Source of the DNA: a bacterium
GTDB lineage: Bacteria > Patescibacteriota > Minisyncoccia > 2-02-FULL-40-12 > IGHO2-01-FULL-4-A
Reading direction: 5' to 3'
Assembly: GCA_030698885.1 (NCBI GenBank)
Contig: JAUYLN010000033.1
Location: 1 to 43,836 of the forward strand
DNA: 43,836 nucleotides
Within the stretch, counting starts at the first letter, position 1. The number at the start of each line of letters is the position of its first letter. A program made the translations under genes and the position numbers. The notes under the pieces are model-generated. The model saw nothing but the letters and a program-made list of their open reading frames with translations, was not told the origin of the DNA and did no database searches. Of the stretch, positions 1-43,836 are shown piece by piece.

Positions 1-593
1 CAAGGATCGGCATCGTCAATTTCTCCTTTGAATATCTCAATTTTCTTCACCTTATCTTTAATAATTTCTCTCATTATTTCTCTTCTTGTCTCCAGTAATT
101 CTTTAAACTCTCTAGGGGTAGGATTCCCTTCTATTTCTATATTATCAATATTGATAAAAAGCCTACTTATCGGCCTATAAATATTGAGCCACAGCTTGAA
201 TTCTCTGTGTTTATTAATGACCAGGGCCAGCCAAAACTCATCCTCACTATTTGCAAAACCCCTCATGGTGTCCGTGTCTATACTACTAAACTCCGCGGGC
301 ATGAATACATGGCTATGCCACCAAAGCTTTGCCCTGCCTATTTCTTTAAATTTTTCGCTTCTGGCCATCTCAAGTTCCCATTTGTGCCTGCCCAATTCAC
401 TTAGATGAGTGCCCCCCGAGCTACATTCCTGCTCTAAAATTATGGCTTCGCCATAGATTCTGAAAGTATTCCTAATTGCTTCAACATTTGCAAACCCCGA
501 TATTTCTATGCCGCAAATATCTATGGCCAGCATAATGTCGGCAAGAGTAACCGGCTCAAAAGTAGCCCTAAACTCCTTCTCAATAATATTCAT
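1..593 (-). CDS. JAMM/JAB-domain isopeptidase (partial, runs off the left edge)
   Basis: The frame is open from the ATG at 593 to base 1, giving 197 residues with no stop. It carries the full zinc signature of the JAB1/MPN/Mov34 metalloprotease family: a glutamate in IEISGF (about E30), then LWWHSHV with H93 and H95, seven residues, S103, two residues and D106 (HxH-x7-SxxD). In this family the motif cleaves isopeptide or C-terminal bonds of ubiquitin-like proteins, or acts in sulfur-carrier processing. The start is supported by a consensus AAGGAGGT eight bases upstream. It overlaps the end of the 614-aa gene by 14 bp, which suggests translational coupling. The C-terminal part past the JAMM core looks like a helical extension. 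The family is confident; the substrate is not known from this window. Confidence 0.85.
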   Translation of the reverse strand, partial: MNIIEKEFRATFEPVTLADIMLAIDICGIEISGFANVEAIRNTFRIYGEAIILEQECSSGGTHLSELGRHKWELEMARSEKFKEIGRAKLWWHSHVFMPAEFSSIDTDTMRGFANSEDEFWLALVINKHREFKLWLNIYRPISRLFINIDNIEIEGNPTPREFKELLETRREIMREIIKDKVKKIEIFKGEIDDADP

Positions 594-2424
594 GTGTATT
601 ACCTCCTTGAGTCTTGTCTCTTTTGTCGCATATCCCGCACTCTATCAGCTCTCCAGCTAAAGAAAGCAGTCTAGAAAAATTAAAATGCCGGTTAAGCCTT
701 GCTATCTCAGCAATAATTTCTTCATGGTTTTTGAAATTTGAAGGAATAACCTTAAGACCCTTAACAGTCTCGCCGTCAACAATCACTTTTTCAAGAATTT
801 TATTTTCTGAATTAAAAAATAGAACTGGAGCAAAATCACCGCAAACCTTTAATATGTAGCCGAATATATTACCGCAGGCGGTATTTTCTTTAAATTCATG
901 CGTAAAATATATTAGCATCTCGCTTTCATTAGCCTCAACATTGTAAACATCCGCTCTGTCAACAAGAAGCCTGCATTCTTTAGCCGCCGTACCCGCCGTA
1001 TCGGAAAATTTATCTTCCAAATATTCTTTAGATGTACCAAAACTTTTTATTCTCATCCTTGCCTCATTTCTTCTATTATTGATTTTTTTTAAAAAACCAT
1101 AGCTTCCCGTTATCTTCCTTCTTATATCCTCGGAATTTCTGCCGATTACTGTTTCCGACAAAAGCTCTATGAATTTTTTCTTCTCTTCTTCTCTTTCTTC
1201 ATCATTTTCATATTTGTCATCAATATTTTTTTCGGGTCCCGGGTCTTTTATCAATGAATTACCCAGCAAAGACCAGAGATTGGGCGGGGTTATTTCTTTT
1301 TGAAGAAACGTAAATATCAAATTCACTAAAGGCAGGAGATCTAAATTCAACATAAGCTTATCCATGTCATTTTTAAGACCTTTGTCGTGTGCCACGCTTT
1401 CTATGCCAAAGCAGGTTGATTCTTCCTGGGTATGACCGTGGTAAAATGACCCCCTGTCTCTTCCCTGGTGAAAATGAATGCCTACGGTAGACTTAATGCT
1501 CGGGTCTATAAATATTTCAAACTTTCCTATGCAGTATGTGCTATTGCCAACCTGCTTGTTTAATTCTTCGGTCCTTATCTCAATACATTTTTTACCTTTT
1601 CTCTCGGTAACTCTTATGGTTTGCACATGAGCCCAGGTTAAAATCTCATCAAATATACCGCCAAAATCCCTCTCACGGCATTTTTCTTCAAGCCATTCCA
1701 GGGAATCCTCCAGCTCGGAAATCTCAAGCAACATTTTAAAATGTTTTTGCCTGTATTTTTCTCTGCTTGAAACAGCATCTCCCAGACTATCGGTTATCAA
1801 ATTGTATCTTTTATATCCTTCTTTATCTAAAAACAATTTTATACCGGAAGATATTCTATCAACCCTTTCCGACCTAATCGTTTTAAACACAATGTACCGC
1901 CTCAACCTTTTATAGGCCACCTGCAATTTACTGTTTTTCGTCCTGTCAAAAAGAAGGTTAGCCGAATAGCCTAAGGACCAATAAAGAATCTGCTCCAAAA
2001 TATTCGCAGTTTCTTTGCTGGTGCAGCCATCCCTCAATATTTTAGGAAAAATAAAAATATTACCCTTTGAAATACAGGCTATTCTATCCCCTTCCGGGCT
2101 TGTAACACTTATCCCTGCTGAAGATACACCCGCCTCTTCTATTACTACATTCCCCGGCATTCTCTGACCAAAAATAAAATTAGGACTCTCATTTATCTTG
2201 GCGGAAACATTTTCCGGACATGTGTCAAAATGGATAAAAACATTATTGTGAGTATCAAATTCTTTTATCTTTTTTGCCGGCCAGTCTATTTTTATATTTA
2301 ACTCTAATCTTTCAGCGAAGGGCTTTATATAAGGAATGAAACCCTCAAGAAGAACTACGGACTCCCTGCTGACACAGAGATCCGGAAAAACCTCAACACT
2401 TCCTGCGGTACTATCCTTTTTCAT
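580..2424 (-). CDS. 614-aa protein with a possible E2/RWD-like HxH...CxG motif
   Basis: I do not recognise the whole protein. Residues about 325-370 read FYHGHTQEESTCFG (H329, H331, C338) followed by a leucine-rich helix ending near FTFLQKE. An HxH, short gap, CxG and leucine-rich helix arrangement is seen in divergent prokaryotic E2/UBC-like proteins that sit beside JAB genes, so C338 is a candidate thioester cysteine. This is motif reading only. The first 320 residues and the charged C-terminal 200 residues show no domain I can name; a hydrophilic stretch rich in D, E and K lies near 405-425. The start at 2424 has AAGGAGA six bases upstream. The 3' end overlaps the JAMM gene, so the two are probably co-translated. 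An AAA/protease pair lies upstream beyond a terminator and a repeat. Confidence 0.75.
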   Translation of the reverse strand: MKKDSTAGSVEVFPDLCVSRESVVLLEGFIPYIKPFAERLELNIKIDWPAKKIKEFDTHNNVFIHFDTCPENVSAKINESPNFIFGQRMPGNVVIEEAGVSSAGISVTSPEGDRIACISKGNIFIFPKILRDGCTSKETANILEQILYWSLGYSANLLFDRTKNSKLQVAYKRLRRYIVFKTIRSERVDRISSGIKLFLDKEGYKRYNLITDSLGDAVSSREKYRQKHFKMLLEISELEDSLEWLEEKCRERDFGGIFDEILTWAHVQTIRVTERKGKKCIEIRTEELNKQVGNSTYCIGKFEIFIDPSIKSTVGIHFHQGRDRGSFYHGHTQEESTCFGIESVAHDKGLKNDMDKLMLNLDLLPLVNLIFTFLQKEITPPNLWSLLGNSLIKDPGPEKNIDDKYENDEEREEEKKKFIELLSETVIGRNSEDIRRKITGSYGFLKKINNRRNEARMRIKSFGTSKEYLEDKFSDTAGTAAKECRLLVDRADVYNVEANESEMLIYFTHEFKENTACGNIFGYILKVCGDFAPVLFFNSENKILEKVIVDGETVKGLKVIPSNFKNHEEIIAEIARLNRHFNFSRLLSLAGELIECGICDKRDKTQGGNTHEYY

Positions 2425-2437
2425 GCCGTTCTCCTTT

Positions 2438-2704
2438 GGAGAGCAGAATTCGAACTTTCATCAAGTTGAGAAGTCCGAAAATGAGATGATTTCTAGGCGC
2501 GACGACGAAAGTGTGGTTTAAACCACACTGAGGAGGAGCAACGAAGAAAGCATCCATTTTCGGATTTCCCTTCGGGCGGGCGAATTCGGGCAAGCTTATT
2601 TGTCGCTCGTCGCTCACGTACATTAAGTACGCATCACTCCTCGCTTCGCGAATCTTGCCCGAATTCGCTCCGCTCAAGTGATGCTAGTTCGAATCCTGCT
2701 CTCC
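2438..2704. repeat. Structured TIR element, copy A
   Basis: About 267 bp bounded by imperfect terminal inverted repeats: left GGAGAGCAGAATTCGAACT, right (reverse complement) GGAGAGCAGGATTCGAACT, each continuing into CATCA and TTGAG. Two inner hairpins follow. The first has the stem AAGTCCGAAAATG/CATTTTCGGATTT with GTGTGGTTTAAACCACAC in its loop. The second has the stem GCGAATTCGGGCAAG/CTTGCCCGAATTCGC with the loop core GCTCGTCGCTCACGTAC. Copies B and C share the layout and loops with different stem sequences. The end GTTCGAATCCTGCTCTCC looks like a tRNA T-loop and acceptor 3' strand. This element fills the gap between the AAA gene and the 614-aa gene. An open frame on the minus strand across it (2411-2677) is not a credible gene. 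Confidence 0.85.
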
Positions 2705-2749
2705 TAATTGTCAAAGCAACTACAAGTAGGTTAACAAAAATAATTCAAA

Positions 2750-2780
2750 TAAAAAAGCCCCGCCTTAGTTTGCGGCGGGA
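2750..2780 (-). terminator. Terminator after the AAA gene
   Basis: On the minus strand, CCCGCC and GGCGGG form a hairpin around a short loop, followed by a six-T run. It lies just beyond the AAA stop codon, so the protease/AAA unit may end here unless there is readthrough. Confidence 0.8.
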
Positions 2781-2789
2781 CAGTTCATT

Positions 2790-4679
2790 TTATTTGCCGG
2801 AAGAAAACATCTGGTCAACCGTTTTAACACCGGAAGCGCCAATGCCTCTGGCTATTTTCGCCCATCGGCCTTCTTTAGGAACAAACCTTTTGCTGTTGCA
2901 ATAGCTTAGGGCAACCTCAGTCATTCTTTCATATGTAGCGACATTGCGTGAAACAGGAAAATCATTCAGTGCACGGATTAAATGCTCTTCACTTAAAGGC
3001 TCGCGCTGTTTGCCCCTGCTGGCGATGGCATAAGCACGCCTTAAAATCTCTTCAACTTGAGCCCCCGTAAACAATATCTGGGCCTCTTCATCTTTAGGAC
3101 TGGCCATACCGGACATATGATACTCATCCCAATTGCAAACCATAATCTTATCTTCTTTTACATGATAGTGAGTTCTTTCGCTGAATTTCTCCAGGTTTTC
3201 CTTTTTTAAAACATGCCTGAAATTACTGTCGCCATCATGACCGGCCTTGAGCTCCATTTTATGCAAAAGAGCCAGACAGATATCAAGTATCTCTTTTTTA
3301 GTTGATGGCGGAAAAAACGGCAATATAAGATCAAACCGACCCTCTCTCATCTGGGCAGGGTCTATCAGGTCGGGCCTGTTTGAGGCCGCGAGCCAGAGAA
3401 CCTTGCCCCGTAAAGAAGTGTCCGACATAATCTCAAAGAGCCTGCTTTGCATTCTTTGGCCTGTGCCCGTATTGTCGCCGGCCGACATTCTGGCCTGTAA
3501 TTGCTGGTCAATCTCATCAATAAAGACAACAGCCGGAGCTGAACCTATTATTATTTCCAGAGAAAATTCCAGATTTCTTTCAGACTGACCGAGCCACATT
3601 TCTCTGGTGTTTTTCATTCTCAAGAAAGGCATCTTTAATATGTACGCGATAACCTGGGCAAAAAGAGATTTGCAGGTTCCGGGCGCGCCAAGGAGTAACA
3701 CCCCCATCGGTATAGCAGCTAAATTGCCTCTCCTGAAGTCATGCTCCAGCTCTCTAATAAATTCCTTGTAAGTATCCAGAGCGCCAATTGTATCAAGGTC
3801 AAAAATGGGTTCAATGACTTCCAGAAGACCGCCCGATACTTCTTTGATGTACTTGTTTTTCTTATCAAAAATAGTTTCTTGAGTTATGGGCTTGTTGCCT
3901 AAGATAGCCTCGCGCACGATGCCGTCAATAACATTAAGCGAAACTCCTCCGCTTAATCTGCTGAATTCATCCGGCCTCAGACTTCCTTTTGCTAACTTTT
4001 TTGAATAATTAGCATAAACAAGTTTCCTTTCATTCTGTCCCGGAAAAGGCACCTTTATAGGGAATATGCCGTTAGTTTCTGATCTTAATTTAGGATCTAC
4101 AGATGACAAACTATCCGTCAGCATAACTACAAAATTACCGGCTTCCCTGATAAGACTGTTTCTGGCTAATGATAACACCATTACTAACGCATCTCTATCG
4201 CTGCTACAGGAAGAACAAGCGGCATTGGGCGGTATCAGAGTTTCCACATAATTAAAGACAACAATAAAAAAAGGAGTGGACTTATCAGAATTATTATTTG
4301 TTTCCAGCAGTTCGTTAAATAAAGATATGGCATAACTTAAGGAGCCCCTATTTTTTCTAAAATCATCCACGGCTATGTTTACACCACCACCGTCAGGCAG
4401 TGGTATCTCTTCAGGTTTTAATTTTGCCAGTATTTCTAAGAATCTTGCTTCTTCTTTCAGCCCGGTAAAGTGGATTCCAAATCCCCTGGTAAAGAATATC
4501 TTGTGCTCGGCTTTAGATAGACAGGAATTGCTTAACACATAGTTAATGAGGGGAGAAAGTTTTATCTCCCCTTTTTTGTCCTGGTCTATCAGACTGTCTG
4601 CCGTGTTCAAATATAGGAGCACACAGTGAGTCGCCCGTGAGAGCAATTTGCTGTTCATCTCGGCTACTATTTCTTTCAT
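2790..4679 (-). CDS. AAA-family unfoldase with a degenerate N-terminal AAA-like half
   Basis: A 629-aa ATPase. The C-terminal module has a P-loop GAPGTCKS at residues 330-337, Walker B VVFIDEID near 388, sensor-1 asparagine in AASNRPD and an arginine finger in MREGRFD. MWLGQSERN matches the pore-loop position of protein unfoldases, with W-L-G in place of Y-V-G. The last P-loop glycine is replaced by cysteine, which is unusual. Residues about 1-280 look like a second AAA fold without Walker motifs (FFIVVFNYVETLIPP at the Walker B position). There is no ClpX/ClpA-type IGF loop, no zinc-binding ClpX domain and no C-terminal HbYX. The ATG overlaps the ClpP-like stop by 4 bp and has AAGGAGA upstream, so it likely partners that protease. 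It is closer to the FtsH/Cdc48/proteasomal-ATPase AAA group than to ClpX. Confidence 0.9.
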   Translation of the reverse strand: MKEIVAEMNSKLLSRATHCVLLYLNTADSLIDQDKKGEIKLSPLINYVLSNSCLSKAEHKIFFTRGFGIHFTGLKEEARFLEILAKLKPEEIPLPDGGGVNIAVDDFRKNRGSLSYAISLFNELLETNNNSDKSTPFFIVVFNYVETLIPPNAACSSCSSDRDALVMVLSLARNSLIREAGNFVVMLTDSLSSVDPKLRSETNGIFPIKVPFPGQNERKLVYANYSKKLAKGSLRPDEFSRLSGGVSLNVIDGIVREAILGNKPITQETIFDKKNKYIKEVSGGLLEVIEPIFDLDTIGALDTYKEFIRELEHDFRRGNLAAIPMGVLLLGAPGTCKSLFAQVIAYILKMPFLRMKNTREMWLGQSERNLEFSLEIIIGSAPAVVFIDEIDQQLQARMSAGDNTGTGQRMQSRLFEIMSDTSLRGKVLWLAASNRPDLIDPAQMREGRFDLILPFFPPSTKKEILDICLALLHKMELKAGHDGDSNFRHVLKKENLEKFSERTHYHVKEDKIMVCNWDEYHMSGMASPKDEEAQILFTGAQVEEILRRAYAIASRGKQREPLSEEHLIRALNDFPVSRNVATYERMTEVALSYCNSKRFVPKEGRWAKIARGIGASGVKTVDQMFSSGK

Positions 4680-5452
4680 CGCTGTTCTCCTTGCCTGTTA
4701 ATAGCTTTGGCTGACGCACGGAATATTTCATCAAGCATTGCATCGCCCGGCTCAATTACTTCATCAATCATGCCCGCCTTTTTAGCCTGGTCGGGGCTTA
4801 AATACCTTTCGTTTTCAAGGAATCTATTAATAAGGTTCAGTCTCGTTTTTTTATTGGTGGCAATCTCATTTAAAGTCGCCTCGTCAAAATCATCAAGACT
4901 GTCTTTAGAATAATGCTCCGGCGCATAAAATTCCGGAATCCTGCTGTTTTCTGAAATAAAAGACTCCAGCTTTTTAGTGATAGACTTCAAATATTCTTGT
5001 GTATATTCAATATCCGTTGGCTTGCCTTTACCGGCAGATATCATTCCGCAATGAGCATGGACCGTTGAGTTGCGAAGAGTAAATCTCTTGCCTTTTGTGC
5101 CGGCTATCAGTATTACTCCGGCCATACTCATGGCACTTAGAATATTAATTGTCCAAACTTCTATACCCTTATTCTTTAAATGTTCTATGGCCTGTATAAT
5201 AGTGAACCCGGCAGTCACATCTCCCCCAACACTGTTTATAACTATTTTTACCGGTTCTTTAGACTCCATTCCCAACATAACAAGGGCGCCGAACATATCT
5301 TCAGCCAGAAAGCTTGTACTTCTGTCAGAAACTAAATTTACGCTAGACACGGACCTAACCGGTCCGAATAAAGTAACTATCCTGGAATCTCTTTCAAAAA
5401 TATCCCATGGACTGACTAGGTTAACCGGTGCATTTCCCCAGGGAATTTTCAT
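4676..5452 (-). CDS. ClpP-like serine protease
   Basis: A 258-aa member of the ClpP/crotonase-fold protease family (ClpP is usually about 200 aa). Visible landmarks are INSVGGDVTAGFTIIQAI (oxyanion/strand region), AMSMAGVILIAGTKGKRF with the nucleophile S109 in the place of the usual ASMG serine, and NSTVHAHCG with H134 at the catalytic histidine. The usual aspartate region (ERDRFLS in ordinary ClpP) reads ENERYLS, so the triad acid may be E215 instead of Asp. A helical insertion of about 50 residues lies between the histidine and this region. The strong SD AGGAGA precedes the ATG. It is translationally coupled to the AAA gene, so the pair probably forms an ATP-dependent protease. It is not the housekeeping clpP by context. 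Confidence 0.9.
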   Translation of the reverse strand: MKIPWGNAPVNLVSPWDIFERDSRIVTLFGPVRSVSSVNLVSDRSTSFLAEDMFGALVMLGMESKEPVKIVINSVGGDVTAGFTIIQAIEHLKNKGIEVWTINILSAMSMAGVILIAGTKGKRFTLRNSTVHAHCGMISAGKGKPTDIEYTQEYLKSITKKLESFISENSRIPEFYAPEHYSKDSLDDFDEATLNEIATNKKTRLNLINRFLENERYLSPDQAKKAGMIDEVIEPGDAMLDEIFRASAKAINRQGEQR

Positions 5453-5553
5453 TTTAGTTCTCCTGATTAAATTATCAAATAACTTCTAATAAATATTTAA
5501 CATTTTTGGACCAAGGTCAACCTTTACAAACGGAGGGTTAAACTTGAATTAAA

Positions 5554-5585
5554 AATCCCCACGCACATGCACAGGTGTGGGGATT
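5554..5585 (-). terminator. Terminator after the Lon-domain gene
   Basis: AATCCCCAC and GTGGGGATT pair around a 14-base loop with A and T tracts on both sides. The hairpin touches the stop codon of the Lon-domain gene and lies in the 132-bp gap before the ClpP-like gene, so it may act as an attenuator inside the locus. Confidence 0.7.
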
Positions 5586-6280
5586 TATTTTTCTATATCT
5601 TTGGAATTGGTCTTTAGCCCTTCCGCAGCGCAAAAAATATCAATTTCACCCTGAAGTATCTCTATGATTGACTGAAGCCTATCCACCGGATTATCACTCA
5701 GAAGAACTTCCAGTTTCGTCTTGTTATCAATGTGGCGCATAAAAGCAAGGGCAATCCACGGCAAGTTCAGGGCTGATTCCATCTCTCTCAATGAAATATG
5801 TTCTTTTATGTATGTAAAACTTTCAATAAATTCAGGACTCTCTTCCGGAATTACCCTTAATAATCTGCTCAAAAGATCATATATGGCCTGCAGTCCGCCA
5901 AAAAGCAAACTTTTATCAATATCTTGCTCCTTGTCTTCAATGGCCTCTACGGAAACCCTCCAAACCTGTCCGGACTTATCAAAATACAAATTTTTTATCC
6001 TCGCCCTGTACTCACCGACAAATCTGACTTTTTCTTCATTCAACTCTACCGAGCTGATAATGCCCACTTCCTGAAAATCTTCTACTTTCTCCGCTTCATT
6101 ACTGCAACTCTTGGCCAATATAATACATTTAGGCATGGGCTCTCTTAATATTTTACCCACTAAATCGGCTGTGGATTTTTTAAGCGGCAAAGCAATAGTA
6201 AAAGAAGTTTTTGGATAAACAAGGGAAGTTGATACCGTATAAACAGGCGGCCTAAATTCAACTATCTTATTTGATGGCAT
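5585..6280 (-). CDS. Stand-alone LON substrate-binding (PUA-like) domain protein
   Basis: A 231-aa protein that matches the N-terminal domain of Lon proteases: a beta-rich start with the proline-rich entry PPVYTVSTSLVYPKTSFTIALPL, the strand EVGIISSVELNEEKVRFVGEYRARIKNL, and a helical C-terminal half ending with LNLPWIALAFMRHIDNKTKLEVLLSDNPVDRLQ, where the Lon family has its L-P-x-x-L-A and LLE-x-x-D pattern. No ATPase or protease domain follows, so it cannot be Lon itself. Such single-domain proteins are usually adaptors or unknowns. It is the first gene of the minus-strand locus, with a good AGGAGA ahead of the ATG, and its position suggests a role in substrate delivery to the AAA/ClpP-like pair. 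That role is an inference. Confidence 0.85.
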   Translation of the reverse strand: MPSNKIVEFRPPVYTVSTSLVYPKTSFTIALPLKKSTADLVGKILREPMPKCIILAKSCSNEAEKVEDFQEVGIISSVELNEEKVRFVGEYRARIKNLYFDKSGQVWRVSVEAIEDKEQDIDKSLLFGGLQAIYDLLSRLLRVIPEESPEFIESFTYIKEHISLREMESALNLPWIALAFMRHIDNKTKLEVLLSDNPVDRLQSIIEILQGEIDIFCAAEGLKTNSKDIEK

Positions 6281-6372
6281 TTATTTCTCCTGTTTGAATA
6301 ACGACTCTGATATGTTAAGGCACTTTTAAAAAGCTAGCACGACGCATCAACTTTTAGAAGTGGAGATCTTAG

Positions 6373-6656
6373 GAGAACAGGATTCAAACTATCATCAATT
6401 GAGCGGAGCCGCGTCAAACGTGGCTGTGCGAATTTGGCTAATATTCAAGGCGAGAGGAGCGATGTGTATCATTTGATACGTGAGCGACGAACAACGCAGA
6501 AGATTAGCCAGATTCGCCCGCCCTGTAGGGAAGCTCAAAAATGGCTGATTTCTTTGTTACTCCTCCTCAATGTACCTTTGGGCACACTTTCGTCGTCACG
6601 TCGCGAAATCATCCATTTTTGAGCTTCTCAATTTGACGATAGTTTGAAACCTGCAC
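6373..6656. repeat. Structured TIR element, copy B (inverted relative to A and C)
   Basis: Ends read AGGAGAACAGGATTCAAACT on the left and, less well kept, AGTTTGAAACCTGCACTCC on the right. The inner stems are GCGAATTTGGCTAAT/ATTAGCCAGATTCGC and AAGCTCAAAAATG/CATTTTTGAGCTT. Their loops keep the conserved words seen in copies A and C in reverse orientation (GTGAGCGACGAACAACGC; TACTCCTCCTCAATG). The short open frame inside (6434-6622) is a by-product of the repeat. It fills most of the 559-bp gap between the Lon-domain gene and the first glycosyltransferase. Confidence 0.85.
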
Positions 6657-6703
6657 TCCCACTTCTAAAAAAATACTATTAATGGTAATATTATTTATAA
6701 TGA

Positions 6704-6841
6704 ATCCCGCACCTATCGAGTAAAGTTATATGCCGCTCGATAGTATAGCTTTAGCGGGTATCACATAAATTATACGAGTTTTTGCTGCCTACTTAGTTTT
6801 AATAAAATAAGCCAAGAGCAATTACTCGATAGGTGCGGGAT
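6704..6841. repeat. 138-bp inverted-repeat element ending on a start codon
   Basis: A perfect 20-bp inverted repeat: ATCCCGCACCTATCGAGTAA at 6704-6723 and its complement at 6822-6841. The right arm supplies the A and T of the ATG of the downstream glycosyltransferase. A partial third copy, GCGGGTAT (6753-6760), could pair with the left arm instead. The same layout is seen at 22898-23031 with another arm sequence. It could be a mobile palindrome or a 5'-UTR switch that hides the start codon. Confidence 0.8.
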
Positions 6842-8375
6842 GAATAAGCGCTGGATAATAATACTCATCATTATTGCTACTGCCGCATTTTTCAGGTTTT
6901 ATAATTTGGCAGATGCTCCGCCGGGACTTTATCCTGACGAGGCCATGAACGGCAATAATGCTCTTCAAGCTATATCAACCGGAGATTATAAAGTTTTCTA
7001 TCCGGAAAACAATGGCCGGGAGGGCCTCTTCATGAACCTTCAGGCTATTTCAATTTCGGCGTTCGGCAATGAACCCTGGGCACTAAGACTGGTTTCTGCG
7101 ATTTTTGGAACACTGACCGTGCTGGGCTTGTATCTTTTAACTAAGGAACTATTTAACCGGCACATAGCATACATAGCCAGTTTTTTACTTGCCGTTTCTT
7201 TCTGGCATGTCCTTTTCTCTCGTATTAGCTTTAGGGCCATAATGGCTCCTATGTTTTTAGTTTTTGCTTTGTATTTTCTGTGGCAGGCTCTTCGCAGTAA
7301 GCACCTTTTACCGTTCGCCATAAGCGGACTTTTCTGGGGATTGGGCTTATATTCATATCTTGCATTCCGCATAATACCACTAGCAGCCATAATAACACTG
7401 CTCGCCTACTGGCATTTTATAAAGAAAGATTATGACCACGAAAAATATGAAAGGGTTAAAATGGATATCGCACGCGGACTGGTTCTTGCATTATTTGTTG
7501 CGGCATTAGTTTCAATTCCTCTGGCTCTCTATTTTTATAATAATCCCGGTGATTTCTTGGGCAGAACCGGCCAGCTGTCAATTTTTGCATCTGAAAATCC
7601 TGCCTTGACTTTAATTAAAAACTTAGGCCAAACCCTTGCCATGTTTAATTTTGAGGGCGACCGCAACTGGCGCCACAATCTGGGCGGTTCACCCATGCTT
7701 TTGTGGCCGGTGGGAGCCATGTTCGTTGTAGGTTTTTTAAGAAGCATCTTCAAGTGCCTGCGCCAATGGAAAAGACACGGCCATTTCTCAACTGTTCAAA
7801 CCCTTCTTTTGTCCTGGTTTTTTGTAGGCCTCCTGCCGGTAATACTTTCCAGTGAAGGCATCCCCCACGCCCTTCGGGCAATAATCATCGTGCCGGTAGT
7901 TTATATTTTTGCCGCTGAAGGAATCTGGTGGCTATATGAGGTAATGAGCAGAGAGTATCGGTCAACAGATGTTCACGAAATTAAGCTAAGGAGGCTCAAA
8001 ATATCTGAAAGCAATATTGTTGCGGGATTTGCAATAATAGTATTCCTTGGCGCCATAGCTATCGCTAACTTTGATAAATATTTCAACAAGTGGGCCCAGA
8101 GCCCTATAACAGCAGCTTATTTCAATAAAAATTATGTTGACCTCGGAAAACACATAAACAACCTGCCTATTGAAGTAAAAAAATATGTACTGGTTAACGC
8201 CGGAGGGGTTCTGGTAAACGGTATTCCAATGCCATCCCAAACCGTAATGTTTATCACCGATACATATACTCCTGAAAAGCAAAAAGCTAAAAATATATTT
8301 TACTTAACCGAAGAACAATTTGTTAAAACAAGAATAGAAAGGGACGCCCTAGTTTTACCGCTTGAACAGCGATAA
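6840..8375 (+). CDS. PMT/ArnT-type membrane glycosyltransferase
   Basis: A 511-aa polytopic membrane protein with about ten hydrophobic segments. The N-terminal extracytoplasmic loop PPGLYPDEAMNGNNAL holds the Asp-Glu pair typical of GT-C enzymes (protein O-mannosyltransferase, ArnT). These use polyprenyl-phosphate sugars as donors and act on the outer face of the membrane. The acceptor cannot be told. The ATG sits at the end of a long inverted repeat and has no clear Shine-Dalgarno; if the 5' RNA folds as the repeat predicts, the start is sequestered. The next gene is a second GT-C protein of a different subfamily. Confidence 0.85.
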   Translation: MNKRWIIILIIIATAAFFRFYNLADAPPGLYPDEAMNGNNALQAISTGDYKVFYPENNGREGLFMNLQAISISAFGNEPWALRLVSAIFGTLTVLGLYLLTKELFNRHIAYIASFLLAVSFWHVLFSRISFRAIMAPMFLVFALYFLWQALRSKHLLPFAISGLFWGLGLYSYLAFRIIPLAAIITLLAYWHFIKKDYDHEKYERVKMDIARGLVLALFVAALVSIPLALYFYNNPGDFLGRTGQLSIFASENPALTLIKNLGQTLAMFNFEGDRNWRHNLGGSPMLLWPVGAMFVVGFLRSIFKCLRQWKRHGHFSTVQTLLLSWFFVGLLPVILSSEGIPHALRAIIIVPVVYIFAAEGIWWLYEVMSREYRSTDVHEIKLRRLKISESNIVAGFAIIVFLGAIAIANFDKYFNKWAQSPITAAYFNKNYVDLGKHINNLPIEVKKYVLVNAGGVLVNGIPMPSQTVMFITDTYTPEKQKAKNIFYLTEEQFVKTRIERDALVLPLEQR

Positions 8376-8516
8376 AACTAAATTTCTAATTACTAATTAA
8401 CCTAATTATTCTAAATAATTCCCAATACCCAATTCCCAATTTTAAATTTAAAACTTGTGGCTTGAGTATTGTTTAGGAATTAGGATTTAGAAATTAGAAA
8501 TTAAAAAAATAAATTT
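8376..8516. repeat. AT-rich degenerate palindromic spacer
   Basis: A 141-bp spacer built from variants of CTAATTACTAATTAACC and GGAATTAGGATTTAGAAATT, so the left half is roughly the complement of the right. Similar low-complexity spacers with other words occur before nusB, rnc and the DedA gene. Confidence 0.6.
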
Positions 8517-10304
8517 ATGGCAAAATATAAACATAATCTCATAGTCGTGGCAATAATTGCTATCGCCACCATCTTAGCTATCTCCTCCGTTTGGAACGAA
8601 AATATTATCGTGGATGAGGTTCCTCATATAGGCGCGGGATATTCTTATCTAGTCAAACAGGATATGCGTCTTAACCCTGAGCATCCGCCATTGGCCAAAG
8701 ACATCGCCGCCATTCCCCTACTATTTCTTAATCTGGACCAAAGAGTTTTTGATACGGATATTTGGCAAACTAAAGTAAATGACCAGTGGTACTTTGGAAG
8801 AATGCTTATATTTCAATCCGGAAACGATGCCGATCTGATAGCTCATGCCGTTAAAATCCCGATGCTCCTGTTCTTTGTTCTGTCGGCTGTTCTGGTATTT
8901 AAATGGGCAAATAAACTTTATGGCAACCGTTTTGCCTTGATTGCCTTAATACTTTTCTCTTTCTCTCCGACTATAATGGCGCACTCTCGTTTTGTTACCA
9001 CAGACATACCGGCAATGTTCGGCATACTGCTGGCAACATATTTTTTCATTAAATATCTGGGAGACCAGACCAGAAAAAATTTAATCATAGCCGGCCTCAC
9101 ATTCGGAGTGGCGCTTTTGCTTAAATTTTCAACCTTCCTTCTTGTCCCGTACTTTTTGGCTTTAGCTGTAATATACGGCTTATCCCGCACAAACAAAAAA
9201 CTACTTAATACTTTTCACTTATTACTTACTACTGTCCTCATATTCATTGTCGGTTTTATCCTAGTTGTCTGGCCGGTTTATTATTTCCACACTGTCGGTT
9301 ATCCGGCCGAACGCCAATATAGCGACACCGAGCATATCCTATCGTCTTACGGTAACCGCAAATTCGCCGACCCCGTGGTCTGGATGTCTGATAAACCTGT
9401 AATAAGAGCTCTCGGCCAATATGGACTCGGCCTGCTTATGGTTGTCCAGCGTTCTGTTGGCGGAAACAACGTGTACTTCCTCGGTGAAGTTTCAAAAAAT
9501 GCCTGGAAAGAATACTTCCCTATTGTTTATTTTGTAAAAGAACCGCTGGCCTGGTGGGCGCTTGCTATCATGGCTGTAGCTTATATAGCTTGGCAGGTCA
9601 AAAGGCCGACTAAAAAATTATTGGAAGCTACAGGAGAATTTATTAGAACTTATTTTGCTGAACTTGCTATGTTACTTTGGGTTGCCGTTTTTTGGTATTC
9701 CAGCGTAACCAGCAACCTTAATATCGGCGTCCGGCATCTGTCGCCTACTTTCCCGTTCGTGATATTGCTCGTATCAGGACAACTAGGTCGTCTCTGGCAT
9801 AAATTTAAGGAGTCTTCGCCTAAAAAACTTAAGGCCTACAGCTTATTGCTTACGGCCCTACTCGGCTGGTATATATTTGAAAACTTGCGTATATATCCAT
9901 ATTACCTTACCTACTTCAACCAAACCGTAGGTGGACCTTCGGAAGGACACAAAGTGGTAACTGACTCCAATCTTGATTGGGGCCAGGATTTAAGAAGATT
10001 TTCAGAATGGGTTAAAGAAAATAATATTGAGAAAATAGAATTTGATTACTTCGGCTGGGCCGATCCCGCATATTATCTTGGCAACCGCTACATCTGGTCA
10101 AACTCAACTAAATTTATGGACGCCAAAGATTTCATACAGCGAAACGAATCCAACGGCTGGCTGGCAGTATCAGCAAACTTTTACCAGGGCTCCCAGGGTC
10201 CCAAAGAAGAGGGATTCAAAACCCCGAATTATCTCTGGCTTCACGAATACCGTCCGGTTGCCATCATCGGCAACTCTATCTTCATCTTCCGGATAACTCA
10301 GTAG
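8517..10304 (+). CDS. PMT-family (GT39-like) membrane glycosyltransferase
   Basis: A 595-aa protein with an N-terminal membrane helix followed by IIVDEVPHIGAGYSYL (Asp-Glu motif of GT-C folds) and RLNPEHPPLAKDIAAIPLL, a sequence style typical of the PMT_2 family. About ten further hydrophobic segments follow, then a soluble C-terminal domain with SNLDWGQDLRRFSEWV. It probably transfers a sugar from a polyprenyl-phosphate donor to a protein or glycan on the outer face of the membrane. The AT-rich spacer in front makes the start less certain, but the ATG gives the usual first helix. It ends at a bidirectional terminator shared with the facing coiled-coil gene. Confidence 0.85.
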   Translation: MAKYKHNLIVVAIIAIATILAISSVWNENIIVDEVPHIGAGYSYLVKQDMRLNPEHPPLAKDIAAIPLLFLNLDQRVFDTDIWQTKVNDQWYFGRMLIFQSGNDADLIAHAVKIPMLLFFVLSAVLVFKWANKLYGNRFALIALILFSFSPTIMAHSRFVTTDIPAMFGILLATYFFIKYLGDQTRKNLIIAGLTFGVALLLKFSTFLLVPYFLALAVIYGLSRTNKKLLNTFHLLLTTVLIFIVGFILVVWPVYYFHTVGYPAERQYSDTEHILSSYGNRKFADPVVWMSDKPVIRALGQYGLGLLMVVQRSVGGNNVYFLGEVSKNAWKEYFPIVYFVKEPLAWWALAIMAVAYIAWQVKRPTKKLLEATGEFIRTYFAELAMLLWVAVFWYSSVTSNLNIGVRHLSPTFPFVILLVSGQLGRLWHKFKESSPKKLKAYSLLLTALLGWYIFENLRIYPYYLTYFNQTVGGPSEGHKVVTDSNLDWGQDLRRFSEWVKENNIEKIEFDYFGWADPAYYLGNRYIWSNSTKFMDAKDFIQRNESNGWLAVSANFYQGSQGPKEEGFKTPNYLWLHEYRPVAIIGNSIFIFRITQ

Positions 10305-10322
10305 CTTACTCTACGAGAAAAT

Positions 10323-10352
10323 AAAAACCCTGCGGTAATTCGCGGGGTTTTT
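10323..10352. terminator. Bidirectional terminator between convergent genes
   Basis: AAAAACCC-t-GCG, a six-base loop and CGC-g-GGGTTTTT. A tracts and T tracts on both sides let it serve both the glycosyltransferase and the coiled-coil gene. Confidence 0.85.
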
Positions 10353-10377
10353 GATTTATGCCAATAGACTTTATGGA

Positions 10378-11004
10378 TTAATTCTTATGTTTAGAATGAT
10401 GAGGAACCCAGCTTGCCCTAGCCATTACCTTATTGTCTCTCAACGATTCAGCTTCCAGTCTTTCCATGGCTACTTCCCATAAAGCCTCCTGCTCATCTAT
10501 CTCTTTAAGCAAATTTCCTTTTCCTAGTTGATTTGCCGCTAATTCAAGATAAAGAATAGTAGCTCTGTTTTTCTTATGCTGGCTTTCTCCAACTTGTTTT
10601 AAAACCCAGTCCGGAGGACCATTTTTGTCTAGCTCATCTAAGAGTTTATCCTTATCTAATGTGTGCCTGAAGAGACTTATCTTCCTGCTTAAAGCCAATG
10701 CTTCCTCTTTGAGAAAATTCAGGTGCTCCTGATAAGCTTCCATTCTCAGCTCTCGGTTATTGTTAATGTCCCCAACTTCTTTACTTTGGTCTTTAATACT
10801 CTGAAATTCTTTTTCCAGCTTAGCTAGCCTATCCGCTTCTTCCCTCACCAACTCGTGAGCCGAGGCTTTTTCTTCCTCGGTAGCACCCTCCAGACTCAAG
10901 GCCGCTTCATAATCTTGTTCGGCTTTTTTTAAGTCTTCCGCTTTTTTATCCTGATTTTCCAGCGCACTTTGATGGTCAGAAAGCGTAGGTTCTTTTTTAT
11001 CCAT
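10378..11004 (-). CDS. Hypothetical coiled-coil protein
   Basis: 208 residues, highly charged, rich in E, K, L and Q, with long heptad-like stretches (about 15-90 and 150-195), no signal peptide and no membrane helix. I do not recognise a family. The ATG is preceded by a plausible leaderless promoter (see 11011-11040) with no Shine-Dalgarno. It lies alone between a glycosyltransferase and frr, so the context gives no role. Confidence 0.65.
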   Translation of the reverse strand: MDKKEPTLSDHQSALENQDKKAEDLKKAEQDYEAALSLEGATEEEKASAHELVREEADRLAKLEKEFQSIKDQSKEVGDINNNRELRMEAYQEHLNFLKEEALALSRKISLFRHTLDKDKLLDELDKNGPPDWVLKQVGESQHKKNRATILYLELAANQLGKGNLLKEIDEQEALWEVAMERLEAESLRDNKVMARASWVPHHSKHKN

Positions 11005-11010
11005 GTTTTG

Positions 11011-11040
11011 ATATTAGCATAAAGACTATCCACGATGCAA
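11011..11040 (-). promoter_or_regulatory. Leaderless promoter of the coiled-coil gene
   Basis: On the minus strand TTGCAT, an 18-base spacer, TAATAT, then six bases (CAAAAC) to the ATG. Transcription would start at or next to the start codon. Confidence 0.55.
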
Positions 11041-11125
11041 AATCTATACTTTTTATTATTCATTTCTATCTTCTCCCTACCCTCCCCTGACAAAGGATGC
11101 CCTAACAAGGACTGCGGGGGGCACA

Positions 11126-11158
11126 AATCAACACCTGGCGTTACACCAGGTGTTGATT
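11126..11158 (-). terminator. Hairpin downstream of frr
   Basis: A 13-bp stem AATCAACACCTGG/CCAGGTGTTGATT with a seven-base loop. The T tract is weak, so it may be a transcript-end stabiliser. Confidence 0.55.
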
Positions 11159-11189
11159 ATTTATGCTGAAAAAGTTTGACGCCTAGGCG

Positions 11190-11750
11190 CTAGGCATTCA
11201 TCAGCTCTTCCTCTTTCTTTTTTTCCAGCTCCTCTATTTTTTTATTACAATCATCCACTAATTTCTGCAGGTCGTCTTTAGCTTTAAATTTCTCGTCCTC
11301 CCTTATCTCTCCGTCCTTTTCCCCCGCCTGAACATTATGCCAGGCATCTTCCCTATGTTTTCTCAACTTAATTCTGGCGTCCTCGCTTTTGGTCTTCAGC
11401 AATTTAACAAATTCCTTGCGTCTTTCTTCGGTTAACGGTGGAATATTTAAAATTATTGCCGGGCCGTTAACTATCGGATTTATGCTTAACTCACTTCTGG
11501 ATATGGCCCCGCTGATAGCCTGAATGGCATTCTTGTCCCATGGCTGAATAGAAAGCGAACGCGGTTCAGGTGTAGTTATCGTCGCCAACTCTTTTATCCT
11601 CATCTTCTGGCCATACAAATCAACCACAATATCCTCCACCAAAGATGGTGTAGCCCGCCCAGTCCTTATCATAGAAATATCCTTGTGATAAAAATCTAAA
11701 ACCCCGTCAAATTCCAATTTAGTTTTGCTTAAAATTTCTTTTAATTGCAT
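11190..11750 (-). CDS. frr: Ribosome recycling factor
   Basis: 186 aa, the usual length for RRF, which splits post-termination ribosomes together with EF-G. Family landmarks are IRTGRATPSLVEDIVVDLYG, PEPRSLSIQPWDK, NPIVNGPAIILNIPPLTEERRKE and the lysine-rich long helix to the C terminus. It lies downstream of the delta' gene on the same strand, with a hairpin-rich gap between them and a stem-loop after it. The ATG has no clear Shine-Dalgarno. Confidence 0.97.
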   Translation of the reverse strand: MQLKEILSKTKLEFDGVLDFYHKDISMIRTGRATPSLVEDIVVDLYGQKMRIKELATITTPEPRSLSIQPWDKNAIQAISGAISRSELSINPIVNGPAIILNIPPLTEERRKEFVKLLKTKSEDARIKLRKHREDAWHNVQAGEKDGEIREDEKFKAKDDLQKLVDDCNKKIEELEKKKEEELMNA

Positions 11751-11775
11751 ATTATAAATATTGAATCTTAAACGG

Positions 11776-11953
11776 CTTGTGTGTTTGATTCAAGATCGAG
11801 GCATCCCGCCATGGCGGGATAACAAAGATATTGAACAAACCCGAAGGAGATTCTTGAGCGGCTAAAGCACGCCCATGAAACTTCTCCTGAAAAGGGTCTA
11901 AAATCATGATAAGCCCTCAAGCGCCCAGGCTTCATGATTTTAGACACACAAGT
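11776..11953. repeat. Nested hairpin element between holB-like gene and frr
   Basis: An outer stem CTTGTGTGT/ACACACAAG encloses three hairpins: ATCCCGCC/GGCGGGAT at 11803-11820, AGGAGA...TCTCCT at 11845-11887, and a perfect 14-bp stem GTCTAAAATCATGA/TCATGATTTTAGAC at about 11896-11945. It fills the 208-bp gap. The architecture recalls elements A-C, but the sequence is not shared. Confidence 0.65.
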
Positions 11954-11958
11954 CGCAA

Positions 11959-12822
11959 TCACAAACCTATCAGGAAGTTATCTAGGGCCAATCGATGATT
12001 ATACTGTGGCTGACCCAGCGCGTACTTTAAATCTAGCAGATTTTTGACTACTTTTGCAATTCTGGGGTCGGCCTTTGCTTTTGGTCTCAAATAAAGCAAC
12101 CAGTACAAAGTTAACTTATCCAGCTTATCTGACTGTTTTGCATCCGCCATTTTGGCTGAAAATTGCAAACGCTCGGCAATAGGCATTTTCTCCAGTTTAT
12201 AAAACTGTTCAGCGGCAGGCTTTATTTCTTTAAAAGAATCATTATCAAAAATTTTTAGAATAAGACCGGTCCGGCCGGATGAGAAATCAGCTAAAAAATC
12301 TATTTGCTCATTATTCAATTCTCCGGCACAAGAAGCTATAACCTTTTTAATTTCTTCTTTTCCGGGTGTCGGAAAATACATTTTCTGGCAACGGGAATTT
12401 ATAGTAGGTAAAAGCGAATCAGGCCTGTGGCTGACCAGCATAATTATGGCATAGGCAGGAGGTTCCTCCACTATTTTGAGCAATGCATTTTGAGCCGGTT
12501 CCTGCATTTTATGGGCATCATCAATGATTACAAATTTGTGCTCCCCTCCCATTGGCCTTAGACTTAAAAATTGTTTTATCTTACGGACCTCATCTATGCT
12601 GATGGATTGTCCGCTTTCCGAGCTTGAGCTATCCACCAGCATCACATCTTGATTTATTTGCTTTTGATAATCCCCCGAAATTCCGGCAAGCTCCATTGCA
12701 AAAGTTCTTTTGCCTATCATCTCCTGCCCATAAAATAAAAAACTATTAGCCGATAAGTCGCCCTTTAACGCCTTAGTAAAATATTTTTTTAACCTGTTGA
12801 AGCCTATTGTTTTCCAGTTCAT
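11959..12822 (-). CDS. holB: DNA polymerase III delta' subunit (clamp-loader AAA protein)
   Basis: 287 aa. It reads FLFYGQEMIGKRTFAMELA at the P-loop position, HKFVIIDDAHKMQEPAQNALLKIVEEPP for the Walker B and following helix, and LLPTINSRCQKMYF with the SRC motif that supplies the arginine finger in clamp loaders. The P-loop is weak and the four zinc-binding cysteines of DnaX are missing, which fits delta' and not tau/gamma. It would load the sliding clamp within the replisome. Its start faces the erpA-type gene across a 45-bp divergent promoter region. Confidence 0.85.
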   Translation of the reverse strand: MNWKTIGFNRLKKYFTKALKGDLSANSFLFYGQEMIGKRTFAMELAGISGDYQKQINQDVMLVDSSSSESGQSISIDEVRKIKQFLSLRPMGGEHKFVIIDDAHKMQEPAQNALLKIVEEPPAYAIIMLVSHRPDSLLPTINSRCQKMYFPTPGKEEIKKVIASCAGELNNEQIDFLADFSSGRTGLILKIFDNDSFKEIKPAAEQFYKLEKMPIAERLQFSAKMADAKQSDKLDKLTLYWLLYLRPKAKADPRIAKVVKNLLDLKYALGQPQYNHRLALDNFLIGL

Positions 12823-12828
12823 AAGCTA

Positions 12829-12838
12829 ATGTTATAAT
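12829..12838 (+). promoter_or_regulatory. Extended -10 promoter of the iron-sulfur carrier gene
   Basis: ATGTTATAAT gives an extended -10 (TG-N-TATAAT) with no clear -35. An AAGGAG Shine-Dalgarno lies between it and the ATG at 12868. Confidence 0.6.
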
Positions 12839-12867
12839 AATACCGGTATTTTTAAAAGGAGCTGATT

Positions 12868-13215
12868 ATGAAAATGACACAGGCAGCTATTGATAAGGTC
12901 CTTGAGCTTATGCTGACCCAAAAAGATCCGATACCTCTTGGCCTTAGGGTGAGCGTTCAAGGTGGCGGATGCTCCGGTTTTCAATACCGCATGCAATTCA
13001 TTGAAAAAGAAAATGACAAACTAGCGCTGGATAAAGAGTTTCTTTTCCGAGACAAAAACAATCAAGAGCTTAAAGTTCTTGTTGACCAGGCCAGTATTCT
13101 ATATTTAAAAAACTGTGAAATAGACTATGTTGAAACCCTTGAGAGTGCCGGATTTAAATTTAATAACCCGGACACCACCAGCACCTGCGGGTGCGGAAGC
13201 TCTTTTTCCGCCTGA
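12868..13215 (+). CDS. Iron-sulfur cluster carrier of the ErpA/IscA (HesB) family
   Basis: 115 aa, normal for A-type carriers. The three conserved cysteines are present in GGGCSGFQY and in the C-terminal TCGCGSSF. The central part ILYLKNCEIDYVETLESAGFKFNNP is typical of the family. It delivers or holds Fe-S clusters for apo-proteins. No other isc/suf gene is nearby, so partners are elsewhere. A good AAGGAG lies eight bases ahead of the ATG, and a clean terminator follows. Confidence 0.95.
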   Translation: MKMTQAAIDKVLELMLTQKDPIPLGLRVSVQGGGCSGFQYRMQFIEKENDKLALDKEFLFRDKNNQELKVLVDQASILYLKNCEIDYVETLESAGFKFNNPDTTSTCGCGSSFSA

Positions 13216-13224
13216 ACAAGATTC

Positions 13225-13253
13225 AAAAGCCCCCGCTTTAGCGGGGGCTTTTT
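13225..13253 (+). terminator. Terminator after the erpA-type gene
   Basis: AAAAGCCCCCGC, four-base loop, GCGGGGGCTTTTT. Confidence 0.9.
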
Positions 13254-13269
13254 ACTTACTGCTTATCCA

Positions 13270-13470
13270 CTACATTGAAGGGTTGCTCGGTGGCATATTC
13301 ATACCCTGATCTGACGGAGGATTTTGGGGTGGCAATGAGCTTGGCATTGAAGGACCCGATGAATCCGTTGGGCTTCCTCCTCCTCCACTCTTCATGCCTC
13401 CACCCTTTTTAAGCCAAAAATATACTACTATTAAAACGACCAAAACGATTACGCCGACTATTGTAAACAT
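13270..13470 (-). CDS. Small single-pass membrane protein with a Gly/Pro/Ser tail
   Basis: 66 aa: an N-terminal hydrophobic helix (about residues 3-19), a KKGGGMKSGGGG linker and a tail rich in P, S, N and M. I know no family function. The ATG lacks a clear Shine-Dalgarno. It lies downstream of murG on the same strand, beyond a hairpin. Coding status is moderately likely because the helix-plus-tail pattern is orderly. Confidence 0.5.
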   Translation of the reverse strand: MFTIVGVIVLVVLIVVYFWLKKGGGMKSGGGGSPTDSSGPSMPSSLPPQNPPSDQGMNMPPSNPSM

Positions 13471-13480
13471 AATAAATTTG

Positions 13481-13515
13481 AAAACCTAGCATTTTTGACC
13501 AAAAAGCTGGGTTTT
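13481..13515 (-). terminator. Hairpin after murG
   Basis: AAAACCTAGC and GCTGGGTTTT pair around a 15-base loop with tracts on both sides; it lies between the murG stop and the small membrane protein. Confidence 0.55.
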
Positions 13516-13637
13516 AGTTAATTCTCCTTACGGTTATATTTTACACCCCTAAATTTTATAATTCAAAAATGTTATCCACCCCGTCAAGCGGGATTAGGCA
13601 CTCCACCGATAAAAAATCTCGAGAAAACGAGCAATTC

Positions 13638-14765
13638 CTAAATCAGTTTCAACAGACCTTCCGCAATAATACGGGCTGCATCGGGCCTGGCGAAACTCCT
13701 AATCTGTTCAGACATCTGGTCTTTTCGGATAAGAACATTTTCAATCTCTGCCATTAATATATTTGTCGTCAAATTATCCTCCTCCACGATTACCGCCCCA
13801 TATTTTGCAAATTCAGTGGCATTGGCTAGCTGATGGTCCGAGGCAGAGCCTTTTAGCGGGACCATGATTGCAGGCTTACCAAGCGCTGCTATTTCAAATA
13901 TAGAACCTGCTCCTGCCCGTGAAACAATAATATCGGCGGCGGCATAAGCCAGATTCATATCCTTTTGCTTAAAAAACGGGTAAAGCCTGTAATTTTCTTC
14001 CAAATTTTTTCCATAAGACCCCTCCCCTTCAACTATCATGGATTCTGCCTGAGCTTTAATTTGAGCAAAATTAATCGTTCCGCATTGATGGACAACATGA
14101 TATTTTTGAGTAAGCTGGACCAGAGAAAGCAAAACCGCCTCATTTATAACTCTCGCGCCCTGGCTTCCGCCGAAAAATAATATTGTCGGCCTGTCTCCTT
14201 TTAACCTGAACAGGGCTAACGCCTCCTCTTTACTGCCTCCGGTCAGTTCTTGTCGTATCGGATTTCCGACCAACTCTGTCCTGTCTGCCGGAAAATATCT
14301 CGTGGCGCCATCAAAAGAAGTAAATATTTTTACGGCAAACCTTGAAGCAATTTTGTTGGCAAGACCCGGAACCGAATCAGACTCATGAACGACTACCGGA
14401 ATGAATAAAAGTCTTGCGGCAATAAGCGGAGGAATGGAATCATAACCGCCCTTGCTAAATATTAGGTCGGGCATATAGAGCCACAGATAGTATAGGGACT
14501 GGACTACACTGAACGGCATCTTTAAAAAATCCAGAGCATTGTGGACGCTAAAATATCTCCTTAATTTTCCGGCAAATATCCTCAGATAAGGAAGCTGGAG
14601 CTCAACTGCCGCATTTTTTAAAAAATCAGAACCTGTGCCTGCGAGTATCAGCTCAAGCCTCACGCCTTTAGCCAAAGCTTGTTTTTGAAGCTCCAGGGCA
14701 ATCGGAACAAGAGGAAATGAGTGTCCCCCGCTTGACCCGCCGACCAAAATTATACGAGTTGACAT
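13638..14765 (-). CDS. murG: MurG: lipid II synthase (GlcNAc transferase)
   Basis: 375 aa GT28 enzyme that adds GlcNAc from UDP-GlcNAc to lipid I on the inner face of the membrane. Landmarks: GGSSGGHSFPLVPIALEL (the GGxGGH loop), FSKGGYDSIPPLIAARLL, VHESDSVPGLANKI, ILFFGGSQGARVINEAV and the donor site SRAGAGSIFEIAALGKPAIMVPL, followed by DHQLANA. It is complete. It sits away from a dcw cluster, which is not rare in reduced genomes. Confidence 0.96.
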   Translation of the reverse strand: MSTRIILVGGSSGGHSFPLVPIALELQKQALAKGVRLELILAGTGSDFLKNAAVELQLPYLRIFAGKLRRYFSVHNALDFLKMPFSVVQSLYYLWLYMPDLIFSKGGYDSIPPLIAARLLFIPVVVHESDSVPGLANKIASRFAVKIFTSFDGATRYFPADRTELVGNPIRQELTGGSKEEALALFRLKGDRPTILFFGGSQGARVINEAVLLSLVQLTQKYHVVHQCGTINFAQIKAQAESMIVEGEGSYGKNLEENYRLYPFFKQKDMNLAYAAADIIVSRAGAGSIFEIAALGKPAIMVPLKGSASDHQLANATEFAKYGAVIVEEDNLTTNILMAEIENVLIRKDQMSEQIRSFARPDAARIIAEGLLKLI

Positions 14766-14812
14766 GATTTAATTATACCGTAGACAGTAGTAAATATCTA
14801 GTATTAAGGGAT

Positions 14813-14843
14813 ACAAACGGCCCCGCTTAGCGGGGCCGTTTGT
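14813..14843. terminator. Strong perfect hairpin between murG and tRNA-Leu
   Basis: ACAAACGGCCCCGC, TTA, GCGGGGCCGTTTGT. It could end transcripts that come from tRNA-Leu on the minus strand. Confidence 0.7.
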
Positions 14844-14863
14844 CTTAAGACTGTGCCCGGGGG

Positions 14864-14974
14864 GAGAGTCTCCCTCAACTAAAATTTTCTTCCGAAAATT
14901 TTGTTTGGGCACCGCCTCAAGATTTTGTTCGCCAATTGCTCACAAAATAACTTTCCGGCGTTCGACTCTCGGCA
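14864..14974. repeat. Structured element D, with a copy of the tRNA-Leu 3' end
   Basis: The left end holds CCCGGGGGGAGAGTC (14866-14880), identical to 14997-15011 inside tRNA-Leu. The right end reads, in reverse, TGCCGAGAGTCGAACGCC, again like the T-arm and acceptor of that tRNA. TGCC/GGCA plus GAGAGTC/GACTCTC can pair as an outer stem around AAAATTTTC/GAAAATTTT and ATTTTGT/ACAAAAT hairpins. The arrangement matches elements A-C, but loops are not shared. Confidence 0.65.
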
Positions 14975-14994
14975 AAAATAAAACTATTTATTTG

Positions 14995-15076
14995 TACCCG
15001 GGGGGAGAGTCGAACTCCCATGCCTTGCGGCACACGATTTTGAGTCGTGCGTGTCTGCCAATTCCACCACCCGGGC
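14995..15076 (-). tRNA. tRNA-Leu (anticodon CAA)
   Basis: 82 nt on the minus strand. Acceptor GCCCGGG pairs with CCCGGGT, with discriminator A and no encoded CCA. The anticodon stem CACGA/TCGTG encloses CTCAAAA, giving anticodon CAA (reads UUG). The long variable arm TGCC-GCAA-GGCA marks a class II tRNA, and the T-arm GGGAG-TTCGACT-CTCCC is complete. The first pair is G-U. Confidence 0.95.
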
Positions 15077-15161
15077 AAATTATTTACATATTTTAGCACT
15101 TTTAAAGGCTTATTTCAATATTGTACAAAGATGCCAATCTTATAGAATACAGAAAGCACCA

Positions 15162-15432
15162 TAGGAGAGCAGGATTCAAACTAGCATCAGCCTGAGAAGC
15201 CCAAAAATGAGATGATTTCTAGGCCCGACGACGCAGATGTATTAAATATACTTCAAGGAGGAGGAACAAAGAAATCATCTATTTTTGGGCTTCCCTGCCG
15301 GGCGTGACAGGTTTGCTTATCTACTCCGTTGCTCGTCGCTCATGTGCATTAAGCACACATCACTCCTCGCGCCTTGCATATAGGCAAACCTGTTCTCGCT
15401 CAATTGATGATAGTTTGAATCCTGCTCTCCTG
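15162..15432. repeat. Structured TIR element, copy C
   Basis: The best preserved copy. Ends are AGGAGAGCAGGATTCAAACT and its complement AGTTTGAATCCTGCTCTCCT. The inner stems are AAGCCCAAAAATG/TATTTTTGGGCTT and ACAGGTTTGC/GCAAACCTGT. The loops keep ATGATTTCTAGG, GACGACG, GGAGGAG, GCTCGTCGCTCA and CATCACTCCTCGC as in A and B. It fills the gap between tRNA-Leu and a small zinc-ribbon gene, and its right end lies only a few bases from that gene's ribosome binding site. Confidence 0.9.
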
Positions 15433-15441
15433 AAGGAATAC

Positions 15442-15594
15442 ATGATGGAACAGCAACAGATACTTTACGATCATCAGTGCCCCCAACCGCCCGGATGCGG
15501 ACATACATGGAGAAACAGGAATCGCGATGCAGTTTGCCCGATGTGCAATAATTTTAAAATTAATATTACCCCGATATATACTAAAAATAATTAG
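15442..15594 (+). CDS. Small zinc-ribbon-like protein
   Basis: 50 aa starting MMEQQQILYDHQCP. Cysteines form C-x5-C and, after 13 residues, C-x2-C (CPQPPGCGHTW ... CPMC), a likely zinc site. The ATG at 15442 follows AAGGAA at normal spacing; an upstream open frame reaching into element C is not coding. A rho-independent hairpin follows, then rpmF. Function unknown; small zinc ribbons near ribosomal genes are often nucleic-acid or ribosome linked, but that is only a guess. Confidence 0.65.
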   Translation: MMEQQQILYDHQCPQPPGCGHTWRNRNRDAVCPMCNNFKINITPIYTKNN

Positions 15595-15609
15595 CCGAAT
15601 AAGTATCGT

Positions 15610-15634
15610 AACCCCCACCCAGCCGGGGTTTTTC
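15610..15634 (+). terminator. Terminator after the zinc-ribbon gene
   Basis: ACCCC and GGGGT pair around a ten-base loop, followed by a T run. Confidence 0.7.
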
Positions 15635-15640
15635 TTTGGC

Positions 15641-15669
15641 TTGCAATTATCAAAAAAGGGTGTTAATAT
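15641..15669 (+). promoter_or_regulatory. Promoter of rpmF
   Basis: TTGCAA, 17-base spacer, TAATAT. Only nine bases separate the -10 from the ATG, so the mRNA would have almost no leader. Confidence 0.65.
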
Positions 15670-15678
15670 TAAAAAACC

Positions 15679-15897
15679 ATGCCAGAACCAAGACACCACA
15701 ACACCCGCGGACACCGCAACCGAAGACGTTCTCATATGGCGCTAAAGAAATTAGCGCTTGTTTCGTGCGAGCATTGCAAGAAAATGAAACTCCCCCACCT
15801 AACATGCCCTAACTGTGGCTACTACGGCCAAAGAGAAGTCGTCAATGTCCTTGCAAAAGAATTAAAGAAAAAAGAGAAAGCAAAGAAAAAACAATAG
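15679..15897 (+). CDS. rpmF: 50S ribosomal protein L32
   Basis: 72 aa, basic. It has the L32 pattern of an Arg-rich N terminus with RRSHMAL, then a zinc ribbon CEHC ... CPNC and the GYY turn, and a lysine-rich tail. The N-terminal MPEPRHHNTRGHR is divergent. It is followed by nusB and rnc, a translation/RNA-processing grouping. There is no Shine-Dalgarno; the promoter suggests a leaderless message. Confidence 0.93.
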   Translation: MPEPRHHNTRGHRNRRRSHMALKKLALVSCEHCKKMKLPHLTCPNCGYYGQREVVNVLAKELKKKEKAKKKQ

Positions 15898-15989
15898 AAG
15901 TTATAAAGTTCATAAGGTAAAAAGTTCATAAAGAATGATGTTTATAACTTTAGAAACTTTAAAAACTTTCAACTTTACAAACTAAGCTT
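15898..15989. repeat. AT-rich degenerate palindromic spacer before nusB
   Basis: Variants of AAGTTCATAAGG and AACTTTACAAAC repeat so that AGTTATAAA on the left mirrors TTTATAACT in the middle. Same style as the spacers at 8376, 16518 and 19262. Confidence 0.55.
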
Positions 15990-16517
15990 ATGGCCTCACG
16001 TCATCTATCACGCTCCGTAGCAATGCAGTCTTTATACGAATGGGATTTTAACGGTAAAAAAACCGACAATATTGATGTGATTATAAAGCATAATGTTGAA
16101 GAATTTGCCCCCGGGCTGGCCGATGAACACCTGGAATTCGTAAGCAACCTTGTTAACGGCACCCTGTCTAAAATAAGTGAGATAGATAGTATTATTGAAA
16201 AAGCCGCTCCCCAATGGCCCCTTTCGCAAATAGCAATGGTTGACCGGGCAGTCTTGAGGCTCGGCCTATACGAATTGCTTTTCGGTAAAAGAGATGAAGT
16301 TCCTCCAAAGGTTGCCATAAATGAATCTATAGAATTGGCTAAAACATTCGGCGGAGACGCTTCAGGCAAGTTCGTCAACGGCGTGCTTGGTACTGTTTAT
16401 CGTGAAATCGGAGAACCGGGCAAGGATGACGCACCGAAGAATAAAGAAGAACCAGTAGAAGACAGTGAGAATATAGCTAAAGTAACGGAAGAAGATACAG
16501 AAAAATCCCAAAATTAA
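15990..16517 (+). CDS. nusB: Transcription antitermination factor NusB
   Basis: 175 aa. The all-helical NusB core (about 1-142) shows [41 protein letters not shown] and [30 protein letters not shown]. An acidic, probably disordered tail of about 30 residues follows and is extra to the usual 140-aa length. NusB works with S10 (NusE) in rRNA antitermination. It is co-directional with rpmF and rnc. Confidence 0.95.
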
Positions 16518-16604
16518 TTTTTTGAATTAGGAATTATGAATTAGGAATCATGGCTAAAACCATAATTCATGATTCATGCTTCGTGGTTCCTGTTCAAGTC
16601 TTTC
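16518..16604. repeat. AT-rich palindromic spacer before rnc
   Basis: GAATTAGGAATTATGAATTAGGA followed by its loose complement CCATAATTCATGATTCATG. The rnc reading frame stays open through part of it, which makes upstream starts look possible but unlikely. Confidence 0.55.
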
Positions 16605-17303
16605 ATGGATAACGAAAAACTCGCCGAGCTGGAGTCTAAAATCGGCGTAACTTTCTCAAATAAGGACCAGCTTCTTCAGGCCCTTACCCATCGTTCTTAT
16701 CTGAACGAAAATACGAAGTGGCACCTTGACCACAATGAGCGTCTGGAATTTTTAGGAGACGCGGTTTTAGAATTAGCTATAACGGAATATCTCTACGAAA
16801 AATATCCCGAAAGCCCCGAGGGTGACATGACTAACTGGCGGGCAGCTTTGGTTAATGCCATAATGCTGGCTGAAATTTCTAAAAAATTTGATTTAAATGA
16901 CTATATTCTGCTGTCGCGCGGAGAGGCCAAAGATACCGGCCGGGCCAGACAGTATATTCTCGCGAACGCCATTGAAGCGCTGATTGGCGCGATTTATCTT
17001 GACCAAGGATATGAGGTGTCCAGAGATTTTATTCTAAAATTTGTTGCCACTGAACTGGATAATATTATCAAGAGCAAAACCTATAAAGACTTCAAGAGTA
17101 AATTTCAGGAAGAAGCCCAGGAGAAAGCCGGCATTACGCCAACCTACGAGGTCATGGACGAATGGGGTCCAGACCATGCTAAAACTTTCAAAGTAGGATT
17201 ATTTCTGGAAAAAGAACTCGTAGCCGATGGTGAGGGCAACTCAAAGCAAGAAGCCCAGCAGGAAGCGGCAAAAAACGCGCTTATTGCCAAAAATTGGAAC
17301 TAA
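16605..17303 (+). CDS. rnc: Ribonuclease III
   Basis: 232 aa from the ATG at 16605 (MDNEKLAELESKIG), chosen because it gives the normal RNase III N terminus; the frame is open upstream to 16569. The catalytic signature NERLEFLGDAVLEL and the second acidic motif NAIEALIGAIYLDQGY are intact. A double-stranded RNA binding domain fills the last 70 residues (DFKSKFQEEAQEKAG ... KQEAQQEAAKNAL). It cuts double-stranded RNA in rRNA maturation and decay. A perfect bidirectional terminator follows. Confidence 0.96.
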   Translation: MDNEKLAELESKIGVTFSNKDQLLQALTHRSYLNENTKWHLDHNERLEFLGDAVLELAITEYLYEKYPESPEGDMTNWRAALVNAIMLAEISKKFDLNDYILLSRGEAKDTGRARQYILANAIEALIGAIYLDQGYEVSRDFILKFVATELDNIIKSKTYKDFKSKFQEEAQEKAGITPTYEVMDEWGPDHAKTFKVGLFLEKELVADGEGNSKQEAQQEAAKNALIAKNWN

Positions 17304-17320
17304 GATCACCAATCCCGAAA

Positions 17321-17353
17321 ACAAAAAAATCCGCCACAGGCGGATTTTTTTGT
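17321..17353. terminator. Bidirectional terminator between rnc and DoxX
   Basis: ACAAAAAAATCCGCC, ACA, GGCGGATTTTTTTGT, with a perfect 15-bp stem. Confidence 0.9.
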
Positions 17354-17366
17354 TTAATTATTGGCC

Positions 17367-17786
17367 CTAGCTTTTGGATTCCTGGCTGTGTGCCAAAACT
17401 ACAAGGCCCGCAGTTATAAGCACCAGATTTTTAACTACGAACTCGCCGGCCATTGTCAAAGCAAGAGAACCCGGCTCAAACATCAGCTCCGGACCCGTGA
17501 TAAAAACTAAAAAAGTGCCCAAAAGATGAAGCACCATTATAATGCTTGATACGGAAACAAATTTATTAATGAGTAAACTGAGCCCGAGAATCATCTCTAT
17601 CAATCCTAAAGCAAAAAAACCTTTTGCTGTGGCAAATAAGGGAAAACTTGAATTAACCAGGTCTAAAATAGGGCTCTGGCCCAACACCTTCAGGGCTCCA
17701 AATAATAAAAAAACTAAGCCTAAGGATATCCTTAAACTGGTCGAAGAAACATCTTTAAATTTTTGCGAGTAAATAAAACTAGGCAT
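17367..17786 (-). CDS. DoxX-family membrane protein
   Basis: 139 aa with four hydrophobic helices. SLRISLGLVFLLFGALKVLG and FFALGLIEMILGLSLLI match the DoxX/SURF4-like pattern. Physiological role in this lineage is unknown; relatives are linked to thiosulfate oxidation or redox stress. The ATG is only eight bases downstream of a TATAAT, so the transcript is probably leaderless. Confidence 0.75.
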   Translation of the reverse strand: MPSFIYSQKFKDVSSTSLRISLGLVFLLFGALKVLGQSPILDLVNSSFPLFATAKGFFALGLIEMILGLSLLINKFVSVSSIIMVLHLLGTFLVFITGPELMFEPGSLALTMAGEFVVKNLVLITAGLVVLAHSQESKS

Positions 17787-17875
17787 CAGATTATATTATA
17801 CGGATTACATATCCGGCTACCACAACCTCCCCCGCTATATCTAAGGTTTCACCAATAAAATACATTATAACAAAT

Positions 17876-19228
17876 CTACTTCAAGGCATCCACAAAAACT
17901 TCAAAATATTTTTTAGCCGCCATTGTCCAAGTATAATTTTTTTTGATATTATTTTTTCCGTTTTCGGAAAGCTTATCCCATAGACCGGGAGTTTCAATAA
18001 CGGCCCTTATCTTTTTAGCAATATCGGCCGGACTTTCCGGGTCTACCAATAAGCCATTCTCGCCGTCGTTAATAATTTCTGAGGGACCGCCGTTTTTGGT
18101 AGCAACTACGGGCAGGCCGCAAGCTCCGGCCTCAATAACGGTTAGGCCAAATGGCTCTATAAATGCCGGATTCACAAAAATTCCTCGTTTTTTTGAGAAA
18201 AACCTGTAATAAGCCGGGACCTGGGTGAAATAATCAAGAAAATCACCATATAAAAAAACGCTGCCGTAAAGATTTGATGCTCTTATGAGATTATTCATCT
18301 CATCTAGTATCGGCTGGCCCTTGCCGATAGATTTTAGGTTACCTCCGAATATGGCCAGGTTCGCCACCGATGAAAGACTTTTATCAATGGCGAACGCCCT
18401 AATAAGATTATTCAGATTTTTTACCCGGTCTACTCTGGATAACGTAGTAACTAATGTTTTTTCAGGGTGTTTAAAATTTTGACTTATTAAATTTTCTAAA
18501 AGCTGGAATGTCTCCCCCTCTTTTGGAGAAGGGTTGATGTTACTCGGGGGATAGAAAACATCCGGATTAATACCCGGGGAGACAACTCTGAACTTATTCT
18601 CTAAACCTTTTGTTTCATAACCGCTGTACTGTGTTTCTATTTCCTGATTGGTGCTCGCGACTATTATTTTGGCATTATTTATTATCCGCTGTTCGGCTTT
18701 CATCCTTTCTTCAAAATGAAGAGTTTTATTCAAATATTCTATTTCTTTTTCAGACGTACCTGTCTTTTCCATTTCGGGCCTGGCAAGACTATGGCTAGTA
18801 TGAACCTGAGGAATTTTTAACTCTTCGGAAAGCATGCTGCAAACTAAACCCGAATCGGCAAAATTACTATGTAAAACATCAGGCCTTCTTCCCGATTCCT
18901 TGATAAATGTTTTAACGTTTTCAGTAAAATCATTGATATACGGCCATAACTCAAACTTCTTTAGATACTTATCCGGCCCAGCTTTTATTCTTACAATATC
19001 TACTTTTTGAGAAACAGGTTCTATTTTTTGAGAATAGCCCGGATATTCTGAATCCGAAATGTATCTGGTGATTATATCTATTTTATCAATGCCATCTAAC
19101 TCGCCTAATTTTTTAGCTAATTCTAAGACATAAGTTATTTGACCGCCAGAATCTTCGTCGCGGCCGAGTTCTAAGTCCCTGGACCTAAAAAGGCCATGCA
19201 TTGAATGAATTTGTATGTATAACCCCAT
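17876..19228 (-). CDS. GT4 glycosyltransferase related to sucrose(-phosphate) synthase
   Basis: 450 aa from the ATG at 19228; a TTG two codons upstream is also open. The N-terminal Rossmann domain has HSMHGLFRSRDLELGRDEDSGG, the hallmark of the sucrose synthase/sucrose-phosphate synthase branch of GT4, and HTSHSLARPEME. The C-terminal domain has TLSRVDRVKNLNNLIRAF and the retaining EX7E motif in EPFGLTVIEAGACGLPVVATKNGG. It lacks a phosphatase domain. Substrates could be UDP- or ADP-glucose with fructose-6-phosphate or another acceptor; the sequence does not settle this. Confidence 0.85.
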   Translation of the reverse strand: MGLYIQIHSMHGLFRSRDLELGRDEDSGGQITYVLELAKKLGELDGIDKIDIITRYISDSEYPGYSQKIEPVSQKVDIVRIKAGPDKYLKKFELWPYINDFTENVKTFIKESGRRPDVLHSNFADSGLVCSMLSEELKIPQVHTSHSLARPEMEKTGTSEKEIEYLNKTLHFEERMKAEQRIINNAKIIVASTNQEIETQYSGYETKGLENKFRVVSPGINPDVFYPPSNINPSPKEGETFQLLENLISQNFKHPEKTLVTTLSRVDRVKNLNNLIRAFAIDKSLSSVANLAIFGGNLKSIGKGQPILDEMNNLIRASNLYGSVFLYGDFLDYFTQVPAYYRFFSKKRGIFVNPAFIEPFGLTVIEAGACGLPVVATKNGGPSEIINDGENGLLVDPESPADIAKKIRAVIETPGLWDKLSENGKNNIKKNYTWTMAAKKYFEVFVDALK

Positions 19229-19261
19229 ATTCAATTTTAAAATAAATCGTATGCCGACTCA

Positions 19262-19330
19262 ACCCCGCACCTTTACCGATTACTAGTTACCAGTTACTGG
19301 TTACTGATTACTAGCCTCTAGGCGTTACAT
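19262..19330. repeat. Degenerate tandem/palindromic spacer before the DedA gene
   Basis: GATTACTAGTTACCAGTTAC followed by TGGTTACTGATTACTAG: repeated TTAC-type words that also pair with themselves. Same class as the other AT-rich spacers. Confidence 0.55.
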
Positions 19331-19350
19331 TATTTTAAAAATCATTTAAA

Positions 19351-19926
19351 ATGTATTTATTGCTTAATACTAAGATTAAAAGAGTCGTTTATGCTGTTTC
19401 TTTTGTCGCCATTGTAGCGCTGGCCTTTTGGTTGAGCGAACTGGTAGGCAAAAATAATCTTGTCCAAAATATTGTCTCTAGTTTTGGCTATATCGGAGTT
19501 TTCGGCGCCTCCATTATCAGCGGGTTCAACCTTGTCGTGCCGGTACCGGCAATAGCCTTCCTGCCGGCGCTCCTGGAAGCCGGCCTTAATTTCTGGATTA
19601 CCATTATCATAATAACCTTGGGAATGACCCTAGGTGACAGCATAGGATATGTTATCGGCCGGACAGGAAGAAAAGCCATCTCACCGATAACGATGGTTAA
19701 CTTTATGAACCGCCTTGAACATATAGAAAATAAATACCATATCAAGCCGACGGCATTTTTGTTTATTTACGCGTCATTAGTTCCCTTGCCAAATGAAATC
19801 ATGGTGATACCCCTGGGGTTTCTTGGCTACAAATTCAAACAGCTTTTTATGGCAGTCTTTGCCGGTAATTTAATTTTCAACGGCCTTTCTGCTTTCGGAT
19901 TAATAAATCTATTTAGGCTTTTCTAG
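19351..19926 (+). CDS. DedA/VTT-domain membrane protein
   Basis: 191 aa with about five hydrophobic segments. The VTT core is visible: GYIGVFGASIISGFNLVVPVPA, GMTLGDSIGYVIGRTGRKAI and ASLVPLPNEIMVIPLGFLGYKFKQL. DedA proteins are implicated in lipid carrier or phospholipid translocation and membrane homeostasis. A convergent terminator follows. Confidence 0.8.
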   Translation: MYLLLNTKIKRVVYAVSFVAIVALAFWLSELVGKNNLVQNIVSSFGYIGVFGASIISGFNLVVPVPAIAFLPALLEAGLNFWITIIIITLGMTLGDSIGYVIGRTGRKAISPITMVNFMNRLEHIENKYHIKPTAFLFIYASLVPLPNEIMVIPLGFLGYKFKQLFMAVFAGNLIFNGLSAFGLINLFRLF

Positions 19927-19953
19927 TAATCCGGAAAAAGATATGAAGATATA

Positions 19954-19985
19954 AAATAAGGGCTTGTTTTAACAAGCCCTTATTT
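19954..19985. terminator. Bidirectional terminator after the DedA gene
   Basis: AAATAAGGGCTTG, loop, CAAGCCCTTATTT; it also covers the stop codon of the facing membrane-protein gene. Confidence 0.85.
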
Positions 19986-20324
19986 AATTAATACCTCCTT
20001 ACCTAGAAGAAATTGCCAAATTAAAGTCATAATAATTATCAGAGACGTAATACCATAATCAACCACCCAGCTGACTTTTTTAGGATTCAATTTAAGGCCG
20101 GCTTTTGTCAGATAATAATGATAGAAAGATGCAGGTGGAGGTTCTCTCCCCTTAAATTCAAGATGAGTCAGGATGCAGCCGCCCAGAAATTTAATCTGAA
20201 AAGCATAAAGTATCATCCCCGCAACTATTCCCCTCCAGCTAACTAAAAAAGGAGCTAACCAGAACAATAATATAAAAGCCAGATGCACCCAGAAATAGAA
20301 ACCGAAATCACGATGTTTTTTCAT
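19980..20324 (-). CDS. Small three-helix membrane protein
   Basis: 114 aa from the ATG at 20324, preferred over an upstream open start because GGAGAAAG lies seven bases ahead and the protein then begins MKKHRDFGFYFWVH. It has three hydrophobic segments and a polar loop ILTHLEFKGREPPPASFYHYYL. It vaguely recalls DUF2784-type proteins, but I would not assign it. Confidence 0.65.
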   Translation of the reverse strand: MKKHRDFGFYFWVHLAFILLFWLAPFLVSWRGIVAGMILYAFQIKFLGGCILTHLEFKGREPPPASFYHYYLTKAGLKLNPKKVSWVVDYGITSLIIIMTLIWQFLLGKEVLIK

Positions 20325-20384
20325 TACTATCTTTCTCCATATTGATTTTGTTAAAGATAACTTAAAAATATCAAACAATAGCCA

Positions 20385-20412
20385 AAAACAAAAGCTCCCT
20401 GTGAGAGGAGCT
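20385..20412 (-). terminator. Terminator downstream of the beta-helix gene
   Basis: On the minus strand AGCTCC, a loop and GGAGCT are followed by TTTGTTTTT. Confidence 0.75.
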
Positions 20413-20418
20413 CATTAG

Positions 20419-20451
20419 TCCGGCCTGCCCCGTCAAACGGGGCAGGCCGGA
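20419..20451. terminator. Very GC-rich perfect hairpin after the beta-helix gene
   Basis: TCCGGCCTGCCCCGT, CAA, ACGGGGCAGGCCGGA: a 15-bp perfect stem just past the stop of the beta-helix gene. Confidence 0.75.
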
Positions 20452-20464
20452 TTTAAAAAAAGAA

Positions 20465-21429
20465 CTATTCGGGACCAAAGACCTTGACCTTGTTTTTATC
20501 ACCCACGACGCCATCGTAGGGAGTACCATAGCCGGCAACCTTATTCTTCTCAAAAACATTGCCGATTCCGTAGTCGCCTATACCGATGTCGTAAAATCCG
20601 TCAGCGCCGGATTCGTAAACTTTATTTTTATCAACAGTTGCGCCGTCGGTAAAAACATAAATACCGACATCGGCATTTCCATCAATATCATTCCTGGAAA
20701 TTTGAGTGCCGGGACCTGACGAAAATAAAAGAACTCCGGTAGCGGCAGCACTTGAACAGCACCAGGAGTTACCGGCAATTTTGTTGTTATTGACCTTGGC
20801 GGTAGCGCCAAAGCCAACCTGGACACTATTGGCGGCCAGACTTAACTGGGTCGCCGAAGGTCCGATATTGCTGTTTGAAAGGTTGACATCTACGTCTCCG
20901 TTGATGACAACGCCCGACTTCTGCCAGTTATTCAGCCCGATGTTGCTGAGCATCACTGTTTTGGTATCAGGGTGAGTGCCATCAAAGGGCGCACTACTCA
21001 CTTCAACGGCATTCCCCTCCTGGCAGCCCGATGGACCTTGATTCAACGCGATGACCTCAACGTTAGTAACGAACCCCCGCTTGCAGACTGAAGAAACACG
21101 CCACGCAGACGGTTGTCGCCACTATCACAGACATTGTTCAGTCCGATGGCGTTTATTTTGAGGTTAGTCACGCCCATCCAGGAACCTGCGTTCTTGATGA
21201 CCGCTCCTAAAAAATGGCCGGGAACAGGGTCGGTAACGTTAACCGTGTATCCGCCACCATCCAGAACCATTCCATCCGGAACAAGAAATGTTGCATCAAC
21301 AGTACAGTCGCCGGTAAGAAACCGGGTAGAGCCGAGGTCCAGAAACGGACAGGATCCGAAAGCGGGAAATACCGCGAGCAGGCAGTAAACAAGGGCGCCG
21401 AGCGCCAACCTCTTCATCGGGTTCTTCAT
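20465..21429 (-). pseudogene. Secreted right-handed beta-helix protein, frameshifted
   Basis: The 5' part (from the ATG at 21429, with GAGGAGAG upstream) gives a signal peptide MKNPMKRLALGALVYCLLAV and repeats up to RGVFLQSASGG, then goes out of frame. The 3' part continues the same fold in another frame (GFVTNVEVIALNQGPSGC ... NKVKVFGPE). One extra G in the five-G run (C run at 21074-21078 on the plus strand) restores a 321-aa protein. The rungs (SNIGLNNWQKSG, NNNKIAGNSW, SRNDIDGNADVGIYV, DKNKVYESGADGFYD) fit a parallel beta-helix of the pectate-lyase/NosD type. It could be a real inactivation, phase variation or an assembly error. Base composition is more GC-rich than the neighbours. Confidence 0.75.
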
Positions 21430-21460
21430 CTTCTTCTCTCCTCTTGTGAACGAACGAAAA

Positions 21461-21512
21461 TGCCTCATTTTTGAGGCTTTTTAAATTATAACATAATCTT
21501 CATGAAATGCAA
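21461..21512 (-). promoter_or_regulatory. Promoter of the beta-helix gene with a leader hairpin
   Basis: On the minus strand TTGCAT, 16-base spacer ending in TGT, TATAAT (an extended -10). The transcript then forms GCCTC-AAAAAT-GAGGC before the ribosome binding site. Confidence 0.65.
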
Positions 21513-21523
21513 GTTAAGCCAGC

Positions 21524-22813
21524 TCAGAGATGCTCGGCAATACCGTGAGAAATAGCATATGTCACCGGGGTAGAAATAAGAGTTTGGATTTTTGGGCCTA
21601 TTATAAATTTTCTTTTCCATGAAAAATCGCCATCAAGCTCATTGCGGCCGCTTATTATTTTGTCCGCCGCATAATGGCCGAGTGCATTTGCCCAGGGCAA
21701 TCCTGTGGCCGCTCCCAGATACCAGATATTACTGGTTTTATTATCGGGCCCATAACCCATTACAGGTAATAAATCCTTGCTTACACCAAGCATACCCGGC
21801 CAGATATATTCCAGCTCAAAAGGAACATCGGGAAACTTCTTATGAAAATATGAGCTTAAACGCTTTTTAAATCTCTTTGTGTTATTGCTTATGGAATGAG
21901 CATAAGTATACAACAGATCGCCACCACCCAGAAGAACTCTATTATTACCTGTTACACGAAAATAATTATAAATAAGGTCAGTATCCCATGCCATCATTTT
22001 ATCACTCTTGAATATTTTTTTGGCATTTTCGTCGCTTAATGGCTTAGAAATGCCAAGAAATGTCTGCACATGATATATCTCTTTTTTTAAAACCCCCATA
22101 TCAGGAATAAATCTGTCTCCGGCAACAATAACATGTTTTGCCTCCACCCTGCCTTCAGGCGTAATCACGCTTGAATTTGTTATATTAACGGCCGGAGTCT
22201 CTTCAAATATTTGTACCCCGTTTTTTATAAGAATCTCCCGCATCGCCTGGCAATATAAATACGAATTCATGCCGAAAGTATCCGGATAGCGGACAGCCCC
22301 AACATAGCCCATACTCCCTATAATTTCAGGGAGGCCGTCCTTGCTATACAAAGTACTTTCATAGCCAAGTTCTTTTCTCGCCTCATATTGTTCTTTTACA
22401 TATTTTAGTCCGGTTTTATTGTTTGCAATAAACAAAGAGTCCTGAACCTGATAATCACAGTCTATATTATAATCTTCTATATTTTTACGAATTGCCGAAA
22501 CCCCGGCTATGACAAACTCCCAGATTCGCTTGGCCTTTTCCGGGCCATGATTAGCCAAAAGCGCGCTTAACTCTATTTCAGAATCAGGCGTGATAAAGCC
22601 TGAAGTTTTACCGCTCGCGCCGGCACCGCAAAAATCCTTTTCCAGCAAAACGACAGACAGGTTATGCTCTCTTAATTTTTGAGCGCATGACAAACCGGCC
22701 ATTCCCCCGCCTATCACCACGACATCCGCATTTATGGTGCCCGAAAGTTTCTTGGCTTGCGCCGGTTTTTTCAAACTGTACCAAAACACATTTTCTTCAT
22801 TCGGCCTGTTCAT
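21524..22813 (-). CDS. FAD-dependent oxidoreductase (DAO/GlpD-like family)
   Basis: 429 aa from the ATG at 22813; the longer frame begins with a TTG and is less likely. The FAD-binding Rossmann motif is VVVIGGGMAGLSCAQKLREHNLSVVLLEKDFCGAGASGKTSGF, as in gamma-glutamylputrescine oxidase (PuuB/OrdL) and glycine oxidase relatives. The C-terminal part YIWPGMLGVSKDLLPVMGYGP and LGAATGLPWANALG is the second FAD-contact region. It probably oxidises an amine or amino acid; the substrate is not visible. It is unlinked to polyamine genes here. Confidence 0.85.
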   Translation of the reverse strand: MNRPNEENVFWYSLKKPAQAKKLSGTINADVVVIGGGMAGLSCAQKLREHNLSVVLLEKDFCGAGASGKTSGFITPDSEIELSALLANHGPEKAKRIWEFVIAGVSAIRKNIEDYNIDCDYQVQDSLFIANNKTGLKYVKEQYEARKELGYESTLYSKDGLPEIIGSMGYVGAVRYPDTFGMNSYLYCQAMREILIKNGVQIFEETPAVNITNSSVITPEGRVEAKHVIVAGDRFIPDMGVLKKEIYHVQTFLGISKPLSDENAKKIFKSDKMMAWDTDLIYNYFRVTGNNRVLLGGGDLLYTYAHSISNNTKRFKKRLSSYFHKKFPDVPFELEYIWPGMLGVSKDLLPVMGYGPDNKTSNIWYLGAATGLPWANALGHYAADKIISGRNELDGDFSWKRKFIIGPKIQTLISTPVTYAISHGIAEHL

Positions 22814-22897
22814 AATATTATATCTAGCATAACCCAAAATAGGCCGGCACGATAATCTTGCCCATATCTATTTTGGCTGTTAAAATTTAAAAAATGA

Positions 22898-23031
22898 ATC
22901 CCCACACCAAACAAGGACTGGGGGTGTGGGAAATGTCTAATTATAATAGTCAGTCTAAAAAAAATAATACACAACACAGGCCTGGGTTTTTAATTTAAAT
23001 TAAAATCACGTCCTTGTTGTGGTGTGGGGAT
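22898..23031. repeat. 134-bp inverted-repeat element ending on a start codon
   Basis: The left arm ATCCCCACACCAAACAAGGA at 22898 and the right arm 23010-23031 (complement ATCCCCACACCACAACAAGG) differ by one small indel. The right arm ends within the ATG of the DM13 gene. GGGTGTGGG at 22923-22932 is a third, proximal copy that can pair with the left arm instead. A TATAAT-like box lies inside (about 22943-22948). Same design as 6704-6841. Confidence 0.8.
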
Positions 23032-23566
23032 GAAAAAATTTATCATAATCGGAGTTTTGGCGGTTGCCGCCTTTTTAGTCTATTATACTCAAATATACAT
23101 TATCTTTTTTGAAGATATGGTCATGGAAGATATACCGGTAAACGAAGAAATGATCGGCATGCCTGAAAAGACCGGAGAGCCACAGCCCGGAGAAAATCAA
23201 GCAACGACTACCCCGGCGCCTCAAATACAAACAATCCGCGAAGGCCGGTTTGTTGATGCCGATTTTTTCCACAAAGGCAGTGGCAAAGCAATAGTTCTTG
23301 ATTATCCTGACGGCAGAAAAATTCTTAGATTTGAAGATTTTGATATAATAAACGGCCCCGCTCTTTATGTTTATTTTTCAGAATCAACTTCGCCGGCCAG
23401 CAATATAGACAGCCTGGGTGATTTTATAGACCTGGGACCGCTCAAGGGCAACAAGGGCAATCAAAATTATGACCTGCCTTCTGATATTGATTTAAACAAA
23501 TATAAAACAGTAGTCATCTGGTGCAAGGAATTTGGAGTATTGTTCCCGTACGCTGTACTAAATTAA
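23030..23566 (+). CDS. Membrane-anchored DM13-domain protein
   Basis: 178 aa from the ATG at 23030. An N-terminal helix (FIIIGVLAVAAFLVYY) is followed by a P/T/E-rich linker and a C-terminal DM13 domain: REGRFVDADFFHKGSGKA, FEDFDIINGPALYVYFS, NQNYDLPSDIDLNKYKTVVIWCKEFGVLFPYAVL. DM13 domains are proposed to be redox or electron-transfer modules with a conserved cysteine, here in VIWCKEF. It would face the outside of the cell. The ATG overlaps the end of an inverted-repeat arm. Confidence 0.85.
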   Translation: MKKFIIIGVLAVAAFLVYYTQIYIIFFEDMVMEDIPVNEEMIGMPEKTGEPQPGENQATTTPAPQIQTIREGRFVDADFFHKGSGKAIVLDYPDGRKILRFEDFDIINGPALYVYFSESTSPASNIDSLGDFIDLGPLKGNKGNQNYDLPSDIDLNKYKTVVIWCKEFGVLFPYAVLN

Positions 23567-23589
23567 TTTAGACTAATAAAATACGAAGC

Positions 23590-23616
23590 CCCGCACTCGT
23601 ACAATAGATGTGCGGG
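23590..23616. terminator. Hairpin 1 of a tandem set of three
   Basis: CCCGCAC, 13-base loop, GTGCGGG, just after the DM13 stop and followed on the plus strand by an A-rich run. Confidence 0.55.
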
Positions 23617-23630
23617 AATAAAAACAAAAT

Positions 23631-23683
23631 CCCCTCGCGTTTGAATGCGAGGGGTTGGAGGGCCCCGTCTATGGACGGGGCCC
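23631..23683. terminator. Hairpins 2 and 3 between convergent genes
   Basis: CCCCTCGC/GCGAGGGG (23631-23654) and GGGCCCCGTC/GACGGGGCCC (23660-23683). The second is just past the stop of the facing metalloprotease. Confidence 0.65.
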
Positions 23684-23708
23684 ATTTGTTGAAAGAACTG
23701 CTTGCTGG

Positions 23709-24500
23709 CTATTGGAACCACGGGGAAGCAAGCAATGTGCTCGCTTCCGGTGCGTAGGGCGTATCTGAAATGTCCAGAAACCCCACGTCGGGCCAGAACC
23801 ACCAGGCCCACATTACAGTGGCGTCGCACCAGGAATATCCCGGATTGACCTCACATCCCTCCGGATGGGCCAGACTGAAGGCATGGCCTAGTTCGTGGGC
23901 AATGCCACCACGCTGAGCGGCCATGTTGCATCTCCACCAGTAATCTTCAGAGGGAACGCCTGGACACGTCCCCATAATCTCAGCGTCAAAGTTTGCCTCT
24001 GACACCGTCACGTCTCCGTTATACACCGAATTGTACCAGGTCCCAATCGGAGAACATGTACGGCCGTTAGCATGTTGCAGAGTCCGGGCCAGGAACACCA
24101 ATGTGGTAACATTGGTGTTTGAATTGCAATCTATGCCGAGTTCAGCATAGACATTCACCCAGTTCATCTCCGGCGGTCCATAGTCGGAAGCCGGCTTCTG
24201 ACCTTTGATGACTTCCACTGACTTGGCATAAAAAGTCTTGCCAAGCTTTTCTTTGTACCAAGACTGAATGTCCTGGACGAAAGGGTCAACCGCCTTGATG
24301 TAGCGACGATCAGGACGATAGTCATTCGGGTAGAAGTATACCACCCGAACATAGTGACTGGGCAACGTTACTGTTCCACCGCCCTGTCCCTGCTTGCCCT
24401 TGCCGTTGTCGCTATTCGGCTGGCCGCCTTTGGCCGCCGTTGCCGGGATCACGAACACCAGGACCATCACAACCACTAAGATCTTGAACATGTTCTTCAT
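23709..24500 (-). CDS. Secreted metzincin-like zinc metalloprotease
   Basis: 264 aa from the ATG at 24500, chosen because GGAGAAAGG lies just upstream and the protein then starts with a signal peptide MKNMFKILVVVMVLVFVIPATAA. A glycine-rich linker follows. The zinc site reads AHELGHAFSLAHPEG: H202, E203, H206 and H212, the HExxHxxxxxH spacing of metzincins, with serine where glycine is usual. DATVMWAWW downstream may be the Met-turn. Six or more cysteines suggest disulfides outside the cell. GC content is higher than that of neighbours. Family confidence is moderate; the target is unknown. Confidence 0.85.
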   Translation of the reverse strand: MKNMFKILVVVMVLVFVIPATAAKGGQPNSDNGKGKQGQGGGTVTLPSHYVRVVYFYPNDYRPDRRYIKAVDPFVQDIQSWYKEKLGKTFYAKSVEVIKGQKPASDYGPPEMNWVNVYAELGIDCNSNTNVTTLVFLARTLQHANGRTCSPIGTWYNSVYNGDVTVSEANFDAEIMGTCPGVPSEDYWWRCNMAAQRGGIAHELGHAFSLAHPEGCEVNPGYSWCDATVMWAWWFWPDVGFLDISDTPYAPEASTLLASPWFQ

Positions 24501-24575
24501 CGCCTTTCTCCTTCTCCTTTTGGTCTCTTTTTGGCCTGATTGGCCAGAATTCCTTTTGAAACGAGCTATGTATAT

Positions 24576-24604
24576 ATTATAACACATTTTTATATCTTAT
24601 GCAA
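24576..24604 (-). promoter_or_regulatory. Promoter of the secreted metalloprotease
   Basis: On the minus strand TTGCAT, 17-base spacer ending TGT, TATAAT: the same -35 and extended -10 as the beta-helix gene. Confidence 0.7.
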
Positions 24605-24670
24605 TAGTCATTAAAAACGGCTCAAAATCAGCCATTTTTAAGCCGCTTTGCCTATTTCACAGGACTAAAA

Positions 24671-24713
24671 AATAGCAACGGCTTATGAATCGTGAATGAA
24701 GCCGTGGTTGCCT
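24671..24713. other. Imperfect hairpin
   Basis: ATAG-CAACGGCTT and AAGCCGTGGTTG-CTAT pair with one bulge each side around a 14-base loop. It lies in the gap between the metalloprotease and the cyclase gene, next to another weak CGGCT/AGCCG pairing near 24618. No gene is seen here. Confidence 0.4.
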
Positions 24714-24726
24714 ATCTTTTCTCCCA

Positions 24727-24778
24727 ACCAAAAACAAAGGGCACCTTTGCGGTTGCAAAGGTGCCCTTTGTTTTTGGT
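24727..24778 (-). terminator. Terminator of the FecR/cyclase operon (24-bp stem)
   Basis: ACCAAAAACAAAGGGCACCT and the rest of a perfect 24-bp stem around GGTT. The A and T tracts are inside the stem, so it can work in both directions. Confidence 0.85.
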
Positions 24779-24795
24779 ATTTTACTTTAAATTTT

Positions 24796-26496
24796 TTAGG
24801 TTACTTCAAATATACTAACAGCACCCACCTTACCTTTTACGCTCGCCTCCCCCAGATCCCTGGTTTTGATATCCGGACTCAATTTATTTTTAACAGTTTC
24901 CGAAATTATAATGTGAGTTTTAAATTCCTTGTTCAGTCCTTCCAAGCGCGAAGCAACATTAACGACATCTCCTATCACTGTGTAATCAAATCTTTTTTCT
25001 GAACCCATGTTACCGACAATAGCCGGTCCGGTATTTATGCCAATACCAATGTCAAAAACAGGCAAACCGGCGGCTCTCCTGCGCTCCATCATGATACCTA
25101 ACCGCTTTATCATTCCCTGCGCCGCTCTCACTGCACGCTCGGCATGGTCCGGCTGTTCCAATGGCGCACCCCAGAAAGCCATAATGGCATCCCCGATAAA
25201 TTTATCCAGCACGCCGTCTGTAGCCAGTATTTCCTCGGCCATTTCAGTAAAATACTCGTGGAGCATTTCGGTAAGGACTTCCGGCTCCAATTGTTCTGAA
25301 ATTGTAGTAAAGGAACGGATATCAGAAAATAAGATAGAAACCTCTTTTTTCTCGCCGGTCAGATTAAGCAACGCCGGATTGGCGAGTATTGCCTCCAGAA
25401 CATGGGGCGAGAAATAATTCTGAACGGCCTGGCGCAATTTTCTTTTTTCGGCCTCGGCTTTATACCACCTGAAGAAACCTTCATAGCCGATTGCGCCCAC
25501 CCCCAAAACCACTCCCGATAAATATGGCAGTTCAATTTTGAAACCCCACAATATGAAGCCGGCCAGAGGCAACGAAAATAAATAAACAACCGATAAAACG
25601 ATAAATTGGCTCCTGCTGATTCTTGAAAAAATTATGAGTAAGGCCAGCGATAAAACCAAAAATATAACGAGGACTAAATTCTTACCAACCGGCCGGACAT
25701 ATCTTTCAAATAAAATATTATCTATGGCATTGGCATGCCATTCTATACCCGACAGAAGTCCGCCCTCAACCGGTGCTGATACCAAATCATGCAAATCCCC
25801 GGCCGTGGCGCCTATAAGTATTATCTTATTTTCAAGTGCTTCTGCCGATATGCGTCCCGGCAAAACATCACTTATTGAATATGTAGGAAAAGTTCCGGCC
25901 GGTCCTGCAAAGTTAATATTGTACTCATCTTCACTTTTGGGCAGTCCCGCATTGGCAACTTGGGCTATCTGCCATGAAAAAGGCAAATTCCCTGATATCT
26001 CGCGGGGCAGTTTTCTGGCCGAACCATCAGGAGATATAGAGACATTAACATGGCCCGGCCTTACCAGCGGATTTGATGTAAAAATTTCAAGAGGCTCCAA
26101 GAAACTCTCCGGCTCGTCAGAACCCCTGATAAAAACGGCCTGCGAAGAGAGGGCTACAGGAAAATCAACTCCGGCCAAACTTGAGGCCAATGCCAAATCA
26201 TTAGATTGGTCCTGGGCTTCAAACAAACTTATGTCCACACCCAGCGCCCTCGGCTTGTATTCCGCTAGCTTATAAATTATTTGGGCCTCTATCTGTCTTG
26301 GCCACGGCCATCTTCCTATCTCTCCCAAGCTTTTGTTGTCTATGGCCAGAATTACTATGGCCGGGGCAGGTTGATGTCCTTTTTTTAAAATGTCGCCTGC
26401 CCTTAACTCCGCGCTCTCAAAAAAAGACAGCTTGCTAAATAGAGCAAGCGGAATAAGAACTGTAAGAGCGAATAATAATTTTTTAGTTAAGCTCAT
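24796..26496 (-). CDS. CHASE2-domain adenylate cyclase (class III)
   Basis: 566 aa: an N-terminal membrane helix, an extracytoplasmic CHASE2 sensor (about 25-285, PAIVILAIDNKSLGEIGRWPWPR near its start), three membrane helices (about 288-365) and a class III cyclase domain. Catalytic landmarks are LFSDIRSFT and DKFIGDAIMAFWG (metal-binding aspartates and the lysine that reads adenine), IGINTGPAIVGNMGS and VIGDVVNVASRLE with the transition-state Asn and Arg. All are intact, so it should make cAMP in response to an external cue. It starts seven bases after the FecR gene. Confidence 0.95.
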   Translation of the reverse strand: MSLTKKLLFALTVLIPLALFSKLSFFESAELRAGDILKKGHQPAPAIVILAIDNKSLGEIGRWPWPRQIEAQIIYKLAEYKPRALGVDISLFEAQDQSNDLALASSLAGVDFPVALSSQAVFIRGSDEPESFLEPLEIFTSNPLVRPGHVNVSISPDGSARKLPREISGNLPFSWQIAQVANAGLPKSEDEYNINFAGPAGTFPTYSISDVLPGRISAEALENKIILIGATAGDLHDLVSAPVEGGLLSGIEWHANAIDNILFERYVRPVGKNLVLVIFLVLSLALLIIFSRISRSQFIVLSVVYLFSLPLAGFILWGFKIELPYLSGVVLGVGAIGYEGFFRWYKAEAEKRKLRQAVQNYFSPHVLEAILANPALLNLTGEKKEVSILFSDIRSFTTISEQLEPEVLTEMLHEYFTEMAEEILATDGVLDKFIGDAIMAFWGAPLEQPDHAERAVRAAQGMIKRLGIMMERRRAAGLPVFDIGIGINTGPAIVGNMGSEKRFDYTVIGDVVNVASRLEGLNKEFKTHIIISETVKNKLSPDIKTRDLGEASVKGKVGAVSIFEVT

Positions 26497-26503
26497 GCGG
26501 AAA

Positions 26504-27634
26504 CTACCTTATTGTCAAGGCCTGATTTAAAGTTAAGGTTTTACCGGCAGTAATTACAACGACATCATAAACTCCCGGCTGAATATTTTCGCTGACATAT
26601 CCAATTATAGTCTGGCTATCTATCAGGAATGACTGGATTAAAAATTCCCCGAGATAAACCTGGACCGGATTTTTAAGATTATCGCCGTTTATAAAAAAGC
26701 TGTTTGAATCAGAAGATCTGCTTACAGAATTCGGGGTAACAGAATTTATCTGAGGCTCAGGATTGGGCGTCGGCGTAGCTCCGACACTTTCGGTTGGAGC
26801 TCCGACTCCACCCCCAGTGGACGTCGGAGGAGTCGGGCTGACTATGGGGGTCGGCGTTGCCTGAACAGTCGGCTTAGGTGTAGGCGAAACTGTCGGTTTC
26901 AATGTAGCTGTCGGAGAGGGTTTATTTGTAATTTCAGGCGTAGGACTTAAACTCGGTGATATTATTGTCGTCGGCACGGAATCTTTATCTGCTTCGCCAA
27001 GATTGAAAATTACCCAATCATTTCTCTCATTTATATCAAACAGTACCGGGCCTTTTTCAAAATCTTCTCTGGCGTTGCTGTCACTTATTACAAAATATTC
27101 GCCAGCTTTGACTTCTTTAAAAACTGAGGGATCAGATGCCAAAGCCACGACAACCGAGCCCTCAAATACAAATATTTCTGTTATGCCATTTCTGTATATA
27201 ACCTCAAACTCAGTACCCCTGACCGAAGCCACGACAGTAGGTGTCTCTACTCTCAACTGCCCGCCCTCACCAACAGGCTGGGCGCTTGTCCATATCTGAC
27301 CAACCAATAGTGCGAATACGGCATCTTTTATCTTGCCGTCCTTATATTCTATGTCCCCCACTTTAACTTCGGAACCGGACTCAAATCGCACAATTGTATT
27401 GTCTTTTAGAACCAGCCCACTACGGCTCTCGTTTTTAGTACGGACGGTATCATTAATTTTGACATTCTCGCCGGTCTGTCCATTTTTAACTTGGTCGCCC
27501 CTTAAAACATCAACTGCTCCGCTATAAATATCCAGATTGCCTACGCCGGCCAGTGCGGGCAAAAACAAATAAAAAAGCCCCGTCAGTGCGGCGGCTATAA
27601 TAATAAAATAGATTATGTATTTTCTGATTGCCAT
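26504..27634 (-). CDS. Membrane-anchored FecR-domain protein with a C-terminal IPT-like domain
   Basis: 376 aa. A membrane helix (about 7-30) is followed by a FecR domain (GAVDVLRGDQVKNG ... DTVRTKNESRSGLVLKDNTIVRFESGSEV ... VVASVRGTEFEV), a linker of repeated SPTPKPT-type units (about 228-290) and an IPT/TIG-like end (INSVTPNSVSRSSDSNSFFINGDNL). FecR beside CHASE2 cyclases is a recurring pair, suggesting a joint extracellular sensor. The ATG overlaps the stop of the 77-aa gene by one base (TAATG), so the two are translated together. Confidence 0.88.
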   Translation of the reverse strand: MAIRKYIIYFIIIAAALTGLFYLFLPALAGVGNLDIYSGAVDVLRGDQVKNGQTGENVKINDTVRTKNESRSGLVLKDNTIVRFESGSEVKVGDIEYKDGKIKDAVFALLVGQIWTSAQPVGEGGQLRVETPTVVASVRGTEFEVIYRNGITEIFVFEGSVVVALASDPSVFKEVKAGEYFVISDSNAREDFEKGPVLFDINERNDWVIFNLGEADKDSVPTTIISPSLSPTPEITNKPSPTATLKPTVSPTPKPTVQATPTPIVSPTPPTSTGGGVGAPTESVGATPTPNPEPQINSVTPNSVSRSSDSNSFFINGDNLKNPVQVYLGEFLIQSFLIDSQTIIGYVSENIQPGVYDVVVITAGKTLTLNQALTIR

Positions 27635-27867
27635 TATTCTTGTATAAGGGTGCCAAAATCTATTTTTTCAGTTATCATTCTGTATCTCTCTCCGTCTATC
27701 TCTATTTCTATGGGTTGCTTGCCAAATCTTATACCCTTTTTGGACATCCAATCCAAAAGCACAGGGTCATCCAATCTCCTACTCTTAATATTATCAAATT
27801 CCAAGCGGTCTATTTTGATGATTTTCAAATGATCCTCCTTTAGATTTTTAATATTAATTTTTTCCAT
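27634..27867 (-). CDS. Small hypothetical protein, first gene of the FecR/cyclase operon
   Basis: 77 aa, charged, no membrane segment: MEKINIKNLKEDHLKIIKID ... IEIDGERYRMITEKIDFGTL. I do not recognise it. Coding is supported by its promoter and the one-base overlap with the FecR gene. It might be a regulator or partner of the sensor, but there is no direct sign. Confidence 0.7.
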   Translation of the reverse strand: MEKINIKNLKEDHLKIIKIDRLEFDNIKSRRLDDPVLLDWMSKKGIRFGKQPIEIEIDGERYRMITEKIDFGTLIQE

Positions 27868-27888
27868 GGTAATCTATCTTATTTAATA

Positions 27889-27917
27889 ATTTTAACATAC
27901 TTAAATATTATTGGCAA
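27889..27917 (-). promoter_or_regulatory. Promoter of the FecR/cyclase operon
   Basis: On the minus strand TTGCCA, 17-base spacer, TAAAAT, about 20 bases before the ATG at 27867. Confidence 0.65.
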
Positions 27918-27924
27918 TAATGAG

Positions 27925-28572
27925 CTATGTGCCCAGCTGCCAACTTTTTATAACCTCAAACGGATGAATAAACATAATGATATTCAATGTGAGATTATCT
28001 TTTATCCAAAACGCTAAGAATATTTCTATTGCAATTACCACCAACACAGAGACCCAGATTGGGGACTTCCGGGTGAACCAAAAACCAACCGCCATAATTA
28101 TAATATCGGATATAGAGTTTATGACACTGTCACCGTAATACCCGAGCGATATCGTATTGGCACGATAATAATCAATGACCATATCGGTATTCTCTATAAC
28201 CTCCCAGACCGACTCAAGGCCAACCGCCAGAAGTAAACGCAGACCGATAGGCCAGCGTTTGAAAAATAACCAAAGCAAAAGATAAAAAGCGATACCATGT
28301 ATGAAATGCGTGAGCGTATAAGGGTCCGAAATGTGCTGGGAATTGTGTTCTGTAAAAATATCTCCCGACCAAAGCCATACCTGATTACAGGTACACCATG
28401 GCACCCTGCCCATCAAGAGCAACAGAAAACCGGCGAATAAAATGATAAAAAGACCGATAAAAATATCTGCCCTGATAGAAATATTATGCCTGCGTCCAAA
28501 ATACCATCGGCTCGCAATAATTGCCCCGGATATAGAAAATATTAAAATTAGTCCGAGCGTATCACTTATCAT
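27925..28572 (-). CDS. DUF2585 / UPF0314 family membrane protein
   Basis: 215 aa from the ATG at 28572; a TTG nine codons upstream lies within the promoter and is not used. Landmarks of the family are MGRVPWCTCNQVWLW, EHNSQHISDPYTLTHFIHGIAFY, ESVWEVIENTDMVIDYYR and GDSVINSISDIIIMAVGF. Six or so membrane helices. Function unknown. The -10 box ends six bases before the ATG, so the message is leaderless. Confidence 0.85.
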   Translation of the reverse strand: MISDTLGLILIFSISGAIIASRWYFGRRHNISIRADIFIGLFIILFAGFLLLLMGRVPWCTCNQVWLWSGDIFTEHNSQHISDPYTLTHFIHGIAFYLLLWLFFKRWPIGLRLLLAVGLESVWEVIENTDMVIDYYRANTISLGYYGDSVINSISDIIIMAVGFWFTRKSPIWVSVLVVIAIEIFLAFWIKDNLTLNIIMFIHPFEVIKSWQLGT

Positions 28573-28587
28573 AAGTTTATTATACCA
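28570..28587 (-). promoter_or_regulatory. Leaderless extended -10 promoter of the DUF2585 gene
   Basis: On the minus strand TGGTATAAT, then AAACTT, then ATG. The expected first transcribed base is the A of the start codon. Confidence 0.65.
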
Positions 28588-28629
28588 CGCTAAAGACAAT
28601 ATAAAGCCGCAGACATCTGCGGCAACTTC

Positions 28630-28842
28630 TTAAAATGCGATTCTTACTGTCGGATAATATCTTTTTGATTTTACGTCACCCTCCAATCTGTCCAACTCTT
28701 GCTGTACCCTTTCTAATTTTCCGGATATATTCAGCCCCGAGAAAGAACTTTTCTTCGGTAGGTTCAAAAATTTATCCCATAGCTTGTCTCTTTCCGCCCG
28801 AAGCTCTTTTACCCTTCTCTTCTTTTTGGCCTTTATTTTCAT
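28630..28842 (-). CDS. Small basic hypothetical protein
   Basis: 70 aa, rich in K, R and L, helical: MKIKAKKKRRVKELRAERDK ... KLERVQQELDRLEGDVK. A strong GAGGAGG lies eight bases ahead of the ATG. No family recognised; a nucleic-acid or ribosome-associated role would fit the charge, but this is speculation. Confidence 0.65.
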   Translation of the reverse strand: MKIKAKKKRRVKELRAERDKLWDKFLNLPKKSSFSGLNISGKLERVQQELDRLEGDVKSKRYYPTVRIAF

Positions 28843-28927
28843 GAAAGAACCTCCTCTTTACTACTTTTTTACTATATTCCGGATATAAAATCAAATTAAT
28901 TCGGTATTGGTTACGCTAAATAACGGG

Positions 28928-29073
28928 ATTCACCCCCCACACCTAACTAGGATACATTTCCCTTGCGATTCAGGGTGGCTATTCCGTATTAGTAATTAGT
29001 TAATAGGCCTGAATATGTAACCGCAAAAATTAGAAAATATAAATCGCAAATCCTAATTAGGCGTGGGGGTTCA
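28928..29073. repeat. Inverted-repeat element of the same design as 6704 and 22898
   Basis: Left arm CACCCCCCACACCTAACTAG (28931 on, ending GGAT at 28953) pairs with 29050-29073 (complement AACCCCCACGCCTAATTAGG). An inner pair TTGCGATT (28963-28970)/AATCGCAA (29042-29049) extends the stem, and GGGTG near 28974 is a proximal alternative partner of CACCC. No start codon is at its right end here. Confidence 0.75.
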
Positions 29074-29189
29074 CAGCCATTTCATGGTCCCCCATTATCA
29101 TAGACCATAACATAATAAAACGCTCGGATGGGCCTACGTTATTTTTTATTTATTAAACAATAGCTAGGCTCTCCGGGTGTAAAAAATAA

Positions 29190-29369
29190 ATGACAGACGA
29201 CAAACGTAAAGCGGCCGGGATGGCCTTAGCCGCAAAGCGCGGAGAAATAACTGAATCAGAGCTATCCACTGAAGCCAAAGAAATGTATGACACAATGTCA
29301 GAAGAACAGCTGATGGATATACTGAAAGGGCAGGAAGGGCAAGAAGGGCAAGAGAAAGGACAGGAATAG
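29190..29369 (+). CDS. DUF3008-like small protein
   Basis: 59 aa: MTDDKRKAAGMALAAKRG, then ELSTEAKEMYDTMSEEQL and a Q/E/G-rich tail. The KAAG-ALAAKRG, AK-MY-SMSE-QL pattern matches the DUF3008 family of small helical proteins of unknown function. No clear Shine-Dalgarno is present. A perfect terminator follows immediately, supporting a real gene. Confidence 0.8.
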   Translation: MTDDKRKAAGMALAAKRGEITESELSTEAKEMYDTMSEEQLMDILKGQEGQEGQEKGQE

Positions 29370-29379
29370 AATAATAATA

Positions 29380-29419
29380 GGCATAAAATACCGAAGCGAA
29401 TGCTTCGGTATTTTATGCC
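29380..29419 (+). terminator. Terminator after the DUF3008-like gene
   Basis: GGCATAAAATACCGAAGC, GAAT, and the perfect 18-base complement. Confidence 0.85.
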
Positions 29420-29429
29420 ATTAAAAGCC

Positions 29430-29560
29430 AGTAAAAAATAACCTCCATAATCTTAATTCATAAATCATAAACTAGATCTCTCCTGGGTGACAAAATAGGA
29501 AGTTTCAGTGTAGATATCTACGAGCTTATGCCTACCCCCGGAATGTGACCGGCATTTCTC
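29430..29560. other. Gene-free stretch between two terminators
   Basis: AT-rich sequence with no open frame of note on either strand and no recognisable signal. Confidence 0.5.
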
Positions 29561-29598
29561 CAAATCAAAAACCCCGCCATAGCGGGGTTTTTGATTTG
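29561..29598. terminator. Bidirectional terminator
   Basis: CAAATCAAAAACCCCGC, CATA, and its perfect complement (17 bp). Confidence 0.85.
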
Positions 29599-29634
29599 GT
29601 TAATATTATCTAAGCACCGAAAACAGCCTGTTAT

Positions 29635-29725
29635 TTAATAGACCCGTTGCTTAATAATTTTCGCAACGAAAGTCTCAAAATTTGAGATTTACAGTAGAAA
29701 GGTTATTAAGCAACAGGTCTATTAT
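29635..29725. repeat. 91-bp inverted repeat overlapping the TauE-type stop codon
   Basis: AATAGACCCGTTGCTTAATA (29637 on) pairs with 29703-29725 with one mismatch. Inside lies CTCAAAATTTGAG. The right arm contains the stop codon of the permease gene. On the minus strand it could act as a 3' stem for that transcript. Confidence 0.75.
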
Positions 29726-30435
29726 CCCGAAATAAATTTCAAGCCTATTATAGCCAGAACTACCAGGACAATATTTCTAAACATTTTTTGAGGTATTTTA
29801 TTAACTATTCTCTTGCCGATATAAGAACCCGCCATCGCAATCACAAAAAGAACCGGAATGTAAACATAATACTTTCGCTCCAAGAACCCGCCTGCAAAAT
29901 AAATAGGTATTCGGGTAACATCCGCCACCAACGCTATGACAGCTGCGGTAGCGATATACATCCGCTTTTCTAAACCAAAAGCGGTCAAAAAAGCCCCTCG
30001 CAAAGCGCCGCCGGTTCCGATAAGGCCGTCTAAAAATCCGGAGAGTCCCCCACCAATTATCGCATTGGCTTTATTCGCGAGAAACTTAAAATCGGGCTTT
30101 ATAATAGAAACCAAGGCGAATAATAACAAAAATAGCCCTAAAGCTATTTTCAAAATATCTTGTGGGACATGGTTCACTAATAAAGCACCCGGTATAGCTA
30201 AGATTACACCGGGTATCCCAAAAATATAAATCAATCTTCTGTCAATTCTATGGCGGAAAAATGCAATTCTGCCTAAGTTTCCAAAAATATGTAAAAATGC
30301 AACCAGGACAAGGGCTGTTTTAAAATCAACAAAAAGTAGGGCAAGGGGTAAGAAAATAGTTGACGAACCAAAACCAATCACCGTACCCGCAATTTCAGAT
30401 ATGAATGCCGCTATAAAAAATAATACTTCCGCCAT
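29722..30435 (-). CDS. TauE/SafE-family anion permease
   Basis: 237 aa with about seven to eight hydrophobic helices. The two family repeats are seen as FISEIAGTVIGFGSSTIFLPLAL and GGLSGFLDGLIGTGGALRGAFLTAFGL. Members export sulfite, sulfoacetate or related organic anions; the substrate cannot be named here. It is not co-oriented with any sulfur gene. Confidence 0.85.
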   Translation of the reverse strand: MAEVLFFIAAFISEIAGTVIGFGSSTIFLPLALLFVDFKTALVLVAFLHIFGNLGRIAFFRHRIDRRLIYIFGIPGVILAIPGALLVNHVPQDILKIALGLFLLLFALVSIIKPDFKFLANKANAIIGGGLSGFLDGLIGTGGALRGAFLTAFGLEKRMYIATAAVIALVADVTRIPIYFAGGFLERKYYVYIPVLFVIAMAGSYIGKRIVNKIPQKMFRNIVLVVLAIIGLKFISG

Positions 30436-30517
30436 AACTCAATTTTATAATTAAAAAGCTCCCGCCTCAAGGCAAATAGATCCTCAAGCCCATGTACGGA
30501 TGCGGGAGATAAAAAAA

Positions 30518-30540
30518 ACTGCCCCGCCTGACGGGGCAGT
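30518..30540 (-). terminator. Terminator after the M48-like gene
   Basis: On the minus strand ACTGCCCCG, loop, CGGGGCAGT, then an eight-T run. A shorter CTCCCGC/GCGGGAG pair flanks it at 30468-30507. Confidence 0.85.
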
Positions 30541-30555
30541 TGATAAAATAGCCTC

Positions 30556-31068
30556 TCAATATAAATACTTATTGATTTGATCAGATGCCATGATTTCTAA
30601 TGCCCGATTAACTCTCCTCCGGGCTAAATTTTTATCGCGGGTATGAGCAACATATGTTGCCAGCAGAGCTTCCTTACCGACAAGCTTCAGAGCAATGGCA
30701 TCAGCTTCCCGGTCTTCTTTGTCCCTTTCATTTTTATTTTTAAGACTTCCGGCAGAATTAATCAAAACATGGCCAAGCTCATGTGCAAGAGCCCCCTTGA
30801 GCGCTTCGTCAGAGAATTCACTCAAAGTACGGGTCGTTGCCACTATTACCCAAATATTATTAAAAAATGTTACTGATATTGAACTTTTTTCGGAATCTTC
30901 CCATGAGCAAATCTTTATGGGCCTTTGTTCCATGCCGACCTGAAATGAGCGGAGCATTTCATGGGCGCGATGATTATCGCCTAACGGCCGTCCCTCGAAA
31001 CATATATTAGTATCTGCCCTAATCAAACCCGCACTAAAAACAAGGGCAATGATGATAAGTCTTAACAT
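30556..31068 (-). CDS. Exported M48-like zinc metalloprotease
   Basis: 170 aa from the ATG at 31068, chosen over an upstream start because GGAGG lies six bases ahead and a signal peptide MLRLIIIALVFSAGLIRAD then begins the protein. The zinc site is ALAHELGHVLINS (HExxH) and the third ligand region is DKEDREADAIALKLVG (ExxxD-type). This fits peptidase M48, in a minimal soluble form. It probably acts outside the membrane. The gene upstream is a small cysteine-containing protein. Confidence 0.85.
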   Translation of the reverse strand: MLRLIIIALVFSAGLIRADTNICFEGRPLGDNHRAHEMLRSFQVGMEQRPIKICSWEDSEKSSISVTFFNNIWVIVATTRTLSEFSDEALKGALAHELGHVLINSAGSLKNKNERDKEDREADAIALKLVGKEALLATYVAHTRDKNLARRRVNRALEIMASDQINKYLY

Positions 31069-31187
31069 ATCTGCCTCCGAATTGTTAAGTTTCAGAATAT
31101 AATAGTAATACAATATCTTTATCAAATAAGCAATAGCTCTTGGTAGCCAGGCAAAAATAAAAAAGACCGATTTCTCGGTCAAATTCT

Positions 31188-31418
31188 TCATTCAGGATAA
31201 AAGACTGGGCAAACATGTGGCATTGTAGTGGTGGTTCCACAAATAAGACAGGAATATGTTGCGACAAGCGACTCCCGGACACAAAGATTTCTATAATATC
31301 CTTTTGCGATTGCGATATCTTCAGCTTCACCCTTCGCTTCTGCTTTTACAAAATCATTTTGCCAGGAAATATTATATGGACAGCTCGATTGTTTAATTCC
31401 AATTTGCCACACCATCAT
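31188..31418 (-). CDS. Small cysteine-containing hypothetical protein
   Basis: 76 aa, MMVWQIGIKQSSCPYNISWQ ... YSCLICGTTTTMPHVCPVFYPE. Cysteines in CLIC and near the C terminus could bind zinc. AGGAGAACC lies before the ATG at 31418. No family recognised. It is co-directional with the M48-like gene. Confidence 0.6.
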   Translation of the reverse strand: MMVWQIGIKQSSCPYNISWQNDFVKAEAKGEAEDIAIAKGYYRNLCVRESLVATYSCLICGTTTTMPHVCPVFYPE

Positions 31419-31464
31419 TGAGGTTCTCCTATTATCAAAGATATCTAATATACTTTTATCATAC

Positions 31465-31509
31465 TCAGATTCACCAGTCCACCGAGCTCAGCTCGGTCTA
31501 CCGAACTGG
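31465..31509. repeat. Short palindromic repeat, copy 1
   Basis: TTCACCAGTCCACCGAGCTC followed by AGCTCGGT: a 17-base palindrome ACCGAGCTCAGCTCGGT inside a looser CCAG/CTGG pair. A second copy is at 38190-38233. Confidence 0.65.
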
Positions 31510-31561
31510 CCTAGAACTTGTTCTCTTGCGCTTAATAACATATATATGATACTTTTTGAGT

Positions 31562-31981
31562 ATGTACAAAGAGTATTCGGAAAAGGGCTCTGCCGTAGCT
31601 GTAGAAGATGCTCCGGAAAAAAATAGCTACCAGCGATATCTAGAGCTGGGCGGTATCATCAATAAAAAAGATTATGCTAGCGCCCTTGAAAGGGCCAAGA
31701 ATATAACTGCACCTGACAACACATTAATAATGCAGGCAGACAGTATCGCAAAATTTGCCGGGATTAAATTGTCTGGCCCCTTGGATAAAATAACTATCCT
31801 GTATGGCATATTACGTAAGGACGTTCAGCCCAAAGAAGCAGAATATCATCACCGTCAGATGAGTGACCAGCGGATATTCGTAGAAGCGTTGAGGATGCTG
31901 GGAGACACTGAATCGCTGGATAAAATGATTAAGGCGTATCCGAATATATCTTTTGAGTATCAAAGAGAAGATGACAATTAG
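31562..31981 (+). CDS. Hypothetical protein
   Basis: 139 aa from the ATG at 31562 (a TTG two codons earlier is open as well). Soluble and helical, with YQRYLELGGIINKKDYASALERAKNI and LRMLGDTESLDKMIKAYPNI, which read like TPR-type helices but are too short to assign. It is monocistronic, with a terminator behind it. Confidence 0.65.
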   Translation: MYKEYSEKGSAVAVEDAPEKNSYQRYLELGGIINKKDYASALERAKNITAPDNTLIMQADSIAKFAGIKLSGPLDKITILYGILRKDVQPKEAEYHHRQMSDQRIFVEALRMLGDTESLDKMIKAYPNISFEYQREDDN

Positions 31982-32006
31982 AAAAATCCGGATCATATTT
32001 TAAATC

Positions 32007-32030
32007 AGACTGCATAAGGCAGTCTTTTTT
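32007..32030 (+). terminator. Terminator
   Basis: AGACTGC, ATAAG, GCAGTCT, then a T run, behind the hypothetical gene. Confidence 0.85.
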
Positions 32031-32123
32031 ATTCCCTTCCGGAATTTAAATTTTAATGAACCTACCCCGAGGGTTATGACTGAAAAGGATACTGCAGAGG
32101 GAGCCTATGGTTTTATTTCAACA

Positions 32124-32519
32124 CTAATTAAAATTCACAACAAAATTATACATGCCCATACCACAAAGTCCCTGAATTGACTTTTCTGCTTTTGGTGTAC
32201 CTAGATCAATAATTTCTTCTCCTGTTTGGGCTAAGATTTTTTGAAATCCAATGGAACGAATTACAAGCGATGCCGAACAGTCATAAGTGCCTTCTGTTTT
32301 AATAATAAGTTTTGTGGGAATTCCGGCTTTAGCAGAAGAAACTTTTGGAAAATATCCCCCCTTTGCATTCACAGTAACATATTGAATGCCTTCTTTGATT
32401 TCAACGTTTTGTAACGTTTCACCTGTCCCATTATTATTTGGTTTTGAGCCACCAAGAAAAATAATGCCTAATCCTATAACAAAACCAAGAGTGATAATAA
32501 TGGAGGCAGATTTATTCAT
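32124..32519 (-). CDS. Membrane-anchored cupredoxin-like protein
   Basis: 131 aa from the ATG at 32519, chosen because it begins with the membrane helix SASIIITLGFVIGLGIIFLG. The C-terminal domain (GIQYVTVNAKGGYFPKVSSAKAGIPTKL ... YDCSASLVI ... GLCGMGMYNFVV) fits a small cupredoxin with Cys and Met ligand candidates (C in YDCS, and CGMGM). Its place as last gene of the copper operon supports copper binding outside the cell. The start overlaps no gene, but lies eight bases after the stop of the permease-like gene. Confidence 0.85.
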   Translation of the reverse strand: MNKSASIIITLGFVIGLGIIFLGGSKPNNNGTGETLQNVEIKEGIQYVTVNAKGGYFPKVSSAKAGIPTKLIIKTEGTYDCSASLVIRSIGFQKILAQTGEEIIDLGTPKAEKSIQGLCGMGMYNFVVNFN

Positions 32520-32526
32520 AAAATAA

Positions 32527-33534
32527 TTATATGTTAAACAAAGGATTAATAATTCCGAGCCCGGCAAGTCCGGCGAGAAGTGCAAATATTCCAAGCCCTA
32601 CCACAACAACACCGGAAGATTTAAAAAACAAAGGAGCATACTTTCCATGAGCAAATGATGCCGATCCGAATGAAAGAAGCACAAGCATCGGTAATGTTCC
32701 GAGCGAGAACGCAAACATAATAAGAAGTCCGGACATAAAAGATCCGCTTCCTAAGGCGACAACCTGCATTGATTGCGTAAAACCACAAGGCAAGAAGAAT
32801 GTGCCAAATCCGATAATTAGCGGAGCAAATGTCTTATGCTCTATTTTTCTGAAAAAACTAAATATCCTGGAAGGTAGCGCAATTTTATTTTTTTCAAAAA
32901 CCCCGATTAAATTCAGCCCGAGCAACAACATCACAAGAGCGGCCAGAAGCCCAAGGATGGCTGTAAAAGTAAAATTTATGCCAATAGCGCTACCAACTGT
33001 TCCAAGAACTCCACCCAATACTGCAAAACTAACTAATCTTCCTGCATGAAAAAGCAAGAAAGTCTTAGTATCGCTTACATTATCCTGTGATACTTTTGCC
33101 GAGAGAGACAAAACCAAACCACCGACAATGGCGAGACAGCTTGAAACTGAGGCTATGAGGCCAATAATAAAACTTGTTGCCGGCGTTGTTTGACCGCCAA
33201 TACCGAGATTCAAAATTCCTGATTTTTGTAAGACAAAGAATAAAACCAAGAATCCAAGCCCGATTGGTATTGCTTTCCAAATCACATCATTGCTTTGTTT
33301 TTCTTTATCCGATTTTTCTACTGACAATTTATATCCATTAGGCTTTATTTTTTCTGTTAGGATTTGAGCTAATGTTTCAGAATCTTGATTGTTATCGGTC
33401 TCAATTTCAACAGTCTCTCGTTTTAAATCCACTCGAATATTTTTTATAAAATTCTGCTCACGCAAAGTGTCTTCAATGAAGATTTTGCATGAAGCACAAT
33501 GGGTGCCGGAAACATGGAATGTGTACGTGTTCAT
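32527..33534 (-). CDS. HMA-domain fused to a DsbD/UreH-like (SafE-type) membrane domain
   Basis: 335 aa. Residues 1-70 form a heavy-metal-associated domain (VSGTHCASCKIFIEDTL, CxxC). Then six hydrophobic helices of the DsbD_2/sulfite-exporter-like class follow: SVSSCLAIVGGLVLSLSA, HAGRLVSFAVLGGVLGTVGSA and GTFFLPCGFTQSMQVVALGSG, with cysteines in helices 1 and 4 as in DsbD-type transporters. It is probably involved in copper transfer or thiol delivery across the membrane. It starts two bases after copA. Confidence 0.88.
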   Translation of the reverse strand: MNTYTFHVSGTHCASCKIFIEDTLREQNFIKNIRVDLKRETVEIETDNNQDSETLAQILTEKIKPNGYKLSVEKSDKEKQSNDVIWKAIPIGLGFLVLFFVLQKSGILNLGIGGQTTPATSFIIGLIASVSSCLAIVGGLVLSLSAKVSQDNVSDTKTFLLFHAGRLVSFAVLGGVLGTVGSAIGINFTFTAILGLLAALVMLLLGLNLIGVFEKNKIALPSRIFSFFRKIEHKTFAPLIIGFGTFFLPCGFTQSMQVVALGSGSFMSGLLIMFAFSLGTLPMLVLLSFGSASFAHGKYAPLFFKSSGVVVVGLGIFALLAGLAGLGIINPLFNI

Positions 33535-33536
33535 GT

Positions 33537-35831
33537 TTATAGTTTTTTACTTTTTATTCGTAACGAATTCGACACAACGGATACACTGGACATTGCCATA
33601 GCAAAGCCGGCAAACACGGGGTTGAGAAGCCATCCGAATATCGGATAAAGAGCCCCTGCGGCAAGAGGAATGCCGATGATGTTATAGATAAACGCCCAGA
33701 ATAAGTTCTGCTTGATTCCACGCATAGTGATTTTTGATAATCTGATTGCCTTAACAAGCTTTGAAATATCGCCACCGAGGAGAGTTATACCTGCAGACTC
33801 TATCGCTACATCCGTTCCTGTCCCCATGGCGATGCCTACATCCGCTTGAGCGAGTGCGGGGGCGTCGTTTATACCATCACCGGCCATCGCAACCACTCGA
33901 CCTTGTGATTGCAATTCTTTTATTTTTTCAAGCTTATCCTGCGGTAGCACATGAGCCACAACATCATCAATACCGACAAGTGACCCAATATACTTAGCGG
34001 CTTTTTCATCATCGCCGGTAAGCATAACCACCTTAATTCCGAGAGCATGGAGATTCTTTACCGCTTCAACTGATTCTGCTTTTACTTCATCGGCCACCAT
34101 GACAAAACCGATAACTTTTTCTTTAGTAGCAAGAATGACCGGCGTTTTCCCTTGTGAAGTAAACCCATCAAGTTTTGCCGTATCAAAAGAAATCCCGAGA
34201 TCACTGATGAGCCTTGCATTACCGACAAAGTATTCCGTGCCACTAATTTTTCCCCTAAGTCCCTTGCCTTGTATCCCCTCAAAATCTGAAGCTTCGGACA
34301 TAAGAATATTCTTCTCCTGAGTATAGTTCACAATCGCATGAGCAATTGGATGTTCCGATTTCTTTTCAAGTGATGCCAGAATCGATACTAATTCATCATC
34401 TTTTAGATTTGAAAAATTTTGAATATCAACAAGCGTCGGCTTACCACGGGTTAATGTACCCGTTTTATCAACCACAATAGTATTTACCTTATGCAGTTTT
34501 TCAAGCGTAGCGGCATCCTTGATAAGAATGCCCTCTTTTGCCCCCTTGCCCACTCCAACGATGATTGCTGTCGGAGTAGCAAGACCTAGAGCACAAGGAC
34601 ATGCAATGACGAGAATGCCTACGAACGAAACGAGGCCGAATGACAAAGCCTGAGAGAATCCTAAATATTGCGAACCGACAACAAGCCATGCGCCGAGAGA
34701 AAGAAAAGCGATTACCAGCACGATAGGCACAAAAACTGACGAAATTTTGTCTGCGAGTGCTTGTATCGGAGCCTTACTTCCCTGGGCATCTTCAACCATC
34801 TTTATAATCTGGGCGAGCAATGTTTCTGACCCAACTTTTGTTGCTTTAAATGTAAATGAACCGCTTGTATTTATCGTCCCGGACACAACGCTGTCTCCTA
34901 TCTTTTTCTGTACAGGCATAGGCTCTCCCGTAACCATAGACTCATCGACAAAAGAGCTTCCTTCCGCAATAATGCCGTCCACAGGAATTTTCGCTCCCGG
35001 CTTAACGATGATTAGGTCGCCATGCTTTACGTCATTTACTGAAATCTCTAACTCCTTTCCTTCACGGATCACTAATGCTGTTTTTGCCTGAAGATTAAGA
35101 AGCTTTTCGATTGCATCACCTGTTTTAATCTTTGAACGAGCTTCCAAATATTTACCGAGCGCAATAAAGGTAATAACCACGATCGTGACATCGTAGTATT
35201 GATAATCTACATTTATAAAAGGTCGGAGTGTTTCTTCAAAGGCAGTAATTGCAAAACTGTATAAAAAGGCGGCGACCGTTCCAATGCCAATCAATGTATC
35301 CATGTTTGCCTTCCCATATCGGAGAAATCTATAAAAACCGAGAAGATATGGTTTACCAACAACAAAAAGGATATAGGTGGCCACCAGAGGGAGAAGGTGG
35401 TGAAAAAATTCCTTTACTACATAATTCATTTCTGACACAGCACCATATTGAGCAAGAATATCCCACCCCATAACAATGGCGGCAAAAATAGCCAGAGGAA
35501 TTGCGGAGAGAACTTTCGTTCTCATATCTTTGACCTCGGCAAGCTTTTCTTTTTTTGATTGATTTAGCCCTAAGTGTGCCGCGTGTTCACTTTCAGACAT
35601 TCCCATTTCTTCGGCAGTAGCAGGAACATCTAGTGAATAGCCGAGCGGTTCAATATGCTTAGAAAGATTATGCGGATTTGTCTTTGAGGGATCAAAGGAA
35701 ACTTTTACTTTCTCGGTACCATAATTTACTTCTACTGATTGCACGCCTTCAACTTTCTTGAAAGTTTTTTCAATGACAGAAGAGCATGAAGCGCAGTGCA
35801 TTCCTTTTACTTTATATGTTTGTATGTACAT
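33537..35831 (-). CDS. copA: Copper-exporting P1B-type ATPase
   Basis: 764 aa, complete. N-terminal HMA domain with [15 protein letters not shown], eight membrane helices with the CPC motif in [11 protein letters not shown], the actuator motif VTGEPMPV, phosphorylation site [17 protein letters not shown] (the HP histidine) and hinge [11 protein letters not shown]. The C-terminal helices contain [15 protein letters not shown] and [14 protein letters not shown], which are Cu(I)-binding features of CopA. It exports Cu(I). It starts one base after csoR with AAGGAA inside the csoR end. Confidence 0.97.
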
Positions 35832-35832
35832 A

Positions 35833-36108
35833 TTATTTCCTTTTTAGTTTATACACTTTGATAATCTCGGCTTTTGCCTTAGCTGTCTGTCCGGATTGCA
35901 TTTGATGGTGCACGCAGTGATCTAAATGATTTTCAAGAAGCAAATCTTCCGCGTTTGATAGTCCCTGCTTCACAGCAGATGTTTGCGTGATTACATCAAT
36001 ACAATAAGCATCATTTTCGACCATCTTCTGAAGCCCACGCACCTGTCCCTCAAGAAGCTTGAGGCGGCGAACTACTTTTGCCTTGCTTTTGTCGTCCATG
36101 TATTTCAT
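35833..36108 (-). CDS. csoR: CsoR-type copper-sensing repressor
   Basis: 91 aa from the ATG at 36108; an ATG at 36099 (MDDKSK) is also possible and the TTG at 36117 is not needed. The Cu(I) ligands of the family are present: C in [10 protein letters not shown], then H and C in [11 protein letters not shown]. The helical DUF156 fold is clear ([18 protein letters not shown]). It represses its own operon until Cu(I) binds; the operator is in its own promoter. Confidence 0.95.
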
Positions 36109-36116
36109 ATAAAACA

Positions 36117-36146
36117 AGTATACCCCCTAGGGGGTATCGGTGTCAA
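36117..36146 (-). promoter_or_regulatory. csoR-copA promoter with CsoR operator
   Basis: On the minus strand TTGACA, an 18-base spacer and TATACT. The spacer holds the perfect palindrome ATACCCCCTAGGGGGTAT (36120-36137), which touches the -10. The ATG lies eight bases after the -10. This fits the known CsoR operators of a GC tract flanked by AT. Confidence 0.9.
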
Positions 36147-36275
36147 ACAAAACAATTGTGGATTACTTTAATGTAGCGACTTACTTCAAAGTAAGCGCCT
36201 TTACTTTTATTGCCAGGTTGTCGGCAACCAAGCTTCCATCGCTTTCTATTTTTAGAAATAACATACCTAATACAA

Positions 36276-36473
36276 TTAGGATTTACTGTTTAAATATTTA
36301 CTGGCAACGCTTAGTGCGAACGAGGTCAATATAACAAAAGCCGTGGTAAATAAAAGCTTCATTAATATTATGTTCGGCTCTGAATCAGGATTAATTGTCA
36401 GGACCAATGAGATCCCTATGACTCCGAAAGCGAGTGATGCATATGTGAATATGCGTGTAGCTATTTTTTGCAT
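36276..36473 (-). CDS. Small two-helix membrane protein
   Basis: 65 aa with two hydrophobic helices (about 8-25 and 37-55). No family recognised. The start ATG is followed by MQKIATRIFTYASLAF. It sits downstream of the XRE gene. The 140 bp between it and csoR hold small hairpins (CTTACTT/AAGTAAG near 36181) but no gene. Confidence 0.55.
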   Translation of the reverse strand: MQKIATRIFTYASLAFGVIGISLVLTINPDSEPNIILMKLLFTTAFVILTSFALSVASKYLNSKS

Positions 36474-36546
36474 ATGTTTTTATCCTATCAAATAATCGCT
36501 TTAGCGATTCCTGCGAAGCAGGATTTGATGGAGTTAACTATTTTAT

Positions 36547-36753
36547 TTATTTTTTATATTCCAGTATATCCCCCGGCTGACATTCTAACGCCCTGCAAAT
36601 AGATTGCAGGGTTGAAAATCGGATAGCTTTAGCTTTTCCGTTTTTTAGTATAGAAAGATTAGCCATTGTTATTCCGACTTTCTCTGTAAGTTCCGTAACG
36701 CTCATTTTCCTTTTTGCAAGCATCACATCTATGTTGATTATTATTTTACCCAT
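36547..36753 (-). CDS. XRE-family HTH regulator
   Basis: 68 aa, the Cro/CI-type HTH alone: MLAKRKMSVTELTEKVGITMANLSILKNGKAKAIRFSTLQSICRALECQPGDIL. Very like the YozG-type regulators that pair with DUF2975. It starts one base after the DUF2975 stop, so it is coupled to it. It probably represses its own operon. Confidence 0.9.
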   Translation of the reverse strand: MGKIIINIDVMLAKRKMSVTELTEKVGITMANLSILKNGKAKAIRFSTLQSICRALECQPGDILEYKK

Positions 36754-36754
36754 G

Positions 36755-37240
36755 TTATACGGTTAAATCATTCTCCGATTTTATATCAATGGCACTTTTA
36801 AGAAGCTTCTGGAGAACCGCGGCAAAGACTGCGACCACGGCCGGAGCAGCAGCAAGAATCATTCCGAATAACACCAGGCCTGGAGCATCGTCTGCATCTG
36901 CGATTTGAAATATGATTGGCATGCTTGCTACATACAAAATACACATTGTGATTCCGCAATATTTTATGTACCTCAAAGCCCTTACCGAATTTAACGAAAA
37001 GGCTGTATTTTTATCAATATAACTTAAAAGCTTAAAGGCCTGGTACAGTGCAAAGAAAAAAGGCATAGCCGTCAGATAACTGCCAATCAGGATAGGATAC
37101 TTCAAATAAGCGAGCTTAGGCCACTCTATCCCCACCCCTTTGCTTATTGCGGGTACGGCAAAAATGCAAAAAGCAAGCGCTGCGCCACCCATAATAAAAA
37201 GGGTTACTTTCAAGAAAAGCGTTGACGCCTGTTTTATCAT
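36755..37240 (-). CDS. DUF2975 membrane protein
   Basis: 161 aa with four hydrophobic helices and the family pattern of YLKYPILIGSYLTAMPFFFALYQAFKLLSYIDKN and FSLNSVRALRYIKYCG. DUF2975/XRE pairs are common in bacteria; function unknown. Confidence 0.88.
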   Translation of the reverse strand: MIKQASTLFLKVTLFIMGGAALAFCIFAVPAISKGVGIEWPKLAYLKYPILIGSYLTAMPFFFALYQAFKLLSYIDKNTAFSLNSVRALRYIKYCGITMCILYVASMPIIFQIADADDAPGLVLFGMILAAAPAVVAVFAAVLQKLLKSAIDIKSENDLTV

Positions 37241-37332
37241 AAAACAAGCCTAGCAAAGTGTTTATCGTTTGTCAATATATTTTTATCGTTATATGTGGAT
37301 AACCAGATGTTAGTACCCTATTTGAGGTAAAA

Positions 37333-37360
37333 TAAAAGCCGACTATTAGTCGGACTTTTT
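37333..37360 (-). terminator. Terminator
   Basis: AAAAGCCGACT, ATT, AGTCGGACTTTTT, downstream of the 68-aa membrane gene. Confidence 0.8.
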
Positions 37361-37364
37361 GATT

Positions 37365-37571
37365 TTATGTTCTGACAACTGACTTGGGCCAGAATTTGAA
37401 ACAAAATCCAATCCCGGCAAACATTCCTAAAACACCGACCACAATCATCATATTCTCTGATTCCGTACCCCTAAAGATAAAAGAGCCAAATTGAGCGCTT
37501 CCAACCCATATTAAAAACCCTACGACCAAACAAAGAAAAGACCTTACCAGACGATATAGCGAAACTTTCAT
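37365..37571 (-). CDS. Small two-helix membrane protein
   Basis: 68 aa, MKVSLYRLVRSFLCLVVGFL, with two membrane helices (about 8-26 and 40-58). AGGCG-type ribosome site upstream is weak-to-fair. No family recognised. Confidence 0.6.
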   Translation of the reverse strand: MKVSLYRLVRSFLCLVVGFLIWVGSAQFGSFIFRGTESENMMIVVGVLGMFAGIGFCFKFWPKSVVRT

Positions 37572-37744
37572 TGCACGCCTCCATTGTTAAAGATGGAGAT
37601 ATAATATCACACGGATGGTATTACATCCATACTGGCTCCGAGCTGTTGCCTGTGTCCGAACGTGGATTTAGGAGAATTATCGGATATATTATGCCTGCCT
37701 CGCCGGCAGGCGGGTGCCGAGGCTAGAAGAGCCTAAATAAAAAA

Positions 37745-37762
37745 GACCGAAATAATTCGGTC
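37745..37762 (-). terminator. Terminator of the VOC gene
   Basis: On the minus strand GACCGA, loop, TCGGTC, then a T run; overlaps the stop codon. Confidence 0.7.
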
Positions 37763-38147
37763 ATGCTTCGCAAAATTCTATTGGCAACCCATCTGGGTCT
37801 TGAAAGAAAAAACATCTTTTATTTCTTGAGGTGTCTACTCTAATGGCTTCAGTCGCTACACCCTTACGTTTCAATTCTTCAACTGCTTTATCTAGATCGT
37901 CCACCTGAAAAGCCAGATGCCTTAATCCGCGCGCTTCTGGATTAGTTAATCTACTAGGCGGGTCAGGAAATGAGAATAATTCAATTTGATATAGACCATT
38001 TAAACTCAGATCTAACTTACACGACCGTCTTTCTAATCTATGAATCTCTTGGATAATCTCTAAGCCAAGAAGGTTTACATAAAATTCTTTAGACTTTTGA
38101 TAATCGGAGCAGATTATAGCAACATGGTCGATTCGATTTAATTTCAT
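37761..38147 (-). CDS. VOC-family protein (glyoxalase-I fold, YaeR-like)
   Basis: 128 aa, complete. Metal-site landmarks of the fold: RIDHVAIICSDYQKSKEFYVNLLG (His), IELFSFP (Glu), RHLAFQVDDLDKAVEELKRKG (His) and FFQDPDGLPIEFCE (Glu). This order is typical of YaeR/SMU1112c-type VOC proteins, whose substrate is often unknown. A role in aldehyde or lactone turnover is possible but unproven. Confidence 0.88.
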   Translation of the reverse strand: MKLNRIDHVAIICSDYQKSKEFYVNLLGLEIIQEIHRLERRSCKLDLSLNGLYQIELFSFPDPPSRLTNPEARGLRHLAFQVDDLDKAVEELKRKGVATEAIRVDTSRNKRCFFFQDPDGLPIEFCEA

Positions 38148-38189
38148 AACGCTCCTATGAATTTTAAGTACTTTGGGAATTTAATCATA

Positions 38190-38233
38190 TTCAGGTTCGC
38201 CAGTCCACCGAGCTGAGCTCGGTCCACGCTGGG
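38190..38233. repeat. Short palindromic repeat, copy 2
   Basis: TTCGCCAGTCCACCGAGCTG with AGCTCGGT: ACCGAGCTGAGCTCGGT and an outer CCAG/CTGG. Closely related to 31465-31509. Confidence 0.65.
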
Positions 38234-38238
38234 GTAAA

Positions 38239-38267
38239 ATAAAACCTAGCTTATCACTAGGTTTTAT
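38239..38267. terminator. Terminator-like hairpin
   Basis: ATAAAACCTAG, loop, CTAGGTTTTAT. Confidence 0.6.
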
Positions 38268-38290
38268 CCTCACAAAAAAAGCCAAGATCC

Positions 38291-38363
38291 GGAGCCCCTC
38301 CATGGGCGGGCGGGCTGGACTCCCCTCAAAGATACTCGGGATAAACTCCCCCGGAACCGTCTC
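38291..38363. repeat. 73-bp dispersed repeat, copy 1
   Basis: Starts GGAGCCCCTCCATGGGCGGG and ends CCGTCTC; a near-identical copy is at 42423-42495, in the same orientation. Only about a dozen positions differ. An open frame on the minus strand here (38181-38372) starts with TTG and is not convincing. Confidence 0.75.
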
Positions 38364-38489
38364 GTTACACAAATTGATTCAATAAAAAAAGCTAAGCTCC
38401 GAGGATCTTGAGATGTTAGAACCACTATACAACGGCAAATAAAAGTATATTCACATACTAGATTTAAGAAGAACGTATTAATAAATTAC

Positions 38490-38687
38490 TTATTGCCTTT
38501 CCTTGGCCTCTTCCAGGCTTTTGGCAAAATCAGAGAATACCTCAACTCCAGCAGAAGAAAATTGGTTAGCGACAAAATCTGCAACCACTTAGTTCGCCAT
38601 AATACTCCTATCTTCAAAAATATCGTGAAATTTCCTCAGACCAGGAAGAAGCTCTGGTTGAATTTCTCCGGCGGGAAAAAAAGACAT
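38490..38687 (-). pseudogene. Small gene after the hybrid kinase, interrupted by an in-frame TAA
   Basis: The ATG at 38687 shares one base with the kinase stop (TGATG). The frame gives MSFFPAGEIQPELLPGLRKF and on to SIMAN, then TAA (38589-38591), and stays open for another 32 codons (VVADFVANQFSSAGVEVFSD ... EEAKERQ) to a TAA at 38490. Either a decayed 65-codon gene or two small unrelated frames. Low certainty. Confidence 0.35.
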
Positions 38688-41600
38688 CATTCAGTAAATG
38701 TATCGTAGAGGTCTTTTAGCTGAGTCATACCGATGGGCTTTATGAGGTGAGCATCGAATCCCGCTTTTTTGAATTCACCCTTGAATTCTTCACCCAATCC
38801 GGTTAATGCCACAAACTTGATCTTTTGTAATTTAGGATCCTTGCTAAATATCTGGATAAGATCATATCCGCTTATATTTGGCATTATTATATCCATAAAT
38901 ACAATATCCGGTTTAAAACTATTGATGGCCTCAGAAACAGAAGCGCCGTCGTAGACAACCCTTACTTCTTGTCCAAGTTTGTCTAATAACTGACCGAAGG
39001 CATTTGCCAGGGCTACGTTATCATCTACAACCAGGACCTTATTCTTCGGAAGCTTTATGGTTTTTATATCAGCATCTTCGTGTGGTATAAAATCGACAGC
39101 TGCTATGTGCATCGGCAATCGCAGAATAAATTCACTACCTTTATTTAAGCCTTCACTTGATGCGGTTAGTGATCCTCCGTGAAGTTCTGCTAAGGTGCGT
39201 GAAAGCATGAGTCCGACTCCCAGACCTCCTTTGAACTCGGCTAGAGACTGATTAGTTTGAGAGAACAGGTCAAATATTTTGGGTAGCATCTCCTTGGCAA
39301 TACCGATACCGTTATCTTTCACGCGGAGTATCAACTCCTCGCGTTCCTGAGAAACCGTAAGAGTTATCTTGCCATCTCTTGCCGTATATTTAATTGCATT
39401 ACTGATAAGATTTATAAGAATTTGTTCTATCCGCAACGGGTCAAGGAAAATGCGGGGAAGACTATCGATTAGATTCAGCTCAAGGGGATGAACTTTATGT
39501 TTCATGAGAGGCTGCGCAGTTCCGATGGCATGTTTTATTAAGGTGTTAAAATCTGCCGGTTCGGTTTTAATTTGAATTTTTCCGCTCATAGCCCAAGCAG
39601 CATCAAGAAGATTTTTAATAATATCTCCCATCAATTTTGCCTGGCGGTCTATTGTGTCCACCATCTCTTTGAGCTCTGCATCTTTTATTCCACGCATTTT
39701 TGCAAGCTCAATTGTAAGTAAGATGGGGGCAAGGGGATTGCGTAATTCATGCGCCAAAATTGATATAAATTCATTCTTGCGATATAGTTCTTTTCCGCGA
39801 TTTTCAAATTGCAGCGACATTTTTTCGTGAGTTTTTTCAACAGTTCTTAGATATGCATTGCGCTCCTGAAGTTCAGCATTTAATGTAATAAGTTCTTCAT
39901 TCGTTGACTGTAGTTCTTCTTTTGTAGTTTCCAGCTCTTCATTGGTGCTCTTAAGTTCTTCATTGGCCGACATAACCTCTTCGTTGGCGGACCGTAGCTC
40001 CTCATTTGTTGTATCTCTGGTTTCAACCAGGGACTGGAGTTCATCAATGGTAGAATGCAGTTCTTCCTCTACCTGCGCAACCTCCTCGTTATCAGCTATT
40101 ATTTTTTTCTCTGCCTTATTTTTCTTGGGTGCGTTGACAGCGGAATCATCGTTAAATAAAACAAGATAGTAATTTTCATTAGATGACTGCATATTGAGTG
40201 GAACAACCTCGACCACAACCTTTAAGCCGGAATGAAAGCTTTTTTCTGCAGTTCCGCTCTTTTCTGCTTTTTTAATCGTGTTTAATACCGTCGCCAACAG
40301 AACTCTATGGACCATTTTAACAAGATCAAAAGAGGCTCGTCCCGCAGAATGTTTAAGATATCGGCTGGCATCTCCCCTGAATTGGACGATTACAAGGTCG
40401 CTATTAATGATGATACCTGCAGGAGAATGCCCGGAAAGAACAATCTTGTCTGCCTGCTTCTCAATGCTCAGCACATTTTCGGGATTTTTCGTTTCCTTTA
40501 GCGCCGGAGGATTTGAAGTTGTAAAATCAAGATGATAAGTGAAGGGTGCTGATTTCTTTGAATATATTCTTTGATTCTTATCTACGGATGAAAAAAATTC
40601 TTGAAAGCCCGTGGCGGACTCAGCCGTTCCTAATATGAGAAATCCTTTGGAATTCAAAGCGTAATGGAAAATTGGAAATGCCTTTTTGTGCAGAACGGAA
40701 TCCAGATAAATTAGCACATTCCTGCAGCTGATAATATCCATTTTTGTAAACGGAACGTCTTTAATAACGTTGTGTTTGGCAAAAATACACATTGACCGAA
40801 TTGACTGGCTCACCTCATAACCACCTTCGAATTTTACAAAAAACTTATCTAAATATTCCGGAGGTACAGACGTGCCAATACTCTCGGAGTATTTAGCGGA
40901 GCGGGCTTTGGCTAAAGCCGGCTCACTGATATCGGTTCCGAAAATCTGTACCGGAATATTTATTTTACTTTCCTCCATGAACGAAGCTATTGTTATCGCA
41001 AGAGAATAAACCTCTTCGCCGGTTGAACAACCGGGCACCCAAGCCCTGATAGTTTTGGGGTCGGACTTGAATATCTCGGGAAGTATTTTAGATTTTAAGT
41101 AGTCAAAGACATCCTGATCTCGGAAAAAATTTGTGACGTTTATAAGAATATCCTGATACAATGAATCTGCTTCTTTAGGATTTTCCTGAAGATAATTAAT
41201 GTAATCACTGAATGTCGTGAAATTATTTATACTCATACGCCTCATAATTCGGCGTTTTAAAGTGCCATGCTTGTAATAAGTAAAATCTACATCACTGGAT
41301 TTCAATAACAGCTTCATTATATTACTGAGATCTTCGTCTTTCGGTTCCGGTAAATCAAAGCTTTTTTCGTCGGTATTTTCTATTTTTGTGGGTTTAAAAT
41401 AGTGCCCGCGCGAAATATTCATCAGTGTTTCTGCAATTTCTGAAGGACTTAAAATGTAATCTGCTGAGCCGGCCGCTATAACGCTATCCGGCATAGCAGA
41501 AAATGCAGAACTTTTGTCCTGGGCAAAGGTAATTCCTCCGGCTTCCCTGATTGCCTTCATGCCAAGTGTGCCATCAGAGCCGGTTCCGGAAAGAATAACT

Positions 41601-42064
41601 CCGATAGCGTTGTTCTTTTTTCCACGCGCGAGCGAAACAAAAAATTCATCAATCGATAAGTTCAGGCCTTCGCGTTTTCGCGGTGACAACCTAAGTTCAT
41701 TATCTTCCAGGAGGATATTATTATTGGTAGGAATAACGTAAACATGGTTAGGTTCTATGACGGTATTATTCCTAACTTCCCTAACCGACAACTTAGTCTT
41801 GCCGGAAAGAATTTCGGTTAAATCACTTTTAGAGTCGGCAAGAAGGTGTTGGACTATAACAAAAGCCAGACCGGAATTTTCGGATATCTTACCCAATAAC
41901 TCGTTGAAAGCAGACAAGGCTCCCGCAGATCCGCCCATACCAACAACATAGAAATTATCCTTGTTTTTACCTAGTCCTTCACTATGAGGTGTAATACCCC
42001 GTGGTGAAGGGCTGGGGGGGGGGGGAGCACTGGTCAATGGCTTTCTTTTGGAGGTCTTTTTCAT
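38687..42064 (-). CDS. CheB-CheR fusion hybrid histidine kinase with receiver
   Basis: 1125 aa. Order: CheB methylesterase (about 35-225; GMGGSAGA with S46, VQHLLAD with H73, SGTGSDGT with D164), CheR methyltransferase (about 240-500; KHGTLKRRIMRRM, NVTNFFRD, WVPGCSTGEEVYSLAI, FGTDISEPAL, CRNVLIYLD), a PAS-like segment (about 525-635), a long coiled coil of repeated TNEEL/SANEE units (about 650-760), HisKA (SILAHELRNPLAPI), HATPase (NLISNAIKYTARDG, DNGIGI, GGLGVGL) and a receiver (VVDDN, FMDIIMPN, LTGLG, KP). All catalytic residues are visible. No transmembrane helix. Codons 14-17 lie in a 12-base C tract. It probably links methyl/amide chemistry to a phosphorelay; partners are not here. Confidence 0.95.
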   Translation of the reverse strand: MKKTSKRKPLTSAPPPPSPSPRGITPHSEGLGKNKDNFYVVGMGGSAGALSAFNELLGKISENSGLAFVIVQHLLADSKSDLTEILSGKTKLSVREVRNNTVIEPNHVYVIPTNNNILLEDNELRLSPRKREGLNLSIDEFFVSLARGKKNNAIGVILSGTGSDGTLGMKAIREAGGITFAQDKSSAFSAMPDSVIAAGSADYILSPSEIAETLMNISRGHYFKPTKIENTDEKSFDLPEPKDEDLSNIMKLLLKSSDVDFTYYKHGTLKRRIMRRMSINNFTTFSDYINYLQENPKEADSLYQDILINVTNFFRDQDVFDYLKSKILPEIFKSDPKTIRAWVPGCSTGEEVYSLAITIASFMEESKINIPVQIFGTDISEPALAKARSAKYSESIGTSVPPEYLDKFFVKFEGGYEVSQSIRSMCIFAKHNVIKDVPFTKMDIISCRNVLIYLDSVLHKKAFPIFHYALNSKGFLILGTAESATGFQEFFSSVDKNQRIYSKKSAPFTYHLDFTTSNPPALKETKNPENVLSIEKQADKIVLSGHSPAGIIINSDLVIVQFRGDASRYLKHSAGRASFDLVKMVHRVLLATVLNTIKKAEKSGTAEKSFHSGLKVVVEVVPLNMQSSNENYYLVLFNDDSAVNAPKKNKAEKKIIADNEEVAQVEEELHSTIDELQSLVETRDTTNEELRSANEEVMSANEELKSTNEELETTKEELQSTNEELITLNAELQERNAYLRTVEKTHEKMSLQFENRGKELYRKNEFISILAHELRNPLAPILLTIELAKMRGIKDAELKEMVDTIDRQAKLMGDIIKNLLDAAWAMSGKIQIKTEPADFNTLIKHAIGTAQPLMKHKVHPLELNLIDSLPRIFLDPLRIEQILINLISNAIKYTARDGKITLTVSQEREELILRVKDNGIGIAKEMLPKIFDLFSQTNQSLAEFKGGLGVGLMLSRTLAELHGGSLTASSEGLNKGSEFILRLPMHIAAVDFIPHEDADIKTIKLPKNKVLVVDDNVALANAFGQLLDKLGQEVRVVYDGASVSEAINSFKPDIVFMDIIMPNISGYDLIQIFSKDPKLQKIKFVALTGLGEEFKGEFKKAGFDAHLIKPIGMTQLKDLYDTFTE
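42014..42025. repeat. 12-G homopolymer inside the kinase 5' end
   Basis: Twelve consecutive G on the plus strand encode four prolines (residues 14-17) of the kinase on the minus strand. A one-base slip would shift the frame before any domain. Confidence 0.9.
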
Positions 42065-42173
42065 AAATTGCTTTTAATTATTCTTTATGGTTATCCAATA
42101 ATGATCTTACATCTATAGTATTAGTCTAACACTCGTTCCCAGATGAGTAAACGGGTTCCGCTAATGTGGGAGC

Positions 42174-42220
42174 TATCACAACCTAAAACCATCAAAAATC
42201 GGTGGTTTTAGGTTGTGATA
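42174..42220. other. Long perfect hairpin without a T tract
   Basis: TATCACAACCTAAAACCA pairs perfectly with 42203-42220 (18 bp). It lies about 110 bp upstream of the kinase start. It has no T run on either side and so is not a typical terminator. The rest of 42065-42383 shows no gene. Confidence 0.7.
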
Positions 42221-42383
42221 ATTTATGCATGCACATGCCTTCAACCCGCAAGCAAAATAAGCCCTGTTTTATATTTGATAGCTGAGGGTAAGATTTTCTT
42301 GTTTTCTGGATTTTGCATCTAGATAACATAACCTGTTTACAGGAATTTAACATGAAGTTCTAATGTTCATGATGGATCCAACC

Positions 42384-42411
42384 AAAAAGCCCCGCCAAGG
42401 CGGGGCTTTTT
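42384..42411. terminator. Bidirectional terminator
   Basis: AAAAAGCCCCGCC, AA, GGCGGGGCTTTTT. Confidence 0.85.
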
Positions 42412-42422
42412 GAAACTGCTCT

Positions 42423-42495
42423 GGAGCCCCTCCATGGGTGGGCGGGCTAGACTCCCCTCGGGAATACTCGGGATAAACTCCCCAGAAACCGTCTC
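42423..42495. repeat. 73-bp dispersed repeat, copy 2
   Basis: GGAGCCCCTCCATGGGTGGG to CCGTCTC, same orientation as 38291-38363. No gene is seen between it and 42632. Confidence 0.75.
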
Positions 42496-42632
42496 ATTTC
42501 CGCCGAAGGACGGATTAACCCATGGCTGAAGCTAAATAAGAATTACGAGCTCATAAAAACCAGATGAATAAAGGAAAAGTCCTCTCAACAACTGGCTAAT
42601 ATCCAAAATATTATATTTTCCGCAGTTTGTCG

Positions 42633-43370
42633 CTAATCCGCATTCAGTCTCTCTAGGTGCTTATCGCTGCTGTAATAGCTGTATGAGTTATAATTATTAG
42701 TTAAACGCCATCCCGCAGTAAGCAATCCGATTAAAATAATGATAAACACGATGGTTTTTAATTTAAATCCCGAAAGTCCGAATAAAAACAAATATATTCT
42801 CTCTTTATGCTTGTATATAATAAACGCAAGCAGGAGAGATAAAAATATGCCGACTCCCAATAGGGTAACGGGTAGCGTGGTATAAAATAAAGAGCAACTT
42901 TGTTTATAGCAGGCCGCAAAATTTCCCATAATACCTAATAAAAAAAGAGGTACGGAAATTATAACTGATGATATAATTCCCATTACCAACACAAACAGCC
43001 TGGCACCCTTATATCTTCTCCGCTCAGTCATTAATAGAATAGGGGGTGAGGCTAGAAAAATAATAACAACTAGTATGATAAACGATGAAACTAATGAATT
43101 ATAAAGAAAATGTTTTTTTGTAGAGGCGATTTTGTCTTCTTTCCATTGTTCGTATTGCAGGCAATTTCCACTGATCCGGCATTGTTCTCTCAATGACTGT
43201 ACATTCCCTATATAGGGCTCTTTTTGTAAGCCAATATTATAATCGTTGAATTGGATATTTACCTCGGCTATCTGCACACTTGAACTGGCATTCTCTGTGG
43301 TATCCGCCGAAGCTATATTGGAGGCGCCTATCACGACCACCATCACCACCATAATAAGCACGTATTTCAT
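42633..43370 (-). CDS. Hypothetical membrane protein with a signal-like N terminus
   Basis: 245 aa. An N-terminal hydrophobic segment (MKYVLIMVVMVVVIGASNIA, likely a signal peptide) is followed by an extracytoplasmic part with two cysteines (EQCRISGNCLQYEQ) and four membrane helices (about 90-112, 125-150, 165-185 and 200-220), the third preceded by CYKQSC. No family recognised. TATAAT lies six bases ahead of the ATG, so a leaderless message is likely. It ends in a Y/S/N-rich tail. Confidence 0.7.
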   Translation of the reverse strand: MKYVLIMVVMVVVIGASNIASADTTENASSSVQIAEVNIQFNDYNIGLQKEPYIGNVQSLREQCRISGNCLQYEQWKEDKIASTKKHFLYNSLVSSFIILVVIIFLASPPILLMTERRRYKGARLFVLVMGIISSVIISVPLFLLGIMGNFAACYKQSCSLFYTTLPVTLLGVGIFLSLLLAFIIYKHKERIYLFLFGLSGFKLKTIVFIIILIGLLTAGWRLTNNYNSYSYYSSDKHLERLNAD

Positions 43371-43386
43371 AATATTATTATATTAA

Positions 43387-43515
43387 AAAGACAAAAAAGC
43401 TAAGCTCGCCCTGCTCAACGATTTTCGAACTTTTGACTGGGCGGAGGAGTACAAATATCCTACTGTGGTTTTAGATCAGATGAAAGGATTACTGGCCAAG
43501 TACGAGAACCTGTAA
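43387..43515 (+). pseudogene. C-terminal fragment of an unrecognised gene
   Basis: An open frame without a start codon, bounded upstream by TAA (43384-43386), reads AKLALLNDFRTFDWAEEYKY then PTVVLDQMKGLLAKYENL and a TAA. It looks like the last 40 residues of a protein that was truncated at about 43387. Identity unknown. Confidence 0.35.
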
Positions 43516-43668
43516 CCCCTGATTCCCCACTTGGTTGCCCTCGTGGCGAGCTTTGTACCGAGAGTGAGAGCTTTGCACCAATTGAGAGACTGACGAGCCG
43601 TAAAACGAAATTTGAGAGCGTGGGACGATTTGCTTAACTTAAAAAAATATTAAGCAAAATATGCCGCG

Positions 43669-43836
43669 TCACATTTTTCTGCTGTCGTAGGCCCAGTGCA
43701 GAACAGCCTGTCTTTGAGTGGGACGGCAGGTTAAATACTTCGGTCGGCAATTCTTTCTGATCTGCGATATATGACGGCTGATTGCTTTCCATCGCTTGAT
43801 CTGTCGTTCGTCTTCAGTAGGAAGTCGTCTACCCAT
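43669..43836 (-). CDS. Small basic open frame at the right edge, possibly partial
   Basis: The frame starts at an ATG on the last bases of the window and encodes 55 aa (MGRRLPTEDERQIKRWKAIS ... TQRQAVLHWAYDSRKM) ending in TGA. It is basic and helical. No family seen; the frame may extend beyond the window. The 150 bp between it and 43515 show no gene. Confidence 0.3.
   Translation of the reverse strand: MGRRLPTEDERQIKRWKAISRHISQIRKNCRPKYLTCRPTQRQAVLHWAYDSRKM

Follow-up and report, generated by a model that had tools for sequence, protein, structure and literature searches.

A possible ubiquitin-like conjugation pathway coupled to an ATP-dependent protease in Patescibacteria

Do the genes at the end of this patescibacterial contig encode a pathway that tags proteins and hands them to a protease of its own? 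Five ORFs on the minus strand at positions 3–6280 of the window (the whole stretch of DNA analysed, 43,836 nucleotides) encode a Lon N-terminal domain, a ClpP-like peptidase, a Cdc48-type AAA ATPase, a 614-amino-acid E2-like protein and a JAMM protease. We consider it probable, at roughly 60%, that these genes mark a ubiquitin-like protein (Ubl) conjugation pathway to which a dedicated ATP-dependent protease is coupled.

Two linked gene units at the contig end

All five ORFs that an earlier note on this DNA had placed here are present on one strand, and the two overlaps that it gave are exact (4 bp between the ClpP-like and AAA genes, 14 bp between the 614-aa and JAMM genes). A single operon of all five had to be given up, because the AAA and 614-aa genes are separated by a gap of 365 bp that holds a hairpin with a T-run and a palindromic repeat. 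The hairpin, which resembles an intrinsic terminator (2751–2779, minus strand; CCCGCC...GGCGGG then GCTTTTTT), lies directly 3′ of the AAA stop codon, and similar hairpins follow the AAA gene in loci L006, L007, L008 (there with a weak T-run), L056 and L020 of related genomes. Its position between the protease genes and the conjugation genes points to two linked units rather than one operon. The repeat, a palindromic element of 273 bp with inverted repeats and no assigned strand (2435–2707), lies between the AAA and E2-like genes; it is one of about nine long copies and has 21 matches in its own genome, also in the window at 6369–6659 and 15164–15431. A small ORF at 2411–2677 was rejected: it sits inside this genome-repeated element and is unlikely to be a gene.

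At the other end of the locus, a stand-alone gene for a Lon N-terminal (substrate-binding) domain (231 aa; 5585–6280, minus strand; LON_substr_bdg PF02190, 2.1e-11) has no counterpart in L006, L007 or L008, which instead have holA, miaA and a gene for an S1-type RNA-binding protein upstream. As it is not conserved in relatives, we no longer count the Lon domain as a component of the system, and its gene is probably only adjacent to it.

A predicted conjugation module and its relatives

The gene at the contig edge (3–593, minus strand) encodes a JAMM/JAB metalloprotease of 197 aa, cut just before its stop codon, which the ORF lacks because base 1 is the contig end. Its Pfam match lies below the cut-off (Prok-JAB PF14464, 0.0098); the metal-site residues are present (E30, H93-S-H95, S103 and D106), the site (E, HxH, S, D) is invariant in ten homologues, that of the window included, and the best solved relative is the Rpn11 of Caldiarchaeum (E 0.006).

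The adjacent 614-aa protein (580–2424, minus strand) belongs to no Pfam family; profile searches gave no significant family match, and Foldseek gave no significant fold match, with an RWD domain among the weak ones. The earlier note had seen HxH...CxG in it; C[FW]G, with an invariant cysteine and a His or HP upstream, occurs in 11 of 11 homologues. The candidate core, at about residues 254–376 (window 1297–1665), holds an invariant His and C338 in C-F-G, is flanked by two long coiled coils and by N- and C-terminal domains, and is predicted by a medium-confidence model to fold as alpha-beta(4–5)-Cys-alpha-alpha. On the strength of motif, position and model, we regard this protein as E2-like and as a candidate for E2 chemistry, without claiming a UBC fold as proven. 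No plasmid relatives of it were found, and scans of viral contigs, which detect close relatives only, returned no relatives of this protein, the AAA or the E1, so that a viral origin was rejected.

Three relatives (Yanofskybacteria, Wolfebacteria and another Parcubacterium) share the ClpP, AAA, 614-aa and JAMM genes, and in all three the next two genes after JAMM encode, as the earlier note had predicted for the sequence beyond base 1, a putative E1 and a glycine-ended beta-grasp Ubl; the order ClpP-AAA-E2-JAMM-E1-Ubl is the same in each, and the flanks are unrelated. Three further Paceibacteria have AAA-E2-JAMM-E1, with a Ubl found in two of them. The genes flanking the relatives' loci are housekeeping genes (holA, mutM and polA; miaA and gatB; gyrA and infB), and since AAA, 614-aa homologue and JAMM follow one another in this order in six other genomes whose flanks differ, the association is not attributable to chance. 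The patterns that by the earlier note would refute its idea (most homologous loci lacking the JAMM and 614-aa genes, or an unrelated left flank with neither Ubl nor E1 in any relative) are not those observed: both genes are kept in seven of seven members of the AAA subfamily, and relatives do carry E1 and Ubl. The proposed co-occurrence of all five genes held in part, for the AAA, 614-aa and JAMM genes (7/7), and not for ClpP (4/7) or the Lon N-domain, absent from the relatives.

The E1 of the relatives (the window itself contains none) is a single domain of 211–254 aa encoded by a separate gene; it matches ThiF (PF00899) above the cut-off (1e-17 to 3e-15), conserves the adenylation motifs GxGxxGS and DxDxVExxN together with a cysteine invariant in 11 of 11, and has the NEDD8 E1 UBA3 as its best solved relative (1.8e-7). 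The Ubls of the three ClpP loci are 93–104 aa long and end in LSGG, LTGGN or IIGGK. All five Ubls, known from relatives only, have GG in the C-terminal end region, where two stop at GG and others run on as GGN, GGK or GGPNIVLS. The Ubl model (pLDDT 80) is a beta-grasp fold that Foldseek matches to MoaD (best), ubiquitin, SUMO, NEDD8 and 8tyx, the complex of a bacterial Ubl with its deubiquitinase; its weak Pfam match is ThiS. Gene set, gene order, catalytic residues and the beta-grasp model can all be read from the sequence, and tagging by this predicted Ubl-conjugation set is well supported. A profile search of the other contigs of the window's genome found neither E1 nor Ubl, a blank that is meaningful for the E1 because the same E1 profile finds G187 and G221. 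Both genes presumably lie past the contig edge; that they were not found in this genome counts against the coupled pathway.

Possible coupling to proteolysis

The AAA ATPase of the Cdc48/VCP type (629 aa; 2790–4679, minus strand; AAA PF00004, 2.5e-26) has an N-terminal half that is AAA-like but divergent and a single AAA domain that looks intact, and its closest solved relatives are Cdc48/VCP, with two matched stretches. An alignment of seven orthologues reveals the pore loop W-L-G (aromatic-hydrophobic-Gly), Walker B DEID and the Arg finger. The Walker A motif is GAPGTCKS in the window (Cys for the last Gly) and GAPGTGKT in most relatives. The relatives carry the pore loop, Walker A and B motifs and Arg finger of the Cdc48/VCP type; the Walker A of the window deviates. 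In the AAA tree, all seven Ubl-linked proteins group in a single clade (100/100) with the ClpP loci as a subclade (99/99); other AAA matches (1e-45 to 1e-75) were rejected as members, as they fall in a separate clade and the stretches read around them hold no E2, E1, Ubl or JAMM genes.

The ClpP-like serine peptidase (258 aa; 4676–5452, minus strand; CLP_protease PF00574, 2.7e-28) was aligned to solved ClpPs and to the canonical ClpPs that related genomes encode. It keeps Ser and His and has Glu (E215) for the catalytic Asp, and this Ser-His-Glu triad is found in four of four orthologues; they belong to the fold family of ClpP (S14) but lack its Ser-His-Asp triad. In the relative G187, the sole ClpP is the Ubl-linked one; other ClpP-like genes of the window's genome (C27, beside an SPFH protein) showed no link and were set aside as parts of the system.

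We give about even odds to a bacterial ubiquitin–ClpP system, in which a beta-grasp tag attached via E1 and E2 would lead proteins to a Cdc48-type ring and a ClpP-fold chamber, and in which proteases (ClpP, Lon) would have been swapped between lineages behind one tagging module. In the coupled pathway that we consider probable, JAMM would trim the Ubl precursor behind Gly-Gly (as the GGN, GGK and GGPNIVLS tails would need), and the single-domain ThiF-type E1 would adenylate the C-terminal glycine of the Ubl and then hold it on its own cysteine. The E2-like protein would receive the Ubl on the C-[FW]-G cysteine and pass it to target proteins, which the AAA ring, docked on the ClpP-like peptidase (on a Lon-type protease in one relative), would draw through its pore into the chamber; JAMM would also recycle the Ubl. 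The tag may act as a degradation signal. Several observations count against this coupled pathway: the E2-like protein has no significant profile or fold match; the AAA falls outside the Clp/HslU kind, whose members are known to dock on ClpP; the acid of the ClpP triad is Glu; no ClpP lies beside the AAA in L019 and L020; and the hairpin stands between the protease genes and those for conjugation. Nor was ClpP as an obligatory part borne out. The link to proteolysis does recur in other forms, given that L056 has a Lon protease domain upstream, beside the AAA, in place of ClpP, and that ClpA-like AAA+ proteins which are intact and have IGF or MGF in the loop for ClpP docking occur in L006 and L019; a degenerate ClpA-like protein occurs in all three further Paceibacteria loci.

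These same features bear on an alternative that we consider unlikely, namely that Ubl conjugation is real and the AAA takes apart or remodels tagged complexes without destroying them, as a segregase of the Cdc48 kind without a proteasome would, with ClpP an accessory gained in one lineage. AAA-E2-JAMM-E1 is found in every locus readable that far while ClpP stands in four of seven, the AAA is closer to Cdc48 than to ClpX or ClpA, and the true partner of ClpP may be the ClpA-like proteins that carry a docking loop; however, the ClpP and AAA genes overlap by 1–4 bp in all four ClpP loci, and the Lon domain of L056 adjoins the AAA.

Known systems and implications

The E1/E2/Ubl systems known from bacteria act mostly against phages or in the chemistry of cofactors, and the known tag that sends bacterial proteins to a proteasome is Pup. 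Group 6 of Iyer 2006 reportedly comprises bacterial Ubl conjugation loci with E1, E2, JAB and Ubl; the corresponding E1 and Ubl are seen here in the relatives, and the JAB metal site in the window as well. By sequence comparison, the E1 and JAMM are nearest to those of the plasmid-borne PRTRC cassettes (ThiF and proteins A/JAB, B/E2_D and C/Ubl), which share the gene order E2-JAB-E1: among specific families, the L006 E1 matches PRTRC_ThiF best (3.7e-14, far below that family's cut-off; hhalign 1.1e-24), and the JAMM matches protein A (hhalign 1.2e-5). In the PRTRC loci read, however, ThiF has neither ClpP nor Lon nor a Cdc48-type AAA next to it (in one, a MoxR-type ATPase lies farther off), and the Ubl gene is at the other end, whereas the loci here are chromosomal and their E2-like protein has 600 aa with coiled coils. 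Proteins B and C were rejected as orthologues of the E2-like protein and Ubl, the relation not being significant, and ParB and proteins C, E and F were not seen in the relatives' loci.

Bil/Bub operons (bacterial ISG15-like or ubiquitination-like) likewise unite Ubl, E1, E2 and JAB in one locus, but lack a protease in the case of Bil, whose BilA has two Ubl domains and whose BilD is a two-lobed E1 with a Cys domain (PMC11354881), in contrast to the single Ubl domain and minimal E1 here. Type II CBASS shares E1-E2-JAMM chemistry through Cap2 and Cap3, yet Cap2 is an E1-E2 fusion aimed at a cyclase, whereas here the E1 is separate and there is no cyclase; the locus E1 is neither fused to an E2 nor two-lobed. 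By analogy, the Ubl could be put on the AAA or ClpP itself to turn the protease on or off, the way Cap2/Cap3 regulate the nucleotide cyclase, perhaps as an anti-phage device. CBASS sets do modify a neighbouring enzyme (PMC10097602, PMC11153139) and the E1 matches PADLOC E1-E2 models at 3e-9, but the flanks are housekeeping genes rather than defence islands and the E1 consists of one isolated domain that is closer to PRTRC ThiF, making this quite improbable. A role of Ubl, E1 and JAMM in ThiS/MoaD-like sulfur transfer, with protease genes adjacent by accident, would suit the MoaD and ThiS matches but is highly improbable, considering the lack of thiamine or molybdopterin genes nearby, the constant presence of JAMM and the E2-like protein, and synteny with the AAA in seven genomes.

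The proposed route from tag to ring to chamber can be compared with known degradation systems. The actinobacterial Pup-proteasome also leads from a small protein tag through an AAA ring to a proteolytic chamber, but Pup is unfolded, attached by PafA and degraded by the 20S proteasome (PMC6466877), in place of the predicted beta-grasp fold, E1 and E2-like proteins and ClpP-like peptidase here. No gene for Pup, PafA or the 20S proteasome was named in the loci. The archaeal SAMP and Caldiarchaeum ubiquitin systems share the beta-grasp tag, ThiF-type E1, JAMM/Rpn11 and Cdc48-type AAA, and degrade through the 20S proteasome (PMC4895103, PMC6043591) rather than, as proposed for these bacteria, a ClpP-like or Lon-like protease. 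No description of a locus with this gene set was found in the literature searched, outside which lie preprints and most subscription papers.

In summary, the locus, present in a few tiny, uncultured Patescibacteria, has the look of a ubiquitin–proteasome system that bacteria put together for themselves. If this is true, bacteria that have no 20S proteasome evolved or assembled the logic that leads from ubiquitin to a protease, the question of how tagging came to be coupled to proteolysis could be tested with six genes, few enough to be reconstituted in E. coli, and expensive proteostasis genes in genomes of less than 1.3 Mb would have a function.

The window locus and its relatives

The five genes claimed by the earlier note (encoding a stand-alone Lon substrate-binding domain, a ClpP-like protease, an AAA unfoldase, a 614-aa protein and a JAMM protein) are present on the minus strand from 6280 down to 3, with domains as described, and the two gene overlaps that it reported (4 bp and 14 bp) are exact. 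The window is the entire contig C37 of a 0.96-Mb genome (about 95% complete), and the JAMM gene extends past the contig end. The 365 bp between the AAA (2790–4679) and 614-aa genes contain a hairpin and its T-run as well as a palindromic repeat of 273 bp, which has about nine long-form copies in the genome. The ends of this repeat of about 270 bp (window 2435–2707, 6369–6659 and 15164–15431; 21 matches in the genome) resemble a tRNA T-arm (GTTCGAATCCTGCTCTCC).

Scanning contigs of GTDB genomes with an AAA alignment yielded three loci, in Yanofskybacteria RIFCSPHIGHO2_01_FULL_44_24 (L006), Wolfebacteria RIFCSPLOWO2_01_FULL_45_19 (L007) and Parcubacteria RIFCSPLOWO2_01_FULL_48_18 (L008), an undercount because the scan was based on short peptide patterns. 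All three have the order ClpP, AAA, E2-like protein (the homologue of the 614-aa protein), JAMM, ThiF-type E1 and ubiquitin-like protein (Ubl). The E1 and Ubl that had been predicted beyond base 1 follow JAMM in these relatives; neither was seen in the window’s own genome, for which we infer both from the orthologous loci. As identity to the window proteins is only 43–44% for AAA and 24–29% for the E2-like protein, gene order has survived much divergence. Flanking genes vary between the loci (holA with a ClpA-like gene; miaA with gatB; an S1-type protein with a YraN-like gene), and the Lon-domain gene (5585–6280), previously counted as a component, is not conserved beside ClpP. All counts are from samples. 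Of 286 genomes of the class, the 614-aa protein itself hit 2 others; its profile hit none of the other 379 genomes of a phylum sample, one other genome of 45 in the same order and, among 244 genomes of a second order, two (one, G923, probably the genome of L008) plus a marginal coiled-coil match (8e-5).

Searching 384 genomes of the class with an AAA profile gave three further loci (L056, L019 and L020), each with AAA, E2-like, JAMM and E1 genes ordered as in the ClpP loci, a Ubl in L056 and L019, and no ClpP adjoining AAA. Upstream in L056, a Lon protease domain (PF05362, 1.4e-8) is truncated by the contig edge, so that its final part remains. ClpA-like proteins that lack Walker A (L019 1483–2949, L020 10059–11459, L056 6236–7603) always adjoin the AAA–E2–JAMM–E1 genes and are perhaps a non-enzymatic adaptor; L019 additionally has an intact ClpA-like protein. 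The seven Ubl-linked AAAs form one clade (support 100/100), within which the ClpP loci (99/99) and L056, L019 and L020 (99/97) are separate subclades. The nearest relatives without Ubl genes (L061 5680–8960; L062 2899–9174) belong to a conserved cluster of their own, beside a small DUF2997-like protein and VWA-like proteins that start with MGGGGxYYDRDVTD.

ClpP and AAA genes overlap by 1–4 bp in all four ClpP loci, and the E2, JAMM and E1 genes overlap or nearly touch, with Ubl 17–47 bp further on. As a terminator-like hairpin follows AAA in six of the seven loci (weak in L008), the protease and conjugation genes are probably two linked transcription units, or one with attenuation, which revises the view given in the earlier note and does not weaken the functional link.

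Predicted conjugation and protease proteins

The Ubls (93–104 aa) end in LSGG, LTGGN, IIGGK, RITGG or EIVGGPNIVLS. The L006 model (pLDDT 80; beta-beta-alpha-beta-beta) matches MoaD (E 8e-4), ubiquitin, SUMO and NEDD8, and also a bacterial Ubl taken from a complex with a deubiquitinase. E1 (211–254 aa) belongs to the ThiF family; among the family matches PRTRC_ThiF ranks first or near the top, and UBA3 is the nearest solved structure. Although the window JAMM scores below the Pfam cut-off, its Glu, HxH, Ser and Asp are complete and are invariant across ten homologues; the nearest solved structure is Caldiarchaeum Rpn11 (weak, 0.006). The E2-like protein has no family match; C-[FW]-G occurs in 11 of 11 homologues, with an upstream His or His-Pro in most (HPHV...VCFG in L022). 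Its predicted core (residues 254–376; a helix, four or five strands, a cysteine loop and two helices) has the element order expected of a UBC/RWD fold, making it a candidate; Foldseek with the whole model gave no significant match, an RWD domain being among the weak ones.

The window AAA is Cdc48/VCP-like (two stretches matched) and the Ubl-linked AAA falls outside the Clp clade. Walker A of the window AAA reads GAPGTCKS, one base away from the usual GK (GAPGTGKT in most relatives), with the other signature residues intact; this may be a real change or an assembly error. Ubl-linked ClpP retains Ser and His and has Glu for Asp in four of four loci, some tens of residues being inserted ahead of the Glu; the Asp is retained in canonical ClpPs of related genomes. 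There is one canonical ClpP each in G221 and the L008 genome and none in G187 or the window’s own genome. In the latter, an SPFH/stomatin-like gene has a further divergent ClpP-like gene on either side (L036 7383–9821, on contig C27). ClpA-like proteins of two loci carry IGF/MGF-type loops at what should be, as in ClpA, the ClpP-docking-loop position.

Known systems and proposed mechanism

The PRTRC cassette is closest to the E1 and JAMM described here and shares the E2–JAB–E1 order, but the cassettes read lack ClpP, Cdc48-type AAA or Lon beside ThiF. The text of a 2006 survey of prokaryotic Ubl operons (PMC1779556) mentions ClpP and AAA nowhere, and the arrangements described in the papers found on Bil, CBASS, SAMP, Caldiarchaeum and Pup differ from the present locus. 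We place it with bacterial Ubl conjugation loci, as a new variant, rather than with PRTRC, Bil or Pup.

Patescibacteria also have Ubl loci of another type (L021 8278–9560; L023 8259–11461; L024 7562–10510; L018 8409–10070; L022 6752–10154), which lack AAA and protease. Their E2-like protein ends in the same CFG core and is membrane-anchored in L023 and L024; JAMM and E1 are usual, and some loci have a small Ubl ending in NGGR, ANG or ENG.

Judging from the protein families, JAMM would mature and remove the Ubl, E1 would activate it and the E2-like protein would conjugate it, after which AAA would unfold and ClpP would cut. The gene set and residues strongly support the conjugation half as a prediction from sequence. 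The degradation half is suggested by the overlap of ClpP with AAA, by the Lon domain at the corresponding place in L056 and by the loops of the ClpA-like proteins in two loci.
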